Part shown: positions 1 to 64,000 of the stretch, in pieces | Layout: each line of letters starts with the position of its first letter | Numbering within the stretch: position 1 is the first letter of the stretch | NCBI RefSeq assembly: GCF_000686945.1 | Contig: NZ_JMME01000007.1 | Coordinates: 1-64,000 of the forward strand | Direction: 5' to 3' | DNA length: 64,000 nt | Origin: Selenomonas sp. AE3005 | Lineage (GTDB): Bacteria > Bacillota > Negativicutes > Selenomonadales > Selenomonadaceae | Program-made: the position numbers and the translations under genes | Notes under the pieces: generated by a model | What the model was told of the DNA's origin: nothing | Databases searched by the model: none | Seen by the model: the letters and a program-made list of their open reading frames with translations, nothing else

Positions 1-100
1 TGGCGTTTCAACGAGGCGGGAGATATGCTCGCCGCCTGTTTTGGTATTCGTGCCCCCACCTGCTGAGGTGGGGGACATTTTCTTGCCTCGTTATATTCTA
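1..100. repeat. Hairpin-bearing dispersed repeat, left copy
   Basis: Bases 1 to about 96 are the reverse complement of 25347-25466, near-identical apart from a 24-nt indel and one or two substitutions. The copy contains a strong palindrome, CCCCCACCTGCTGAGGTGGGGG, at about 53-74. No transposase is nearby. It could be a REP/MITE-like element or the relic end of a hairpin-ended IS (IS200/IS605 type); the sequence does not decide this. The window starts inside or at the edge of the copy. Confidence 0.75.
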
Positions 101-178
101 TGACTTTACCCTCGAAAAGGCAAGTTTTTCCCCGTCCAAGACCGTCTGGCCACTTCGTCCTTGGTGAACACAAATACT

Positions 179-207
179 TTGACATCCATCATATATTAGG
201 TTATAAT
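179..207 (+). promoter_or_regulatory. Consensus sigma-70 promoter of the toxIN locus
   Basis: A perfect -35 TTGACA (179-184) and a perfect -10 TATAAT (202-207) are separated by 17 nt. Transcription would start near 213-215, just before the antitoxin repeats. A strong promoter ahead of the RNA antitoxin, with a terminator before the toxin gene, is the usual type III toxin-antitoxin layout. Confidence 0.85.
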
Positions 208-212
208 TTAAT

Positions 213-321
213 CAAGAAGAGCCCTGTCGCTTTGAGGACAGACCTTTACTTTAAGTGCTTCACTACTTTGAGTGTGAACCTTTACTTTAAGTGCTTCGCC
301 GCTTTGAGTGCGAACCTTTAA
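213..321 (+). ncRNA. toxI: ToxI-like type III antitoxin RNA, 36-nt tandem repeats
   Basis: Two complete 36-nt direct repeats lie at 242-277 and 278-313, followed by 8 nt of a third (314-321). A diverged unit in the same phase precedes them (206-241). Each repeat folds a short stem: TTCAC/GTGAA in unit 1 (259-263 with 274-278), TTCGC/GCGAA in unit 2 (295-299 with 310-314), and CTGTC/GACAG in the leading unit. The A262-T275 pair becomes G298-C311 in the next unit, a compensatory change. Known ToxI RNAs are 34-45-nt tandem repeats processed by the toxin into pseudoknots that inhibit it; this is inferred here from the repeats and the adjacent toxN. Confidence 0.85.
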
Positions 322-358
322 TTGGGGGGATGAGGTCAACTCATCTCCCCAATTTCAT
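321..358 (+). terminator. Attenuating terminator between toxI and toxN
   Basis: A 14-bp stem with one G-U pair (321-334 with 340-353), a GTCAA loop and a short T-rich tail. In type III systems a terminator here makes antitoxin RNA outnumber toxin mRNA. Confidence 0.85.
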
Positions 359-374
359 TTCTAGGGAGTCGATT

Positions 375-875
375 ATGGATTTTTATATCGTAGATGAAAC
401 ATATATTTCCTATTTGCAGGATTATGAAAGAAAGCATCGTAATGGAATAACCAGAGTTCCTAATGTAAGATATGCAGACCGCAACAAATTTTCTTTTGGA
501 GCGGTACTTATCATAAATGATATTTCTTATTATGTTGCCGTGTCATCATTTAAGACAAAACAGGAAGCAAACATTCTGATATACATTCCAGAGGATAAGG
601 AGAAAATCAAAGGTTCTTTGCGGTTTAACTTTATGATTCCTATTCCTCAAAAGTGTTTGAAAAGACTGGTTATCAAGGATATAAAAGATGCCAAGTATCG
701 TTTGTTGGTAAATAAGGAATATAATTTCTGCATGGATAATAAAGAACGTATAGAAAAGAAAGCAAGAAAAATATACGATATGGTTATTGCGAATAAAAAG
801 CAAAAATTAACAGATAACAGCTGTAATTTCAAGCTATTAGAAAAAGCATATATGGATTATTTACGGGATAATTAA
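375..875 (+). CDS. toxN: Type III toxin-antitoxin endoribonuclease, ToxN/AbiQ family
   Basis: The 166-residue protein matches the ToxN/AbiQ family in length and motif order: N-terminal MDFYIVDETYISYL, a central beta strand segment GAVLIINDISYYVAV followed by SSFKTKQ (residues 57-63, the place of the S/T-x-K active site), FMIPI near residue 86-90, and the C-terminal block CNFKLLEKAYMDY (150-162). Family members are RNases that cut their own antitoxin repeats and cellular mRNA, causing growth arrest or phage abortive infection. The start at 375 has the site TAGGGAG about 7 nt upstream. The usual Pro after the SS pair is Phe here. Its own repeat RNA, promoter and terminator sit immediately upstream, which makes the assignment strong. 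Anti-phage activity is inference from the family. Confidence 0.92.
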   Translation: MDFYIVDETYISYLQDYERKHRNGITRVPNVRYADRNKFSFGAVLIINDISYYVAVSSFKTKQEANILIYIPEDKEKIKGSLRFNFMIPIPQKCLKRLVIKDIKDAKYRLLVNKEYNFCMDNKERIEKKARKIYDMVIANKKQKLTDNSCNFKLLEKAYMDYLRDN

Positions 876-881
876 CACAAT

Positions 882-933
882 GCCCGTGGGGGCTGGTGAT
901 ATTAAAAACATTACCAGCCCCCACGGGCTTTTT
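882..933. terminator. Bidirectional terminator between toxN and the autotransporter
   Basis: A perfect 16-bp stem (882-897 with 913-928) is followed by TTTTT. It lies between convergent genes. The stem sequence GCCCGTGGGGGCTGGT is nearly the same as that of the hairpin at 46613-46663. Confidence 0.85.
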
Positions 934-956
934 AATACTATGCTGTTAACCTTAAC

Positions 957-3900
957 TTAGAACATAAACTTCACCGAAACACCGCCCTGCAGGCCTTGTT
1001 TCTTGCCGGCGTAGCCGGTCAGGTTCAGGTCGAGAGTCCAGGGGGATTTTTCGTTGGCCAAAAGTTTTGCGCCCAGTTCGAGGCGGACGCTGCCGCCGCT
1101 GGTGTCAGCACCGCGAATGGCCATGCCGTTAGCGCGGCCTGCGGCCTGACCGTCCAGCTCGTGTTCATAGGACAGGTCGCCGTAGTAGTTCCAGCGTTCG
1201 CGTTTCATGGTGTAACGGGCACCGACGCGGAGAATCTGGCTGGTTACGGCATCGAGGTTGTATTCGTCAAGTCCGGCGTTAAAGTTCATACCGTCCTTGC
1301 GATTGTAGAAATATTTGCCGTAAACTTCCACGGTGTTGCCATCGTTGATGGCAAATTCCTTGCCTACGCCGAGGTGGAAACCTTTGTAGGTGGTGCGTTC
1401 GTCATAGCCGTAGCCTCTTACCGTATCGCGGAGGAGGTTGTTGGCCTTTTCATGCATGCTGCCGATACGCAGGCTGCCTTCGACGTACAGGCCGTCGGCT
1501 TTCATCCATTTGCCCAAAAGGCCGCCGCCGGTATAATCCACGGAGCCGTCGCCGCGCTGGGCGTTATCGCTATGGGTGGAGAAATTGCCCCAGCCATGTT
1601 CGATGAATACGCCGTATTCCGTGGTGGATTCTTTTTGGACGTTCTTGCGGCCCACGGCCACAATGCCATTCCACATGTTGACGTTGACATGGCTGCCGGT
1701 TTCCTGACGCATAGCGCCGCCGCCAATCTTGGCAAATACAGCTACGCCGTCCTTGCCGATGTTTTCTTTGCGGGCCAGGCCTTCTCTTGCCGACAGGATA
1801 AAGTCATTGCCAGCGTTCAGGGCTACTGCTGCAGCCTCTGCGGCCATTACGGTGTTATGCGTCTGGCGGCTTGCGCCTGCGCTTTCCACCTGATAGACCA
1901 CATTGCCATTAGCGTCAAGGACGAGCTTGCCCGTACCTTCCGTGGCCGTGCCGACGGTAAATTCAGAACCGGCATTCACATTAGTAGCTCTCTTATCTGC
2001 TGCGACATTGCTCTGGTCCAAAAGCGTCATGGTGGAGCCGGTGTTCAAGGTTTTGATGCCCGTAAAGGCTACCTGTTTTGCCGCAATGGTTGTACCGGAC
2101 AAATCAGAGGAAGTACCATCGCTGATGGTAAGGGCCGGTGTGCCGGAGTTCCACGCAAAATTCGTGTAGTTCAGCGTTTCAATGCCGGAGATATTCTTGA
2201 CGGACTGGCTGCCACCGGTCCAGGGTTCGTTACTGTTGCCGATGTTCAGCGTATTGCCGGCTGTGCCGTTATTGCCGCCGATGATGTTGCTATTCGATAC
2301 ATCTGCGCCGCCGTGGAGGGTAATGGTGTTGTTAATCGTGCTGCCACTGCCGCCGCTAAAGCCGCCGTAGATGTCACCATTTACCTTGCCATTGCCGATG
2401 TCGATGCCATTGCCGGAGGCGTCGCCAGTTGCGCTGTAGCCGCCGTAGACCTTGCCGTTGACGTTGACGCCGCCGGCAAGGTTGACTTTGTTGGTATTGG
2501 CATTGCCATTACCATCACTCTGGCCGCCGTAGACACTGCCGCCTACACTGCCGCCAGATACGGAAGTTTCATTCGCAGACGCATCGCCCGACTTGCTGTA
2601 GCCGCCGATTACATTACCGCTGACATTGCTGCCATCGACGTTAGTCTTGTTTTCGTTGGCGTTGCCCGTGCCGGTGGTCTTGCCGCCGAGGACGTCACCT
2701 GTTACGGTGCTGCCGCCGGTTACGCTAGTTTCATTCTTGTTGGCGTCGCCGTTTTCACTCTGGCCGCCAATGACACTACCGCCGACATTACTGCCGTCTA
2801 CATTGGTCTTGTTTTCACTGGACGTACCATTGCCGGAAGTCTTACCACCGGTAACATCACCATTTACAGTGCTGCCGCCGCTGACCGTAGTTTCATTCTT
2901 GTTGGTGTTGCCGCCATTGCTCTGGCCACCGGTTACGTTACCGCCTACGGTGCTGCCATTCTTGACGTCAGTTTTGTTCTCGCTGGCATCGCCATTCTGG
3001 CTCTGGCCGCCAATGACACTACCGCCGACATTGCTGCCATCTACATTGGTCTTGTTTTCATTGGACGTGCCATCGCCGTTGGTCTTGCCGCCGATAACGT
3101 CCTTATTTACGGTGCTGCCGGAAACCGTAGTTTCATTCTTGTTGGTGTTGCCGCCATTGCTCTGGCCGCCAGTGACGCTGCCACCTACCTTGCTGCCGTT
3201 CTTCACGTCAGTCTTGTTTTCGTTGGCATCACCGTTGCCGTCGCTCTTGCCGCCGTTGACATCACCATCTACGGTACTGCCGTCTACATTGGCGTTGTTG
3301 CCGTTGGTATGACCGTTGCCACCGGAGTGGCCGCCGTTGACATCGCCGCCGACTTTACTGCCGTTCTTGACGTCGGCATTGTTGCCGTCAGCGTTGCCGT
3401 CACCATCGCTGTTACCACCGTTGACATCGCCGTCCACTGTGGTGTGGTCAACATCGACATCATTTTTGTTGGAATTGCCGTTGCCGCCGGAATGGCCGCC
3501 GTTGACGTCACCGCCTACCTTGCTGTCCTTGACTTCCGTCTTGTTTTCCTCGGTGTCACCGCCGCCGTTGGTATCGCCGCCGCTAACATCGCCGCCAATC
3601 GTACTGCCTCTGACAATGGCCTGATTCCTTCTGGACGGGCCGCTGTCACTTTCGCCGCCGATAACGTCACCTTCTACCTTGCTGTCCTTTACATCGGCTT
3701 TATTTTCCTGGGAAGGTCCGTCCTCGCTGGTGCCGCCTTTGACATCGCCGCCCGTGCCGTCGTCCTTCTTCTCAATTTCGGAGTTCTTGACATCCACTTC
3801 ATTATTCGTGGATTCACCATCACCCTTCGCCTGACCGCCGATAACATCGCCCTGATGGCCGGGGTTGTCATCTACAGTTTCCGTAATGCCAATGGCATTC

Positions 3901-6900
3901 ACCGTGGGCACTTCTGTGCCTGCGGCTCTGGTAATCTTATAGTAGAGCGAACCATTATCATAATAGGCATGGCCTTTACCGGTCTGTCCGTTCAGCGTGA
4001 AGATGCCACTGCGAATCTTATTGACAGCGCCGCCGTAGTTGGATACCAGTACCATCGTGTCGCCAACATTCAGCGCGGTATCGCTCGTAAAGGTAATATT
4101 ATCCGCATTGACGAGTGCGCCCGTGTAGGCAATTTCACTGTCAGTACGAGCGTATGTGCTGTTCCAGCCCACTGTGCCAAAGGTCAAAGTCGTCGCATTG
4201 TTGCCGGTAACGGTATAAACTACGTTGTTATTCGTAGCTGCTACTGCGCCCGTTAACGCACCTTTGACGGCAAGGCCGGACGTAGCGTCATAGGTGTAGG
4301 TGCTCTTGCCGGTTTCCTTGGCTGCGATATCGCTTAAGGTAGTATTGGCCTTGACCAAGGTCATGGAATCACTAGCGGCGGCCACTTTCTTCTGGTCGTC
4401 GCTCATGATCATCCCCAAACCGCTGATATCGAGGCCGTTGCTGTTGACGCCGGAATAATCGTAGAGGAGGTCACTCCTATCTAAAACCGTGCCACCTTTA
4501 TTATAGTTAACATTGCCGATTTTAATGGTATTTACCTTGACATTGCCTAAGGAATACTGGAGGGCCGTGCCGTTATCATTTACCTTTACACCTTTGGACT
4601 GTGTTCCTGAGAGGGTGATATCACTGTCGGTTTCGCTGTATTCGCCGCTCGCTATATAGGCAATGCTGTCCGCAATCTGTGCCCCCGTGAAATAGCCTGT
4701 TGGTGTCGCAGTCAGAATATTATAATCACCAACCGTCGTGGGCGCCGTAAAGCCACTGCCGGTTACAGCTATGCCGCTGGCGGCTTTGCTCCAAGTGTCA
4801 TTTACTGCACCTGTGGTACTGCCATCCCAACCAGAAATATCCACGCTGTCCAAAGTCTTGCCTGTTACGGCATAATTGACCGTATTGGCATACGTTTTAA
4901 CCTTACCTGTCAAAGTACCGCCAAGCGTTGCCCCATTGGCCAGACTGTAGCTTATATTCTGACTGACCGGTGTACCTTTGACTACGAGGTCTGCCGCAAG
5001 GCCATTAGCATTGGTAAGCAGATTCCAGTCATTACCGTTTGCAATAGTATTTGCGTCAGTTCCTGTAAAACTAAATTTCAGATTCGTGGCGTCTACGCCG
5101 TTAGCTGCTACTGAGAAAGTATAGCCGGTAGCAGGCATAGCCCGGCCAGTCCCCCACGTCATATTGCCCAGGGTGATATTGTTTACAGTCCTGACCTCGG
5201 CAATGAAGTTCAAATTCTTGCCGTCATCGCTTTTCTTCACGCCGCCGGATTTGGTGCCACTCAGGGTAACGCCATTTCCTTCATCGCCGCTATAGGCCGC
5301 GCCGGAGGTATAGGCCATAGCACCCGTTACGTCACCGAAAAAGTTTGTTATATCGGTGGTAAAGATGGTTTTATCCGTAGTGGGTGCGGTAAACGTTCCC
5401 GTGCTTACGGCAACATTGCTGCCCGTCCAATTATTCGGCAGGCCATTAACCGTAGTAGTCGTATCCCAGCCAGACAAATCCATAGAAGAAACTGTCTTGT
5501 CAGTTACCGTATATTTGACGGCATTTGTATCTGCCGCTACCGTACCATGCAGTGTACCCGACGCGGTGATACCGCCACCCATAGCCGCATTGGTAATGGC
5601 CTGACTATGGCTTGCCCCCGTCACGGGATTGCCCGTGGTGATTCCTGTGGCGTTAGCAAACAAGGTGCTGTCTGCTACATCCGCCGGCTTGTCAAAGGTC
5701 AAATTAGTGGCGTCAATACTGGTACTGCCATTAAAGGTATAGTTGCTTGTTGCCGTCCGCGGCGTTCCAAAGGTCATATTGCCCAGAGCAATATTGTTTA
5801 CAGTCCTGACCTCAGCAATATATTCCAAGTCACTGCCGTCATTACTTTTCTTCACGCCACCGGATCTGGTGCCGGAAAGGGTAACGCCATTTACCTCGTC
5901 GCCGCTAAAAGCCGCACCTGGCGTATAGGCCATAGCTCCGGTTACGTCACCGAAAAAGTTTGCTATATCGGTGGTAAAGACGGTTTTATCCGCAGTGGGT
6001 GCGGTAAAAGTTCCCGTGCTTACGGCAACATTATTGCCCGTCCAATTATTATTTGGCAAGGTTCCCTCTGTGGTGGCATCCCAGCCTGACAAATCCATGG
6101 AGGAAATGGTCTTTTTGTTTACAGTATATTTTACTTCTCCAGTATCAGCAGAAACCGTGCCGGTGAGAGTACCGGACACCTTGATACCGCCACCTATAGC
6201 TGCATCGCTAATGGCCTGACTGTGGTCTGCCCCCGTCACGGAGTTGCTGGAGGTAATGCCCGTGGCATTGCTGACCAAGGTGCTGTTTTCTACCTCCGCC
6301 GGCTTGTCAAAGGTCAAGTTTGTGGCGTTAATCGTGGGACTGCCATCAAAGGTATAGTTGGCATCTACAGTACGCTGATTTACTAAACCGCCAGCCCCAA
6401 CGGTCATATTACCAAGGGCAATATTCGATACCGCCATTTTGCCGACGGCATACACAAGATTCTGTCCATTATCCGAGGGCTTGACGCCCTTATCCTGAGT
6501 GACAGTGAAGGTAACACCTTTATCCGTATCCGAGGACGGAGTTGTGGACGCACCATATTTCTGTGCGCCGGTGATATATGCGTCACTAAAATAACTTGGC
6601 GTGCTGGTGGTGATAATATCCTGGGAACTCCCTGCCGTCAGCGTAGTTGGTGCTGTAAAGCCTGCCGCATTGATGGAGCCAGCGGTAAGGCCCTTCGTCC
6701 AGCCTGTCAGGGAATAAGCAGCTTTCGTGCTGTCCCAGCCTGCGAGGTCAATGCCGGTAATGCTCTTACCACTTACGGTATAATTCACCTGTCCGAGAGT
6801 GGTGGAAACCGTACCGTTGATGGTACCGTTAAACTTCACCCCGTTGTCAGCAGCTGCATTCGTGAAATTCTGCGTATGGGATGCACCAGTTATATTGGCA

Positions 6901-9137
6901 GAGTCTGCCGGCAAACCATCAGCATTGGTCAGCAAAGCCGTGCTAGTGCCTACTGTGCCTACTGCCATAGGATTGGTAAAGGAAAGATTGGCGGCGTTAA
7001 TAGCGGTCTGATTGCCAAAGCTATAAGCTGAGCCTGCGTCCCTGGGCGTGCCCCAGGCCATACTGCCAAGCGTGATATTTTGCCCATCAAAGGCCTCGGC
7101 ATAGTAAGTCAGCTTAGCGTTCGCTATGGTGCCGTTATTCGTAACCTTGACGCCGCCGGCTTTATTGCCGGAGATGGTAACGCCTTTATCCTCATTGGAA
7201 AAAGCCTCACCTGCGGCAGTATAGACATGAGTGCCTGTAACGCTACCAAAGAAATTTTCTGTGGTCGTCGTGAAGATATCAAAATTCGTGGTCGGCGTGA
7301 CGGAAAAGTTTCCCGTAACGACGGCAACATTAGAGCCTGTCCAGCCGCTATTGGGAAGTGTGGAGGCTACGCCAGTCCAATTTGACAAGTCAATGTTGTT
7401 CAGCGTTACGCCTGATACCGTGTAGTTAAGGGCATTGGCCGCCGCCGTCACATTGCCGGTCGCCGTGGCCTCGTAGTTAATGCCTTTGTCGTCGTCGGTG
7501 TAATCAATAGCCACCGTCTTTCCTGTACCGCCCGTAACTACATTTGCTGTTGTCAAGCCCGTGGCATTTGACAGCAACGTCATGGAGGCGTCGGTTGCCA
7601 GTGCGGTATTTACCGTGCCAAAGGTCAACCCCGACGCATTGATGCCAGTGCCGGAAGAACCACCGATGAACTTATAGCCAGTAGGTGAGGCAGTAGTACC
7701 CCAGGTCATGTTGCCAAGATTAACCGTTTTTACTTCCTTTGTTTCGCCGTAGTAAGTCAGCTTCGCATTTGCCTTGGTGCCGTCAGCCTCCACCTTTACA
7801 CCACTCATATTATCGCCAACAAGAGTCACGCCAGTGGTTCCTATAGCATCAGAAAAATCACCTTTATCACCATATGCGATTGTGGAGGCAATATTTGCAC
7901 CAGCGAAAACGCCAGCATCTGCAGTTAGAATATCCTTGGAATTGCCGGCACCTACAGCAGTTTTTGCTGCATCACTAATAGTGCCGCTTACTGTTACAGC
8001 TGACGTACCTTTCGTCCAGCCCGTGGGCACGGCGAAAGCAGCCTTCGTGCTGTCCCAGTTCGCGAGATTGACGCCCGTGACGCTGTTCGCGATGGTGTAG
8101 TCGATTTGGTGTTGGTTCGAGTCCGTGAATTTGACGGTGTGGGTGTTGGTATAGATTAGTTTCGCACCGTTACCACCGGACGGTGTGTATTCCTGCCCCG
8201 TGTTCGTTGCAAACGCGGTGCTGCCGGTCAGCACCCCTTCATTTGCGCCATATTTCCATTTCGAAATACCGATGCTTGCGTACTGATCTTTCACCAGCGT
8301 CATGGTGCCAACGGTCGTGGCCTCGCCGGTTTTGCCGGTATTGGTAAGGCCGGTGGCGTCGGTAAGGTCCAGATAAGTGACGTCTTGAATATCGCTCACG
8401 TTATGTAAATTGCCTGTCATCTCAAGCACCGTCTTGCTTGTATCAAAGCCTACGCCGCTTGTGATGCCAATCGTCTGGGTTCCTCGAATGCCTTCAATGC
8501 CGACTTTTATGCCCGTGGCGCCGAGGTTCAGGGTGTTGCGGGTACCGGTGGTGCCGCCGTCGCCGCCCTTAATGCCCTTAACGGTCACTCCCGCGTTGAT
8601 GTTGATTTTGTTGTCAGAGGCAACACTAGCGGCCCTTCCGCCAACAATTACAGCACTGCTCAATTCCGGACTGCCTTCGATGGTGACGATGTTTTCTGTG
8701 GCTGAACTGTTTTCAGAATAGCCGCCATAAACAAAGCCGGTCACCTCACCGCCGCTGATGATGACCTTGCCGTCAGATGCCTGTCCACCAACTCCTCCGC
8801 CCGTCTGATACTTGCCATAAGCGTTTAATATTGTGCCATTTTGAAGCGTGAACTGGCCGCCGCCTTGCCCCTTGTAAGCACCATAAGCAGTGTAATTCGC
8901 CCATGCATTACCGCTAGAATCATAATTGAGCGTCCACGTATCGATGGTGTACTGCGGGTAGGCCCTATGATTAGTAGTGTCTGCAGATATTGTGCCAGGA
9001 ACCCCAGTGGGGGCCCCAGTGACCTCGATATCGACCGCCTCCGCCGTCGGCGCAAAAAGCAGCCCATTCCCCAGTATCAGTGCGCATACAATATATCGAG
9101 TAAGCTGTAAATTCCTTTTCCTTTCCTTCCCAGTCAT
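957..9137 (-). CDS. Giant repeat-rich autotransporter (type Va secretion) adhesin-like protein
   Basis: About 2,726 residues. A basic N-terminus and hydrophobic stretch ending FAPTAEA form an extended signal peptide. The passenger has two repeat systems: several blocks of about 205 residues carrying motifs such as VSSMDLSGWD, NFFGDVTGAMAY and VTLSGTKSGGVKK, then about twenty Gly/Asn-rich units of 25-30 residues with the core DVxGGxSxG. The last ~270 residues form an autotransporter beta-barrel ending in SVKFMF with a terminal aromatic. The start at 9137 is chosen over one 18 nt upstream because GGAAGGGG lies 8 nt before it. It is expected to be displayed on the outer membrane. An adhesion or biofilm role is inference; no enzymatic domain is seen. 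Confidence 0.9.
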   Translation of the reverse strand: MTGKERKRNLQLTRYIVCALILGNGLLFAPTAEAVDIEVTGAPTGVPGTISADTTNHRAYPQYTIDTWTLNYDSSGNAWANYTAYGAYKGQGGGQFTLQNGTILNAYGKYQTGGGVGGQASDGKVIISGGEVTGFVYGGYSENSSATENIVTIEGSPELSSAVIVGGRAASVASDNKININAGVTVKGIKGGDGGTTGTRNTLNLGATGIKVGIEGIRGTQTIGITSGVGFDTSKTVLEMTGNLHNVSDIQDVTYLDLTDATGLTNTGKTGEATTVGTMTLVKDQYASIGISKWKYGANEGVLTGSTAFATNTGQEYTPSGGNGAKLIYTNTHTVKFTDSNQHQIDYTIANSVTGVNLANWDSTKAAFAVPTGWTKGTSAVTVSGTISDAAKTAVGAGNSKDILTADAGVFAGANIASTIAYGDKGDFSDAIGTTGVTLVGDNMSGVKVEADGTKANAKLTYYGETKEVKTVNLGNMTWGTTASPTGYKFIGGSSGTGINASGLTFGTVNTALATDASMTLLSNATGLTTANVVTGGTGKTVAIDYTDDDKGINYEATATGNVTAAANALNYTVSGVTLNNIDLSNWTGVASTLPNSGWTGSNVAVVTGNFSVTPTTNFDIFTTTTENFFGSVTGTHVYTAAGEAFSNEDKGVTISGNKAGGVKVTNNGTIANAKLTYYAEAFDGQNITLGSMAWGTPRDAGSAYSFGNQTAINAANLSFTNPMAVGTVGTSTALLTNADGLPADSANITGASHTQNFTNAAADNGVKFNGTINGTVSTTLGQVNYTVSGKSITGIDLAGWDSTKAAYSLTGWTKGLTAGSINAAGFTAPTTLTAGSSQDIITTSTPSYFSDAYITGAQKYGASTTPSSDTDKGVTFTVTQDKGVKPSDNGQNLVYAVGKMAVSNIALGNMTVGAGGLVNQRTVDANYTFDGSPTINATNLTFDKPAEVENSTLVSNATGITSSNSVTGADHSQAISDAAIGGGIKVSGTLTGTVSADTGEVKYTVNKKTISSMDLSGWDATTEGTLPNNNWTGNNVAVSTGTFTAPTADKTVFTTDIANFFGDVTGAMAYTPGAAFSGDEVNGVTLSGTRSGGVKKSNDGSDLEYIAEVRTVNNIALGNMTFGTPRTATSNYTFNGSTSIDATNLTFDKPADVADSTLFANATGITTGNPVTGASHSQAITNAAMGGGITASGTLHGTVAADTNAVKYTVTDKTVSSMDLSGWDTTTTVNGLPNNWTGSNVAVSTGTFTAPTTDKTIFTTDITNFFGDVTGAMAYTSGAAYSGDEGNGVTLSGTKSGGVKKSDDGKNLNFIAEVRTVNNITLGNMTWGTGRAMPATGYTFSVAANGVDATNLKFSFTGTDANTIANGNDWNLLTNANGLAADLVVKGTPVSQNISYSLANGATLGGTLTGKVKTYANTVNYAVTGKTLDSVDISGWDGSTTGAVNDTWSKAASGIAVTGSGFTAPTTVGDYNILTATPTGYFTGAQIADSIAYIASGEYSETDSDITLSGTQSKGVKVNDNGTALQYSLGNVKVNTIKIGNVNYNKGGTVLDRSDLLYDYSGVNSNGLDISGLGMIMSDDQKKVAAASDSMTLVKANTTLSDIAAKETGKSTYTYDATSGLAVKGALTGAVAATNNNVVYTVTGNNATTLTFGTVGWNSTYARTDSEIAYTGALVNADNITFTSDTALNVGDTMVLVSNYGGAVNKIRSGIFTLNGQTGKGHAYYDNGSLYYKITRAAGTEVPTVNAIGITETVDDNPGHQGDVIGGQAKGDGESTNNEVDVKNSEIEKKDDGTGGDVKGGTSEDGPSQENKADVKDSKVEGDVIGGESDSGPSRRNQAIVRGSTIGGDVSGGDTNGGGDTEENKTEVKDSKVGGDVNGGHSGGNGNSNKNDVDVDHTTVDGDVNGGNSDGDGNADGNNADVKNGSKVGGDVNGGHSGGNGHTNGNNANVDGSTVDGDVNGGKSDGNGDANENKTDVKNGSKVGGSVTGGQSNGGNTNKNETTVSGSTVNKDVIGGKTNGDGTSNENKTNVDGSNVGGSVIGGQSQNGDASENKTDVKNGSTVGGNVTGGQSNGGNTNKNETTVSGGSTVNGDVTGGKTSGNGTSSENKTNVDGSNVGGSVIGGQSENGDANKNETSVTGGSTVTGDVLGGKTTGTGNANENKTNVDGSNVSGNVIGGYSKSGDASANETSVSGGSVGGSVYGGQSDGNGNANTNKVNLAGGVNVNGKVYGGYSATGDASGNGIDIGNGKVNGDIYGGFSGGSGSTINNTITLHGGADVSNSNIIGGNNGTAGNTLNIGNSNEPWTGGSQSVKNISGIETLNYTNFAWNSGTPALTISDGTSSDLSGTTIAAKQVAFTGIKTLNTGSTMTLLDQSNVAADKRATNVNAGSEFTVGTATEGTGKLVLDANGNVVYQVESAGASRQTHNTVMAAEAAAVALNAGNDFILSAREGLARKENIGKDGVAVFAKIGGGAMRQETGSHVNVNMWNGIVAVGRKNVQKESTTEYGVFIEHGWGNFSTHSDNAQRGDGSVDYTGGGLLGKWMKADGLYVEGSLRIGSMHEKANNLLRDTVRGYGYDERTTYKGFHLGVGKEFAINDGNTVEVYGKYFYNRKDGMNFNAGLDEYNLDAVTSQILRVGARYTMKRERWNYYGDLSYEHELDGQAAGRANGMAIRGADTSGGSVRLELGAKLLANEKSPWTLDLNLTGYAGKKQGLQGGVSVKFMF
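2230..3870 (-). repeat. About twenty tandem DVxGGxS units in the autotransporter gene
   Basis: Coding tandem repeats of roughly 75-90 nt encode units with V-x-G-x-V-x-GG-[QKHNY]-[ST], then G, N-rich spacing and V-x-GS. Several units are near identical at the nucleotide level, so the array is a likely site of slippage or unequal recombination, changing passenger length in frame. Confidence 0.8.
4700..7700 (-). repeat. Long ~205-residue duplicated blocks in the autotransporter gene
   Basis: Comparable segments recur with a period close to 615 nt: for example, the segment starting at 5341 matches the one at 5956 almost base for base over more than 100 nt. More diverged copies lie on either side. 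These are in-frame internal duplications of the passenger domain. Confidence 0.75.
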
Positions 9138-9179
9138 ACTATCGTCCCCTTCCATGATATAATCTGCTTAAGCAAACAC

Positions 9180-9231
9180 AAAAAACCCTCCCACAGGGCA
9201 CAGGCAAGCATAAAAACTTGCCCATCCCCTG
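9180..9231 (-). terminator. Terminator or attenuator upstream of the giant autotransporter
   Basis: On the minus strand CAGGG/CCCTG (9227-9231 with 9194-9198) and GGCAAG/CTTGCC (9203-9222) form a two-part stem followed by a six-T run (9180-9185). It sits between the short ORF at 9275-9400 and the autotransporter start at 9137, so it ends upstream transcription or attenuates the autotransporter. Confidence 0.5.
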
Positions 9232-9274
9232 CAGGAAGGCTTGCTAATTTCATTATTCAGCTGTGTATAACCAT

Positions 9275-9400
9275 CTACAAGATAAAGACAGTTGCCCCCC
9301 CCGAAAGGACAGTTTTAGGCACAAAAAAACCGCCTGCGTTGTTTTCTTTCCACAATCCCTGCGCTTTCATGCCGGCCCTCTCCTTCCGCGGTGACAACAT
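9275..9400 (-). CDS. Possible 41-residue small protein upstream of the autotransporter
   Basis: The minus strand encodes a 41-codon frame, starting MLSPRKERAG, with an internal Met at residue 11 (start 9370). The internal start has an AAGGAG site 9 nt before it; the longer start has a weak AAGGA. The C-terminus reads VLSGGATVFIL. It is followed by a terminator-like hairpin. It resembles nothing I recognise. It lacks the hydrophobic spacing of a double-glycine leader, despite two GG pairs. The rest of the gap 9401-9498 holds nothing I can name. Low confidence: the ribosome site is the main support. Confidence 0.25.
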   Translation of the reverse strand: MLSPRKERAGMKAQGLWKENNAGGFFVPKTVLSGGATVFIL

Positions 9401-9498
9401 TCTGTATCCTTATTTTATTGTTATTCTATCCTCTTGGGGCGTTTTCCTGCCACACAAGAGAATTTGTTAATAATATATCGACGAACACCTCCAAACAC

Positions 9499-10065
9499 TT
9501 AAATTTTCAGCCAATTTTTTTCGTAATCCGTTACCCCTCTGGCCAGGGCCCGGGCCATATCGTCCTGATGTTCCTTTAGCAGCTGCACGTCCGCGCTGTC
9601 AATGAACCCCAGCTCCACGAGCACGGCCGGCATGCAGGTTTCCCGCAGGACGCACAGGCTTTTATTCTCCTTCACGCCCCTGTCAGCATAGCCTTTATCA
9701 AAGGGTTGTAGAGATTGTACCAGCTGCGCCTGTATGCACCCTGCCAGCCGTCCTGCTGCACCATAGCGCCAGTAGCAGAAAGTTTCGGCGCCGCGTCCGC
9801 CGCCCGCGTTGACATGAATGGACAGGAACACGTCAGCCAGGCTGATGTTGGCCGTATCCGTGACATTGGGATACGCCGGCGACTCTCCCGCCAGATTATG
9901 ACTCTGCAGGAGTTTGACCTTACAGCCGGCGTCCTCTAAGTATTTGCCCGTCAGACTGCCCACCGTCATGGCAATATCGCACTCCCTGAGATTTGCCTCC
10001 ATATTCACCGCACCGGGATCCGGCATGCCGCCCTGTGCGTGTCCGGGATTGATAAAAATCAGCAT
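9499..10065 (-). CDS. N-acetylmuramoyl-L-alanine amidase (Amidase_3 family)
   Basis: A 188-residue protein consisting of one amidase domain. The zinc-binding pattern is visible: INPGH near the N-terminus, a Glu in NLRECDIA, SIHVNA near residue 83, and the catalytic Glu in VELGFI. The family hydrolyses the amide bond between MurNAc and the stem peptide. There is no signal peptide, unlike most housekeeping amidases of this family, so export would need another route such as a phage-style or non-classical one. A strong AGGAGG site precedes the ATG and overlaps the end of the preceding ORF, so the two genes are probably co-translated. Confidence 0.85.
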   Translation of the reverse strand: MLIFINPGHAQGGMPDPGAVNMEANLRECDIAMTVGSLTGKYLEDAGCKVKLLQSHNLAGESPAYPNVTDTANISLADVFLSIHVNAGGGRGAETFCYWRYGAAGRLAGCIQAQLVQSLQPFDKGYADRGVKENKSLCVLRETCMPAVLVELGFIDSADVQLLKEHQDDMARALARGVTDYEKNWLKI

Positions 10066-10076
10066 TGCGCCGCCTC

Positions 10077-10412
10077 CTATTCCACCGTTATTCCGCCCTC
10101 TTCATTATCCCTGATAGTATAGGTGTCCTCGCCGTCAAACTCCGGGGCATAAATCGTATACTCTGCCTCGTCCACCAGCGACTGGCTCACGTCCACACAG
10201 CCGCCCAATCTGTCATTTACCTCCATCAGCCAGCTGTCAAAATCCGCAAAATCCCCCGTCACCCGCGGCATTATCGCCTCCTGTACATTCTGCGGGCGGA
10301 CGGGCGGCATAAACGCGGCCTTAGCCTTGGGCGGTGGCTGTATCTGACTTGTCATTTTCGGACTGGAATGCACTTGACCTGTCACTTCGGGACACTTAGG
10401 CTGACCTGTCAA
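10077..10412 (-). CDS. Hypothetical protein, 111 residues or fewer, upstream of the amidase
   Basis: I do not recognise this protein. Its C-terminal half is acidic and ordered-looking, with DFDSWLMEVNDRLGG and YTIYAPEFDGEDTY. Its N-terminus is low complexity, reading TGQ...TGQ...TSQ because the TGACNNGTCA motif occurs there three times. The full frame starts with TTG at 10412 without a clear ribosome site; an ATG at 10355 is an alternative start, also without one. It ends 11 nt before the amidase start. No signal peptide or membrane segment is seen. Confidence 0.5.
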   Translation of the reverse strand: MTGQPKCPEVTGQVHSSPKMTSQIQPPPKAKAAFMPPVRPQNVQEAIMPRVTGDFADFDSWLMEVNDRLGGCVDVSQSLVDEAEYTIYAPEFDGEDTYTIRDNEEGGITVE

Positions 10413-10430
10413 ATCGGTCAGATTGTAGTA

Positions 10431-10464
10431 ACAAGGCTCTACGAAAATATCCGTAGAGCCTTGT
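10431..10464 (-). terminator. Perfect 13-bp hairpin after queE
   Basis: Arms 10431-10443 and 10452-10464 are perfectly complementary, with an 8-nt loop. It follows queE in the direction of transcription, but no clear T run follows, so it may be a transcript-end or processing hairpin rather than a classical terminator. Confidence 0.5.
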
Positions 10465-10509
10465 CGTGTAAGGGTTTATGAAATTTGTGTTTTTGTTTAA
10501 AAGTAAAGA

Positions 10510-11241
10510 TTAAATCTGCCCAATCATTTTATGAGTCTGGGGGATTACCCTTACATCTTGCAGTTTGGTCAGCGCGTAGTTCTGACAGATAAGGATTTTT
10601 TCCGGGCTGGCAGCCTGGCAGCCACCATAAGGCGTAACCGGCTGAATAATGAACAATGTTTCCGGGGCTGTTTCTGCCACCAGGTCAATGGCCTGACGGA
10701 ATTCTTCCTCTGTGGTTTCAGCAGCCACCACCAGTTTGATATACAAATCCTTGGCCTTGGCTATCTCAATGAATTTCCGATGTGCCTCCCACTGCGGCTG
10801 GCTGATGATGCTCGGAAGTTTTATATCCATGCTGATAATATCGGCAATGTCGATAATACCTGCCAACTGCTCGTACAGCGTACCGTTGGTTTCGAGGAAT
10901 ATCGGCGCCTCAATGTCCTGTGCCAGCTCGCGGATAAAGTCTGCATGCAGCAACGGCTCGCCGCCGGTAAAGCTCACTGCCTGATGGGGAACTTCCTTTA
11001 ACAGGCGGTTTATTTCTATCGCCACCTGCTCGGCCGAACGCGGATTAGGCAGTTTGGCAAACTCCCGGCTGCCGGCGTAGGTTTCCACTTCGCAAAAATC
11101 ATGACTGCCCGGCGTATTTTCCGTGTCGCAGAAACTGCAATCAAGATTACAGCCTTCAAAGCGCACAAAGACCTGCCGGCAGCCCACATATTTGCCTTCC
11201 CCCTGTATGGAAGAAAAAATTTCAATAAGATTCTTTTTCAT
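10510..11241 (-). CDS. queE: 7-carboxy-7-deazaguanine synthase QueE (radical SAM)
   Basis: 243 residues. The radical SAM cluster motif CNLDCSFC (CxxxCxxC) is followed by the Gly-rich FTGGEPLL, as in QueE. The family turns 6-carboxytetrahydropterin into 7-carboxy-7-deazaguanine in queuosine and preQ0 synthesis. The start at 11241 has a GAAGGA site and yields the family N-terminus ([13 protein letters not shown]); longer upstream frames run into queD. queD lies 4 nt upstream, so the two consecutive pathway steps are translated from one mRNA. The other queuosine genes are not in the window. Confidence 0.95.
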
Positions 11242-11245
11242 GGGC

Positions 11246-11623
11246 TCAGTCCTTCGTGTAGGTAACGCTGGATTTCGGTGATTCAAAAACGGTAACAGCC
11301 GCCAGAACACTATCACGTTTAAAAATCTCATTACCGGCCAGTTCTTCAAAGATAATCCGGGAGAGATTTTCGGCCGTAGGATTTACGCCGTCCTTAAACG
11401 GAGCCAGCTCATTCAGATAGCGATGGTCAAAGCGTTCCAACGTATCCTTCAAGGTCTGTTTAATCACCTTAAAGTCCACAAGCATGCCGAGCTCGTCCAG
11501 TTCTCTGCCCTTGACCACAGCCTCCACCACCCAGTTATGACCATGCAAACGGGCACACTTGCCGGGATAACCATTGACATGATGGGCCGCCTCAAAAGCG
11601 CCCTCAACTTTTAAAGTATACAT
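11246..11623 (-). CDS. queD: 6-carboxytetrahydropterin synthase QueD
   Basis: 125 residues, typical of the short bacterial QueD/PTPS family. Zinc ligands appear as the His in EAAHHV and the HGHNW motif; the catalytic Cys lies in [11 protein letters not shown]. The enzyme converts dihydroneopterin triphosphate to 6-carboxytetrahydropterin for queuosine. AGAAAGGAAG precedes the ATG. I looked for a preQ1 riboswitch in the short leader (11624-11648) and there is no room for one. Confidence 0.95.
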
Positions 11624-11648
11624 ATTTATACTTCCTTTCTAACGTAAA

Positions 11649-11672
11649 ACCTCCCTCATTGAGGGAGGTATT
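11649..11672 (-). terminator. Terminator between the glycosyltransferase and queD
   Basis: ACCTCCCTC and GAGGGAGGT form a tight stem followed on the minus strand by TTTTAC. It separates the phospholipid/glycosyltransferase genes from the queuosine genes. Confidence 0.7.
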
Positions 11673-11673
11673 T

Positions 11674-12933
11674 TTACTTCATAATGTCTTTCGTATTTTT
11701 TACGTTGCCGACAATATCATTCATGCTCATAGCACGGGTATGTTTGGTATGGCTCCATTCGTGTTCGTTGCGGTGAATGAACCCTAAGAAAATGATGGGT
11801 ATCCAGGAATAGATAAACACGGGATAGAGCAGCATGTAGAGCCAGGATTTCCACTTAGCCCTGATTTTAATCAGGATAATCATCGGCAGAATGTACTGGC
11901 CGAGCATGATGGCTGTCATCAGCTGCGAAGGCATGAAGTTGTAGATATTCGTATAGAACGGCGGGAATGCCAGCTGAACATAGCTGATGATAATGAAGAT
12001 GGTGGAAATCATCAGGAAATGCGGCTGCATGAGGTAAATGCATTCGTCCCACATACGGATATCCTTGTGTTTCCAGCCAGCTTTCAGCATTTTCGGAATA
12101 AAGCGGTTGCCCACATCGAACTGCCCCTGTGCCCAGCGGCGGCGCTGATTCCAGGACTGTTTGAACGTCAGCGGCTTTTCATCGTAAATGATGGCGTCAT
12201 GAGCCCAGCTGGTCTTGATGCCTTCGGCCATACACTTCATGGTAAATTCCATGTCCTCGGTCAGGCAGGTTGCCTGCCAGCCGTGACGTTTGAGGATTTC
12301 CATATCAAAGCACATGCCCGTACCGCCCAAGCAGGCCGACAGGCCGATGTTGGACTTGGCCAGATGGGAGATATGGCAGATAACCCAGAAAGCGATGGCA
12401 AAGGTGCCAGCCACCCAGGTATCATACGGGTTCTTGGCGTCCATGTAGCACTGAATAACCTTATCCCCCTTGCAGAGGCGGTTATTCATTTCCATCAGGA
12501 ACTGCGGATGTACGAGATTGTCCGCGTCGAACACGCAGACAGCGTCGTATTCCTTGTCCATTTTAAACAGGCGGTCAAACATCCAGTCGAGGGCATAGCC
12601 CTTGCTCTTTTTCGTCGGATGAATGCGCTCGTGGACAATAGCCCCAGCCTGAGCCGCTACCTCAGCGGTGTTGTCCTCACAGTTATCCGCTACCACATGA
12701 ATATCATACATATTCTTGGGATAGTTGAGCTGTCCGAGGTTTTCCACCAACTGGCCAATAACGGCCGATTCGTTATGCGCTGCGACCACCAAGGCAAAAG
12801 TCTTTTTCGGAACCTTGACCTTATTTTCCTTCCGCCGCCACATACCGCAGAAACCAATAATGAAGAAATACAGGGTAAAGAGGAAAATTAAAATCTGCAT
12901 CGGCACCATGATGATGTCAAATGGATGTGTCAA
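11674..12933 (-). CDS. Membrane-bound family 2 glycosyltransferase
   Basis: 419 residues with an N-terminal membrane helix, a GT-A catalytic domain and three to four C-terminal membrane helices. Catalytic signatures are in order: VVADN, DADN (DxD, about residue 147), TED (about 229) and QRRRW (the QxxRW box of processive transferases). This layout is that of cellulose synthase/hyaluronan-synthase-like or polysaccharide-chain transferases. The product is unknown. The start is probably TTG at 12933 after AAGGAAGG; an ATG eight codons later is the alternative. It lies 6 nt after pssA, hinting at an envelope-lipid or surface-polymer role. Confidence 0.8.
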   Translation of the reverse strand: MTHPFDIIMVPMQILIFLFTLYFFIIGFCGMWRRKENKVKVPKKTFALVVAAHNESAVIGQLVENLGQLNYPKNMYDIHVVADNCEDNTAEVAAQAGAIVHERIHPTKKSKGYALDWMFDRLFKMDKEYDAVCVFDADNLVHPQFLMEMNNRLCKGDKVIQCYMDAKNPYDTWVAGTFAIAFWVICHISHLAKSNIGLSACLGGTGMCFDMEILKRHGWQATCLTEDMEFTMKCMAEGIKTSWAHDAIIYDEKPLTFKQSWNQRRRWAQGQFDVGNRFIPKMLKAGWKHKDIRMWDECIYLMQPHFLMISTIFIIISYVQLAFPPFYTNIYNFMPSQLMTAIMLGQYILPMIILIKIRAKWKSWLYMLLYPVFIYSWIPIIFLGFIHRNEHEWSHTKHTRAMSMNDIVGNVKNTKDIMK

Positions 12934-12939
12934 AAATCA

Positions 12940-13650
12940 TCAGCCTTCCTTTGCAAATAAAGCAATTATAGTATTGAGGATACCAGCTGCGCCGTAAGTG
13001 CAGAACACGGCCACCGCCAGTGCGGGGAGCAGTGCCTCATGTCCCAGCCACAGGATACCGGCAAACATTACAAACGCAAAAATCTTCGTGGGCAGGTAAA
13101 TGGGTTCGGCCCCATCGCCCTTGAAATTCGGATAATGCACATGGCTGACCATCAGATAGCCGACAATCGCCATGATGACGGGATATGCCATGCCAAAGCT
13201 CAACGGGTTAATATCCAGACTGACAAAGAGCAGCGTGGTCATGGCTACGATATTGCCGCCGGCCGGAATAGCCAGGCCCATAAAATAGCCATGCACTACA
13301 TCGGCATTGACGTTGAAACGTGCCAGACGCCACATGCCGCAGACAGCGAAGATAATCACCACAGCCACGCCCAGAAGGCCGTGGTGCTGCAGGACAAATG
13401 CCCAGGCTAAAAAGGCCGGGGCAATACCGAAGGAACCCAAATCACAGAGGGAATCCATCTCCTTGCCCATTTCGCTGGACACGCCAAAGAAACGCGCCGT
13501 ACGCCCGTCAAGGCCATCAGCTACCAGAGCCAGCAGTATGAAAATGGAACCCCAGATTAACTCCCCGTGAAACGTTGAAAGTATGGAGCACATACCAAAA
13601 ACCAGATTCATCGAGGTACATAAATTAGGTATAAACCGCCTGTAATCCAT
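12940..13650 (-). CDS. pssA: CDP-diacylglycerol--serine O-phosphatidyltransferase
   Basis: 236 residues, strongly hydrophobic with several membrane helices. The CDP-alcohol phosphotransferase motif is complete: DGLDGRTAR followed by G and then DSLCD (D-G-x2-A-R-x8-G-x3-D-x3-D pattern). It makes phosphatidylserine, the substrate of the psd product encoded just upstream. The ATG overlaps the psd stop as TGATG, indicating translational coupling. The two enzymes together give phosphatidylethanolamine. Confidence 0.93.
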   Translation of the reverse strand: MDYRRFIPNLCTSMNLVFGMCSILSTFHGELIWGSIFILLALVADGLDGRTARFFGVSSEMGKEMDSLCDLGSFGIAPAFLAWAFVLQHHGLLGVAVVIIFAVCGMWRLARFNVNADVVHGYFMGLAIPAGGNIVAMTTLLFVSLDINPLSFGMAYPVIMAIVGYLMVSHVHYPNFKGDGAEPIYLPTKIFAFVMFAGILWLGHEALLPALAVAVFCTYGAAGILNTIIALFAKEG

Positions 13651-14282
13651 CAGTCCTTAATCCTCCCCAAAATAGTCTGACCGCCGGCAACCTTCTGCCC
13701 TTTGGTTACAGCGATTTCCACGTTTTTCGGCATAACTACTTCCAGGCAGGAACCGAATTTTATCATACCGTAAAGTTCGCCCTGTTTGAGTTCATCATCG
13801 AGGGTTACATAAGACACGATACGGCGTGCCAGAATCCCGGCAATCTGCTTGACGCTGATACGGATACGTTCATTTTCAATCCCCAGTACATGGTGTTCGT
13901 TCTCAAAACCCACCGTATCCTTGTAGGCAGGACGGAAACGGCCGCAAAAATACTTTTGCAGCTTGATTTTTCCGTTGATGGGGCTGCGGTTCACATGGAC
14001 GTTGAACACAGACATAAAGATAACGACCTTGTTGCAAGGCTCTTTCACAAACTCATCCGTTTCCATAGGCACGATATCCGTCACCGTACCATCAGCCGGC
14101 GAGAGGATTACGTCCTCATCAACAGCAATCTCACGCCGCGGATTGCGGAAGAAATAACAGAAATAAAACATCAGCACGAGGGGAATCACAGCCACATAGG
14201 GGCTGATGGAAAAGCCCACCAGCAGTGCCAGGAAAAAGCAGGCACCTATAAAGGGGTAACCCTCGGAAATAATAGGAGTCAA
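13650..14282 (-). CDS. psd: Phosphatidylserine decarboxylase (short, archaeal-type)
   Basis: 210 residues, matching the short archaeal-type Psd class. The N-terminus has a hydrophobic helix pair. The sequence LSPADGTV, an invariant His in NVHVNRSP, and the self-cleavage site KFGSCLE (the Gly-Ser bond yields the pyruvoyl group) are all present. The product is phosphatidylethanolamine. A TTG start at 14282 is chosen because AGGAGG lies 7 nt upstream. It is overlapped by pssA at its 3' end. Confidence 0.93.
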   Translation of the reverse strand: MTPIISEGYPFIGACFFLALLVGFSISPYVAVIPLVLMFYFCYFFRNPRREIAVDEDVILSPADGTVTDIVPMETDEFVKEPCNKVVIFMSVFNVHVNRSPINGKIKLQKYFCGRFRPAYKDTVGFENEHHVLGIENERIRISVKQIAGILARRIVSYVTLDDELKQGELYGMIKFGSCLEVVMPKNVEIAVTKGQKVAGGQTILGRIKD

Positions 14283-14318
14283 GCTCCCACCTCCTGATAA
14301 AATCGATAATTAACGTAT

Positions 14319-15053
14319 TTACGCACGACGGGATTTAGAACCATGTACCTTCAGCACGAACTTCGGCAGAGCCAGCAAACGACCTGCCCGTTTCGGCTGC
14401 AAAAGGCCGCGGAACAACCATTCCAGTTTGGCTTTCTGCATCCAATAAGGCGCACGTTTCATCACCCCGGCCATAACGTCCAGCGTACCACCTACACCGA
14501 TGGATACGGGAACACCCAGTTCCTGCAGATGGGCATTGAGCCACTTTTCCTGCTTGGGCACGCCCAAAGCTGCGAGCAGCAGGTCCGGCTGCGCTGCTTT
14601 TATTTCAGCAATGATAGCCGGTTCGTCCTCAGGCTTAAAATAGCCATCTCTGGTACCGACGATTTCAATGCCGGGATAGAGTTCTTCTGCTTTAGCCTTG
14701 GCCTTTTCCGCTACCCCGGGAGCCGAACCAAAGAAGAATACTTTCTGTTTCTTACTCGGGGCTATGCGCATAAGCTCCTGTGCCAGGTCGTAGCCTGCCA
14801 CCCGTTCCGGCATTTCATAACCCAGGTGATGGGCTGCCCATACTGTACCGGCTCCATCGGGTACCACCAGAGCAGCTGCATTTAAAATTTCCTTCAGCTC
14901 ACTATCATGCGTAGCACGCATAATCATTTCAGCATTGGCCGTGGCAATAAGGACGTTTTTCTTCTCATCCATATAGCTTTCCACCTGCGCCACAGCCTGT
15001 GCCATGGTCACAGAATCAACCTGCACACCCAGTATATCAACTTTGTCGGACAC
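14319..15053 (-). CDS. WecG/TagA/CpsF family glycosyltransferase
   Basis: About 244 residues. Family motifs are visible: ATANAEMIM, VVPDGAGTVWAA, FFFGSAPG and LGVPKQEKWL. Members transfer N-acetylmannosamine(-uronic acid) to lipid-linked GlcNAc in wall teichoic acid or enterobacterial common antigen synthesis; here the acceptor is unknown. A GTG start at 15053 follows GGGGGGAA. The ATG at 15086 has no ribosome site and lies at the predicted transcription start. The next genes are psd-pssA-GT2, so it heads an envelope operon. Confidence 0.85.
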   Translation of the reverse strand: MSDKVDILGVQVDSVTMAQAVAQVESYMDEKKNVLIATANAEMIMRATHDSELKEILNAAALVVPDGAGTVWAAHHLGYEMPERVAGYDLAQELMRIAPSKKQKVFFFGSAPGVAEKAKAKAEELYPGIEIVGTRDGYFKPEDEPAIIAEIKAAQPDLLLAALGVPKQEKWLNAHLQELGVPVSIGVGGTLDVMAGVMKRAPYWMQKAKLEWLFRGLLQPKRAGRLLALPKFVLKVHGSKSRRA

Positions 15054-15092
15054 GCTGTTCCCCCCCGTAATTTCACAATAACTCATTGAACT

Positions 15093-15121
15093 AGTTTACT
15101 ACAAAACCCTTGTAGCGTCAA
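15093..15121 (-). promoter_or_regulatory. Promoter of the wecG-psd-pssA operon
   Basis: TTGACG (-35, 15116-15121) and TAAACT (-10, 15093-15098) are separated by 17 nt on the minus strand. The predicted start of transcription lies close to 15086, which favours the GTG start of the gene. Confidence 0.65.
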
Positions 15122-15191
15122 CTGCTCCCCGGGTTATAATAATAGCGGCAACGTCTAGTAAAATGCAGGATTATCGGGATTTTTCCGCAGC

Positions 15192-15222
15192 AAAAAAGAG
15201 CAGCCAGCGACTGCTCTTTTTT
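15192..15222 (-). terminator. Transketolase terminator
   Basis: AAGAGCAG and CTGCTCTT form a stem flanked by A/T runs (15192-15203 with 15211-15222), directly after the transketolase stop codon. Confidence 0.8.
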
Positions 15223-15237
15223 ATCTGAAAATATAGC

Positions 15238-17241
15238 TTACTTGTTGTCAGCTACAACCTTGCGCGTTACTTCGGCAACGTTTTCTACGGTGAAACCGAA
15301 TTTCTTGAAGAGAATGCCTGCCGGAGCAGAGGCACCGAATCCCTTCATGGAAACAACAGCACCGTCAAGGCCTACATATTTGCCCCAGCCAAAGTCGCTG
15401 AGAGCCTCAACTGCTACACGAGCGCGTACTTTCTTCGGCAGAACGCTTTCCTTGTATTCAGCACTCTGAGTTTCAAAGAGGTCCATGCAGGGCATGGAAA
15501 CAACGCGTACGTCAACGCCTTCACCGGCCAGTTTAGCCTGAGCCTCAACAGCCAGGGAAACTTCGGAACCGGTAGCGATGATGATACCGTCCATGTTAGC
15601 AGCGTCCTTAGCCTCGGACACAACATAAGCGCCTTTGAGGGCGTCCTTGGAGGAACCAGCCAGCTGCGGCAGATTCTGACGAGTCAGAACCAGAGCCGTC
15701 GGCGTCTTTTCGCTGGTTACAGCCAGGTACCAGCCAGCAGCCGTTTCCGTAGCATCTGCCGGACGGAAAACGTTCACGTTGGGCTGGGAACGGAGCATAG
15801 CGAGCTGTTCAATAGGTTCATGCGTCGGGCCATCTTCACCAACACCGATGGAGTCATGCGTGAATACATAGGTCACAGGCAGGTTCATGAGAGCTGCCAG
15901 ACGAATCATCGGTTTCGTGTAATCGCTGAATACGAAGAAGGTAGCAACGTAGTTGCGCAGACCGCCGTGGAGCGTGATACCATTGGCCATAGCAGCCATA
16001 GCCAGTTCACGTACACCGAAGTGCAGGTTGCGGCCAGCATAGTCGTCCTTGGAGAAGTCGCCAGCACCCTTCATGTCCGTCTTGTTGGACGGAGCCAGGT
16101 CAGCGCTGCCGCCGAACAGGTTCGGGAGCATATCCTTCAGGCGGTTAATCATCGTGCCGGAGAGAGCACGGGTAGCCTGCGGTTTATCTTCATAAGCCCA
16201 GAAGTTTTCATCATTCAGGAGAGCGTCTGCGTCAACCGGAGCATGGAATTTATCCCATTTAGCTTTGAGTTCCGGGAACTTAGCGCAGTAGTCAGCAAAG
16301 AGCTTGTTCCAAGCCTCTTCAGCCTGCGCACCCTTGCCAGCCAGTTCCTGATAGTGGTCATAAACTTCCTGCGGAATGTTGAAGGTCTTTTCCGGTTCCG
16401 GCCAGCCCAGATTTTCCTTAAGAGCCTTAACGTTGTCCTCACCCAGGGGTTCACCATGAGCGCTGGCCTTGCCCTGTTTTGCCGGGCAGCCGTAGCCAAT
16501 CTGCGTCTTAACCGTGATGAATGACGGATGTTCCTTATCAGCCTTAGCAGCCTCAATGGCCTTGCCGATAGCAGCCAGGTCATTGCCATCTTCAACCGTC
16601 AGCGTCTGGAAACCGAAGGCCTGCATACGTTTTTCCACGTTTTCCGTGAAAGCTATATCCGTGCTGCCTTCGATGGAAATCTTATTGGAATCGTAGAGAA
16701 CGATGAGTTTGGAGAGACCGAGCGTACCTGCCAGGGAGAAGGCCTCCGAGGAAATACCTTCCATCATGCAGCCGTCGCCGCCCAGGGCGAAGGTATAATG
16801 GTCAACCACATCATAGCCGGGTTTGTTGAACTCAGCAGCCAGATGTGCCTCTGCCATAGCCATACCTACAGCCATACCCATGCCGGCACCCAGCGGGCCG
16901 GTAGTAGCCTCGACACCTACAGTGTGGCCATACTCAGGATGGCCCGGAGTCAGCGAACCGTCCTGACGGAAGTTCTTCAGGTCATCCAAAGTAAGTCCAT
17001 AGCCGAAATAATGGAGCAAAGAATACAGCAGGGTAGAACCATGACCGCCGGACAGAATGAAACGGTCGCGGTTAGCCCACTGAGGATTCTTCGGGTTGTG
17101 GTTCATGTGGTTGGCCCACAGCTCATAAGCCATGGCAGCACTGCCTAAGGGCAGACCGGGATGACCAGAATTTGCCTTCTGCACAGCGTCAGCTGCCAGA
17201 ACGCGGATAGCGTTTACACAAGTAGTGTCGATGTTACTCAA
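15238..17241 (-). CDS. tkt: Transketolase
   Basis: 667 residues, full length for bacterial transketolase. The thiamine-diphosphate motif begins GDGCMMEGISSEA (about residue 154) and ends near DSNKISIEG. The pyrimidine domain carries FGVRELAMAAMANG, and the active-site His region GGHGST is near residue 65. The enzyme exchanges two-carbon units in the non-oxidative pentose phosphate pathway. AAGGAGAG precedes the ATG. It appears to be a single-gene unit with its own terminator. Confidence 0.97.
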   Translation of the reverse strand: MSNIDTTCVNAIRVLAADAVQKANSGHPGLPLGSAAMAYELWANHMNHNPKNPQWANRDRFILSGGHGSTLLYSLLHYFGYGLTLDDLKNFRQDGSLTPGHPEYGHTVGVEATTGPLGAGMGMAVGMAMAEAHLAAEFNKPGYDVVDHYTFALGGDGCMMEGISSEAFSLAGTLGLSKLIVLYDSNKISIEGSTDIAFTENVEKRMQAFGFQTLTVEDGNDLAAIGKAIEAAKADKEHPSFITVKTQIGYGCPAKQGKASAHGEPLGEDNVKALKENLGWPEPEKTFNIPQEVYDHYQELAGKGAQAEEAWNKLFADYCAKFPELKAKWDKFHAPVDADALLNDENFWAYEDKPQATRALSGTMINRLKDMLPNLFGGSADLAPSNKTDMKGAGDFSKDDYAGRNLHFGVRELAMAAMANGITLHGGLRNYVATFFVFSDYTKPMIRLAALMNLPVTYVFTHDSIGVGEDGPTHEPIEQLAMLRSQPNVNVFRPADATETAAGWYLAVTSEKTPTALVLTRQNLPQLAGSSKDALKGAYVVSEAKDAANMDGIIIATGSEVSLAVEAQAKLAGEGVDVRVVSMPCMDLFETQSAEYKESVLPKKVRARVAVEALSDFGWGKYVGLDGAVVSMKGFGASAPAGILFKKFGFTVENVAEVTRKVVADNK

Positions 17242-17401
17242 TGTGTATCTCTCCTTACCTGTTATAAAGATTGTTAATTCACAAACTATATTCTACCTAA
17301 ATTATCGGAAAATGTATAGTACCTTTGACCTTTTCATTTATTATTTTTTATGATTTCCAATTCAAATGTCATTCTTGCGCCCTTGACATGTCAAAATAAT
17401 A
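17242..17401. promoter_or_regulatory. Intergenic region upstream of tkt with TTGACATGTCAA palindrome
   Basis: A perfect 12-bp palindrome TTGACATGTCAA lies at 17383-17394, one of the TGACNNGTCA family seen elsewhere in the window. It may be an operator for tkt. An A/T-rich segment (17270-17345) probably carries the tkt promoter, but I could not choose convincing -35/-10 boxes. Confidence 0.4.
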
Positions 17402-17433
17402 AACCTCCCATACAATTTTCATGTATGGGAGGT
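17402..17433 (-). terminator. aroH terminator
   Basis: ACCTCCCATACA and TGTATGGGAGGT form a perfect 12-bp stem with A/T-rich flanks, positioned after the aroH stop codon. Confidence 0.8.
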
Positions 17434-17458
17434 CAAAAAAGTCATTACCGTAATAACC

Positions 17459-17821
17459 TTAGAAATTCCGCAAATCCGGGCGCAGTTCCTGAGCCTTACC
17501 CATGTAGACATGCTGTATCTCAGCCTGCGACAGGTCTGTATCTACCAGCAGCAGGACGCGGATGCAGCGTTCCATTGACTCGTCAACATCAGGCACGCGC
17601 GTGTCAAACAGCGGCACTTTGTCAAACCCCTCCATCTGCCGGGCACCGGTAGCCGGGAAACCATCCGTCAAATCACTGGTCGAGCTGAAAATGCAGGCAC
17701 CGATATCCTCCGGCTTAATCTTGTTGCGGCGCAGAATCTGGGACAAGAGCATTTTGGCTGCCTGCCAGATTTCTTCCTTTTTGTTTTCGCCTACTACAAT
17801 TGCTCCACGTATACCTCTCAT
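17459..17821 (-). CDS. aroH: Chorismate mutase, AroH type
   Basis: 120 residues, the size of the trimeric AroH class. MRGIRGA at the N-terminus carries the substrate-binding Arg, SSTSDL and PATGAR are typical, and RCIRVLLLV includes the conserved Cys/Arg region. It converts chorismate to prephenate for Phe/Tyr synthesis. AGGAGGAATTATTT precedes the ATG. It sits 12 nt after the ABC1-kinase gene, with which it is probably co-transcribed, though no functional link is obvious. Confidence 0.93.
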   Translation of the reverse strand: MRGIRGAIVVGENKKEEIWQAAKMLLSQILRRNKIKPEDIGACIFSSTSDLTDGFPATGARQMEGFDKVPLFDTRVPDVDESMERCIRVLLLVDTDLSQAEIQHVYMGKAQELRPDLRNF

Positions 17822-17833
17822 AAATAATTCCTC

Positions 17834-19435
17834 CTATGCGCCCTTATGAATATCCCAAATGATTCTCAGGCTAAGTATAAATGCAATCAGATAACCTAAA
17901 AAACCCAACAATGGTATTTCCATTATCTTAGGTGTCATTTGCGTGGTACAAATCGTACTGGAACCTAAAAGCAACGCCGCCACCAATAATGCCAGAATGA
18001 GTTTATTTATCATGCGGTCAAGGTGCCGCAATGGTTCCTCGGAACCTGTTACATCCAGATTTACCTTGGTCTGGCCGCTCATGGTCATTTTAAGAATATC
18101 CGAAATCTGTTCCGGCAGCTGGGCGGACTTGCGCAGCAGCATCATGCCCTCCTGCTTGGCCTTTTCGATTTCGTCTTTCCAGTCAAAATTCTTTTTGTAG
18201 TCGACTGCCAGACTGCGGGCAAATATCTCCACAAAGCTGACCTTGGGGCAGCACATACGCATAACACCTTCGACCGTCAGCACGCCCCGGGCAAACATGG
18301 AGAGCCCCTGCGGACAGACGATGTGATGGACGCGCATCAGGTTCATGATTTGTCTGGTCAGTACCCCCATCTGTAACTCACTGAAATCCAGCGAGCTGTA
18401 CTGCGCCAGCATGGCGTCAATATCCTGATACAGGGCGGTATGATTGACTCGGCCCTTCACCATGCCCAAAGCCAGCACCGCAGCTTTCATCTCAAACGTA
18501 TCATGATGGGCCAGCGAATAAACAGCCTTGCGGATAGCTGCCCGGTCACGGCCGGACAGGCGTCCCATCATGCCGAGATCGAGCCAGACAATCCGCCCAT
18601 TGCGTATCCAGATATTGCCGGGATGGGGGTCCGCATGGAAGTAACCATCTTCGATAATCTGCCGCACATAGTTTTCACCCAGCCGGCGGCCTAAGGTATT
18701 GATATCATAGCCGCGTTCTTTGAGCTTGGCAAAATCATCTATGCGGATACCGTCAACATATTCCATAACCAGAATATGTTGCATGGACAGATTGCGAAAT
18801 ACCTTGGGGCAGGTCACATAGTCCACATCACGGTTTAAATGCGCAAATTCTTCAATGTGGTCAGCCTCCATCAGGAAATCCATTTCCTGTTTGGCGATGG
18901 TCCACATTTCATCCAATACCATATTGAAGTCCACCACGTCCTGCGAACGGCTCACGACCTTTATCAGGGTAGCCGCCCGTTTCAGCAGGACGATGTCCTT
19001 GCTCATTATCTCATAGATACCCGGGCGCTGTACCTTCACCACCACTTTTTCCCCGGTGGTGAGTACAGCCCGGTGTACCTGAGCAATGCTGGCCGAGCCG
19101 ATGGCCTCCTCATCAATATAGGAAAACACCTGATTCCAGCGGCGGTTGTACTCCCGTTCTATGACCTCGACAATGGTCGCAAAGGGCATAGGCCGGGCCT
19201 CGGACTGAAGTTTCATCAGTTCATCGCAATACTCCGGCGGCAGAAAGTCCGGGCGCATACTCATTATCTGCCCCAGTTTCACAAAAGTAGGCCCCAGGTC
19301 CTCCAATATATGCCGGAGTTTTTCCGGGGTCATACCTTTGACTACTTCCTGCTTACGCAGAACCGCCACCATTTCTTTGAGGCGTTCCGTGGTACCTGCA
19401 TCTTCACTTTTCGCTTTAAACAAATTTCCCAGCAT
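17834..19435 (-). CDS. ABC1/UbiB (AarF) family atypical kinase
   Basis: 533 residues. Signatures are the family KxGQ motif (KLGQIMSMRPD), the Ala-rich P-loop substitute GSASIAQVHRA, the catalytic-loop HADPHPGN and the metal-binding DLGMMG. Two C-terminal membrane helices anchor it. UbiB-family proteins support ubiquinone or isoprenoid-quinone metabolism in other bacteria; in this organism the substrate is unknown. GGAGCC precedes the ATG. It shares a unit with aroH. Confidence 0.9.
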   Translation of the reverse strand: MLGNLFKAKSEDAGTTERLKEMVAVLRKQEVVKGMTPEKLRHILEDLGPTFVKLGQIMSMRPDFLPPEYCDELMKLQSEARPMPFATIVEVIEREYNRRWNQVFSYIDEEAIGSASIAQVHRAVLTTGEKVVVKVQRPGIYEIMSKDIVLLKRAATLIKVVSRSQDVVDFNMVLDEMWTIAKQEMDFLMEADHIEEFAHLNRDVDYVTCPKVFRNLSMQHILVMEYVDGIRIDDFAKLKERGYDINTLGRRLGENYVRQIIEDGYFHADPHPGNIWIRNGRIVWLDLGMMGRLSGRDRAAIRKAVYSLAHHDTFEMKAAVLALGMVKGRVNHTALYQDIDAMLAQYSSLDFSELQMGVLTRQIMNLMRVHHIVCPQGLSMFARGVLTVEGVMRMCCPKVSFVEIFARSLAVDYKKNFDWKDEIEKAKQEGMMLLRKSAQLPEQISDILKMTMSGQTKVNLDVTGSEEPLRHLDRMINKLILALLVAALLLGSSTICTTQMTPKIMEIPLLGFLGYLIAFILSLRIIWDIHKGA

Positions 19436-19479
19436 AGCACTGGCTCCTTTGGTTTAAGTAAAATATCAGATTAACGGTC

Positions 19480-21102
19480 TTATTTCTTGCTGTATTTTTC
19501 CGCCAGCTGCTGCTTGACAGTTTCGTTAGCCAGGAAGTCATCGTAAGTCGTTACACGGTCCACGACACCGTCCGGCGTAATGTCGATAATGCGGTTGGCG
19601 ATAGTCTGGACAAACTCATGGTCATGGGACACGAAAAGTGCCGTGCCGCCGAAGGCAATGAGGCCGTTATTGAGTGCCGTGATGGATTCCAGGTCCAGAT
19701 GGTTGGTGGGTTCGTCCATCAGGAGGACGTTGGCCCCGGAGAGCATCATCTTGGACAACATGCAGCGCACGCGTTCACCACCGGAGAGCACGGAGGCCTT
19801 TTTAAGGCTTTCCTCGCCGGAGAACAGCATGCGGCCTAAGAAACCACGCACAAAGGTTTCGTCCGGGTCCTTGGAATACTGGCGGAGCCAGTCCACAAGC
19901 GACAGGGATACACCGTCAAAATAAGCGGAGTTATCGGCCGGCAGATAGGCCTGCGTAGTCGTTACGCCCCACTTGAAAGTACCTTCGTCCGGTTCTTCCT
20001 CGCCCATGAGAATCTTAAACAGCATGGTTTTACCAATGCTGTTGGGGCCGACAAAGGCCACCTTATCACCGCGTTTCAGCGTGAAACTAACATTCTTCAG
20101 CACCTGCTCGCCATCGACGGTCTTGGAAATGCCGTCCACCTGCAGGAGCTGGTCACCAGCCTCACGGTCCGGCGTAAAGGCAATGTAAGGATAACGGCGC
20201 GAAGACGGCTTGATATCCTCCACCTTGATTTTATCGAGCAGCTTTTTACGGCTGGTAGCCTGCTTGGATTTAGCGGCATTAGCGGCAAAACGCGCGATAA
20301 AGTTCTGCAGTTCCTTGATTTTTTCCTCGGCTTTCTTATTCTGCTCCTTCTGCAGCTGCAGAGCCAGCTGGCTGGACTGATACCAGAAGTCATAGTTGCC
20401 GGCATAGAGCTGAATGGCGCCGAAGTCCACATCACAGATATAAGTGCAGACCTGGTTGAGGAAATGACGGTCATGGGATACGACGATTACCGTGTTTTCA
20501 AAACCAGCCAGGAAGTCCTCGAGCCAGTTGATGGACTCCACGTCCAAATGGTTGGTCGGCTCGTCCAGCAGCAGAATGTCCGGGTTGCCAAAGAGAGCCT
20601 GTGCCAGCAGGACACGGACTTTTTCCTTGGCCGTAAGGTCTGCCATCTTCATGGTGTGCTCTTCTTCCGGAATGCCCAGGCCATTGAGCAGGCGGGCGGC
20701 CTCAGACTCAGCGTCCCAGCCGTTGAGTTCCGCAAATTCAGCCTCGAGCTCTGACGCCTTCATGCCATCTTCCTCGGAAAAATCCGGCTTGGCATAGAGA
20801 GCATCTTTTTCGTCCATAATCTCTACCAGGCGCTTATGTCCCATGATGACCGTACGCAGTACCTCATAATCATCATAGGCATAATGGTCCTGCTGCAGAA
20901 CTGCCAGACGCTCGCCCGGGGTAATTTCAATATTGCCCCCGGTGGGTTCAATTTCCCCGGACAACAGTTTCAAAAAGGTCGACTTGCCGGCACCATTAGC
21001 GCCGATAATGCCATAACAGTTGCCCGGCGTAAACTTCAGGTTTACGTCCTTATACAGGACACGCTTACCAAACTGCAGACTTACATTGTTTGTAGTAATC
21101 AT
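19480..21102 (-). CDS. ABC-F ATPase, YbiT/YkpA type
   Basis: 540 residues with two ABC ATPase domains and no membrane segment. Walker A motifs are GANGAGKST and GPNSIGKTM; the second is atypical (N-S-I for G-S-G). The first signature is the degenerate LTAKEKVRVLLAQ, typical of the YbiT/YkpA branch, and the second is LSGGERVR. Linker residues near 245-320 are charged and helical, as in ribosome-bound ABC-F factors. It probably acts on the ribosome E site; antibiotic protection cannot be inferred. The ribosome site is weak. Confidence 0.9.
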   Translation of the reverse strand: MITTNNVSLQFGKRVLYKDVNLKFTPGNCYGIIGANGAGKSTFLKLLSGEIEPTGGNIEITPGERLAVLQQDHYAYDDYEVLRTVIMGHKRLVEIMDEKDALYAKPDFSEEDGMKASELEAEFAELNGWDAESEAARLLNGLGIPEEEHTMKMADLTAKEKVRVLLAQALFGNPDILLLDEPTNHLDVESINWLEDFLAGFENTVIVVSHDRHFLNQVCTYICDVDFGAIQLYAGNYDFWYQSSQLALQLQKEQNKKAEEKIKELQNFIARFAANAAKSKQATSRKKLLDKIKVEDIKPSSRRYPYIAFTPDREAGDQLLQVDGISKTVDGEQVLKNVSFTLKRGDKVAFVGPNSIGKTMLFKILMGEEEPDEGTFKWGVTTTQAYLPADNSAYFDGVSLSLVDWLRQYSKDPDETFVRGFLGRMLFSGEESLKKASVLSGGERVRCMLSKMMLSGANVLLMDEPTNHLDLESITALNNGLIAFGGTALFVSHDHEFVQTIANRIIDITPDGVVDRVTTYDDFLANETVKQQLAEKYSKK

Positions 21103-21133
21103 AGATTAAATAAAATCCTCTCTTTATATAAAA

Positions 21134-21916
21134 TTACTTAGATAACATTTCCCGGAACATGCTCATAATGCTCTGGCCATACGTATAGCCTGGCACAGCC
21201 CAGCGGCCATTTAAATCCTGCCAGCTGGAAAGCGTCCGCGCCCCATAGGTGCTGCGCACCAGCGCATAACGGGGGTCAACCACCGGTTCCGACGGGCGGC
21301 GGGTAGATACATACGCCAGCAAATGCTGAATCTGCGCTCTTACGCCCATCTGCGGACTGGAAAAATACGCCCCTTTAACATCTGCACTGGTAGTCCCCAG
21401 GCCACAATAATTGTTCTGGTCAGGTGTCACCGTGCCGCCATAACGGAAAAAGCCCGTTTCCTTCAAAGCCTGCGCAAAAGCCACATCCGGACGAATCCCC
21501 TCACGGGCGCCCTCTTCGTAGTAATAGGCCACCAGTTCTTTCGGAGACACAGCGATATTCGGGCTGGGGTTGACGCTCAGCAGATATCTGACGCACTGCT
21601 CCTGACTGGCCAGTGCCGTCCCTATAATCGAATCATCAAAGGCTGACACCGTAGTCGGTACCTTGACATTCTCAATCTTTTTTTCCTCAACCGGCGGATG
21701 CAGAATAGCATCAATGCGAGACTCCAGACTCTTCTGCGCAGTACCGCGCTCCACCACCTTGGTGCTGCTGCCGATTTTCAGCCGCTGACTGTTATCCACT
21801 TTTGTTTCCAACTCAGGACTGGTTCCCAAATGACGGGCCTCTGCCCCGGGAACACCGGCAATACAGCTGACCAAAAGACCAGCCGCCATAACTTTCGCAC
21901 AACACTTAAACAACAC
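21134..21916 (-). CDS. Secreted glucosaminidase-domain protein
   Basis: 260 residues. A signal peptide ends near GVPGAEA, then a ~75-residue low-complexity linker leads to a glucosaminidase (lysozyme-like) domain. The catalytic Glu lies in AFAQALKETGFFRYGG, followed by NNYCGLG and the characteristic ARTLSSWQDLNGRWAVPG. Such enzymes cut the peptidoglycan glycan strand. The start is GTG at 21916 with AAGGAG 10 nt upstream. It probably works at the cell wall or in the periplasm. Confidence 0.85.
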   Translation of the reverse strand: MLFKCCAKVMAAGLLVSCIAGVPGAEARHLGTSPELETKVDNSQRLKIGSSTKVVERGTAQKSLESRIDAILHPPVEEKKIENVKVPTTVSAFDDSIIGTALASQEQCVRYLLSVNPSPNIAVSPKELVAYYYEEGAREGIRPDVAFAQALKETGFFRYGGTVTPDQNNYCGLGTTSADVKGAYFSSPQMGVRAQIQHLLAYVSTRRPSEPVVDPRYALVRSTYGARTLSSWQDLNGRWAVPGYTYGQSIMSMFREMLSK

Positions 21917-21972
21917 GAAATGAACACTCCTTGCACTTACACACCATTAACTTACAACTTTATCCCACACAT

Positions 21973-23238
21973 TCAAATGAACATGCTATAAGCAAAATAA
22001 AAAGCAAATAAGGCTCCCCCTGCCACCATGCAACGGGAAATATCTCTTGCCCTGCCGGCAAAAACCATGAAGATAATATATCCCCAGGCTGCGGCACCTA
22101 AGGCCGTGGCAAAATTATGCGCCAGCGGCAGCAGCAAAGTCATGACCGTAATGCTCATCAGCTCCGCCCGGCGCGTATTCTCATCAGCCGCCAGGGGAAT
22201 CTCCCTGCTCAGACGCAGAATGAGCAAAAAACCACTGCCCACCAAAACGGGCACCGTCATTGCCGGAAAATCAGCCCAGGCGGCCGCCAGCGGTTCCATA
22301 AACAAAGCCAATAGCAGAACGGCTGCTGCGCCGCCGGTAACATACCTGCCGGCTGCGCCATGTGAGGCTGCGCTTGTCGGGGCTACGGCCAGCGGCGTTG
22401 TTCCCAGCAACGCTCCGATAAGCCCCAAAGCACTTAACGTGCCTGCGCCCTGGCACTGCTGCTGCCGGCCGGCCGCCGGGGCAAATGCCATAATGCTGCT
22501 GGCATTGATAGTCCCCAGGCACACGGGCAGGCACAGGCTGGTCAGCCCAAACAGCCATAACTCTTTATCTGTACCGGCAGCTCCTGTAAGCTGCCCCACG
22601 GACGTATCAAGCCCCTCCGGCAGAAAAAACGGCGCTGCCGGTATCACCCAAAAACCTTCGAGCAAGGTGGCCGCCAACGTAAAGGCCATGCCGTAAAACA
22701 GCGCCAACCTGCACCGGCAGGCCGCCAGTGCCAGGGTGAGGATAATCCCCACCAGGCTCCAATAAGCCAAGGGGTCATAAAAGCCCCCAACCATGGTTAC
22801 GCTCCAGGGCGAAGTGACGATAATCCGTCCCAGATTAAGCCCCTGCACAATCAGATACACGGCCACTGCCAGGCATATCCCCCAGCATAAAGCCGGCGGA
22901 AAAAAATTCTGCCGGTGCCTTGACGCCCACAGCCAAAATCCTGTTCCGAGCACGGAGCCGGCAGCACTTATGCCTAAAATCTGCTGCCACCCCAGACCGT
23001 TGCTGATAGCAATAATAAATACCAGATAAGCGGTAACCGCCACCGAAGGCATAACCACCAGGGACAAGCCCTGACGGCTGAGCAGCAAGGTTCCCAGCAG
23101 GGACATAATAGCACCTGCCGTATAGGCAGCGGCAAAATTTGCCCCGGCCCAGGAAAGCATCGTAGCTGTTACCACCAATGCCCCCACAGCAGTTAAGGCC
23201 ATTGCCGCACCTGTGAAAATATCCTTTGCCACACCCAT
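21973..23238 (-). CDS. NCS2-family nucleobase permease
   Basis: 421 residues and about 12 hydrophobic segments. The motif LLGTTPLAVAPTSAASHGAAGRY resembles the AzgA/UraA substrate-site helix (usually S-P-x-T-x-x-x-E-S/A), but the usual acidic residue is absent. Substrate, perhaps a purine or pyrimidine, cannot be named. The start at 23238 has AAGGGTGA 7-10 nt upstream; a longer frame exists but covers the promoter. It is followed by the glucosaminidase. Confidence 0.75.
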   Translation of the reverse strand: MGVAKDIFTGAAMALTAVGALVVTATMLSWAGANFAAAYTAGAIMSLLGTLLLSRQGLSLVVMPSVAVTAYLVFIIAISNGLGWQQILGISAAGSVLGTGFWLWASRHRQNFFPPALCWGICLAVAVYLIVQGLNLGRIIVTSPWSVTMVGGFYDPLAYWSLVGIILTLALAACRCRLALFYGMAFTLAATLLEGFWVIPAAPFFLPEGLDTSVGQLTGAAGTDKELWLFGLTSLCLPVCLGTINASSIMAFAPAAGRQQQCQGAGTLSALGLIGALLGTTPLAVAPTSAASHGAAGRYVTGGAAAVLLLALFMEPLAAAWADFPAMTVPVLVGSGFLLILRLSREIPLAADENTRRAELMSITVMTLLLPLAHNFATALGAAAWGYIIFMVFAGRARDISRCMVAGGALFAFYFAYSMFI

Positions 23239-23272
23239 TAACGGTTCACCCTTCACATAGTATATCGATTCT

Positions 23273-23302
23273 ATTTTACCACAGGAAATAAAAAATTGAC
23301 AG
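23273..23302 (-). promoter_or_regulatory. Promoter of the NCS2 permease gene
   Basis: An extended -10 TGGTAAAAT (-10 hexamer TAAAAT, 23273-23278) is preceded by CTGTCA (23297-23302) at 18 nt on the minus strand. Confidence 0.55.
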
Positions 23303-23340
23303 TTTCTCACAGTCTTTTTCATAAATTATGCCATTTTACA

Positions 23341-23348
23341 TGGTATAA
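23341..23348 (+). promoter_or_regulatory. Extended -10 promoter of the TVP38-family gene
   Basis: TGGTATAAT gives a perfect TATAAT (23343-23348) with the TGn extension. No good -35 is seen. It lies 39 nt before the TTG start, divergent from the NCS2 promoter. Confidence 0.6.
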
Positions 23349-23386
23349 TAAAAATCATTAAAAACCATGTTCAAGGAGGAATTGCT

Positions 23387-24091
23387 TTGCCTGCTATCAA
23401 GTCTTTGCGGACGGTGAAACTCGGAGCCCTGGCGGCCATCGTCCTGCTCTTTGTCATAATACATCTGATAAATCCGGCCTTTCTGCCTCATATCTGTGGC
23501 CTGCTGGCCCGGGGGGATATTCAGGAAACAGCTGGTTATATTGCAAGTTTTGGTTCGGGGGCAATTATTTTCAGCTTTCTGCTGACACTCTTTGTCAACG
23601 CTTTAGGTTTCCCACCGGCAATTATCTTCTCTACTGCCAACACCTTGATATTCGGCATCTTCTGGGGGATTGTCCTCTCCGTCGTTGCAGAAACCATCGG
23701 TGTGGCCTTCAGCTTTATCCTGTTGCGTTTCTTTTTCCGCGACGCCGCAGAAAAAATCATCAGCCGCAACAAAACCTTATCCAATCTGGACAGGTACAGT
23801 GGCAGCCGCGGCTTTGTAGTTATGCTGATTGCCCGCATGGTGCCATACATTCCCTCCGTGCTGCTCAATGCTATCGGTGCCTTGTCCGCTATGAAATTCC
23901 GCGACTATGTCATCGCCTCCCTGGTGGGCAAATTCCCCTCTACGGGCATAGAGGCCATTATCGGCCACGACGCCATCACCCATCAGGAGGACCCGACACG
24001 CATGATTGTCGTTATTATTCTCGCTGTTATCCTCATTGCCGGTGCCTGGCTCTATGAACGCCACGAACAACGAAAACTGGCAGAAAAATAG
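23387..24091 (+). CDS. TVP38/TMEM64 (DedA-like) membrane protein
   Basis: 234 residues with five to six membrane helices. The VTT-domain signatures are present: FPPAIIFSTANTLIFG, the RxGSRG-like segment YSGSRGFVVMLIARMVPYIPS, and GKFPSTGIEAIIGHD. Family members act as lipid scramblases or transporters in other organisms; the cargo here is unknown. The start is TTG at 23387 after AAGGAGG. It is followed by the metallophosphoesterase after 13 nt. Confidence 0.87.
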   Translation: MPAIKSLRTVKLGALAAIVLLFVIIHLINPAFLPHICGLLARGDIQETAGYIASFGSGAIIFSFLLTLFVNALGFPPAIIFSTANTLIFGIFWGIVLSVVAETIGVAFSFILLRFFFRDAAEKIISRNKTLSNLDRYSGSRGFVVMLIARMVPYIPSVLLNAIGALSAMKFRDYVIASLVGKFPSTGIEAIIGHDAITHQEDPTRMIVVIILAVILIAGAWLYERHEQRKLAEK

Positions 24092-24104
24092 GACGTGATT
24101 CGTT

Positions 24105-25352
24105 ATGGTACTTTCCCGCCGCAAATTTCTTACACTTGTCAGCCAGACAGCAGTTATGCTGGGGCTCAGCAGTCTGTTCCCCAAACTGGCCGCAGCCGGC
24201 ACGCCGCCCATCGAGGCCCTGCGCCAGCTGATAACCAGCGACCCCCGGACTTCCCGGACCATTATGTGGCAAAGCAGGGTGCCGCTGGAGGACTGCCAGC
24301 TGCAATATCGTGACAGTCAGGGCACACTGCAGCACAAGCCGGCTATCATCAACAGCCTGCAGGAGGACCGGGTAACTAATTACTACTACACCGTCTATCT
24401 GAAAGACCTCACTCCCGGCACCACCTACAGCTACCGTATCTGGCAGGGCAACGACGTGTCCGGCTGGCAGGAATTTACCACACCGCCGGCAGACATAAAC
24501 GAATTCAGCGCCCTGATTTTCTGCGACTCCCAATGCGGGCGCACCTATGCAAGCTGGGGCGATAACTTCCGCACCGTTTGGCAGCGCCATCCGGAGGCAC
24601 AGTTCTTTGCCATCAACGGCGATATAGTCGACAACGGTCAACAGGAATGGCACTGGCATAATTTCTTCGCCGCTGTCGAAGGCGACCTGCCGGCGCACCT
24701 CTTTGTGCCGGTGATGGGCAACCATGAGTGCTATAGCCTAATCTGGCGTCCCTGCCGCCCACGCCGCTATGAACTAAGCTACAATCTGCCGCCCAACGGC
24801 AATCCGGCGCTGCAGAATTATTACTACTCCTACGATTACGGCCCTGTCCACTTTATCGTTCTCAACACGCAAATGCTGGAACTGGCCGGCATTTTCCCTG
24901 ACCTGCTCGTCCAGCAAAAGGCCTGGCTGCGTCAGGACGTAAAACAGCACCGTAATAAATGGCAGGTCGTCCTCATGCATAAAGATATCCTGGCCTATGA
25001 CGAATTTCAGGTAAACAGCAAAACGCTGATGGGTATCAGTGATGTGGGCTATGCCTTTATGCCGCTCTTTGAAGAACTGGGCATTGACCTGGTGCTCACC
25101 GGCCACATGCACACCTATCGCAACCGCGGCCATATATTTAAATATGCGCCAGCCTCCCAGGGACCGGTATACCTGATGAGCGGCCCCATCGGCAACCAGC
25201 AGTACAAGGTTCCGGAAGATAAACGCTTTGACAAGTCAGCTATCTATCAGCCGACACCGCCTAATTACCTCCTGCTCGAGGCCAGTCAGGAGCGGCTCAC
25301 CGTCACCTGTCTTACGGCAGCTGGCGACCTCGTAGAAAAAATTGAAATATAA
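24105..25352 (+). CDS. Tat-exported metallophosphoesterase (purple acid phosphatase-like)
   Basis: 415 residues. The N-terminus has a twin-arginine signal (SRRKFLTLV then a hydrophobic core ending LAAAG). It is followed by a fibronectin-like purple acid phosphatase N-terminal domain (about residues 45-130), then a calcineurin-like catalytic domain with INGDIVDNG, MGNHE, LMHKD and TGHMHTYRNRG metal-binding blocks. Tat export implies folding with metal in the cytoplasm before export. Its last codons and stop lie at the border of the repeat at 25347. It is probably co-transcribed with the TVP38 gene. Confidence 0.88.
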   Translation: MVLSRRKFLTLVSQTAVMLGLSSLFPKLAAAGTPPIEALRQLITSDPRTSRTIMWQSRVPLEDCQLQYRDSQGTLQHKPAIINSLQEDRVTNYYYTVYLKDLTPGTTYSYRIWQGNDVSGWQEFTTPPADINEFSALIFCDSQCGRTYASWGDNFRTVWQRHPEAQFFAINGDIVDNGQQEWHWHNFFAAVEGDLPAHLFVPVMGNHECYSLIWRPCRPRRYELSYNLPPNGNPALQNYYYSYDYGPVHFIVLNTQMLELAGIFPDLLVQQKAWLRQDVKQHRNKWQVVLMHKDILAYDEFQVNSKTLMGISDVGYAFMPLFEELGIDLVLTGHMHTYRNRGHIFKYAPASQGPVYLMSGPIGNQQYKVPEDKRFDKSAIYQPTPPNYLLLEASQERLTVTCLTAAGDLVEKIEI

Positions 25353-25466
25353 CGAGGCAAGAAAATGTCCCCCACCTCAGCAGGTGGGGGCACGAATACC
25401 AAAACAGGCGGCGAGCATATCTCCCCCCTCGTTGCGAAGCGAAGCTAGTCCTTTAGGGAAACGCCA
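25347..25466. repeat. Hairpin-bearing dispersed repeat, right copy
   Basis: This is the inverted partner of 1-100. It contains CCCCCACCTCAGCAGGTGGGGG and, unlike the left copy, a 24-nt insertion (CGAAGCGAAGCTAG...) after CCTCGTTG. It starts inside the last codons and stop of the metallophosphoesterase gene. No transposase is nearby. The following bases up to 25520 hold nothing I recognise. Confidence 0.78.
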
Positions 25467-25523
25467 AGAGGAAGTTTTGCCTATGGCAAAACTGGAACAA
25501 CGGCGTTATAAGCAAAAAAATTT

Positions 25524-25565
25524 AGCGCATTACTATTGCAATATTACATAGTAATGCGCTATACT
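25524..25565 (+). promoter_or_regulatory. dapL promoter overlapping a 13-bp palindrome (operator candidate)
   Basis: Arms 25524-25536 and 25548-25560 are perfectly complementary with an 11-nt loop. TTGCAA (25536-25541) and TATACT (25560-25565), spaced 18 nt, give a promoter running through the palindrome. A repressor on this dyad would block transcription. It lies about 45 nt upstream of the dapL start. Confidence 0.55.
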
Positions 25566-25610
25566 ATATCCCAAAGTTATATTGAGAATTGTTCTACTGG
25601 AGGTATCAAC

Positions 25611-26846
25611 ATGGCCACAATCAATGACAATTATCTGAAACTCCCCGGCAGTTATCTGTTCGCGGAAATCGCGCGCCGGGTAGCAGCTTTTAAAGAGGCA
25701 CATCCCGAGGCTGACATCATACGCCTGGGTATCGGTGACGTAACCCAGCCCCTGCCAGCCGCCTGTATTGAGGCCATGCACAAAGCCGTCGATGAACTGT
25801 CCCGGCAGGAAACCTTCCGCGGTTACGGTCCGGAGCAGGGCTACAGCTTTTTGATTGAGGCCATCATTGAACATAATTATCGTCAGCGCGGCATCGATAT
25901 CGCCAGCGACGAAATCTTTGTCAGCGACGGCTCCAAGAGCGACTGCGGCAACATTCAGGAAATCTTCGGCACGGACAACCGGGTTGCCATCACTGACCCT
26001 GTTTATCCCGTGTACCTCGATACCAATGTTATGGCCGGCCGCACCGGCACTATCGGCGAGGACGGCCATTTCCAGGGAGTGACCTACCTGCCCTGCGACG
26101 CCAGCAATAATTTTGCCCCGGCCCTGCCGCAGGAAAAGGTCGATATGATTTATCTCTGCTGCCCCAACAATCCCACCGGCACCACCCTTTCCCGGGCTGA
26201 GCTGAAAAAATGGGTGGATTACGCACGTGAAAACGAGGCCGTTATCCTCTTTGACGCCGCCTATGCTGCCTACATCACCGAAGATGATGTTCCCCGTTCC
26301 ATTTACGAAATCGAGGGTGCTAAGGACGTGGCCATTGAGTTCCGTTCCTTCTCCAAGACCGCCGGCTTTACCGGCACGCGCTGCGGCTACACCGTCATTC
26401 CGAAATCTGTCAAAGGCAAGGCTGCTGACGGCTCACTGGTCGAGTTTAATAAACTTTGGAACCGCCGCCACACTACCAAATTCAACGGCACGGCCTATAT
26501 CGTACAGCGCGGTGCAGCTGCCATCTACACGGCAGAAGGCCAGCAGCAGGTCAAGGAAACCATCGCCTATTACATGGAAAATGCCCGCATCATCCGTGAA
26601 GGACTGCAGGCTGCCGGCATTACGGCTTACGGCGGTGTCAACGCGCCCTATATCTGGCTCCAAACGCCTGACAATATGCCGTCCTGGGATTTCTTCGACA
26701 AACTGCTGACAGAAGTCAACATTGTGGGCACTCCGGGTGCCGGCTTTGGCCCCTGCGGCGAAGGCTACTTCCGTCTCACTGCCTTTGGCGACCGGGAAAA
26801 TACCCTCCGCGCTGTGGAGCGCATAAAAAACAAGCTGCACATTTAA
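25611..26846 (+). CDS. dapL: LL-diaminopimelate aminotransferase
   Basis: 411 residues, full length for the DapL family of fold-type I aminotransferases. GIGDVTQPL near the N-terminus, CPNNPTGT, and the pyridoxal-phosphate lysine in [15 protein letters not shown] are all present, as is the C-terminal [13 protein letters not shown]. It converts tetrahydrodipicolinate to LL-diaminopimelate in one step for lysine and wall synthesis. The ATG at 25611 has CTGGAGG 8 nt before it. A regulatory palindrome precedes it. Confidence 0.95.
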
Positions 26847-26883
26847 GGCAGCCTGTATTTTGCTGACTAATAATCCGCCGTTA

Positions 26884-28191
26884 TTACTTCAGCCCCAGAG
26901 GCAGCCAGTAAGCCTCTGTCCCGGCAATCTGGTCAGGAGAAAATCTGGCATACAAGGCACTGGGATTTTTGCCCAGCATAAAACAGCTCAAAGTCTTATA
27001 ACCTGTCATCGTACCGCTGTCAGTTGCAGCGGTACATTTTTTTTGCTCCACAAACAACTGATACATGGAATCCCGGCTGTCGCGGCGCACAATGTCCTCG
27101 CTGTCCACATCTTTGGTCATTCTTACGCCCTGCTTATCTATAACCTCAATCCCGGCGCCTTCACGCCCCCATATCGGTTTCTTTATCCAACTCGAGCCCG
27201 TCTGCAAATACGCCGGGGAAAAATCACGGGCAAAGTAAGATGGCAGCATATAGCGCTTGATAATGGACGATTCCACATCAGTAAACACACGCTGTCCGCC
27301 CTGATTATTGTTATTAAGCGCCCATACCAGCGCCTGGAAGGCCTTGGACTGCATGATAATCGCCTCCGGCGGATTAAACATCATAAAGCGCCCGTTAAGA
27401 TAGCCCTCCATAAAATCCTGCCCCAATGTATCACCATCGGGCGTCCGTTCCTCAATCAGTATTTCCAGCGGGTGCAGGCGGTAAATGGCATTGGCTGTGC
27501 GGCCATCCGGCAGGAGGATACTGCCGTCATTTCTCACCGCCAGGTCATAGAAGGACGTAAAACAGATAGCGTCATCGGCCTCAACCGCCAGCGTGTTCTT
27601 CTTCATGGCCCGCATTAAAAACTGCGTAGTGGCCATGTCTTCCTGGTAGTCATGGAAACAAGCAAATAAAAAGGGGTGCTTGCGGTGAAAGCGCCCTGTG
27701 CTGATACTTACCCCCGGCTCCGAGGCCAGGAAAATTTCATTGAGCCAGCTGCAAAGTTTATCATACTCCCCGTAGTTGGGGTCTTCCACGCCAAAATGCG
27801 TACAGGCCACCATATTGCCGTAATATGCCTCAACCACAGCACAAGGAGTATCGGCATTTATTTCCACCATGTGCAGCTCGCCGGCCTCATCCTGCACATA
27901 GTCAAACCGGGACAGCCAGCTGGCCAGCCGCATAACATTTTCCTGCTGCAGGTAGGGAATGAGCTGGGGAGGTATTTCCAAATCCACCAGAAACTGTTCG
28001 CCACAATGCTGGCAGACCTGCACCGCCCGTTGAAAAGCGCCAAACAATACACCGCTGACATAACGCAGCTCGTCAGCCTGTTCCTTGCTTATCAGGTCTA
28101 TGTTCCTGGTTGGATATTTATCGTCATAACCTTCGTATTCGACAAACGGAAAAATTTCCCGATTAAGTAAATCGCGCCAATCATCACTCAT
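26884..28191 (-). CDS. Glutathionylspermidine synthase-like ATP-grasp protein (YgiC-like)
   Basis: 435 residues. It resembles the C-terminal synthetase domain of glutathionylspermidine synthase: HMVEINADTPCAVVEAYYGN (acidic substrate pocket) and the ATP-grasp KPIWGREGAGIEV are present, with no amidase domain. YgiC-like proteins have this form and no proven substrate. The start at 28191 is chosen because the upstream frame runs through the Ser-rich end of the preceding gene. It follows that gene by 22 nt, an arrangement like ygiB-ygiC. Confidence 0.82.
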   Translation of the reverse strand: MSDDWRDLLNREIFPFVEYEGYDDKYPTRNIDLISKEQADELRYVSGVLFGAFQRAVQVCQHCGEQFLVDLEIPPQLIPYLQQENVMRLASWLSRFDYVQDEAGELHMVEINADTPCAVVEAYYGNMVACTHFGVEDPNYGEYDKLCSWLNEIFLASEPGVSISTGRFHRKHPFLFACFHDYQEDMATTQFLMRAMKKNTLAVEADDAICFTSFYDLAVRNDGSILLPDGRTANAIYRLHPLEILIEERTPDGDTLGQDFMEGYLNGRFMMFNPPEAIIMQSKAFQALVWALNNNNQGGQRVFTDVESSIIKRYMLPSYFARDFSPAYLQTGSSWIKKPIWGREGAGIEVIDKQGVRMTKDVDSEDIVRRDSRDSMYQLFVEQKKCTAATDSGTMTGYKTLSCFMLGKNPSALYARFSPDQIAGTEAYWLPLGLK

Positions 28192-28213
28192 ATAACTCAC
28201 CGCTTTCCCTTTA

Positions 28214-28747
28214 TTAAGAGGCCGAACTGCGGGCGCCGGCGGAACCAAACCCGCTCTTGGCCCCCGTGGAAGATTTGGCCGTGGACTTGCCGGAGCTGTT
28301 GGAAACATGCGTACTGCTGCGATAATTCCCCGAGGAATGCGACAATTTATCCTTTTCCCGCTCCGGCAGCGGTTTTACCGGTGTTGACGAGGTATAACGC
28401 TGTGTCCGGGAATTGTAATAGCCGCCACCGCCGCTGAGACCATGAAAAGCATAGTAGCCAGCCGCCAGTCCGGCCAGCAGTCCGGCAGTGCCGGCAATAT
28501 ACTTCAGGCTGCCGTCCTCCTCACGCCGGAAGGTGACATAACTGCCATCCTCATAAGTTGCTGTTTCCGTCCCATCCTCATTTTCCGTCAGCGTGTATTC
28601 AGCGCCTTTTTCATCTTTAAACACATGATTCTGGCTGACTTCCTGCCCCTCGCCAATCTCCTCACCGAACATCCAGGCCGAAAAAGCCGCCGTTGTCGCT
28701 ATGGCTGTAAATACTGCCAATATTTTGGTTGTTTGCGAACTTAACAA
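28214..28747 (-). CDS. Membrane-anchored Ser-rich protein, YgiB-like position
   Basis: 177 residues. An N-terminal hydrophobic segment (about residues 8-25) is followed by an acidic segment, a second hydrophobic segment (about 84-100) and a Ser/Gly/Lys-rich tail. I recognise no domain. Being directly before a YgiC-like gene, and having a Ser-rich C-terminus, it resembles YgiB in position and character only. The start is TTG at 28747, with GGAGG 7 nt upstream. Confidence 0.6.
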   Translation of the reverse strand: MLSSQTTKILAVFTAIATTAAFSAWMFGEEIGEGQEVSQNHVFKDEKGAEYTLTENEDGTETATYEDGSYVTFRREEDGSLKYIAGTAGLLAGLAAGYYAFHGLSGGGGYYNSRTQRYTSSTPVKPLPEREKDKLSHSSGNYRSSTHVSNSSGKSTAKSSTGAKSGFGSAGARSSAS

Positions 28748-28864
28748 AAGCCATCCTCCCCCTTTTTACCTCTTATATTCACTATGATAGGTTATCCCCC
28801 ATACCTTGTCAATTTTATGACGTATTTCTAATTATCCTTTAATTACAATGTAATACGGCTCTAA

Positions 28865-28893
28865 TTGTATTTAATCTTTACTAATGTTATGAT
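28865..28893 (+). promoter_or_regulatory. Promoter of the 28928-30031 gene
   Basis: TTGTAT (28865-28870) and TATGAT (28888-28893) are 17 nt apart, upstream of a TTG start. Confidence 0.55.
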
Positions 28894-28927
28894 ATTTTCT
28901 GTAAATACTTGAAGGAGATGATAATTC

Positions 28928-30031
28928 TTGGAAGAACAGACTGTAAATCGCATGAACAAAAAGCTGATTGCCTGCATTGTAGCTATTATCTTAATTATCT
29001 GCGGCGTTGGCGGCTACTTTTACTACAAACGCACGCCAACCTACTCCCTGCAGCTGATTCAGCAGTCAGTCAAAGACCACAACTGGGAAAAATTCAGCCA
29101 GCATGTTGATACCAAAGGCCTGGCCGATTCGGCTTTCGACGATATCATCGATATCGCTTTGGAAGAGGATAAAAACCACCGCTTTGCTAACGAGAAGAAC
29201 AAGGCCTTTGTCACCGGAATGGCGCAGCTGATAAAACCGGTAGTAACCGGTGTTTTGGAAAATGCCATCAAGGAATATGTCGAAACCGGCACGGTCAAAA
29301 ACAAATTCAGCAGTAAAAAAGATGATGACAATAAAAGCACTGGCAAAAGCAGCCAAAGCACCAGCAAAGCCAACGGCGACAACCCGGCCAACGAAATCAT
29401 CGGCAAAACCCGTGTTGATGATTTGAAATTCACCGGCGTTAAGGATACCACCACCGACGGCTCTGTATCCACGGTGACTATCGGCCTGCATGACGAGGCT
29501 GAAAACACGGATTACGAGTTAAAACTGCGCATGGTACAGCGTGATGACGGCACCTGGAAACTCACCAAGGTGGATAACCTTAAGGAATTCTTCCAGGCCC
29601 TCAAGGAAATCGAAAAGAAAAAACTGGCTGAGCTGAACAGGGATTTACAGGCTCAGCTGGACGAAAGCCTGTCCTTGGGTGAATTAAAAGCCACTGTAGA
29701 ACCTGCCTCCGGCAAAAGCACGCTCAACAAACTGACAGTAAGAGTGCCTGCTACTTTCAACAGCAGCAATGGCATTCAGTCCGCTCAGGTCAAATTGACC
29801 ATCACCGCCCCTGACGGCGAAACCAAAGACTATACCTTCCGTCACAACCTGAGCAATCAAAAAACCGGCACCAGGGATTTACTGCTCAACAAAAAACTAA
29901 CTTCTACTCCCTTTGAAAAGGCTTTAAGCCAAAGCCGGGGCAGTGGTTACACCTACAGCGTCAACGTTATAGCGATAAAGTACGCTGACGGCACAACGGT
30001 TGAACTGTTAAAAAAACTGCCTAAAAAATAA
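28928..30031 (+). CDS. Membrane-anchored protein of unknown function (DUF2939-like)
   Basis: 367 residues. One N-terminal membrane helix (about 14-31, LIACIVAIILIICGVGGYFYY) is followed by a segment YSLQLIQQSVKDHNWEKF that recalls DUF2939 proteins, a Ser/Lys-rich linker (about 130-150) and a C-terminal soluble domain. Most of it should face outward from the inner membrane. The start is TTG at 28928 after AAGGAG. It is monocistronic between a promoter and a strong terminator. Function is unknown. Confidence 0.75.
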   Translation: MEEQTVNRMNKKLIACIVAIILIICGVGGYFYYKRTPTYSLQLIQQSVKDHNWEKFSQHVDTKGLADSAFDDIIDIALEEDKNHRFANEKNKAFVTGMAQLIKPVVTGVLENAIKEYVETGTVKNKFSSKKDDDNKSTGKSSQSTSKANGDNPANEIIGKTRVDDLKFTGVKDTTTDGSVSTVTIGLHDEAENTDYELKLRMVQRDDGTWKLTKVDNLKEFFQALKEIEKKKLAELNRDLQAQLDESLSLGELKATVEPASGKSTLNKLTVRVPATFNSSNGIQSAQVKLTITAPDGETKDYTFRHNLSNQKTGTRDLLLNKKLTSTPFEKALSQSRGSGYTYSVNVIAIKYADGTTVELLKKLPKK

Positions 30032-30077
30032 TTGTCTTGCGAATATCAAACAAGCATATAAGATAACACTTACCAAA

Positions 30078-30126
30078 TAGAGCCACGCATAAGCTGGATA
30101 CCTGACCTGACTTATGCGTGGCTCTA
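30078..30126. terminator. Bidirectional terminator
   Basis: A perfect 16-bp stem (30078-30093 with 30111-30126) between convergent genes, with A/T-rich flanks. Confidence 0.8.
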
Positions 30127-30150
30127 TATATTTCTATTGGTATCTAGGAA

Positions 30151-31077
30151 TCAACAAGCCTCCAAAAAATTGAATATCGCCTGCCAATAATCCTTGGGGG
30201 CAGCTTTCATGGCATCACCATGACCTGCGCCCTCTACGATAAATTTGGCTTTGGGCGCACGGCAGGCATTGTATAACTCCTCCATCATTGCCGGCGGTAT
30301 CAGCTTATCCGCCGTCCCATGGATAAACATTACAGGGGCTTTTATGTTGGGCATGACTTTAAGTGGCGCGGCCGCCGACACTCTGGCACCTGTTTTTATA
30401 CCGCTGACCACATCTACACAGGGCATGATGGGATACTCCGGCAAGCCAAAGATAACGCCCAGCTGTCTGGTAAACATCTCATAGGCGCTGGTATAACCAC
30501 AATCCTCTATGACCGCTTTCAGGCCCGGCACATCATAACAGCCTGCCGCCAGCATTACCGTGGCCGCTCCCATCGACACTCCGTGCAGCACGATTTCTGC
30601 CTCCGGGTCGCGTTCTTTGATTTTAGCAGCCCATAAAGCAACTTCCGCGCTTTCTTTTACCCCCATGGTAATGTACTGCCCTTCACTTTCCCCGGACGCA
30701 CAAAGGTCCGGCGTCAGCACCTTATAACCTTTTTCCAGATAAGCCTCCGCATAATCTCCGGCATAATGCTGGTCCCGGCCATAACCATGCACGAGTATTG
30801 CCCATTGGTGACCACCAGTGGCCGGTATATAATATGTGGCTGCCAAATGTCTGCCATCAGGCGCGTCCGCACTCCATTTCTCTACTGGTGCCGCCGGCAT
30901 TGCAGGTATTTTCCTGCTCTTATCCTGAATGTTGACACAGGCAGCAGGCGGTGCCAAAGGGTCAGTATCGTTACCACGTTTCAGCGCAAAATTTACAAAA
31001 TAAGCACCTGCCGCATAGCCAGCCGCCAAAATGACCGCTATAAATATGACCAGAATTGTTCTGCAGTGTCTTTTCAA
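30151..31077 (-). CDS. Membrane-anchored alpha/beta hydrolase
   Basis: 308 residues. An N-terminal membrane helix (about 8-30) anchors a hydrolase domain. The nucleophile elbow GVSMGA, the acid in GTADKLIPP and the His in GAGHGDA give the Ser-Asp-His triad; VHGYGRD forms the oxyanion segment. Specificity is unknown; YqkD/FrsA-like alpha/beta hydrolases share this form. The start is probably TTG at 31077 after GGGGAG. It follows the radical SAM gene by 21 nt. Confidence 0.8.
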   Translation of the reverse strand: MKRHCRTILVIFIAVILAAGYAAGAYFVNFALKRGNDTDPLAPPAACVNIQDKSRKIPAMPAAPVEKWSADAPDGRHLAATYYIPATGGHQWAILVHGYGRDQHYAGDYAEAYLEKGYKVLTPDLCASGESEGQYITMGVKESAEVALWAAKIKERDPEAEIVLHGVSMGAATVMLAAGCYDVPGLKAVIEDCGYTSAYEMFTRQLGVIFGLPEYPIMPCVDVVSGIKTGARVSAAAPLKVMPNIKAPVMFIHGTADKLIPPAMMEELYNACRAPKAKFIVEGAGHGDAMKAAPKDYWQAIFNFLEAC

Positions 31078-31098
31078 ACCACTCCCCTGCCTCTCGTT

Positions 31099-32064
31099 TT
31101 ATTTCCCGATAAATTTGCGCACGGCCTTGCCGTTTAAGTAGTCACACAACCGCCCCTGATAGCGTCCCTCCTGCGCCATAACATTGATGATATGGTCGCG
31201 GATTTTCCACCAGCCCGTCTGCCAGTTGGAAAAAAGCGTGTTTTCTGCCGGGGCCCGGCCGATAATCCGCTGCAAAACAATATCCGGCGAGAGATGTTCC
31301 AAAAATTTAATAACCCGGTCCTCGTATTCCGGCAGGGAAATCATTTTTATCCTGCCAGCCTCATAGTCACGGGCCATCGCCGTCCCCTTGACTATATACA
31401 GGGCATGCAGTTTAACCTGGTCTACCCCTAAGGCGGATAAAATCTTGGCGTCCTCAATAACATCCAGCTCGTCATCCCAGGGCAGGTTCAGAATAAGATG
31501 GACACAGGACTGCAGGCCGTATCTCTTGATACGCAGGATAGCGTCAATCAGTTCCGCCAGCGTATGGCCGCGATTGATAGCCGTCAGGGTATGGACATTG
31601 GTACTCTGCAGCCCCAGCTCCACGCATATATCAATACCGTATTTATCAGCTTGTGCCTTTATAGCCGCCAAATGCTCATCACTTACACAATCCGGCCGGG
31701 TAGCGATATACACCGCCACCACATCATCAGGAGCCCCGGCCTCTGCCACCCAGGCCGCCAGCTGTTCCGGCGTCGTATAGGTGTTGCTGAAATTTTGCAG
31801 GTAAGGAATAAATTTCTTCGCCTTGTACTTGGGCACGATATGCGCCTTATTGGCAGCCATCTGCTCGGTAATAGTCATCGACGCCGGCAGGTTCTCATAC
31901 CCCGTGCCAATCTCCCCACAAAAAGTACAGCCAGCCCCGCCATTCCCACAGGTACCGTCCCGATTCGGGCAAGTCACAGGCAGTGCTATCGGCAGCTTAT
32001 AAACCTTCTCGCCGTAACGGTCTTTCAGGTAATCAGAAAATGCTTTATATATTGTCTGTTCCAT
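31099..32064 (-). CDS. Radical SAM protein, YhcC/TIGR01212 type
   Basis: 321 residues. The Cys cluster is of the unusual YhcC type (CPNRDGTCGNGGAGCTFC), with IPYLQNFSNTYTT and LGLQSTN, all family signatures. The substrate is unknown. The ATG at 32064 follows AAAGG. A 12-bp tandem repeat (32081-32116) lies between it and the previous gene. Confidence 0.88.
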   Translation of the reverse strand: MEQTIYKAFSDYLKDRYGEKVYKLPIALPVTCPNRDGTCGNGGAGCTFCGEIGTGYENLPASMTITEQMAANKAHIVPKYKAKKFIPYLQNFSNTYTTPEQLAAWVAEAGAPDDVVAVYIATRPDCVSDEHLAAIKAQADKYGIDICVELGLQSTNVHTLTAINRGHTLAELIDAILRIKRYGLQSCVHLILNLPWDDELDVIEDAKILSALGVDQVKLHALYIVKGTAMARDYEAGRIKMISLPEYEDRVIKFLEHLSPDIVLQRIIGRAPAENTLFSNWQTGWWKIRDHIINVMAQEGRYQGRLCDYLNGKAVRKFIGK

Positions 32065-32080
32065 TTATAGCCTTTCAAAT

Positions 32081-32116
32081 ATCTTATATACTATCTTATA
32101 TACTTTCTTATATATT
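32081..32116. repeat. 12-bp tandem repeat (ATCTTATATACT, three copies)
   Basis: Two perfect and one imperfect copy at 32081-32092, 32093-32104 and 32105-32116. It reaches into the end of the B12-binding radical SAM gene, so copy-number change would alter its C-terminus or the spacer to the next gene. Confidence 0.75.
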
Positions 32117-33919
32117 TTCTTGTGCAGCAGCGCCAATCTCCAGCTCAATCCGCTGGCAAACCGGTGTTTCTGCGGTATAGTCAAACAGCAGTGCCGTCTG
32201 TTGACTGGTCAGGTGCTGACCTGTCAAGTTTTGACCTGTCAACAGCATGTTATAATCAAACACCTCTATATGGTATTTCTTATTCACATCACGCCAGTTG
32301 GTGAATTCGTAAGCTGGCAGGTAGGTGCGCACGCGGCTCGGAGCGCCTTTCCAAAAGTCAGCGGTAATATCTTGATACTGCAGGCGGTTCCAATTAAGGT
32401 TCTCGGGGCGGATTTTGCCGCCATCGGAGAGCAGGGCGTCATAGCGCAGCAGATTATCGAGCAGGTCAGCTGACAGGCCATACTTTCCTGCAGCAAAATC
32501 ACGCAGATAGCCGTAAAGATTTTTCGTACTATGACCGATTTTGTGAAAGCCCTGTGCCTCCCACCAGTTAGTGAAGTTCTGCCAGAACGCAAAGGCATCG
32601 CCCTGCTCACATTCCTTGATGATATAGTTTGCAGTCTGCCGGCAGCGCCCGGCATTGTAATATAGTTCAAAGACCTGTTCAAAGCTGTGGAACCAGCGTA
32701 TTTCCCCATAGCTTAAGGCATCATTTTGCAGTACTTCATAGGGCGCCATGGGCATATACTGATAGTGATAAGCAGCCACCATTTCCATCATCGCCGCCCC
32801 TTTAAGGAATTTCAAAAAGCCCAGCTGCAGCATATCCGTCTGCAAAGCATAGACATCATTAAAGGACTTATGGAAGGATTCCAGTCCCTCGCCCGGCAGG
32901 CCAATAATCAGATCCACATGCAGGTGCATATTTTGAAAGCCCATAATCTTTTGGATATGGTCGGCAATATCCTGCCAGTGGTTGACGCGGGACACGGCCT
33001 TCAGCGTCGCCGGATTAGTGGACTGAATGCCGATTTCCAGCTGAACACGCCCCTTGGGCAGCTGCGTGAGCACCTGCATGACTTCCTCGTCCAGATAGTC
33101 AATAGCCACTTCAAAATGAAAGTTGGTGCGGCAGGCAGCAGGCAATTTCAGCAGGTACTGCAAAATGGGCAGAAAATGCGACTTCTTGGCATTAAACGTG
33201 CGGTCAACGAATTTCACCTGCCGCACGTCATGGGTGACAAAGAAATCCAATTCCTTAAACACCCGCTCTAATGGCAAAAAGCGCACGCCGGCCGTGGCAC
33301 ACGACAGGCAATAAGCACAGGAGAAAGGACAGCCACGGCTGGTTTCGTAGTAGAGAATCCGTTCCTTAATATCCGCCATTTCCGCCGCCCGGTAGGCAAA
33401 GGGCACCTTGCCCGCAAAATCTGCTACCGTTACTGCCTGCCCTTCGCTGATTTGACCGGTCAGGCTGCGCCAGGCAATACCGGGAATAGCTGACATGTCA
33501 AGCTGACCGTTGACTTTTGACTTGTCAAAACCGGCCGCCTGCAACTTGTTTATCAGCTGCGGCAGCGCCTCCTCCCCTTCCCCCCGGCAGACATAGTCCA
33601 CCATGGGAAATTCCTGCATGAATTCAGTCACGCCATAGGAAACCTCCGGCCCACCACAGATAATGATGGTATCCGGCAAGGCCGCCAGCAGAAGTTTCAG
33701 CAGGCTCTTAACGAGTTCGATATTCCAGATATAACAGGAAATCCCCAGCACCTTGGGCTTAGCACTGTAGATTTCCCCGAGCATAGCGAGCAGCTGATGA
33801 TTGATGGTCAGCTCCATGATTTCCGAACCTGGCACCGCCTCGCGCAGATAACGGACCGACAGCGAGGTATGCGAGTATTTGGCATTAAGCGCCAGCCAAA
33901 TAATTTTATTACAATCCAT
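32108..33919 (-). CDS. B12-binding-domain radical SAM protein
   Basis: 603 residues: an N-terminal B12-binding-like domain (about 1-150), a radical SAM domain with CPFSCAYC (CxxxCxxC) near residue 200, and a C-terminal DUF4080-like region. AAGGAG precedes the ATG at 33919. The reaction is unknown; relatives include methyltransferases and methylthiotransferases. The coding sequence carries two clusters of the TGACNNGTCA motif (32202-32241 and 33453-33527), which encode LTGQ-type repeats such as LTGQNLTGQHLTSQ. Confidence 0.85.
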   Translation of the reverse strand: MDCNKIIWLALNAKYSHTSLSVRYLREAVPGSEIMELTINHQLLAMLGEIYSAKPKVLGISCYIWNIELVKSLLKLLLAALPDTIIICGGPEVSYGVTEFMQEFPMVDYVCRGEGEEALPQLINKLQAAGFDKSKVNGQLDMSAIPGIAWRSLTGQISEGQAVTVADFAGKVPFAYRAAEMADIKERILYYETSRGCPFSCAYCLSCATAGVRFLPLERVFKELDFFVTHDVRQVKFVDRTFNAKKSHFLPILQYLLKLPAACRTNFHFEVAIDYLDEEVMQVLTQLPKGRVQLEIGIQSTNPATLKAVSRVNHWQDIADHIQKIMGFQNMHLHVDLIIGLPGEGLESFHKSFNDVYALQTDMLQLGFLKFLKGAAMMEMVAAYHYQYMPMAPYEVLQNDALSYGEIRWFHSFEQVFELYYNAGRCRQTANYIIKECEQGDAFAFWQNFTNWWEAQGFHKIGHSTKNLYGYLRDFAAGKYGLSADLLDNLLRYDALLSDGGKIRPENLNWNRLQYQDITADFWKGAPSRVRTYLPAYEFTNWRDVNKKYHIEVFDYNMLLTGQNLTGQHLTSQQTALLFDYTAETPVCQRIELEIGAAAQENI

Positions 33920-33943
33920 GTATTGACTCCTTAAAAAATAAGC

Positions 33944-33961
33944 CTTCCCCAAAAGGGGAAG
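33944..33961 (-). terminator. pepD terminator
   Basis: CTTCCCC-AAAA-GGGGAAG followed on the minus strand by an interrupted T run (plus 33933-33939). Confidence 0.75.
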
Positions 33962-33976
33962 ACCTATTATTTTCTG

Positions 33977-35425
33977 TTACATTTTGGCAATCTCGTGCAA
34001 GGTTTCCACAATCAAATCCACCTGCGGTTTTACCGTTTCGAGCAGCAGGCGTTCCTTCGGGCTATGGATATCCATGGTCGTTACGCCGATGGACACCATA
34101 TCAAGCTGCGGATTCTTGCGGAAATGCCAGCCGCATTCAAGGCCGGCATGGATGGTTTCGACCTTCATAGCCTTGCCGTTCTGTTTCTTGAAGGTATCCG
34201 CCATGATTTTGGCCAGCTTGCTGTCCTTGTTTTCCTTCCAGCCCGGGGACTGCGTGCCGATATGGGCCGTAAAGCCCGTGAGCGCGCCCCATTCTGCAGC
34301 CATAAAGCGGAATTCGTCGAGTTTCTGGTCGACAGCGGAACGCGGGAAGTACTGCACCTTTACTTCCGTATCCGTCGTTTCCACAACGCCGAGGTTGGCA
34401 GAAGTTTCCACAAGTCCCGGAATCACCGTGGACATAGCAAACACACCCGTATGCAGAATCGTCAGCAGGCGAATGAGTCTGGTCATATCCCCGGCATTCA
34501 TAACCTGTTCCGGTGCGGCCACACTACTCAGGACAAACTGCGCCTGCGGGTCAACACTGCCATACATCTTATTAAAGCGGTCGAGCTGGTCATTCAGCAC
34601 TTTTTCAATAGCAGCCTTATCCAAGTCCGTCACGATGGTCATACGCGCATCATCGGGAATGGCATTGCGGGCCTTGCCGCCGTTAAACGCAGCCAGCTCC
34701 ACTGTCCCCTCTGCGGCAAGGGCCGCCAGCGTCATCGCCAAAGTGCGGATAGCATTGCCCCGGCCATCGCCAATGCGCTCGCCGGAATGGCCGCCCAGAA
34801 GGCCTTTTATCTCAATCTGCCAGGCCGCCGTCCTTTCCGGCTGCACCCATTTGATTTCGCGAGAGAAGTCGAGGTTGACACTGCCGGCACTGCCCACGGT
34901 GAGTTCATCGTAGTTTTCCGAGTCGCAGTTAATCAGGAACTTGGCGTCCTGCAAATGTTTGGCGTCGAGGTTAATGGCCCCGGTCATGCCCTGTTCTTCG
35001 TCTACAGTTACAATCATGCGCAGGGGGCCGTGGTCTTTGGCATTTTTCAAAATGTAGATGGCCTCAGCCACACCAATGCCATCGTCAGCCCCCAGGCTCG
35101 TACCGTCAGCGCGCAGGAATTTTTCATCGCGCACGAGTTTAATCGGGTCATGGAGCGGGTCAAACTTCACGCCATCTGCCGCCACACAAACCATGTCCAT
35201 GTGTCCCTGCAGAATGGTCAGCGGTGCGTTTTCCAGCCCCGGGCAGGCCGGCTTATCAGCTACGATATTATAATGTTCGTCCTGCACTACCGCAAAACCT
35301 GAATCTGTCAGGTATTGTTTCAGAAAGTTGCTGACGGCCTCTTCATGACCGGACTTTCTGGGAATAGCTGCCAGCTTGGCAAACTCGTCTAAAACGCCAT
35401 CCAGTATTTCCTGCTTGTTTTCCAC
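33977..35425 (-). CDS. pepD: Aminoacyl-histidine dipeptidase (peptidase M20C)
   Basis: 482 residues, the typical PepD length. Metal and catalytic motifs are in order: LQGHMDMV (about residue 74), SLGADDGIG, DEEQGMTGA and a lid domain with GLLGGHSGERIG. It cleaves Xaa-His and related dipeptides in the cytoplasm. The start is GTG at 35425 with GGAG 8 nt upstream. It is a single-gene unit with its own terminator. Confidence 0.93.
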   Translation of the reverse strand: MENKQEILDGVLDEFAKLAAIPRKSGHEEAVSNFLKQYLTDSGFAVVQDEHYNIVADKPACPGLENAPLTILQGHMDMVCVAADGVKFDPLHDPIKLVRDEKFLRADGTSLGADDGIGVAEAIYILKNAKDHGPLRMIVTVDEEQGMTGAINLDAKHLQDAKFLINCDSENYDELTVGSAGSVNLDFSREIKWVQPERTAAWQIEIKGLLGGHSGERIGDGRGNAIRTLAMTLAALAAEGTVELAAFNGGKARNAIPDDARMTIVTDLDKAAIEKVLNDQLDRFNKMYGSVDPQAQFVLSSVAAPEQVMNAGDMTRLIRLLTILHTGVFAMSTVIPGLVETSANLGVVETTDTEVKVQYFPRSAVDQKLDEFRFMAAEWGALTGFTAHIGTQSPGWKENKDSKLAKIMADTFKKQNGKAMKVETIHAGLECGWHFRKNPQLDMVSIGVTTMDIHSPKERLLLETVKPQVDLIVETLHEIAKM

Positions 35426-35459
35426 GGTAACATCTCCATTTAATAACTACAAAAAATAA

Positions 35460-35493
35460 AGACCAGACAATCCCCCAAGAGACTGCCTGGTCT
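35460..35493 (-). terminator. sepF terminator
   Basis: AGACCAGACA and TGCCTGGTCT form a 10-bp stem with one mismatch, followed on the minus strand by TTATTTTTTG. Confidence 0.75.
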
Positions 35494-35523
35494 ACGCTTA
35501 ACAAAATAATCTACGGGCAGCAA

Positions 35524-36087
35524 TCAATCCGTAAGAGCTAAGGTCATGGCCTCAGAAACATCCACGCCTGCCGGCACATAAAGCATAATCTTATTGGATA
35601 CGCGCCGTGCTGAGCCATCTAACACATAGCAAACGCCATTGACGAAATCACAGATTCTTCTCTGCTCTGCAGATTCAATCTGTTCATAATTCACCACACA
35701 GGCCTTGCCAGCTTTCAAGTCATCAGCAATGGCAGTAACCTGTTCAAAATTACGCGGTGCAAAAATCTGCATTTTCAGCTGCGGCATTTTCGTAGTATGC
35801 ACCTTCAGCTGGGGCTGCTGTTTCTTGGCGTGAGTTTTCTCACGACGGAAACCTTCGCTGCTGCCATAGCTGGGACGTGCCACATGTACCGACTCGCCAT
35901 TGGAAACCTTGTACTCCGCAGTTGTGCTGGCAGCTGTACGTGTTCTGTTTACAGCCCGGCTCTGTTTCTTCGTTTCTGCTGCTTTTTCCTCAATTTCGTC
36001 TTCATACTCCATGAAATCATCGTTTATCGGCATGATAATGTCAGCCAATCCCATGAAGGAACCTTTAATTTTCGAAAATGCCCCCAT
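35524..36087 (-). CDS. sepF: Cell division protein SepF
   Basis: 187 residues. An N-terminal amphipathic membrane-binding segment is followed by a charged linker and a C-terminal SepF domain with IFAPRNFEQVTAIADDLKAG and VNYEQIE...RRICDFVNGVCYVLDG. It anchors and aligns FtsZ filaments at the division site. The start at 36087 (not the TTG six bases upstream) has AAGGA 9 nt before it. It is separated from the usual ylm/dcw neighbours. Confidence 0.92.
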   Translation of the reverse strand: MGAFSKIKGSFMGLADIIMPINDDFMEYEDEIEEKAAETKKQSRAVNRTRTAASTTAEYKVSNGESVHVARPSYGSSEGFRREKTHAKKQQPQLKVHTTKMPQLKMQIFAPRNFEQVTAIADDLKAGKACVVNYEQIESAEQRRICDFVNGVCYVLDGSARRVSNKIMLYVPAGVDVSEAMTLALTD

Positions 36088-36236
36088 CGTCAATCGTCCT
36101 TCCAGTAGTATACAATCCTATGACAAATGTTTCTTACGGTCAATATAAATCCCATTTAACTGAGTCTATGATATCATAGTTCAATACAAAATGCAAAACT
36201 CCTGCTTAAATTTTTTTCTTGTTCCAAAAAAAATAG

Positions 36237-36276
36237 CAACTATTTGGCCGGCAAGAAAACCAGCCAAATAGTTGCG
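36237..36276 (-). terminator. Terminator of the histidine acid phosphatase gene
   Basis: GCAACTATTTGGC and GCCAAATAGTTGC form a perfect 13-bp stem followed on the minus strand by an eight-base T run. Confidence 0.85.
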
Positions 36277-36281
36277 GCAAA

Positions 36282-37577
36282 TCAGGCGGCCTTAGCTGCC
36301 GTTTTATCCTGGGGCAGTTCGTCATAGGCCTTGATAGCCTTGGCAAACCGCGCCTGTAAATCTTCAAGCTTATAAAGACCATCTTTGTTGGCCTTAAGCC
36401 CCTTCAATTTTATGGGATAAACCACCGGAGGATTTTCCAAATCCAGCATTTCTCTGTCACGGAGCTGTTTGGTGCTCTGGTAGACGATATTCAGGCTCGC
36501 ATATTGCTGGCCATCTTTACCTGCCCACTTTTCCACCACCAGTTTGGAACCAATCGGCGTTTTTTTCTCAATGCTCTGCGGCAGAGAATAGGGCTCATTT
36601 TCCAGCGCTGCCAGCACGCTGGCAATATTGGAGTCATGACCGCAGAGGAAGGTGAACTTGCGGCCCGGCTGGGAAAGTTCTTCATTCATAACCTTAAGAA
36701 GCGGATGGGCCACGTTCACAGCTACTGAGGGAGCAGTAAAGAGAACATCACCGTAGATATCCTTAACGCTGGCCAAAGTTTCCCATTCCGTCTGCGTGAG
36801 TTTGTGGCCAAAGCCGGCTTTCACCGGGTCCTTTTCCTCATAGTACTGCAGAATCAAGGCATCACTGGCAGAATTGGCCTGCTTTAAAGAGCCCTTCATA
36901 GCCGGTTCCTTATTTACTTCCAGTAAAATCTGCAAATCATCGGCCCTGAATTTGGTCATGCCTTCTTTAGCGGCCGGTGAGGCCTTTAAATCTAGCACCT
37001 TTTCGAGCAGGCGGTACTGTTTGTCCATATGCGCGCCAATGCCCTGCAAACCTTCCTTGCCGCCCATAGCTGCAATTTCCTGCATTGCCTGCGCCCGGAA
37101 GGCCTCACTGACCATCGTCAGCTGCGGATTAAACACGGGGTCCATCTTGCTGGGGGCAAAACGGTGTTCAATCCTCACATTGGCCACAGGCAGCATACCG
37201 CTGGAAAAATACTGGGCCGTGGCAATAGTTCTCTGCATAGAATTAGCATAGAACCTTACTGCTCCAGCCTCCGGCTGATAATTTTCCGGCATCAGACCAT
37301 GTGCTACGGCGTACTTGCGGAAATACTGGCCCATCATGGTTTCCAGCTCCCCACCGCGCAACGATAGTTCGCTGGGTGCTGAGGTCCACCTGAACCAGAC
37401 ATGCGGTGTTAGCTTACCAAGCGCCGAACCATTCCCCGACAGCGGTGAGCGGATATTATGACGGCTGAGAATCACCATTTCCTGCAGCTGGTAATCACCG
37501 GATAAAGGCGCTGCACAGGCCAGAGACGCCAACATAACCAGCAAAGCACTGCAGAGCAGCAACATTCGCTTAAACAT
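36282..37577 (-). CDS. Secreted histidine acid phosphatase (glucose-1-phosphatase/phytase-like)
   Basis: 431 residues. A signal peptide ends at ACAA (about residue 22). The phosphohistidine motif SRHNIRSPLSG (RHxxRxP) and the proton donor CGHDSN (HD) define the acid phosphatase branch. The family hydrolyses phosphomonoesters such as phytate or glucose-1-phosphate in the periplasm. The start at 37577 has AAGGAGG. It is not obviously linked to the two-component genes upstream; the gap at 37578-37688 has no clear terminator. Confidence 0.88.
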   Translation of the reverse strand: MFKRMLLLCSALLVMLASLACAAPLSGDYQLQEMVILSRHNIRSPLSGNGSALGKLTPHVWFRWTSAPSELSLRGGELETMMGQYFRKYAVAHGLMPENYQPEAGAVRFYANSMQRTIATAQYFSSGMLPVANVRIEHRFAPSKMDPVFNPQLTMVSEAFRAQAMQEIAAMGGKEGLQGIGAHMDKQYRLLEKVLDLKASPAAKEGMTKFRADDLQILLEVNKEPAMKGSLKQANSASDALILQYYEEKDPVKAGFGHKLTQTEWETLASVKDIYGDVLFTAPSVAVNVAHPLLKVMNEELSQPGRKFTFLCGHDSNIASVLAALENEPYSLPQSIEKKTPIGSKLVVEKWAGKDGQQYASLNIVYQSTKQLRDREMLDLENPPVVYPIKLKGLKANKDGLYKLEDLQARFAKAIKAYDELPQDKTAAKAA

Positions 37578-37688
37578 AAATCGTCCTCCTTATATAACAA
37601 ACATTACATCATTAAGTACGATTTTATTCTAGCACCCTGTCCCTGCCAAAACAATCCAGAATAGTATACAATCATCCGCAATTTTGAA

Positions 37689-38435
37689 CTAACTGATACT
37701 ATCCTGCATAACAGCACGTGGTGTTTTCCCCAAGTAGCGTTTAAACAGCTGGCAGAAATTCTTGTAATCGCTAAACCCTGCCTGCTCTGCCACTTCATAC
37801 ATACGCCAAGTACCGGCCTGCAATAACCGCACGGCCTGCTGCAAACGATACATCGTAAGCAAAGTACCGAAAGTATTTCCGGTATCCTCTTTCAATTTAC
37901 GGGATATGTAGCTCAGAGATACGCCCTGCTGCTCAGCCACCTGTTCCAGGCTCAGATGCTGCTGATAGTTATTCACAATAGCCTGCCAGGCCGCCAGTAC
38001 ATAGGGATTCTTACTCTGACTGGCCTTAGCTAATTCCTGCGCAAAAGGTCTGTCGTCCGCAGTGACTGCCGCACTGCCAATTTTTTGCAGGACTTTACTG
38101 ATTTCTTCTTCCTCCACAGGCTTTAGCAAATAATCAACAGCTTGCAGCCGCAAGGCCTCACGTACATAACTGAAATCGGCGTAACTGGTCAGTAAGACCA
38201 CCGGAGTCATATTGCCCTCCTGCCGCAAGGTACGCAGCATAGTCAGGCCGTCCATACGCTGCATCTTTATATCCGTCAACACCACATCCGGGGCCATTTC
38301 CCTGATTAACGGCAGTGCCTCATCCCCATCAGCCGCATCACCTATCACCTCCGCCCCCATATCCTCCCAGTTCAGCGTTTCAACCAGGCCTCGGCGAATA
38401 ATTTCTTCATCTTCAACGATAAATACCCGTAACAT
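37689..38435 (-). CDS. Response regulator with AraC-type DNA-binding domain (YesN-like)
   Basis: 248 residues. A receiver domain has the phosphoacceptor Asp in VVLTDIKM and the LLTSY/LKPVE switch residues; two helix-turn-helix motifs follow at about 150-245 (SLSYISRKLKEDTG, AGFSDYKNFCQLFKRYLGKTPR). ATG at 38435 follows AGAGGAG. It is 4 nt after the kinase, so the three genes (40985-37689) form one coupled set. Target genes are unknown. Confidence 0.9.
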   Translation of the reverse strand: MLRVFIVEDEEIIRRGLVETLNWEDMGAEVIGDAADGDEALPLIREMAPDVVLTDIKMQRMDGLTMLRTLRQEGNMTPVVLLTSYADFSYVREALRLQAVDYLLKPVEEEEISKVLQKIGSAAVTADDRPFAQELAKASQSKNPYVLAAWQAIVNNYQQHLSLEQVAEQQGVSLSYISRKLKEDTGNTFGTLLTMYRLQQAVRLLQAGTWRMYEVAEQAGFSDYKNFCQLFKRYLGKTPRAVMQDSIS

Positions 38436-38439
38436 TTCA

Positions 38440-39972
38440 CTACTCCTCTTCCATACCATGCGCAGGCAGACGCAGGCGGACACAAGTTCCCTGCAGCCGT
38501 GGAATAATCTGCACACCACTGCCCGCACCATATAGCAATTGTATCCGCCGATGAATATTAAATAGTCCCGTATGCTCTGTCAGATTTTCTGCCGTTTGCA
38601 GCATTTGCTGCCAACGTGTCAGGGCCTCTGGCGTAAAACCAGCACCACTATCAATTATATCAACCTGCAAAACTTCTGCCGCCCTGCTTATCAACAGACT
38701 GATATTTATCTTTCCTTGTTTATCTGCACCATATTTAATCGCGTTTTCCAGCACCGGCTGCATGAGCAGTTTCGGAATCTCACAGTCCAGGGCCGCCTCT
38801 GCCACCTGTTCCTCATAGAGCAGGCGCTGGCCAAAGCGGTACTGCTGAATCTCCATATACCGATGAACGTATTCCAAATCATCACCCAGCCGCACCTTCA
38901 CCAACGAGTTATTGATACTGTAACGCAGCAATGCTGACAAGTCCTTAATCATGCGCACGGCCGCCTGGGGATTAAGTTTTACCATAAACTTGATGTTTTC
39001 CAAGGTATTAAAGAGAAAATGCGGATTAAACTGCGACTCCAGCTGCCGTACCTCCGCAGCCGCCGTCAGTTTTTCCACCGTCTGTGCCCGCAGGCGGCTT
39101 TCCCGCTGCACACTCCCCAAAATCACCAGCACCAGCACGGCAAAGAGCAAAACAATCAGCAGACTGCCCAGGAGATAACGTATCAACAGACTGCGCACCG
39201 GATTTATGGCCAGTATCCGCACCCCCTGTGGCAAAACGCTCTGCGTTACATAGTAAATCTCGGGCTGAACTTCCACGAGGTTCCCGTTAGTCGCCGCCAG
39301 CTGCGCTGCCAGCTTGCCTTGGCCATCAAGAGGCACATTGCCAATAGCCGCCACCTTGTTATAGCGTTCATCAGTAACTACCAGCTCTATATCCAAGTTT
39401 TGACCTTTCTCCCAAAGTGCGTCGCCAGGCAGTGTCAACAACACATAGCCCTGTAAAACGCCCTGTTGCCATACGGCCTGACCAAAGACGAAATCCTGCC
39501 GGTCAGCGCTCTGCCGTAAGAATTCGCCCCGCACCTGCGTGTCCTCCTGCAAACGGCGCATAATCCCCCACTCTGGGTCATCAAGGCCTGCCGGCAGCTG
39601 ACTTTTGCTGCCCAATACCAAATGACCGGCCTTATCAATAATATAAAAATTCCAAAGGTATTTTCCTTTATTCACCGTACGGTACAAAAAATCATATAGC
39701 GCCGCTTTCTCTCCCCCGGCTGACAGTTCATCACTATGCCAGTCACCCTGCTGTTGCAGCCGGCCGTTCAGCAACACCAGCAGCTGTTGATTTTCTGTAT
39801 GCAGCGCCGTCATCTTTTCCGTCAGCTGCTGGCGGGCCGTCGCATTGCGCTCCACCACATAGTGATTCCAGCTGTAACCAATAAGCAGCAGGCTGAGCAC
39901 GGAGATTAACAGCGCAGGCAGCAAGGCGTACTTTAGCAAGGCCTGCCGCAATTCATATTGAAAATTATACAT
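38440..39972 (-). CDS. LytS/YesM-type sensor histidine kinase
   Basis: 510 residues. An extracytoplasmic sensor domain (about 40-265) lies between two membrane helices, followed by an H-box FNPHFLFNTLENIKF (His_kinase family) and an ATPase domain with QPVLENAIKYG and DSGAGF. The ATG overlaps the stop of the binding-protein gene (TGATG), so it is translationally coupled to its likely ligand-binding partner. Confidence 0.9.
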   Translation of the reverse strand: MYNFQYELRQALLKYALLPALLISVLSLLLIGYSWNHYVVERNATARQQLTEKMTALHTENQQLLVLLNGRLQQQGDWHSDELSAGGEKAALYDFLYRTVNKGKYLWNFYIIDKAGHLVLGSKSQLPAGLDDPEWGIMRRLQEDTQVRGEFLRQSADRQDFVFGQAVWQQGVLQGYVLLTLPGDALWEKGQNLDIELVVTDERYNKVAAIGNVPLDGQGKLAAQLAATNGNLVEVQPEIYYVTQSVLPQGVRILAINPVRSLLIRYLLGSLLIVLLFAVLVLVILGSVQRESRLRAQTVEKLTAAAEVRQLESQFNPHFLFNTLENIKFMVKLNPQAAVRMIKDLSALLRYSINNSLVKVRLGDDLEYVHRYMEIQQYRFGQRLLYEEQVAEAALDCEIPKLLMQPVLENAIKYGADKQGKINISLLISRAAEVLQVDIIDSGAGFTPEALTRWQQMLQTAENLTEHTGLFNIHRRIQLLYGAGSGVQIIPRLQGTCVRLRLPAHGMEEE

Positions 39973-40985
39973 CAATTACCGCCCTCACTTAACGCATAGC
40001 AGCGCCGAAATCTTTGCAGCAGTTCTTCACGCGATTCAGTGTGCCGCGCCCCCCAGTCCTGCTGTGGTACAGCAAACATAAATCCCCGTTCATCCAGTGG
40101 CAGCACATCAAGGCGCACACTGCGGCGGTGCAGATGGCTGGCAATATACTTCTGTGCCTCCCGGCTGACTGCAAACTCCACAAAAGTCTGCGCCGCCGTT
40201 AAGTTCTTCGTTTGCCTGACAATATACACCCCATCCGGCTCGCTCATAACACCATCAGTCATGTAAACAATTTTCACAGGCCCGCCTTTGGCGGCTTCCT
40301 GCATAGCAGCCTCTTCAAAAGTGCAGCCGACAACAAACTGCCCTTTAGTCACACCTTCATAAACAGCTGCCGAACTGTCCAGCAATTTACCATCCAGATT
40401 TTGACAAAACGACTGCACATACTGCCAGCCCTGTTCCCGGTCAGCCTGCCCCATAACAGCCAGCATATTCAGCAAGTGTTCATAGGCAGAGGAAGAACCG
40501 GCCGGGTCCGCAAAAGCAATTTTTCCCTGCAAGCGTGGACTAAGCAAATCCGCATAACCGTGAATTTCCATATCTCCCAGGAGATTCGTATTCACCAGCA
40601 ATACGCTGGGAACATTAGTAAATCTGGTCATAAAGCCCTCGTTATTGCGAAACCAGGGCTGCAGCATTTCCTCCTGCGTTGAGGTATACGGAACAAACAA
40701 CTCGCTTTTTTCCGCCACCGTGGAAATTGCACCGCCCCATAAAATATCAGCCTTGCTAGGTTCTTCCTTGGCCAACCGTGCCAGCAACTCTCCTGTACTG
40801 CCATGCACCACCTGCACCGCAATGCCCGTCTGCCGTTCAAATTCATCCACCAACGGCTGTACAAAACTTTGCGGATGCGAACTGTATATCACTAATGCTG
40901 TCTGCTCATTCTCCGCACGCTGTCCGCTGCAGCCCGCAAACAACAAGGCACAAATAAAAAAATATATAAGTCCCCTTATCTTCAT
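39972..40985 (-). CDS. Periplasmic binding lipoprotein coupled to the kinase
   Basis: About 337 residues. A lipoprotein signal (LLFAGCSG, lipobox) precedes a solute-binding domain with LVIYSSHPQS and ADPAGSSSAYEHLL, as in Fe3+/phosphate-ester/thiamin-type binding proteins (SBP_bac_1/6-like). No permease or ATPase genes adjoin it. The likely role is to present a ligand to the coupled kinase. The ligand is unknown. ATG at 40985; the ribosome site is weak. Confidence 0.85.
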   Translation of the reverse strand: MKIRGLIYFFICALLFAGCSGQRAENEQTALVIYSSHPQSFVQPLVDEFERQTGIAVQVVHGSTGELLARLAKEEPSKADILWGGAISTVAEKSELFVPYTSTQEEMLQPWFRNNEGFMTRFTNVPSVLLVNTNLLGDMEIHGYADLLSPRLQGKIAFADPAGSSSAYEHLLNMLAVMGQADREQGWQYVQSFCQNLDGKLLDSSAAVYEGVTKGQFVVGCTFEEAAMQEAAKGGPVKIVYMTDGVMSEPDGVYIVRQTKNLTAAQTFVEFAVSREAQKYIASHLHRRSVRLDVLPLDERGFMFAVPQQDWGARHTESREELLQRFRRCYALSEGGN

Positions 40986-41134
40986 CAGCAATCACCCACA
41001 CCTATCCTATCACAAAAAAACTGCCAACGGCTATACTTGTTGCCCTCGAGTTCAAAATTCAGGATAATTTGCCGATTTTCCTACCTGCGCAGGCCCCACA
41101 ACTCATTTTCGCTGCCAGTAAAATAACACAAAAC

Positions 41135-41175
41135 AGCCGGATTGACCTGTCAAAAAATGACCAGTCAATCCGGCT
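41135..41175 (-). terminator. mtl operon terminator containing two TGACNNGTCA motifs
   Basis: AGCCGGATTGAC (41135-41146) and GTCAATCCGGCT (41164-41175) form a 12-bp stem, followed on the minus strand by GTTTTGTGTT. The two arms each contain a TGACNNGTCA copy, at 41143-41152 and 41158-41167. Confidence 0.75.
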
Positions 41176-41192
41176 CGTATTATACAATTCTC

Positions 41193-42338
41193 TTAGAACC
41201 CTGCTGTCTTATTCTCTACCATGCGGAAGAGTTCGGATTCTTCGGGGATTTGGGTGTAGCTTAATATTGCCTTATGCAGGCCTTTTTCCTGTATTGCGCC
41301 CTGTACTTCCTGGGCCTCTTTATCGCCATCGTAGTCGAAGTGGAAAGCCGCGCCGATTACGGTCGCGAGCGCCGAGGGTTTCTGGCCCTGGGCCAAAAGC
41401 TGGGTAGCGGGGCTTACGAGGCGGTCTTTGGCACCGAGTTTGCGTTTGGGACCGCGAGCTACTCTTGTCACTTCGTCGCTAAGGTGCGGATTTCTAAAGC
41501 GTTTTTCGGTGGTCTTAACGTACTCTTCATGCTTTTGGGGGTCAAAACCAAACTTGCGCACGAGCAAGTCACCGGTTTCCTGCCAGACTTTGCGCGCCAT
41601 ATCCACAATGCTCTTATCCTGCATGGCGCTGTAGATATCCTTTATGCCTTTGCGGTAAGCCAGGTAAGCAATGGAGGCATGGCCGGTGTTTACGGTAAAG
41701 AGTTTGCGCTCGATATAGGCCTCGAGATTTTCCACCCAGGTCAAGCCTGCAATCTGCGGCGGTTCACCTTTGGCCTGCGTCACATTGGCGTCCCATTCGG
41801 CGTATGGTTCGACCTGCACGAGCAGGGGGTCATCATTTTTCTGCAGGGGGACGATTCTATCCACAGCGGCGTCGGGGAAACCGACATACTTAGCTACGTC
41901 TGCTTTGGCCTCTTCCGGCAGGTTTTCTTCGACAAAACCTTTGAGCACCGTCGAGCCGCCCACCATATTTTCACAGGCGATGACATTTAAAGGCTGCTGA
42001 TTCGTCTTTACACGTTCCGCCAGACCTGCCGCCAGATTCGGCGCAATGAATTTCAGGATATTGGGGCCGATAGCCGTCGTGATGATATCAGCCTCACAGA
42101 TGGCCTTCGTGAGTTCTTCGGGATGGGCGGCGCTGTTGATGGCGCGCACATGTTCCACATGAATGATTTCGGGCTTATCCCCGACAATTTTGATATCATA
42201 AGCACGGCGCTCATTGATTAAATCCACGAGTTCCGCATTGACGTCCACGAACGTCACTTCATAGCCGGAACGCACGAGCAGCTCCCCGATAAAACCTCTG
42301 CCGATATTACCTGCACCGAAATGGATTGCTTTTTTCAT
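41193..42338 (-). CDS. mtlD: Mannitol-1-phosphate 5-dehydrogenase
   Basis: 381 residues, as in the family. The N-terminal NAD-binding motif HFGAGNIGRGFIG and the catalytic segment NTGHASIAYLAYRKG are present. It oxidises mannitol-1-phosphate to fructose-6-phosphate. The start at 42338 gives GGAGG the proper 8-nt spacing. It is the last gene of mtlR-mtlA-mtlD, after an intergenic hairpin. Confidence 0.95.
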   Translation of the reverse strand: MKKAIHFGAGNIGRGFIGELLVRSGYEVTFVDVNAELVDLINERRAYDIKIVGDKPEIIHVEHVRAINSAAHPEELTKAICEADIITTAIGPNILKFIAPNLAAGLAERVKTNQQPLNVIACENMVGGSTVLKGFVEENLPEEAKADVAKYVGFPDAAVDRIVPLQKNDDPLLVQVEPYAEWDANVTQAKGEPPQIAGLTWVENLEAYIERKLFTVNTGHASIAYLAYRKGIKDIYSAMQDKSIVDMARKVWQETGDLLVRKFGFDPQKHEEYVKTTEKRFRNPHLSDEVTRVARGPKRKLGAKDRLVSPATQLLAQGQKPSALATVIGAAFHFDYDGDKEAQEVQGAIQEKGLHKAILSYTQIPEESELFRMVENKTAGF

Positions 42339-42371
42339 TTTCATTACCTCCAACATTTATCAATAAAAATA

Positions 42372-42412
42372 GTCCCTTTTCCGCAGGGTATACGCCTGCG
42401 CGGAAAAGGGAC
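42372..42412 (-). terminator. Hairpin between mtlA and mtlD
   Basis: GTCCCTTTTCCGC and GCGGAAAAGGGAC form a 13-bp stem, extended by AGG/CCT. A minus-strand ACTATTTTTATT follows. It could partly terminate or stabilise mtlA mRNA, giving less mtlD. Confidence 0.7.
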
Positions 42413-42431
42413 ATGTAATATTCAGATTTGA

Positions 42432-44330
42432 TTAGTTTGCCAGTGCAAAACGTTCATAGAGCACGTTGGCATCTTTGGTGTTGTAGAGTTTTTCAAGTTC
42501 TTCATCACTGCATTCGTCCATCGTAGCGGCGATGTTGGCGAGAATGGACAGATGGTCATTGTCCTTGCCGGCAATGCCCACGAGGATATGGGCGGTATCG
42601 TTGCCGAACTTAATGCCCTCCGGATACTGGAGCACCACGATACCGGACTGACGGATGGTATCCTTGACAGCAGCCTCACCATGCGGAATGGCAATGCCTT
42701 TGCCCACATAAGTGCTGATATCTTCTTCGCGTTTGAGCATGCCTTCGATATAACCTTCGTCCACAAAGCCTGCTTTAACCAGAGCCTTGCCGGCGGCGGT
42801 GATGGCCTCTTCCTTGCTTACGCTTTTAAGCCCCAGCTGGATATTATTGAGGTCCAAAACGTGTTTTTCCTTGGAACCGGTCTGGCCGGCAGCCATAACG
42901 CCGTCCATTTTATTTTCGGAAAGACGGGCGATAATCTGCTCATACACATCGTTCTGCGTGAAGTTGCGGACAAGGATATGTTCAGCCTGCGGCGAATCTT
43001 CAATAGCACGCTGTGCCAGTTTTTCATGGGTGACAACAATCTGTGCCTCTTTGGGGATATTGCCGATAGCGGCGTTGGTTACGGAAATATTTGTGTAACC
43101 GGCGCTGCGCAGTTTCTTGCGCAGGCTGGCGGCACCGAGGGCACTGGAGCCCATGCCGGCATCGCAGGCATAAACGATGTTCTTAAGTTCGCTGCCGCTG
43201 ATACGTACAGCACTTACAGCCAGCTGGCCGCGCTGTTTGCGTTCCTGCATGGCAGCTTTGGCCTCTTCCAGGGATTCGCCGCTTTCTTCATTAGCGGAAA
43301 CCTTAATGAATACCGAGGCTACAGCACAGGAAACTACTGTAGCGACAAGGAAATCTGCCATGTTGGCGATAAAGGCACCTTTCGGTGTCATGGCCAGAAC
43401 GGCGATAATGGAACCCGGAGAGGACGGAGCGATAAGGCCGCCACCCAGGAGCTGCAGCGTTGCTACGCCAGCCATACCGCCAGCGATTACAGCGATAAGC
43501 AGTACAGGTTTCATGAGGACATAGGGGAAGTAAATTTCATGGATACCACCGAGCAGGTGAATAATCATGGCACCGGGAGTGGAATCTTTAGCCATGCCTT
43601 TGCCGAAGAACCAGTAAGCCAGGAGCACGCCCAGGCCGGGGCCGGGATTTGCCTCGAGCAGGAAGAACATGGACTTGCCAAATTCTTCAGCCTGCTGAAT
43701 GCCCAGCGGCGACAGTACGCCGTGATTGATGGCATTATTGAGGAAGAGTATCTTAGCCGGTTCAATGATAATGGACGCCAGCGGCAGGAGGCCTGCGGCC
43801 ACAATGCCTTCCACGCCGGAGCGCAGCACGCCATTAGCAGCCAGCACCACAGGGCCGACACCGACAAAGGCAAGCACAGCCAGGACACCGCCCAAGATAC
43901 CGGCGGAGAAGTTATTGACGAGCATTTCAAAGCCCGTGGGAATCTTGTCCTCGATGGCTGTATCAAATTTCTTCATCAGATAACCAGCCAGCGGGCCCAT
44001 AATCATGGCGCCCAGGAACATGGGAATGTCGGCACCAGCGATAACACCGGCCGTGGCAATCGTACCAACCACACCGCCGCGGTGGCTGTAAACAGCCGCA
44101 CCGCCGCTATAACCGAGGAGCAGGGGAATGAGCCATTTGCTCATCGGCCCGCCCACCTGAGCTAAGTATTCATTAGGCAGCCAGCCCGTGGGAATAAAGA
44201 GTGCCGTCAAAAAGCCCCAGGCGATAAAAGCACCGATATTCGGCAAAACCATACCGGATAAGAACCGGCCAAATTTCTGCATGGCCTCTTGAAAGTTGAA
44301 GCCTCTTGCAGAAGCTGTCGCTGTACTCAT
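42432..44330 (-). CDS. mtlA: Mannitol-specific PTS enzyme IICBA
   Basis: 632 residues with all three domains fused: EIIC membrane domain (about 1-345), EIIB with its active Cys in YACDAGMGSSALG (about 390), and EIIA with its active His in GIAIPHGE (about 555). It imports and phosphorylates mannitol. GGAGGGG precedes the ATG. It starts 3 nt after mtlR, so the two are cotranslated. Confidence 0.96.
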   Translation of the reverse strand: MSTATASARGFNFQEAMQKFGRFLSGMVLPNIGAFIAWGFLTALFIPTGWLPNEYLAQVGGPMSKWLIPLLLGYSGGAAVYSHRGGVVGTIATAGVIAGADIPMFLGAMIMGPLAGYLMKKFDTAIEDKIPTGFEMLVNNFSAGILGGVLAVLAFVGVGPVVLAANGVLRSGVEGIVAAGLLPLASIIIEPAKILFLNNAINHGVLSPLGIQQAEEFGKSMFFLLEANPGPGLGVLLAYWFFGKGMAKDSTPGAMIIHLLGGIHEIYFPYVLMKPVLLIAVIAGGMAGVATLQLLGGGLIAPSSPGSIIAVLAMTPKGAFIANMADFLVATVVSCAVASVFIKVSANEESGESLEEAKAAMQERKQRGQLAVSAVRISGSELKNIVYACDAGMGSSALGAASLRKKLRSAGYTNISVTNAAIGNIPKEAQIVVTHEKLAQRAIEDSPQAEHILVRNFTQNDVYEQIIARLSENKMDGVMAAGQTGSKEKHVLDLNNIQLGLKSVSKEEAITAAGKALVKAGFVDEGYIEGMLKREEDISTYVGKGIAIPHGEAAVKDTIRQSGIVVLQYPEGIKFGNDTAHILVGIAGKDNDHLSILANIAATMDECSDEELEKLYNTKDANVLYERFALAN

Positions 44331-44333
44331 GGA

Positions 44334-46439
44334 TTACCCCTCCATCAATTCCTTGTATTTCTTGGCATGAAATTCCTGGAATATGCGCACCAACTCCTCA
44401 TGGATAAGGCGCTTATCCCCTTCATGCAACACTTCGATAAAGCCCCACCGTTCGAGCAGAACGGCGGATATATAACCTATGGTTTCCAGTTCATACTGGC
44501 TGCAGTCCTGCGGTGCGACCATCACTGCCGCCGTACGGATTTTTTCCGTAGGCTCGGCAGGATAGAAGAAAAAGTCACCTACATGGACAATGCCAAAATG
44601 AATTTCTTTTACATGACGGCTGCGGCAGTGCAGCAGAATCATGTGATTACCGCTGACAGCGGTACTGCCCTTGTCTTCCCGGGCCAAAAGCTCCCGGGCA
44701 ACAGACTCTGCAGTCTGCTTGTCAGCACTTATCAGCCGGCCGGCCAGCCGGGATATTTCCTGCACAGTCATGGACTTATCATCTTCTGCGAAGAAAAAAC
44801 CCTCGATAAGTGTCAGGATAGCCTGTTCATAAGCACCCATGATTTTGAGCGCATTCACAAAGTCAGGCTTGTTGACCGTGGCCGGAGGTTCCTCCCTCAT
44901 TTCCGGCTGCTGTGCGTCCAGCACACCGTCAATTTTTTCCTGGTCAGCAGGCGTGAGCAGGGCACTGACCACCACCACCGGCAGCGGTACATGCTGTATC
45001 GGCACCGTCGCGATGATAAAATCGGCCTCGTGCTCACGAAAGTAAGCCGGTGTAAGCTGCATAGTTGAAACCATATCGTGAACGATTAAATTGTCATACT
45101 GCTGACGCAGCCGGCTGGCAAGCAAACGGCTGGTGCCCATCCCCGTGGGACACGCTACAATCACACGCCGCTCGAGCTTTTTGAGCGTCTGATTATCGTT
45201 GAGCGCCGCGCCGAGGTGCATAGCAATATACGCAATTTCCTCCTCGGGAAATACGATATCAAGTTCCCCTTCAATATCCTTGACGCTGGCTGCTGCCAGC
45301 TGCATCAATTCCGGATAATTGCTGTTCATTTCCCCTAACAGTGGATTCCTGATTGGCATCCCCATTTTCAGCCGGCTGATGGACGGCCCCAAATGATTGA
45401 CAAGTCCCGTCAGCAAAGCTGAATTGCGATATAAATTCTGACCGCTGATTTTTTCCGCCGCCCCCATCACGGCTTTGGCCATGCGCACCAGATGAAAATT
45501 ATCCAATGAGGCCGGCATGCCCTGTGGCTGATAGCGGCTGCGAGCGCCTAAGATATGCATGGCGATATAACCTGTCTCCGCCTCGTTTATGGTGATGGCA
45601 AATTCTTGGGCGATTTTCGCGCCCAAATCCACCGCCAGTTTAAACTCAGCCTTCGACTTTAAATCCGCCAGCACCTCCGGTGCCAGTTTGATGGGTTCAT
45701 GGCGCCGAATCCTCTGCACCGCCAGTGCCAAATGCACCAGCAGCCCCACAAAGGCCTGGTCGGACAGCCGCCCATCCAAAGATTTTTCTGTTTGTCTTAT
45801 CAAGCGTTCCAGACGCTGGATAATTTCTTTATCAACCAAATCCAACAGGTGGGAGGAGGCCATGCTCACCGCCTGCCCGTCCTCGGCCAGATTGGCCTGT
45901 ACAAGCGACAGCAGCTCCTGCTCACCTACGTTTTCATAAATATAAGCTACAATTGCCTGCCGGATACTTGATTCTTTACCTTCAATGTAGACACCCAGCC
46001 CCGGTTTGCGGACAAGCCTCAGCCCATGTCCCTTAAACCAGCTTTCCAGCTTGTCCAGGTCGTTGCTGATGGTGCCATCGGTTACGCCTAAGAGCGATGC
46101 GAGGGTAAAGAGTTTTACCGGCTCATTGTGAGGCAGCAGCCGGCTGACGATAATCGACCGCCGCTCCTCAGGAGAAAAAGTCTTGTCATTCACCTGCCCC
46201 AGGAATTTCCTGAGCGATTCCATGGCCTCTTCGCCGCCGTCAATGGTGAACCCGGCTCCCTTTTTCCGGGAAAGGTCCAGTCCATACGGCTTTAGCGCCT
46301 CTGCCACTGCTGGCAGCTCCCTTGATACAGTTTTCGTGCTGACGCCCAATTTGTCCGCCAGCTCTGTGGCACTCTGGAAAGGATTTTCCCCTTCCGTCAG
46401 GATTTTTAAAATTGCCGTGGTTCGCTCACGCAGATTCAT
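44334..46439 (-). CDS. mtlR: Mannitol operon activator with PRD and PTS domains
   Basis: 701 residues: DeoR-like and Mga-like helix-turn-helix domains (about 1-180), two PTS regulation domains (about 190-395), an EIIB-like domain with the Cys in VACPTGMGTSR, and an EIIA-like domain with LLHCRSRHVKE at the C-terminus. Such activators are controlled by PTS phosphorylation. ATG at 46439 follows AGGAGG. It heads the operon. Confidence 0.94.
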   Translation of the reverse strand: MNLRERTTAILKILTEGENPFQSATELADKLGVSTKTVSRELPAVAEALKPYGLDLSRKKGAGFTIDGGEEAMESLRKFLGQVNDKTFSPEERRSIIVSRLLPHNEPVKLFTLASLLGVTDGTISNDLDKLESWFKGHGLRLVRKPGLGVYIEGKESSIRQAIVAYIYENVGEQELLSLVQANLAEDGQAVSMASSHLLDLVDKEIIQRLERLIRQTEKSLDGRLSDQAFVGLLVHLALAVQRIRRHEPIKLAPEVLADLKSKAEFKLAVDLGAKIAQEFAITINEAETGYIAMHILGARSRYQPQGMPASLDNFHLVRMAKAVMGAAEKISGQNLYRNSALLTGLVNHLGPSISRLKMGMPIRNPLLGEMNSNYPELMQLAAASVKDIEGELDIVFPEEEIAYIAMHLGAALNDNQTLKKLERRVIVACPTGMGTSRLLASRLRQQYDNLIVHDMVSTMQLTPAYFREHEADFIIATVPIQHVPLPVVVVSALLTPADQEKIDGVLDAQQPEMREEPPATVNKPDFVNALKIMGAYEQAILTLIEGFFFAEDDKSMTVQEISRLAGRLISADKQTAESVARELLAREDKGSTAVSGNHMILLHCRSRHVKEIHFGIVHVGDFFFYPAEPTEKIRTAAVMVAPQDCSQYELETIGYISAVLLERWGFIEVLHEGDKRLIHEELVRIFQEFHAKKYKELMEG

Positions 46440-46512
46440 TTTCACTTTGCCTCCTATGATCACTCAGAAGCGTACCGAAACCGATTTAAGTAATTCGTGT
46501 TTCGATGGTTTT

Positions 46513-46541
46513 ATTATACGGGTTATTCCTATTTTATACAA
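46513..46541 (-). promoter_or_regulatory. mtl operon promoter
   Basis: TTGTAT (46536-46541) and TATAAT (46513-46518) are 17 nt apart on the minus strand. No clear catabolite-response site was found nearby. Confidence 0.7.
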
Positions 46542-46612
46542 GTTAAAGACATTCAATATTGTCCCGGACATAATTGGACAAAAATAAAGAACTGACTCGT
46601 ACAACGCAATAA

Positions 46613-46663
46613 GCCCGTGGGGACTGGCGGTGTTTTTTGCAACGTTTGCCAGCCCCCACGGGC
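46613..46663 (-). terminator. Terminator after the ANTAR regulator, similar to 882-928
   Basis: GCCCGTGGGGACTGGC pairs with GCCAGCCCCCACGGGC (one G-T pair), followed by TTATT on the minus strand. The stem sequence is close to that of the 882-928 terminator. Confidence 0.7.
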
Positions 46664-46688
46664 GTCCTATATAGAAATATATTAACTT

Positions 46689-47282
46689 TTACGCCTTCCC
46701 TCCGGCCGCACGGATAATACTCTGGGCCACGTCCTTAAGCGGCACCCGTTTCTGCATGGCATACTGCTGCATGCGGCGGTACGCCTCCTGTTCCCCCAGC
46801 TTATGCGCCGCCATGATTATCCCCTTGGCCCGGTCGATAAGTTTGCGCGTTTCCAAAGAGTCCTTCAGTTTTTCCAGTTCATCTTCCAGCCCCTGCATTT
46901 CCTGCCAACGGGACAGCGCGATTTCTATTGCCGGAAACAACTGGCTTTCCTGTACCGGCTTTACCAGATAACCCAGCACTCCGGAGTCCTTGGCCTTATC
47001 CACAATATCGGGCTGGCTGAAAGCTGTCAGCAAAATAACAGGGGCAATTTTATCCGCATATATTTTCCCGGCCGCCGTAATGCCGTCCATTTCCGGCATT
47101 TTTATGTCCATCAGCACCAAATCGGGACGGTGCTGCCGTGTAAGTTCCACCGCCCGGCGGCCGTTTACCGCCTCACCCACGACTTCGTGCCCCGCGTCTT
47201 CGAGCATTTCCCGGATATCCAGGCGGATAAGGGATTCGTTATCGGCAATGACAATCCGCAATGATTTCTTATGTCCCTGCAT
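46689..47282 (-). CDS. ANTAR-domain response regulator (EutV-like)
   Basis: 197 residues. Receiver domain with Asp in LVLMDIKMPEMDG, a coiled-coil linker (about 130-145) and an ANTAR RNA-binding domain with KLIDRAKGIIMAAHKLGEQEAYRRMQQYAMQKR. ANTAR regulators prevent terminators from forming by binding paired hairpins in target mRNA. The start at 47282 gives the GGAGG the correct spacing. Its stop-start region overlaps the kinase 3' end, so they are coupled. No target hairpins were found in the window. Confidence 0.92.
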   Translation of the reverse strand: MQGHKKSLRIVIADNESLIRLDIREMLEDAGHEVVGEAVNGRRAVELTRQHRPDLVLMDIKMPEMDGITAAGKIYADKIAPVILLTAFSQPDIVDKAKDSGVLGYLVKPVQESQLFPAIEIALSRWQEMQGLEDELEKLKDSLETRKLIDRAKGIIMAAHKLGEQEAYRRMQQYAMQKRVPLKDVAQSIIRAAGGKA

Positions 47283-47284
47283 AT

Positions 47285-48712
47285 TCATTCCTCCAAACTA
47301 GCCACAACCTGCCCCTGTGCCTGCGGCTTGGGCAGTACAATATAAGCATGAGTGCCAGGGCCGCTGGTATCATTTTCCAGCCGGAAACTGCCCTCTAAAT
47401 CGCCCTCAATCAACGTGCGAATAATGGATAAGCCCAGTGAACGTGATTTTGCCGGTTGAAAGTCTGCCGGCAGACCACAGCCATCATCGTAAAAATCAAG
47501 TTTCAGTTCACCGTCCATTTCCACCTGCAAACCTACCAGCCCGGATGAACGGCCGGCAAAGGCATGTTCCACGGCATTGATAATCAGCTCATTGAGTACC
47601 AAGGCCAGCGAACTGGCGTATTTAGGCGGCAGACTCACCGATTCACCCCTGAATTCCTGCTGCAGGTCAAAATCCGCTGCCACCATACTGGCCTTGACCT
47701 GTGCAAAAATCTCGGCCATTATCTGCCCGATATCCATACTTTCCTCCCCCCGGCGGGAAAGGAAATCATGCACAGCCGCAATAGAAAGCACACGGTTGAC
47801 ACTTTCCGACAGCGCCGACTTGACCTCATCAGAGCCGCTGCGCCGTGCCTGCAGGCGCAAAAGACTGGCCACTGTCTGCAGATTATTCTTCACCCGGTGA
47901 TGAATTTCCTGTATCACCGCTGACTTAATGCGGATTTCCTGCTCTTTGGCGCGGATTTCCGTCACATCAGAGAGCACCACCAGCCGCCGGATAAGCGTAC
48001 CGCCGGCCTGCAAATCAATCTGCCGGCGGATAAGCGCCAGGTCGCCGGCCAGCAATTCCTTCTGCCACGGCCGTTCCCGTTCAAATGATTCCCGGCGTAC
48101 ATGACGGGTAAGCTGACGGTCAAACAGATGACAGCCCTTCAAACTCCCCACGCCAAGTACGCGGTATATGCGCTGGGCAGCGGCATTGGCAAACACAATC
48201 CGGCTGAACTGGTCCGTAATAATCAGCCCATCACTGGCCGAAAGCGGCGTAAACGGTGCTAAATCCACATCGCGGGCCGCAAAATTCAACACATCCTGCG
48301 TGGTCTTGATGAGATAGGAGAAATCATCAATATTTAAATGCTCCTTATCCACCTCAATGCTGATAACCGCAATCACATGCGCATTATCGACAATAGGGAA
48401 CACATACATATCCACGAAATGCCCATAATCCTGCTCCCGCTTGCCATGCACGAACTGCGCAGATTGAAAAACCTCCGTGACAAGCGGTTCGGATAACGTA
48501 TCGACCAAGCCTGCCGCCGTTTCCGCAGCGTCCTGCATATAGACCGTATGCGGCATGGCCGTAGCCGTTATACGCAACTTCCCCGCTGTTTCCGCTTGAA
48601 CGTAGATAGCAGCATGGCCATGGGCGAGGTCGGCCACGAAGGGGAGAATCTGCTTTAGGCGGTCCAAGATATTTAATTGTTTGGTTGTCAAGTTATTGTT
48701 GGTATTGCGCAT
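47285..48712 (-). CDS. HisKA_2-type sensor histidine kinase (EutW-like)
   Basis: 475 residues: an N-terminal sensory domain of the H_kinase_N type (about 1-165), a PAS domain (about 170-260), a HisKA_2 dimerisation domain with EIHHRVKNNLQTVASLL, and an ATPase domain with NELIINAVEHAF and DDGCGLP. There is no membrane segment, so it senses a cytoplasmic signal. It partners the adjacent ANTAR regulator. AGGTG precedes ATG 48712. Confidence 0.9.
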   Translation of the reverse strand: MRNTNNNLTTKQLNILDRLKQILPFVADLAHGHAAIYVQAETAGKLRITATAMPHTVYMQDAAETAAGLVDTLSEPLVTEVFQSAQFVHGKREQDYGHFVDMYVFPIVDNAHVIAVISIEVDKEHLNIDDFSYLIKTTQDVLNFAARDVDLAPFTPLSASDGLIITDQFSRIVFANAAAQRIYRVLGVGSLKGCHLFDRQLTRHVRRESFERERPWQKELLAGDLALIRRQIDLQAGGTLIRRLVVLSDVTEIRAKEQEIRIKSAVIQEIHHRVKNNLQTVASLLRLQARRSGSDEVKSALSESVNRVLSIAAVHDFLSRRGEESMDIGQIMAEIFAQVKASMVAADFDLQQEFRGESVSLPPKYASSLALVLNELIINAVEHAFAGRSSGLVGLQVEMDGELKLDFYDDGCGLPADFQPAKSRSLGLSIIRTLIEGDLEGSFRLENDTSGPGTHAYIVLPKPQAQGQVVASLEE

Positions 48713-48776
48713 TTTTCCACACCTCATCCGCCCCTTGCGGGGCACCTTCCCCTCAAGAGGAAGGCTTTATAACGTA

Positions 48777-48985
48777 ACTTGGCGGAACAGATATGGTTTT
48801 CTAAGCGAAGCGTTTGGCGCAGGGCGTTAAGAAACTATTTTTTGCCTACCGCTGTTTTATCGTGAAGCGTCTACTGTCTGAGCGAAGCGAGTTTTGACGC
48901 TTTGCGATACTTAATTGAAAGGCAAAAAATAGTTTTAGCCCTGCGACATAGCGCAGCGTGAAAACCATATCTGTTCCGCCATTGG
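48777..48985. mobile_element. MITE-like foldback element with terminal inverted repeats
   Basis: A 209-bp stretch flanked by the direct repeat AACGTA (48771-48776 and 48986-48991). Terminal arms 48781-48801 and 48960-48980 are perfectly complementary over 21 bp; inner arms GCGCAGGGC/GCCCTGCG and ACTATTTTTTGCC/GGCAAAAAATAGT nest inside. It has no ORF. This is the form of a non-autonomous element with a 6-bp target duplication. Confidence 0.75.
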
Positions 48986-49001
48986 AACGTATCTTATAAA
49001 C

Positions 49002-50033
49002 TTATTTGTCTGTGAGGCTAAGCCCCGGCACCGCATTAAGGTACAAATCACTATACCCGCCATCAAGCGCCTGATAGTACCCACGGCACCCAATCATCGC
49101 CGCATTATCGGTACACAAAATCTTATCCGGATACAGGAACCTTACGCCCTGTTTCTCCGCCTCTTCGCGCAGGCGGGCCTCCAGACCGCTGTTGGCTGCC
49201 ACACCGCCGGCCAGTACCAAGGTATCGCGTCCGGCCTCTTTAACCGCCTGGAACGCCTTGCCAACCAGCACCTCGATAACCGAACGCTGAAACGATGCGG
49301 CAATATCAGCCTTATTGAGCTCGTGCCCCTTCATCTTCTCACTGTTGATGTAATTGAGCACTGCCGATTTCAGGCCGCTGAAACTGAACTCATAATTTCC
49401 CTTTTCCGTAAGCGCCTGCGGAAAATCAATCGCCAGCGGATTTCCCTCCTTGGCCAGCGCATCAATGCGCGGACCGCCGGGATACGGCAGCCCCATCACC
49501 CGGGCAATCTTATCAAAAGCCTCACCGGCCGCATCATCACGCGTCTGTCCCATCATGCGGAAACGATTATACCCCTGCACATCGACAAGTGCCGTATGAC
49601 CGCCGGATACTACAAGAGCCATAAACGGCGGTTCCAAATCCGGTGCCGCCAGGAAATTAGCAAAGATATGCCCTTCCAGATGATTGACGCCGATAAGCGG
49701 CTTGCCCAGCGAAAACGCCAAAGACTTAGCCGCCGACACACCGACCAGCAAAGCTCCAACGAGTCCTGGGCCATACGTTACGGCCACCTGGTCGATATCT
49801 TTTAGTTCCACGCCGGCCGTACGCAGGCACTCATCAATTACCGGCATGATATTTACAATATGTTTGCGTGAGGCGATTTCCGGCACTACTCCGCCGAATT
49901 TCTGATGAATGGGAATCTGCGTGGAGATAATATTTGCCAGTATCTCCCGGCCGCCCCGTAAAACTGCCGCCGAAGTTTCATCACAGCTGGACTCAATTGC
50001 CAGTGTCAGCAGTTCTTCCTTTTTCTTTTCCAT
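49002..50033 (-). CDS. tsaD: tRNA threonylcarbamoyladenosine transferase TsaD
   Basis: 343 residues, the family length. N-terminal ESSCDETSAAVL, metal-binding HLEGHIFAN and the Kae1 region VSGGHTALV are present, along with AGGVAANSGL. With TsaB and TsaE it transfers threonylcarbamoyl to A37 of ANN-decoding tRNAs. The start at 50033 gives the family N-terminus; frames extending further upstream cover rimI. It lies 28 nt after rimI. Confidence 0.96.
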   Translation of the reverse strand: MEKKKEELLTLAIESSCDETSAAVLRGGREILANIISTQIPIHQKFGGVVPEIASRKHIVNIMPVIDECLRTAGVELKDIDQVAVTYGPGLVGALLVGVSAAKSLAFSLGKPLIGVNHLEGHIFANFLAAPDLEPPFMALVVSGGHTALVDVQGYNRFRMMGQTRDDAAGEAFDKIARVMGLPYPGGPRIDALAKEGNPLAIDFPQALTEKGNYEFSFSGLKSAVLNYINSEKMKGHELNKADIAASFQRSVIEVLVGKAFQAVKEAGRDTLVLAGGVAANSGLEARLREEAEKQGVRFLYPDKILCTDNAAMIGCRGYYQALDGGYSDLYLNAVPGLSLTDK

Positions 50034-50061
50034 AAAAACTTCCGTCACCTTATCTACACAA

Positions 50062-50538
50062 TCAGAGTTTCGTATTCCACATGATAATGGCATCTTCACC
50101 GTTATCCTGATAGTATTTCGGACGGCGGCCGGCCTCCTTGAAACCATAGCCCTTGTAGAGTGCCAGTGCCGGCGCATTTGACGGTCTGACTTCGAGTGTC
50201 ATGGCCGTTACGCCTTTTTCCTTCACCCGGTCGATAATCTCGCCAAACATCCGCGTACCAATGCGTTTCCCCCGGTATTCCGGCAGAATAGCCACATTGG
50301 TAATCTGGGCCTCCTCATAGGAAATCCAGCAGCCAACATAGCCAATCACCCGCTCGCCATCCAGGGCCAGCAGATACAAGGTATTTTCGTTCTGCGCTTC
50401 CTTCCAAAAAGACTCACGCGACCAGGGAATGGCAAAACAGGCCTTTTCCACGATTTCTACAGCGTCCGCGTCCTCGGGAGCCATCTCCCGAAATTCCATA
50501 TGATTTACATCTATACTATCTAAAGGAACAGTGTCCAT
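50062..50538 (-). CDS. rimI: Ribosomal protein S18-alanine N-acetyltransferase
   Basis: 158 residues, a GNAT fold. Acetyl-CoA-binding VAILPEYRGKRIGTRMFGE and EVRPSNAPALALYKGYGF are the RimI signatures. The start at 50538 follows AGAGGAG with 5-6 nt spacing. rimI sits between tsaB and tsaD, the common Firmicute layout. Confidence 0.92.
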   Translation of the reverse strand: MDTVPLDSIDVNHMEFREMAPEDADAVEIVEKACFAIPWSRESFWKEAQNENTLYLLALDGERVIGYVGCWISYEEAQITNVAILPEYRGKRIGTRMFGEIIDRVKEKGVTAMTLEVRPSNAPALALYKGYGFKEAGRRPKYYQDNGEDAIIMWNTKL

Positions 50539-50593
50539 TACATCTCCTCTTTCTTGCATTTAAATTACATTTCCTCGGTGGGTTTCGTGACCA

Positions 50594-50755
50594 TAGTGTA
50601 CCGCCTCGTCCATAGCTGCAATAATCGTCAGATATGCAGCCATCTGCGTTGTCATCGTCAGTTGGCATAGCCACCGCTATGCCGCCTTCCTCTTCCTAGC
50701 ATCTGACTACATCTCTGACAATTATTTATGCTGTTATGGACGAGGTGGTACACTA
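50594..50755. mobile_element. Foldback (MITE-like) insertion between rimI and tsaB
   Basis: Arms 50594-50614 and 50735-50755 are inverted repeats of 21 bp with one mismatch. Inside, AATAATCGTCAGA pairs with TCTGACAATTATT. The right arm supplies the last codons and the stop of tsaB. No transposase ORF is present. Confidence 0.65.
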
Positions 50756-51459
50756 GCCTCTTCCGGATGGCGTTTTTCCCAAAGCACTTCCGCTTCACTG
50801 CGGCGGATATACACCGGTTCCAAATCCATCACGTTGTCTGCGTCACCAGCCAAAAGCCGCTGCTGCCCCAGCATGGCCACACAAGCTGCCCGGGGCATAA
50901 CGAGATGGGGCATGGCTGTGCTGACATTGGCCGGCAGTTCGATTTTACCGGCAATCTTCTTCTGCACCGCATCCCCCAAAAGGATTACCTGCTCAGCAAG
51001 CTGGCCGCATCCAGCCACAATGTCACTGATTTTGGCCACTTTAACGGCCTCAGCCACCTGCAGGGTGTTATTCTCCCACCTATAACTTTCCACATAGGCA
51101 TTGCCCTTCTGCGCGTCAAGCAGGCACATAAGGCGCACACCCGGCACAGGCAGCTGATACGCCATAGCCTGCAAGGTAGAAACGCCCACCAGGGGAATAC
51201 CCAGCACATAACTCATGGCCTTGGCGGCTGCCAGACCAATCCTTAGGCCCGTAAAAGAACCCGGGCCATTGCTCACCACAATGCCCGTCAGCTGGCTCTT
51301 ATCCACGGCAGCCATTTTCAGTACCTGCTCAATATGAGGCAGCAACGTTTCCGAATGGGTAAGTTTCCCCTGCATGGTCAGCTCGGAAAGCAGCCGCCCC
51401 TCACTTGCCACCGCTACGCTGGAAACCTGCGTAGCGGTATCAATGGCCAGCACCAACAA
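50734..51459 (-). CDS. tsaB: tRNA threonylcarbamoyladenosine biosynthesis protein TsaB
   Basis: 241 residues. N-terminal VLAIDTATQVSSVAV and the ASKHA fold signature VSNGPGSFTGLRIGLAAAKA are TsaB. It stabilises TsaD. Its first codons overlap the tsaE gene by 20 nt. Its C-terminal residues (about SVPPRP) come from the foldback element at 50594-50755, so the original end was probably changed by that insertion. Confidence 0.94.
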   Translation of the reverse strand: MLVLAIDTATQVSSVAVASEGRLLSELTMQGKLTHSETLLPHIEQVLKMAAVDKSQLTGIVVSNGPGSFTGLRIGLAAAKAMSYVLGIPLVGVSTLQAMAYQLPVPGVRLMCLLDAQKGNAYVESYRWENNTLQVAEAVKVAKISDIVAGCGQLAEQVILLGDAVQKKIAGKIELPANVSTAMPHLVMPRAACVAMLGQQRLLAGDADNVMDLEPVYIRRSEAEVLWEKRHPEEASVPPRP

Positions 51460-51922
51460 ATAACTCCAACTCCTTTATGAATTCCTGATTCTTTTCTCCC
51501 ACACTGGCAAAGTCAAACTGCCGTACATCAGAATCCTCGCCTATTTTGCGAATACGTACTTCTATATAATCTTCCGGCATTGACTCCGGGAATTTATCCG
51601 GCCATTCAATGACCACAATTCCCTCCGGCTCCTCCGTGTACTCATAAAAGCCGATATCATCAAGTTCCTCTTCTGTTTCCAGCCGGTATAGGTCAAAATG
51701 GTAAATGCGGCAAATCCCCTCATATACATTCATGAGATTGAACGTGGGGCTCGTCACATCTCCCTCGACGCCCAGTGTCCTGGCCAGACTTTGTACAAAC
51801 AGCGTCTTGCCAGCCCCCAGGTCGCCCTCCAGGCAAAGCACGGTTCCCTCCCGAATCTTTTGACCAACCAGCTCGGCTAGGTGGCCGGTTTCCTCGGGAG
51901 AATTTGTTATACAGGTAAACAT
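51440..51922 (-). CDS. tsaE: tRNA threonylcarbamoyladenosine biosynthesis ATPase TsaE
   Basis: 160 residues. Walker A GDLGAGKTLF, DVTSPTFNLMNVYEG and HFDLYRLE identify it. It powers the TsaB-TsaD cycle. It heads the operon tsaE-tsaB-rimI-tsaD. GAGGAGAAAGGAAACT precedes the ATG. Confidence 0.95.
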   Translation of the reverse strand: MFTCITNSPEETGHLAELVGQKIREGTVLCLEGDLGAGKTLFVQSLARTLGVEGDVTSPTFNLMNVYEGICRIYHFDLYRLETEEELDDIGFYEYTEEPEGIVVIEWPDKFPESMPEDYIEVRIRKIGEDSDVRQFDFASVGEKNQEFIKELELFVGAGH

Positions 51923-52224
51923 AGTTTCCTTTCTCCTCTTAACGATAAAACATTATCTTTTTTATTTTAACACCATTGTTCTCATTTTGCCACTTAAATT
52001 TGGCCGCACTAATCAATAATCATTATCCGTTAACAATAATATTTAAAAAATACGTAAATCGTCGTATTTTAAAGAATAATGACCTTACAATGAGTTATTT
52101 TGTTTAAATTGCCATTTTTAGCTATTTATCTTTTATTTTCTGTCCCCTATAATTAAGGCATGGCAATGAGCAAGCCATATAATTGATTTTTACTAAATGT
52201 ATATATTTTGGGAGGTTTTAAGTT
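51923..52224. promoter_or_regulatory. Divergent intergenic region with Fur/PerR-like box
   Basis: CAATAATCATTATCC (52014-52028) matches the 15-bp Fur/PerR-type box TGATAATCATTATCA at 12 positions. AAAATACG and CGTATTTT (52047-52054 and 52063-52070) form a second dyad. TATAAT at 52148-52153 is the -10 of the rubrerythrin gene; no convincing -35 is seen. The remaining bases are A/T rich with no gene. Confidence 0.4.
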
Positions 52225-52767
52225 ATGAAGAAATTTGTTTGCACTGTTTGCGGTTACGTTCATGAAGGCGATAGCGCGCCAGATGTATGTCCGATTTGTA
52301 AAGCACCAGCCTCCAAATTCACCGAACAGACGGGTGAAATGAACTACGCTGATGAACATCACGTAGGCACCGCTAAGGATGTTGACCCGCGTATTATCGA
52401 AGGTCTGCGTCAGAATTTCACCGGTGAATGTTCCGAAGTTGGTATGTACCTGGCCATGAGCCGTCAGGCAGATAGAGAAGGTTATCCGGAAATCGCTGAG
52501 GCATTCAAACGTTATGCTTGGGAAGAGGCAGAACATGCTGCTAAATTTGCCGAGCTCTTAGGTGAAGTCCTCACCAACAGCACTAAGAAAAACCTGACCA
52601 TGCGTGTAGACGCTGAACACGGTGCCTGCGCCGGCAAGAAGGAACTGGCTGTCCTTGCTAAACAGCTGAATCTGGACGCTGTTCATGATACCGTACATGA
52701 AATGTGCAAAGACGAGGCCCGTCATGGCCGTGGTTTCAAAGGTCTGCTCGACCGTTATTTCAAATAA
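52225..52767 (+). CDS. Reverse rubrerythrin
   Basis: 180 residues. The rubredoxin domain comes first ([23 protein letters not shown], two CxxC) and the di-iron ferritin-like domain second ([20 protein letters not shown]), the reverse of classical rubrerythrin. In clostridia such proteins reduce H2O2 and O2 with NADH. AGGAGG-like GGGAGG precedes the ATG. It is monocistronic, ended by a strong terminator. Confidence 0.93.
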
Positions 52768-52780
52768 TATTCCTTTTTCC

Positions 52781-52810
52781 AAAAGCCTTCCCCATCAGGG
52801 GAAGGCTTTT
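52781..52810. terminator. Bidirectional terminator after rubrerythrin
   Basis: AAAAGCCTTCCCC and GGGGAAGGCTTTT form a perfect 13-bp stem with a 4-nt loop between convergent genes. Confidence 0.88.
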
Positions 52811-52812
52811 TA

Positions 52813-55800
52813 CTATGTATATTTCTTCAACTTGACAATCAGCTTGTGGAAATCGATAGGCTTACTGAGGTAATCATTCATACCGCAGGCCATGACGCGG
52901 GCCACATCATCAGTAAATACATCTGCGGTTACTGCGATGATGGGAATGGTCGCTGCCTCGGGATGGGAACTGCGCCGAATGGCCTGGGTGGCACCATAGC
53001 CATCCAAAACCGGCATCTGCACGTCCATAAGAATGGCCTTATATGTACCAGCCGGAGCAGCGGTAAATTTATCCACTGCCACCTGTCCATCTTCAGCCGT
53101 ATCGATGATAAATCCCTGCTGGGACAAAATCGTTTCCGAAATTTCCCGGTTCATTTCATTATCTTCTACCAACAGGAGGCGTACGCCGTCAAAGGAACGC
53201 TCCTCGCCGATAGCTGCGTCTCCTTCGGCCACAGGTGCCGCAGCGCCCTTTAAGGGCAATGATACGTAAAAGCTGGAGCCTTCTCCCTGCACACTGCGCA
53301 CCTCAATAGAGCCCTGCATCATTTTCACCAGATTATGGGTAATGGCCATGCCCAGACCGCTGCCGCCATATTTTTTGGCAACCTGGGCATTTTCCTGCAC
53401 AAAAGGTTTAAAGATTTTTTCCAGATACTCACTGCTCATACCCACACCGGTATCGGTGATTTCAAAATTAGTGAAGAAGATATTGTTCGGCCGCAGGACC
53501 TGCTTAATCACAATCTCGATACGGCCGCCCTCGGGCGTGAATTTTACCGCATTGGACACGATGTTCATCAGTACCTGCTTAATACGCAGGGCATCGCCTA
53601 TCAGACTGTCATGTTTGACCTGTTCCGTATCTACAACCATGGTAATATTCTTCTTCTCCACCTGACCGTTGAAAATCGTCTTGATTTCCGTCAGCATTTC
53701 ATCAAGGGAGAATTCTTCATCAGCCAGTTGCAGTTTTCCCTGCTCAATTGACGACAAATCAAGCACATCATTGATAAGGGACAGCAGGTGCTGGGCTGCT
53801 ATTTCACTTTTATCAATGGCATAGCGCAGCTTTTCCTCCGTATTGCCGGCCTGTCCGCCTATGGTCAGGTAGCCGATAATCGCATTGAGCGGCGTGCGGA
53901 TTTCATGGCTCATACGGGACAGGAAATCACCTTTGGCCGCACTGGCATGCCGGGCATTTTCCAGAGCATCAAACAGATTTTTCCGCTGTTCTAGTTCCTT
54001 GCGGCGTTTATCATCAATATCCTGCCGGTAGAAGTAGAACCCTTCCAGCCGGTTATTTACCAATATGGGCTGGAATTGGCAGGAATAGTAACAATAGCCA
54101 TCTACCTTGCTCTCATCGCGTTTCCGGACTTCACAATAATAGCTTTGCTGCTTGGCAAACGCCGCCTGTATCTCCTGATCATACTCACCGCCCGCCTGAA
54201 ATCTTCTATAATCATCAGGATGCAGGTAATGAATATAACGCTCCACGTTATGTGGTATAACATCCACGGATAAATGACCGTCCGTATCGATATGATATTC
54301 TGTCGCCGTACGCGTGTCCAGGTTCACCTTGACCACAATTTCATTAAGGCGGCAGACGTAGCTCATAACCGCATCAATATCACGGCGCCGCTGTTCGTCC
54401 TGATTGGCAGCCCGGTTGCGGATAGAGGTAATGACTATCATGGCAATCAGCCCTAATATCAACACCGCCATAATGAGGAACTGAATGGGATGAGCATAGA
54501 AAAGTCCCTCCAGTGTCATTGGGCGCGGCTGCAAATCGGCATAACGGTTAAGGATTTCCTGAACTTCATAATCGCCAGGATTCGGTGCCGCTGCCGAAAT
54601 AACCTCAAAGAACAACGGGTCCAGCCTGCCGTTTATCCCCAGACGCAAATCCACCGCCATGCCTGGCACAATGGTCATGTGCAGCCGGTTACTGTCATCT
54701 TTATTCACGCAGTTCTGACCGATAAGGCTCAACATATAGACGCTGCCACAATGTCCGGCCTTCAGCGACGTTATAGCCTGCTCCGGCGAATCAAACTCTT
54801 GCTGGGATATATTTTGCGGCAGGTTGCCGGTCATACCTAGTTTGCGCTTTACGTTGCTGGTCACACCAATCAGCCCATTATTACGGTCCTGCTCATTGAT
54901 GAACAGCTGCACCAGGGTGGCGCGCAGAATCGGGTGTGTCAGTTCATAATCAATTTTTTCGACCTCATAATAGTTAGAGCTCATTCCCAGAACAATATCC
55001 GCATCACCATACTCCAGCAGCTGCTGGTACTCTTTCTGCGTCTTTACAGATATAATCTTGTATTTTATCCCCATATTCTTGGCAATGAGTTTAAAAATAT
55101 CCGGCAATATACCTTGGGGCTGACCGTCAGCATCAAACCAGGAATAGGGCTCGGCATTGGGCATAAGCGCTACCTTATACACCCTGTCCGAGCTGCGCAA
55201 TTCGCGCAGGAAACGCAGCCCTTCCGGCGATATGGACATCATGCGTCCCATGACATCGGAATAGTAAAGATTAGTCAGGGAGTACACCCAGCCAGGTTCC
55301 GAAAAATTCATTTTGGCCTGGGCCTTGTTTATCCTGTCAATAATCCAGGCCTTATCCGGCCGTGTCAAACAATAAAGGGGCTGGGGATTACGCATCTCCA
55401 GAATTTTTTCCCCGTTGACAATGCGTTTACTGCTGGTGACAATCCCATCGACTTCACCACTTTTCAGCGCCGCCACCTCCAGCGCCACGGAGGGAAAATA
55501 TACCGGCGTGTACTTAAAGCCATGTTCGGCAGCAAAGGCGGCAAATTCGTCAGTCCGCTTATTCCCAATCAGCACGCCCACACGCATACCATTATAAGTG
55601 GAAACATCGCCGGAAACATATTTGTCATTATCCTGCAAGGTGGTGAATAACAGCGAGCTGCTGCTCATGGGTTCTGTCGAAAACACATATTTTTTCTCCC
55701 GGTCAGGAGTTTTCTGCACGCCTGTAATTAAATCAATTTCCCCGGCGTCGAGCAGGTCAAACATTTCCTGCCAGCCTTTGTCATAGCCGATGTAATCATA

Positions 55801-56049
55801 CGACCAAGCTGTGTAACTTTCAATCATCTGCAGATAATCATAGCCATAACCGGACAGCCGGCCATTATCACCTTTCATGTGATAACCGTCCATCTGGTAG
55901 AATCCCACACGTACTATCGGCCGGTCATAATAGGACGTGGTATCCTCCTCCGCCTGTACCGGCAGGGCCAGCCACCACAGACACACCGCCAGCAGCCATA
56001 AGCACAGCAGGCCCCCTCTATATCTTTTTTTTGCCTTATATAACATCAT
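52813..56049 (-). CDS. Hybrid sensor kinase with two binding-protein-like sensor domains
   Basis: About 1,078 residues. Signal peptide, then two SBP_bac_3-like periplasmic domains (roughly 40-275 and 285-525; e.g. VRVGFYQMDG and YKVALMPNAEPYSWFD), one membrane helix, a PAS domain, a HisKA domain with H-box FLSRMSHEIRTPLNAIIGYL, an ATPase domain (NAVKFTPEGG) and a receiver domain with Asp in ILMDVQMPVLDG at the C-terminus. It resembles BvgS/EvgS-type kinases. An output regulator is not adjacent. The start is uncertain: 56049 gives a good signal peptide; a start at 56097 is also possible. Confidence 0.88.
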   Translation of the reverse strand: MMLYKAKKRYRGGLLCLWLLAVCLWWLALPVQAEEDTTSYYDRPIVRVGFYQMDGYHMKGDNGRLSGYGYDYLQMIESYTAWSYDYIGYDKGWQEMFDLLDAGEIDLITGVQKTPDREKKYVFSTEPMSSSSLLFTTLQDNDKYVSGDVSTYNGMRVGVLIGNKRTDEFAAFAAEHGFKYTPVYFPSVALEVAALKSGEVDGIVTSSKRIVNGEKILEMRNPQPLYCLTRPDKAWIIDRINKAQAKMNFSEPGWVYSLTNLYYSDVMGRMMSISPEGLRFLRELRSSDRVYKVALMPNAEPYSWFDADGQPQGILPDIFKLIAKNMGIKYKIISVKTQKEYQQLLEYGDADIVLGMSSNYYEVEKIDYELTHPILRATLVQLFINEQDRNNGLIGVTSNVKRKLGMTGNLPQNISQQEFDSPEQAITSLKAGHCGSVYMLSLIGQNCVNKDDSNRLHMTIVPGMAVDLRLGINGRLDPLFFEVISAAAPNPGDYEVQEILNRYADLQPRPMTLEGLFYAHPIQFLIMAVLILGLIAMIVITSIRNRAANQDEQRRRDIDAVMSYVCRLNEIVVKVNLDTRTATEYHIDTDGHLSVDVIPHNVERYIHYLHPDDYRRFQAGGEYDQEIQAAFAKQQSYYCEVRKRDESKVDGYCYYSCQFQPILVNNRLEGFYFYRQDIDDKRRKELEQRKNLFDALENARHASAAKGDFLSRMSHEIRTPLNAIIGYLTIGGQAGNTEEKLRYAIDKSEIAAQHLLSLINDVLDLSSIEQGKLQLADEEFSLDEMLTEIKTIFNGQVEKKNITMVVDTEQVKHDSLIGDALRIKQVLMNIVSNAVKFTPEGGRIEIVIKQVLRPNNIFFTNFEITDTGVGMSSEYLEKIFKPFVQENAQVAKKYGGSGLGMAITHNLVKMMQGSIEVRSVQGEGSSFYVSLPLKGAAAPVAEGDAAIGEERSFDGVRLLLVEDNEMNREISETILSQQGFIIDTAEDGQVAVDKFTAAPAGTYKAILMDVQMPVLDGYGATQAIRRSSHPEAATIPIIAVTADVFTDDVARVMACGMNDYLSKPIDFHKLIVKLKKYT

Positions 56050-56106
56050 TATCTGCACCATCCCTGCGTTTTTTTGCTGTACAAGCCTTGCAAACAACGA
56101 AAAAAA

Positions 56107-56159
56107 AACAGACCGTCAAAAAAGAATTTATTACAGTTAAATTCTCTTTCGACGGCCTG
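56107..56159 (-). terminator. Terminator of the second ABC-F gene
   Basis: ACAGACCGTC pairs with GACGGCCTGT (56107-56116, 56150-56159), with an inner AGAATTT/AAATTCT stem, followed on the minus strand by a long T run. Confidence 0.8.
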
Positions 56160-56185
56160 TTTCCCTGCCAAAATTATGCAAGGTA

Positions 56186-57742
56186 TTAAATGATTTTTGT
56201 CGTCCAGCGTTCGATATTCCAAACAGAATCTACGAAGTCCTCATAGAACTCTGGTTCATGGGAAACCAAAAGGACAGTCCCCTTGTATTCCTTGATAGCG
56301 CGTTTCAGTTCTTTCTTGGCCTCCACGTCCAAGTGATTGGTAGGCTCGTCCAGCACCAGCAGGTTTACCGGCTTTTGCATGATTTTGCACAGGCGGACTT
56401 TGGCCGCCTCACCGCCGGACAGGGCCAGCATTTTCGTCGTGATATGGTCATTCGTAAGACCACAGGAGGCCAGAGCCGCTCGCACTTCGAAGTTGGTCAT
56501 GCCGGGATACTCCTGCCAGAGTTCCTCGAGCGCCGTATTATTGTTGCCGGCGGCACTTTCCTGTTCAAAGTAGCCCACACTGACGAACTCGCCCTGTTCA
56601 ATATGGCCGCTGATGGGGCGAATCATGCCCAGCAAGGTTTTGAGCAGAGTGGACTTACCCAGGCCGTTAGTACCGCGAATGGCAATTTTCTTGCCGCGTT
56701 CCACCTGAATGTCCACGGGGCTGGTCAGCGCCGTGTCATAACCGAGCACCAGCCGTTTGGCCTCGATGACAAAACGGGACGGCGTGCGGTCAGACTGGAA
56801 ATTAAAATGCGGTTTTGGTTTTTCCTGCCGCTTGGTCAGAACTTCCATCTTATCGAGTTTCTTCTGGCGGCTGTTAGCCATGCCCCGGGTGGCCACCCGG
56901 GCCTTGTTACGCTGAATAAAGTCCTGTTCCTTTTTAATCTCAGCCTGCTGCCGCTCGTAAGCCGCCTCTTCCTGCTTGCGCTTTAAGGCCGCCATTTCCT
57001 CAAATTTTTCATAACTGCCCGTATAGCGGTCGAGATGGAGATTATCCACATGATAAATCACATTAGTCACGGCATTGAGGAACGGCACATCATGGGACAC
57101 GAGGATAAAAGCGTTCTCGTAGTTCGTCAGATAGTTTTTGAGCCAGGTGATATGTTCCACATCGAGGTAGTTGGTCGGCTCGTCCAAAATCAAAATTTCC
57201 GGATTCTGCAGGAGCAGCTTGGTCAGGAGCACCTTGGTACGCTGACCGCCGGAAAGTTCATCGACCTTCTTGTCAAGGCCGATATCACGCAGTCCCAAAC
57301 CGCCGGCCACTTCTTCAATGCGGGCATCAATGGTATAGTAACTGCCGGCCTCGAGCATATCCTGAATATCGCCCACATCACGCATGAGTATATCCATTTC
57401 CTCCGGCGTGGCGTCGCCCATCTTGTCATAGGCGGCCAGCATTTCCTGCTCGGCCTTAACCATATCATCAAAGGCGGTGCGCAGCGTGTCGCGGATGGTC
57501 ATACCCGGCTGCAGGACAGCGTGCTGGTCAAGGTAACCAACCTTTACGCGCCGTGCCCATTCCACCGTACCGGCGTCCGGCGTAAGCTGGCCCGTAATGA
57601 TAGCCAGGAACGTGGACTTGCCTTCACCATTGGCCCCCACGAGGGCCACATGTTCACCTTTCAGCAGACGGAAACTAACGTCCTCAAAAATCTCCCGGCC
57701 GCCATAGCTGTGGGATAAATGGGAAACGTTTAAAATGCTCAT
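56186..57742 (-). CDS. ABC-F family ATPase
   Basis: 518 residues with two ABC domains: Walker A GANGEGKST and GTNGLGKST, signatures LSGGQRTKV and LSGGEAAKV, and a basic helical linker around residues 240-315. No membrane segment. A ribosome-associated ABC-F translation factor is likely; its subtype is not certain. The start at 57742 has AAGGAG 10 nt upstream; frames extending further upstream run into tRNA-Pro. tRNA-Pro is transcribed ahead of it and may share its promoter. Confidence 0.88.
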   Translation of the reverse strand: MSILNVSHLSHSYGGREIFEDVSFRLLKGEHVALVGANGEGKSTFLAIITGQLTPDAGTVEWARRVKVGYLDQHAVLQPGMTIRDTLRTAFDDMVKAEQEMLAAYDKMGDATPEEMDILMRDVGDIQDMLEAGSYYTIDARIEEVAGGLGLRDIGLDKKVDELSGGQRTKVLLTKLLLQNPEILILDEPTNYLDVEHITWLKNYLTNYENAFILVSHDVPFLNAVTNVIYHVDNLHLDRYTGSYEKFEEMAALKRKQEEAAYERQQAEIKKEQDFIQRNKARVATRGMANSRQKKLDKMEVLTKRQEKPKPHFNFQSDRTPSRFVIEAKRLVLGYDTALTSPVDIQVERGKKIAIRGTNGLGKSTLLKTLLGMIRPISGHIEQGEFVSVGYFEQESAAGNNNTALEELWQEYPGMTNFEVRAALASCGLTNDHITTKMLALSGGEAAKVRLCKIMQKPVNLLVLDEPTNHLDVEAKKELKRAIKEYKGTVLLVSHEPEFYEDFVDSVWNIERWTTKII

Positions 57743-57814
57743 CTTCGACATTCTCCTTACTACGTTTTTACGAAAAAAGAGCCGTTCCGAAGAACAGCTC
57801 TTGTATTTACTAAA

Positions 57815-57891
57815 TGGTCGGAACGACGGGATTTGAACCCACGACCTCTTCCACCCCAAGGAAGCGCGCTACCAAACTGCGCTACGTCCCG
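57815..57891 (-). tRNA. tRNA-Pro (anticodon GGG), CCA encoded
   Basis: The minus strand folds as a full cloverleaf. The acceptor stem CGGGACG pairs with CGTTCCG, the anticodon stem CTTCC/GGAAG holds a TTGGGGT loop with GGG at positions 34-36, and the T arm contains GGTTCAAATCC. The discriminator A is followed by encoded CCA (57815-57817). Confidence 0.95.
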
Positions 57892-57901
57892 AACAAGTAA
57901 T

Positions 57902-57930
57902 ATAATACTACATTGACCGGGGCTTGTAAA
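57902..57930 (-). promoter_or_regulatory. tRNA-Pro promoter
   Basis: TTTACA (57925-57930) and TATTAT (57902-57907) are 17 nt apart on the minus strand, ending 10 nt before the tRNA. Confidence 0.7.
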
Positions 57931-57964
57931 CCCCTATTTTAATTTTTTCGCCATTTTTATGGTT

Positions 57965-60019
57965 TCAAAACATCCAGTTTATACCTAATCTCCCCGTAAT
58001 ACCGCGCTGTCTGCCCAGCCAGCCGGTGGCGGATACGTCAACGCTTAAATGGTCATTGCCTTTAGGCTTTACCACCCAGCCAAGTTCCAGCATATAGCTG
58101 CTGCCTCGGAGCTGTGGCGTCTCTGTGCGCAAACCATCATAGGTGGCATAGGCTGAACCATCGAACTCATATTCCCAAGCCAGGCCACAATACAGTTTAT
58201 TCTTTTTATCAAGCTCATAACTATCCCGAATTCCCAAACGCAACCGTTCGCTGTTCACATGGCTCGTTTGATAAAGCTGTCCGTTGCTTAAACGGATATC
58301 CTCAGCCCCGGTATGCGTATAGAAGAATTTCCCATAGTACGTTATTTTATGGCGTGGCTGCCAATTTACTTCCCGTCCTGCGCCCAAATGTGCACCTGCG
58401 TAAAACGTAGATGAGTCAAAGTTTTCATGGGTCTTTTGCCCATTATAAACATAGTCGTTTGTGGAGTAATCCAAATTCAGCCTGCCGCCCCGCAAACTGC
58501 CCTCATAGAAACTGCCGTCCTTAAAGGTGTTGCGGAAAACAAAGCCTATACCGTAATATCTGCTATTGCCCTGACCGCAAGTGCCCTCATCTAAGCAGGC
58601 GTCATAATTGCCGTATCCGTATTCAAACACCGGTGCCAACAAAGTGCGCCGGCCATTTTTTTCTGTCTTTTTGGACATGCCCACCACCATGCAGGTGCCT
58701 CTCATGTCCACATACGACCCGGTCGTGTGCCGCATATCGCTGTAGCTTAGTGCATAGAACGGTGTATATACCTGCGCGCCTGCCGCGTCTGCACTTTGCG
58801 CCGCATCACCAGACAGAAAATCCGCACCCCGATTGATAAGCGTCGGCATCTTAGCCTGGACTATACTTTTCGTGGAAAAATGCAGGCGGTTTAAGGCTAC
58901 CACTTTCAGCACCACATGACTGCTGTCTGCCTTATACACCACCAGTTCGTAAAGCTTGCTGTTGATATCCCCCGTTGACAGGCCTGTATCCTTGTGGATA
59001 CCTTGGTAAATCGTCCCGGCCCCAGCGGTCACACCGCTTGCATTTACGAGCAAATTCACGGTTGAACCGAACGGCAAGCTGCCCGTCTTTTCCACGATGC
59101 CCCTGACGGTGCTGGCGCTGATAACAGTAGCATTCCCCCCCACCACTGTTACCAGGGTATCCCCGGACTTAGTGCCCTGGGGCAGATAGAAGTTGTACGT
59201 GTTAAAACCACCCAGTTCCCCCACTTGCTGGTCTTTCACATAAGTATTCAAGGTATTATTGGTGCCCATAAATGGTTTACGGCTGCGGTCAGCCTGATGA
59301 AATACCGCCGCACCATATATTTTGGCAGCTGCCAGTTCCATATTGGCATTGATATTGACGGTGTTATCGTGCAGCCGTGACACCGCATCATCGTCCACCT
59401 TGAATCCTGTGCCATCATCATAATCCTGCGTTTCGGCGGCAATTACATAGTCAGCCAATGCCCCGCCATTCAGATTGATGACATTGCCACTGGCCTCACC
59501 CCGAAAAGCATGACCAGCTATAACATTCATCGCCAGCTTATTGCTGGCAGAAGTGTTATTTATTATCAATTTATTATAATGCGTGCTATCCTGTATCTTT
59601 TGCGGATCATCATAAACCACCCAGCCAGCATTACCGGTATCCACATTGACGATATTGTTAGTTACATTAACCCCCTGTTCATCATGATAGCCACCGTATA
59701 TATCCACAAATGAGTTTGCTCCGTCCAGATTGGCTGTCTTTGTTGTCCCACCTGCCTGATTGTACTCGCCGCCATAAACAGTTATCGGCGTACTGCCTGT
59801 ACCTCTTATATACAGATCACGGCCACCTTGATGGTAACCTTCTTTAATCAAGATAATACGGTTGGGAACTTCAACAATACCATTCTCATTGGCTGGTCCT
59901 GTATCCTCGTGCACATCTGCCTGGGCAATGCCCATCCCCATAGGCCCCCAGACGCAGGCCGTTAACATAAGCATTGCCACTGCCTTATGCAGTTTTCTTT
60001 CCTTCTTGGCGCTGCTCAT
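57965..60019 (-). CDS. Autotransporter downstream of the double-glycine peptide
   Basis: 684 residues. A basic start and hydrophobic core ending GIAQA form the signal peptide. The passenger (about 35-420) has right-handed beta-helix-like text with YGGxH/Y-type motifs such as IYGGYHDEQGVNVTNNIVNV, also seen in the larger autotransporter. The last ~270 residues form the beta-barrel domain, ending GRLGINWMF with a terminal Phe. GGAG lies 7 nt before the ATG. It is the last gene of the export operon. A peptide display or adhesion role is inference. Confidence 0.85.
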   Translation of the reverse strand: MSSAKKERKLHKAVAMLMLTACVWGPMGMGIAQADVHEDTGPANENGIVEVPNRIILIKEGYHQGGRDLYIRGTGSTPITVYGGEYNQAGGTTKTANLDGANSFVDIYGGYHDEQGVNVTNNIVNVDTGNAGWVVYDDPQKIQDSTHYNKLIINNTSASNKLAMNVIAGHAFRGEASGNVINLNGGALADYVIAAETQDYDDGTGFKVDDDAVSRLHDNTVNINANMELAAAKIYGAAVFHQADRSRKPFMGTNNTLNTYVKDQQVGELGGFNTYNFYLPQGTKSGDTLVTVVGGNATVISASTVRGIVEKTGSLPFGSTVNLLVNASGVTAGAGTIYQGIHKDTGLSTGDINSKLYELVVYKADSSHVVLKVVALNRLHFSTKSIVQAKMPTLINRGADFLSGDAAQSADAAGAQVYTPFYALSYSDMRHTTGSYVDMRGTCMVVGMSKKTEKNGRRTLLAPVFEYGYGNYDACLDEGTCGQGNSRYYGIGFVFRNTFKDGSFYEGSLRGGRLNLDYSTNDYVYNGQKTHENFDSSTFYAGAHLGAGREVNWQPRHKITYYGKFFYTHTGAEDIRLSNGQLYQTSHVNSERLRLGIRDSYELDKKNKLYCGLAWEYEFDGSAYATYDGLRTETPQLRGSSYMLELGWVVKPKGNDHLSVDVSATGWLGRQRGITGRLGINWMF

Positions 60020-60030
60020 GTCGATTCTCC

Positions 60031-60189
60031 TTACACGTTGATGATTACGGTAGAACCGATATCCACCGGCTCTTTATTATCCTTAACAACATTTTGTATT
60101 TCGACCTGTGCCCCTCCGGCCACGTCATCCATATTTTCACAGTCCAGTTCCTGCTTTTCCGGCTTTTTAACAGATTCTTTCTCTTTCAT
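60031..60189 (-). CDS. 52-residue double-glycine leader peptide, candidate secreted (bacteriocin-like) product
   Basis: A 52-codon gene with a strong site (AAAGGGGG) before the ATG at 60189. The N-terminal 26 residues form a double-glycine leader: ENMDDVAGG ends at residues 25-26, with hydrophobic residues at -4 (V23), -7 (M20) and -12 (L15) and charged Lys/Glu before. The predicted mature part (27-52) starts AQVEIQNVV, has no Cys and ends STVIINV. It sits in an operon with two NHLM-type export ATPases, of which the first in this family usually carries the leader peptidase. It ends 11 nt before the autotransporter start. Function is inferred; a signalling or bacteriocin-like role is possible. 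Confidence 0.75.
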   Translation of the reverse strand: MKEKESVKKPEKQELDCENMDDVAGGAQVEIQNVVKDNKEPVDIGSTVIINV

Positions 60190-60288
60190 GGTTATCCCCC
60201 TTTCAATCTTCTAACATTGCATTACTGCTTATTACTACTTACGATTGAACCTGCTGGATATTACCAGTTTTTGCCAGTGTATAAAAAC
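60190..60288. other. Gap between the sigma gene and the peptide gene
   Basis: About 100 bp, A/T rich, with short repeats of ACTGG(T/C). It could hold a second promoter for the peptide, for example one used by the adjacent sigma factor; I see TAATAT near 60255 but no reliable partner. Confidence 0.3.
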
Positions 60289-60834
60289 TTATTCTTCGCC
60301 CAGAATCTTACGCAGACTGCCCATAGCTCTAAAGAGAATAACGCCGACATTGGCAGCAGATACATCCAGTGTTTCCGCAATTTCTTTATTGCTCATTTCG
60401 CCCCAGAATTTCAGTTCAATAATCCGCTGCTCGCGTTCGCTAAGTTTCCCCAGCGCCATAAGCAGTTCACTTTTGCCTTCCTTGACCAGCAGCTGTCCCT
60501 CGGGGCGTTCCTTTTCGTCCACTGACGGTGAAAACACATCGTCCCACTCCACATTCTGCCGATGGCTTTGCCAGCGGTAGTAATCCGTCAGGGTACGGGT
60601 GGCTATACGGGACAGCCAGGTAGCAAAAGACGCCTTGCTGCTGTCGAACTCCGCCAAATGCTCCACCATCTTGATAAATACATCACTGACAATATCATCA
60701 GCGGTGGCGGCATTTTTCACCCGGGCGTAAATCAGATTATATATTTTCGGGAAAAAATGCTCATACAGTTCATCAAACGCCTCATCATCAGCCACAGCCT
60801 GCTGTGCGATGGCGTTCCAATCCTTCTCTTCCAT
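60289..60834 (-). CDS. ECF-like sigma-70 family RNA polymerase sigma factor
   Basis: 181 residues. Region 2 includes LYEHFFPKIYNLIYARVKNAATADDIVSDVFIKM and the region 2.4-like SFATWLSRIATRTLTDYYR. Region 4 has LSEREQRIIELKFWGEMSNKEIAETLDVSAANVGVILFRAM. No anti-sigma gene is visible. It lies directly after the exporter ATPase (9 nt) and before the peptide, so it probably controls this operon. Confidence 0.9.
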   Translation of the reverse strand: MEEKDWNAIAQQAVADDEAFDELYEHFFPKIYNLIYARVKNAATADDIVSDVFIKMVEHLAEFDSSKASFATWLSRIATRTLTDYYRWQSHRQNVEWDDVFSPSVDEKERPEGQLLVKEGKSELLMALGKLSEREQRIIELKFWGEMSNKEIAETLDVSAANVGVILFRAMGSLRKILGEE

Positions 60835-60843
60835 ACTCTACTC

Positions 60844-63573
60844 CTATGCTACCTGCCGTTTTACCAATCTGGCAAAAATCCCGTTTTGGGCTAAAAGTTC
60901 ATCGTAAGTGCCGCTTTCCACCAGTCGCCCCTTATCCATGACCAGTATGCGGTCACATTCACGGATAGTGGACAGCCGGTGAGCAATCACAATTCTCGTG
61001 GTTTTAAGTTTGTTCAGACTCTCCGTCACAATAGCCTGTGTACGGTTGTCGAGCGCACTGGTAGCCTCGTCAAAAATCAAAATGGACGGCTTGCCGGCCA
61101 AAGCCCTGGCAATCATCAGCCGCTGCCGCTGGCCGCCGGAAATATTGTTGGAACCTTCGCTGATTACCGTCTGCATGCCCATAGGCATTTCCCGGATATC
61201 TTCGGCAATGCCGGCCGCCTCGGCGGCCACCCAGGCATCATCCTGGGTGAGCGGTGCCTGCCCCACAATATTGGTGAAGATATCGCCGCTCATCAGCTGA
61301 CCGTTTTGCAGTACCACGCCCATCTGGGAACGCACCGACGGCGGTGACAACTCGGCCAGGGACTGGCCGTCATAATAAATAGCGCCGCTTTTCGGCTGTT
61401 CAAAACCTAACAGCAGCCGCACCAAAGTGGATTTACCGCAGCCGGAATGCCCCACAATGGCGACATTTTCGCCCGGTGCCACCTGAAAGCTCACGTCCTG
61501 CAGCACATCTTTTTTCCCTTCCCCATAGGCGAAGGTCAGATGGCTGACTTCAATAGCCCCGGACAGGGGGTCGGCCTCCTGTTTATCCTCGGTGGTCTCC
61601 GGCACTTCCTCCAAGAGCGGCCGCAGATTCTCGATATGCGGCTGAATGGTAAAGAAGGTGCCCACCAGGGGAATCACCGCATTGAGGGTGGCATTAAACG
61701 AGCTGAAAGCCGCCTCAAAGGCCATGAACTGCGCATAGCCAATCCCCTCCTTGACCATCTGGCCGCCGCTGCCATCAGGCACCGTTTCCTGCATGCCGTA
61801 AACCACTATATAATACAACAGCATGGTCAGAATAAAGGGCTGGGCTGCCGCAATAATGGTATTGTAATTGCCCTGCCAGCGCAGTGCCAGATTCCATTTC
61901 CACGTTTCCCCAAAAACCTTGCTCCAGAGATGGTAGGCCTGCTCCTCGGCCCCATGCACCCGAAACTTTCCCAGGCCGGAAAAAATCTGCTGTACCAGAC
62001 CGGCCTCGGCATTGTTGGCCGCGATGAGTTTGCGCTGAAAGCTCAGCACCCGCCGATAGACAAAAGCCGTAATCAGGCACCAGACGAGCCAGATTACCAT
62101 GGCCGCCGCCGTGAGCTTGACGCTGTACCAGCACATGAGGATAAGGCTCCAAAAAGAGAACACCGTATTAAAGACAGCGCTCACAAAATTACCGCTGACC
62201 ACATCTTTTACGGCCTCAATGCCGCGCATACGGCTGGCCAGTTCTCCCGTGGTAAACTGATGGAAAAACTTAAGCGGCAAGGTCAGGAGCCGTCCCCACA
62301 AGGCCGCCTCCACGGCCATATTCAGGTGGAGACTGATACGCATAACCGCCACTGTCCGAATCATGGTCAGTGCCGCCATGGTAAAACTGGTCACCATCAT
62401 CACCTGCGTGACCGTCACCAGCCCTTCCCTGTCCAGAATGGGCAGTATATCCTGAAAGATGGTTTCCGTAATAACAGGGCTGACCAAAGGAATAAGCCCG
62501 GCAAAGAAACTCACCAGGAGGATTGTCCGATAGTCCGCCTTCCAGCACTGCTGAAACATAAAGCGCATTAAATCCATGATTTTGAGCTTGCGCCGGGGAA
62601 AACCTGCATAGCAGATAAAGGCGTCTTTATCCAATTGGGCAGCCTGCTCTGCGGTCAGACGTATCCCCTGGGGATTTTTTCTCGTCACCAGCTTATATAG
62701 ACCAGGCCGCTCCGGAATAAGCGCCGCAATCTCCTTGTCCGCCCCATAGTAGGCAATGAATACGCCCGTGTCATTTTTATGCCAGCCAGTCTCATCGAGC
62801 CGCACGAGCCGCAGCTGCACATTGGCCTTTTGCGCCAGCCGCCGCAGCAGGGACAGGGAATCCAGCTTTTTGGCAATATCAGGAGATAAATTGATATCCG
62901 CCTCCTGCATCGACAAGGCTTTCATCACGAGTTTCAGAATAAAAATATTTTCTTCTACCGCCTTGCCCCCCTGCTCGGTGCTGCTCTCCTCGTAATATAT
63001 TTCGTCCTCCCCCAGCAGGTTGCTGATGGCATTTTTCACCAGCCAGTTTTTCTGTCTGGCAATGATTTCCTGCCGCCGGCGCAGCCGCTTGTCCGCTGAC
63101 AAAAAGCGCATGCCCTGCAGCATGGTAAAAATCTGCTGATGCCGCTTGAATTCTTTCAGCAATTCCTGCGTGCTGGCTGTCCCTGCCGGAAACATTTCCC
63201 CCTGCGGCCACAGGACGAGCATATCATCTCCCAGAGCCGCCAGCCGGTTGAGCCAGCTGATTTTTCCGAGCGCCATAAACCAGGCCTGCATAAGCGGCTG
63301 CAATTCCTGCGGCGCCGTCCCGGCAAAAGTTTTTTCCGTCAGCGAGCTATCTGTCACAGCATAAATAAGGATATCCATTTCGCCAAACTCGTCCATTGAC
63401 GGAAAAATCGCCTGCCCGGCCTCAATTTTCAGCAAATAAGCCTGCCGATAATGGCGTTCGTCCCGGGTAACGGCATAAACTTCCACCTGTCCGGCTGTAA
63501 GCACCAGAAAACTATCTTCACTTGTCAGCTGCCAGCGCCGGCCTGCCTGTAATTCCATACCATCACAACCCAC
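60844..63573 (-). CDS. NHLM/NHLP-type bacteriocin export ABC transporter, permease-ATPase
   Basis: 909 residues. The N-terminal third is a cNMP-binding-like/peptidase-less domain without the C39 active site, followed by six membrane helices (about 350-600) and an ABC ATPase with Walker A GHSGCGKST, signature ISGGQRQRL and Walker [13 protein letters not shown]. This matches the second ABC subunit of NHLM/NHLP leader-peptide export systems. The start is uncertain: GTG at 63573 or ATG at 63558. It follows the first ABC gene by 13 nt. Confidence 0.9.
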   Translation of the reverse strand: MGCDGMELQAGRRWQLTSEDSFLVLTAGQVEVYAVTRDERHYRQAYLLKIEAGQAIFPSMDEFGEMDILIYAVTDSSLTEKTFAGTAPQELQPLMQAWFMALGKISWLNRLAALGDDMLVLWPQGEMFPAGTASTQELLKEFKRHQQIFTMLQGMRFLSADKRLRRRQEIIARQKNWLVKNAISNLLGEDEIYYEESSTEQGGKAVEENIFILKLVMKALSMQEADINLSPDIAKKLDSLSLLRRLAQKANVQLRLVRLDETGWHKNDTGVFIAYYGADKEIAALIPERPGLYKLVTRKNPQGIRLTAEQAAQLDKDAFICYAGFPRRKLKIMDLMRFMFQQCWKADYRTILLVSFFAGLIPLVSPVITETIFQDILPILDREGLVTVTQVMMVTSFTMAALTMIRTVAVMRISLHLNMAVEAALWGRLLTLPLKFFHQFTTGELASRMRGIEAVKDVVSGNFVSAVFNTVFSFWSLILMCWYSVKLTAAAMVIWLVWCLITAFVYRRVLSFQRKLIAANNAEAGLVQQIFSGLGKFRVHGAEEQAYHLWSKVFGETWKWNLALRWQGNYNTIIAAAQPFILTMLLYYIVVYGMQETVPDGSGGQMVKEGIGYAQFMAFEAAFSSFNATLNAVIPLVGTFFTIQPHIENLRPLLEEVPETTEDKQEADPLSGAIEVSHLTFAYGEGKKDVLQDVSFQVAPGENVAIVGHSGCGKSTLVRLLLGFEQPKSGAIYYDGQSLAELSPPSVRSQMGVVLQNGQLMSGDIFTNIVGQAPLTQDDAWVAAEAAGIAEDIREMPMGMQTVISEGSNNISGGQRQRLMIARALAGKPSILIFDEATSALDNRTQAIVTESLNKLKTTRIVIAHRLSTIRECDRILVMDKGRLVESGTYDELLAQNGIFARLVKRQVA

Positions 63574-63586
63574 AATCTCTTATCTA

Positions 63587-64000
63587 TCACTTGCTGCTAT
63601 GTTCCTCAATCAAACGGCGGTAAGGCCCATCCTGTGCCATCATATCCCGATGACGGCCGCGTTCCACTATCCGGCCGTGTTCCAAGACGATAATCTCATC
63701 TGCGTCCCGAATGGTGGACAGCCGATGGGCGATAATCACGCAGGCACAGCCCCGGTGACGGATATTTTCCAGTACCTTTTCCTCCGTAATGGGGTCCAGG
63801 GCGCTGGTGGCCTCGTCCAGTACCAGCAGGGAAGGATTCACGGCCAGAGCCCGGGCAATTTCGAGCCGCTGCCGCTGGCCGCCGCTGAAGTTGTTGCCGC
63901 CTTCCGAAACCATAGCCTCATAGCCGCCCTCGAGCTGCAGGATATCTTCGTGAATACAGGCGTCCTTGGCCGCCCGGACAATATCACTTTGCCGCAGGGA
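63587..64000 (-). CDS. NHLM-type peptidase/ABC exporter, 3' part (gene continues beyond the window)
   Basis: Only the end of the ATPase domain is inside the window, with [16 protein letters not shown] (signature), [12 protein letters not shown] (Walker B) and the H-loop [12 protein letters not shown]. The reading frame is open to the window edge, with [15 protein letters not shown] as in the first ABC subunit of NHLM systems. In those systems this subunit has an N-terminal C39 peptidase domain that cleaves double-glycine leaders; that part lies outside the window. Confidence 0.85.

Follow-up and report, generated by a model that had tools for sequence, protein, structure and literature searches.

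The window (the whole 64,000-nucleotide stretch of Selenomonas sp. AE3005 DNA analysed here) ends inside an export gene cluster whose transcription order is RND-type adaptor, four peptides (P1 to P4), HlyD-type adaptor, ABC1, ABC2, ECF-type sigma factor, a fifth peptide (P5) and an autotransporter. The features are listed below by position; those beyond 64,000 lie on the same contig, past the end of the window.

57965 to 60019, minus strand: 684-aa autotransporter, beta passenger and 12-strand-type barrel (TIGR01414, 34.5 bits, cut-off 16)
60031 to 60189, minus strand: P5 peptide gene, 52 aa, ATG start (open reading frame, homologues in 9 of 189 family genomes, pN/pS)
60034 to 60111, minus strand: P5 core, 26 residues (mean pairwise identity 53.5%, nine orthologues)
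60112 to 60189, minus strand: P5 double-glycine leader, 26 residues, with L-12, M-7, V-4 and GG (sequence; contacts in a C39-leader complex, available text of PMC6363468)
60196 to 60203, minus strand: ribosome site of P5, AAAGGGGG (sequence)
60240 to 60264, minus strand: ECF-like promoter motif GTAAT-N15-TCGTA, 50 nt before P5
60289 to 60834, minus strand: ECF-type sigma factor, 181 aa (TIGR02937, 115.5 bits, cut-off 42.9; PF04542, PF08281)
60844 to 63573, minus strand: ABC2, NHLM type without peptidase (TIGR03797, 754.1 bits, cut-off 709.4)
63587 to 65797, minus strand: ABC1, C39 peptidase, permease and ATPase (TIGR03796, PF03412); its C-terminal part is in the window at 63587 to 64000
65794 to 66753: HlyD-type adaptor (TIGR03794, 226.5 bits, cut-off 156.2)
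66869 to 68128: double-glycine (GG) peptides P1 to P4
68219 to 69415: RND-type adaptor (TIGR01730)

The initial annotation had placed a short secreted peptide at 60031-60189, without giving a strand, in an operon with two NHLM-type ABC transporters. Both the 52-aa frame, which starts with ATG on the minus strand, and the two transporters are indeed there: ABC2 and ABC1 (967.3 bits against TIGR03796, cut-off 853.3) score above the cut-offs of their models. Moreover, beyond the window ABC1, the first ABC subunit, carries the Peptidase_C39 domain (PF03412, E 1.4e-32) whose absence the annotation had named as an argument against its proposal. With a C39-bearing ABC1, an ABC2 and a HlyD-type adaptor all above cut-offs, the transporter is of a known kind, an NHLM/NHLP-type export system. 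No TolC was seen in the P5 cluster, and no modification enzyme was found among the cluster genes scanned (autotransporter, sigma factor, ABC2, ABC1, HlyD-type adaptor, RND-type adaptor and the leader-mimic gene described below).

The P5 leader, ELDCENMDDVAGG, presents hydrophobic residues at -4, -7 and -12 (V, M and L) before the VAGG site, as annotated, with GG at -2/-1, which is the pattern of C39 substrates; in a solved complex of a C39 peptidase with a leader, these three positions sit in a hydrophobic groove, according to the available text of the source (PMC6363468). The core, AQVEIQNVVKDNKEPVDIGSTVIINV, has 26 residues and contains one Ser, one Thr and, again as annotated, no Cys. The ribosome site exists as well; described as strong, it is moderate, just four consecutive bases matching AAGGAGG. 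The beta-rich character attributed to the core found no confirmation, the structure predicted from the nine aligned orthologues being uninformative on the fold (mean pLDDT 53.5). P5 has no family match in NCBIfam and Pfam at E <= 10, which includes bacteriocin family models and the NHLP and Nif11 leader models TIGR03793 and TIGR03798.

Without a ribosome-site filter, the leader pattern occurs in 3 of 522 short open reading frames of the window, where 30 random windows average 1.4. When ATG and a ribosome site are required, it occurs in 3 of 124, where 60 random windows average 0.32 and 19 of them contain such a frame. We thus rejected the pattern alone as proof of P5, whose case rests on context and conservation. 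Taken together, these data support the existence of a conserved peptide gene with a GG leader within an export operon of NHLM type.

Conservation of the P5 family

A profile built from three orthologues was used to search 189 Selenomonadaceae genomes. Strong matches (E <= 2.3e-11) were obtained in nine genomes from four genera, i.e., the window's genome, G003, G076, five genomes of genus g13 and one of g3, and 25 of the 189 genomes had a match at E <= 0.05. When 380 genomes of the class were searched with the P5 profile, 18 were detected at E <= 0.001; only the same nine reached E <= 2.8e-17, and 2.4e-6 was the best value among the rest. The GG is kept in eight of the nine aligned orthologues and is replaced by GS in L197. 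In the g13 and g3 relatives the core is preceded by a longer N-terminus, of 94-99 residues in five of them, the start of the sixth (L197) being uncertain.

For seven orthologues (without those of G136 and G144), pN/pS calculated over the last 39 codons ranges from 0.22 to 0.51 across all 21 pairs; the ratios are rough because synonymous sites are near saturation. P5 is thus under purifying selection at the protein level, and this conservation (9/189 genomes, pN/pS) makes it more than a chance occurrence. Mean pairwise identity among the nine orthologues is 22% before KQELD and 56% from KQELD to the GG; the core, at 53.5%, is conserved as well as this end of the leader, which suggests a fixed partner. 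The cores that follow the GG in the NHLP and Nif11 families are, by contrast, described as highly variable in the available text of PMC2887384.

Association with an autotransporter

The autotransporter gene starts 11 nt after P5 in the window. Its product has no Pfam match; the predicted structure (pLDDT 78.9) combines a beta passenger, at about residues 53-380, with a C-terminal barrel of the kind found in type Va autotransporters, superposable on NalP (1uyn) with Z 31.1 and rmsd 2.1 over 271 aligned residues, structure searches having covered mainly the barrel and barely the passenger. An autotransporter frame directly follows P5 in eight of the nine genomes, disrupted near its 5′ end in G136 and cut by a contig end in G122; in G144, P5 is followed by just the first 30 autotransporter residues and then by other DNA. 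The disruption near the start of the frame in L197 and the 30 residues left after P5 in L198 could reflect either decay or an assembly fault.

Seen from the autotransporter, the association concerns one subfamily. The alignment matches 108 of the 189 genomes at E <= 1e-15; the 11 best matches (E <= 3.2e-147) stand apart from the rest, the next being at 1.1e-116. P5 lies upstream in eight of these 11; two others are cut by contig ends (G193 and G112) and the last one, G194, has lost the start of the passenger and is without P5 over the stretch read. None of 19 other autotransporter loci, L223-L241, has a GG open reading frame with a ribosome site within flanks of up to 1.5 kb. The two genes also come and go together among the eight loci with the nearest ABC2 (the window, L041-L046 and L122; ABC2 at least 78% identical or the window's own): both are present in the window, L042 and L045, and both are absent between the sigma factor and the next gene block in L041, L044, L046 and L122, the eighth locus (L043) being cut. 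In L122, another leader peptide occupies this interval. The P5 gene is therefore paired with one autotransporter subfamily across four genera.

We also considered that the P5 core might be a copy of a passenger rung, an idea dropped since comparison of the P5 and autotransporter profiles revealed no similarity. Our literature search, which left most subscription journals outside, returned no description of the P5-autotransporter pairing, of NHLM peptides of Selenomonas, of the P5 peptide family or of the motif shared with other peptide genes (see below).

Sister peptides and a leader-mimic family

P1 to P4 are four longer sister peptides that have their leader in common with P5. They and their relatives share, besides this leader, an Asn-rich tail (QNNSNNxGxQQNxxxG), and Asn makes up 13-23% of the P1-P4 cores. 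One of them, P3, shares the P5 core motif; its alignment with P5 spans both leader and core (hhalign 97%, E 1.2e-10), the leader supplying part of the score. A sister-type peptide from another genome (L195:2846-3316) has a Nif11-type leader (TIGR03798, 42.9 bits, cut-off 32.3). The candidate for a new class of secreted peptide proposed by the initial annotation is confirmed as a GG-leader gene and too narrow as a class, P5 being one of five GG peptides in the cluster, with more elsewhere in the genome. What sets P5 apart, and is not visible from the window by itself, is a core as conserved as the leader end, the pairing with an autotransporter in four genera and a motif common to other GG-peptide genes.

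A family of 58-90 aa proteins (DFSxFSKVKDSL...ELSxDELDxVAAAG) is encoded beside NHLM clusters, with a member in the window's genome (L013:13508-13684, i.e., contig C6:69507-69683, plus strand) and relatives in L042, L044, L045, L058, L090, L095, L121-L126, L130 and L196. Towards the C-terminus they follow the register of a GG leader, with AA at -2/-1 in 15 of 15 aligned members, of which six could have been selected for those alanines by the search pattern and nine match its other part. From these sequences, the family is possibly an uncleavable leader mimic coupling the state of the transporter to the sigma factor.

A promoter-like motif upstream of GG-peptide genes

The motif GTAAT-N15-TCGTA, which we take to resemble ECF-type promoters, was found in the region before P5 and in the divergent region at the cluster's opposite end. 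It has a single match in the window, with 0.07 expected and a match in 7 of 100 shuffles. Four of its five sites in the window's genome precede P5, P2, an orphan GG gene and the leader-mimic gene; the fifth (C7:7815) is not followed by a GG gene. The motif is not over-represented, neither in this genome (5 sites against 10 of its reversal) nor in seven other genomes (63 against 61), so that the evidence is positional, and we used the position of the sites together with a control. Across the collected loci, 22 of 168 distinct GG or leader-mimic open reading frames have the motif upstream, against 0 of 672 other frames; the reversed motif precedes 0 of the 168. This set includes closely related loci as well as the sites that served to derive the motif. 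The seven other genomes had been selected for the GG peptides seen in them, and two (G003 and G076) contributed to the definition of the motif. There, 24 of 60 site contexts have a GG gene (20) or a leader-mimic gene (4) within about 105 nt, against 0 of 30 reversed sites (30 of 61 examined). In this count identical contexts were merged, one gene accounts for two of the 24 sites and the L306/L307 site was counted twice, once as a miss.

Among the nine P5 operons, the exact motif is close to P5 only in the window. A one-base variant lies 58 nt from P5 in L045, a site is found about 1 kb upstream in L042, L195 and L198, and no site exists upstream of P5 in L193, L194, L196 and L197 over the 262, 1259, 733 and 272 nt searched, respectively. 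Another sigma factor may read the motif, since it precedes a GG gene in G017, which has no ABC2 match at E <= 1e-90, and GG genes in G011 and G013, which have only more distant ABC2 proteins (52-60%).

Near such genes, a 123-aa protein whose start resembles a signal peptide (SQDFxLENGTGRTIxYxYLSP...) is encoded repeatedly (L194:741-1112, L044:13879-14250, L243:4720-5091). The L194 copy has no Pfam match, and the L044 gene has the motif 55 nt upstream.

Possible function of P5

The P5 gene very probably makes a secreted peptide. Our preferred reading, to which we give slightly better than even chances, is that P5 is a GG-leader peptide exported by the NHLM type I machine and acting at the cell surface with the co-encoded autotransporter. 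P5 and the autotransporter gene would be cotranscribed from the ECF-type promoter 50 nt upstream of P5, most probably served by the sigma factor of the cluster or a paralogue. Once P5 is translated, the C39 domain of ABC1 would remove the 26-residue leader, and the 26-residue core would leave through ABC1, ABC2 and the HlyD-type and RND-type adaptors, with a TolC presumably supplied from elsewhere. Because of the pairing and the conserved core, we infer that the core works at the surface together with the autotransporter encoded next to it, probably as a ligand of the beta passenger; P5 and the Asn-rich sister peptides may build or decorate a surface or matrix structure. This arrangement suggests that two export routes deliver parts of a single surface structure.

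A more specific form of this proposal, which we put forward tentatively and as falling short of even chances, is that a type I (NHLM/C39) peptide serves as the dedicated, co-encoded partner of a type V passenger, on which it would dock as a cap, a co-subunit or a nucleation point for the Asn-rich sisters, under ECF sigma control, with the uncleavable leader mimic possibly reporting the state of the transporter to the sigma factor. The adjacency of P5 and the autotransporter could also serve regulation only.

P5 and its sisters might instead be microcin-like bacteriocins exported by the NHLM machine beside an unrelated autotransporter. The names of the transporter models refer to bacteriocin export, several paralogous peptides are encoded per cluster and, by eye, some sister cores start with a hydrophobic or amphipathic stretch. 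However, no bacteriocin model matches P5, no immunity gene was recognised on unsystematic inspection, the conservation of the core across four genera contrasts with the variable NHLP and Nif11 cores in the available text of PMC2887384, and the pairing with the autotransporter would be left unexplained; we consider bacteriocins unlikely. P5 could also be an extracellular signal: the exported core would be perceived either directly or by way of a dCache-type sensor phosphatase, with feedback on the ECF sigma factor. The ECF-like motif before P5 agrees with this, as does a dCache-HAMP-SpoIIE protein encoded after the autotransporter gene in L196 and L242, but there is no such sensor beside the autotransporter in the window's cluster, and, unless the passenger serves as the receptor, a signal alone does not account for why P5 is paired with a surface protein of 684 aa, which leaves signalling with a low probability.

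The closeness of the autotransporter start to the P5 stop, with 11 nt between them in the window, would fit a translated upstream frame that mainly couples translation of the autotransporter gene and whose peptide does little. We consider this quite improbable: the core is under purifying selection as a protein, such a role would not call for a GG leader with C39 contacts, and P3 has the same core motif far from the autotransporter gene. Finally, a RiPP precursor modified by enzymes encoded elsewhere is the least probable, and very much so: NHLM transporters often serve modified peptides (available text of PMC2887384), but no modification enzyme was found among the cluster genes scanned and the core offers no Cys and just one Ser and one Thr.

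Comparison with known systems

Four known systems can be compared with the P5 cluster. It shares with NHLM/NHLP export (available text of PMC2887384) the components detected by TIGR03794, TIGR03796 and TIGR03797 above cut-offs, the GG leaders and, in the sister-type peptide of another genome, a Nif11-type leader. It differs by the lack of a modification enzyme among the genes scanned, by a P5 peptide with no match to the NHLP and Nif11 leader models and a core that is conserved rather than hypervariable, and by the pairing with an autotransporter. The NHLM models, named for bacteriocin export, describe the machine and not its cargo; in rumen diderm Firmicutes, this machine now has a family of cargo peptides whose core is conserved, together with a candidate partner protein, and sites of the promoter-like motif often point to further cargo genes.

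The barrel of the P5 partner relates it to type Va autotransporters (NalP, EstA, EspP, AIDA-I), for which we know of no dedicated type I-secreted peptide partner. In the functional-amyloid systems curli and Fap, small secreted subunits rich in Asn, Gln and Gly are encoded beside a dedicated outer-membrane protein, and these subunits reach the periplasm by Sec. In contrast, the P5 leader is of the C39 type and its outer-membrane protein is an autotransporter. Should P5 bind the passenger, a single surface assembly would unite type I and type V secretion. The leader-mimic protein offers a simple idea of how export systems could sense their own export.

In Synechococcus elongatus, the small GG proteins EbfG1-4 are exported with the C39 transporter PteB and enable biofilm formation, EbfG1-3 being prone to form amyloid, according to the available text of PMC4997328 and PMC9981879. 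Several small GG proteins with a C39 transporter are likewise present here, a likeness at the level of description, and no autotransporter partner is described in the available text of these two sources. By this likeness to EbfG1-4, a matrix role is suggested for P5 and its sisters.

Further peptides of NHLM-type clusters

The window's genome has a second NHLM-type cluster, L121 (G000:C2:272000-291900), which encodes a TolC (PF02321, E 3.4e-61), an ABC2 relative, an ECF-type sigma factor, a leader-mimic protein, a dCache-HAMP-SpoIIE phosphatase and a 111-aa protein that looks STAS-like by eye. GG proteins of about 100-180 aa are encoded in NHLM-type clusters of other Selenomonadaceae (L070, L077, L082, L097 and L127), together with Nif11-leader peptides with a conserved two-Cys core (ACAYIGVGFG...FCIIIGGSDGPVAG); PF07862 is detected in the L070 and L082 members and not in that of L127. 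Additional GG-peptide genes are located on contigs C5, C8, C10 and C16 of the window's genome (L204-L207, L209). Several of their products have anionic, amphipathic-looking cores (MMDKKELNxMELDxVAGGSW...), and the gene on C10 carries the promoter-like motif 49-55 nt upstream.
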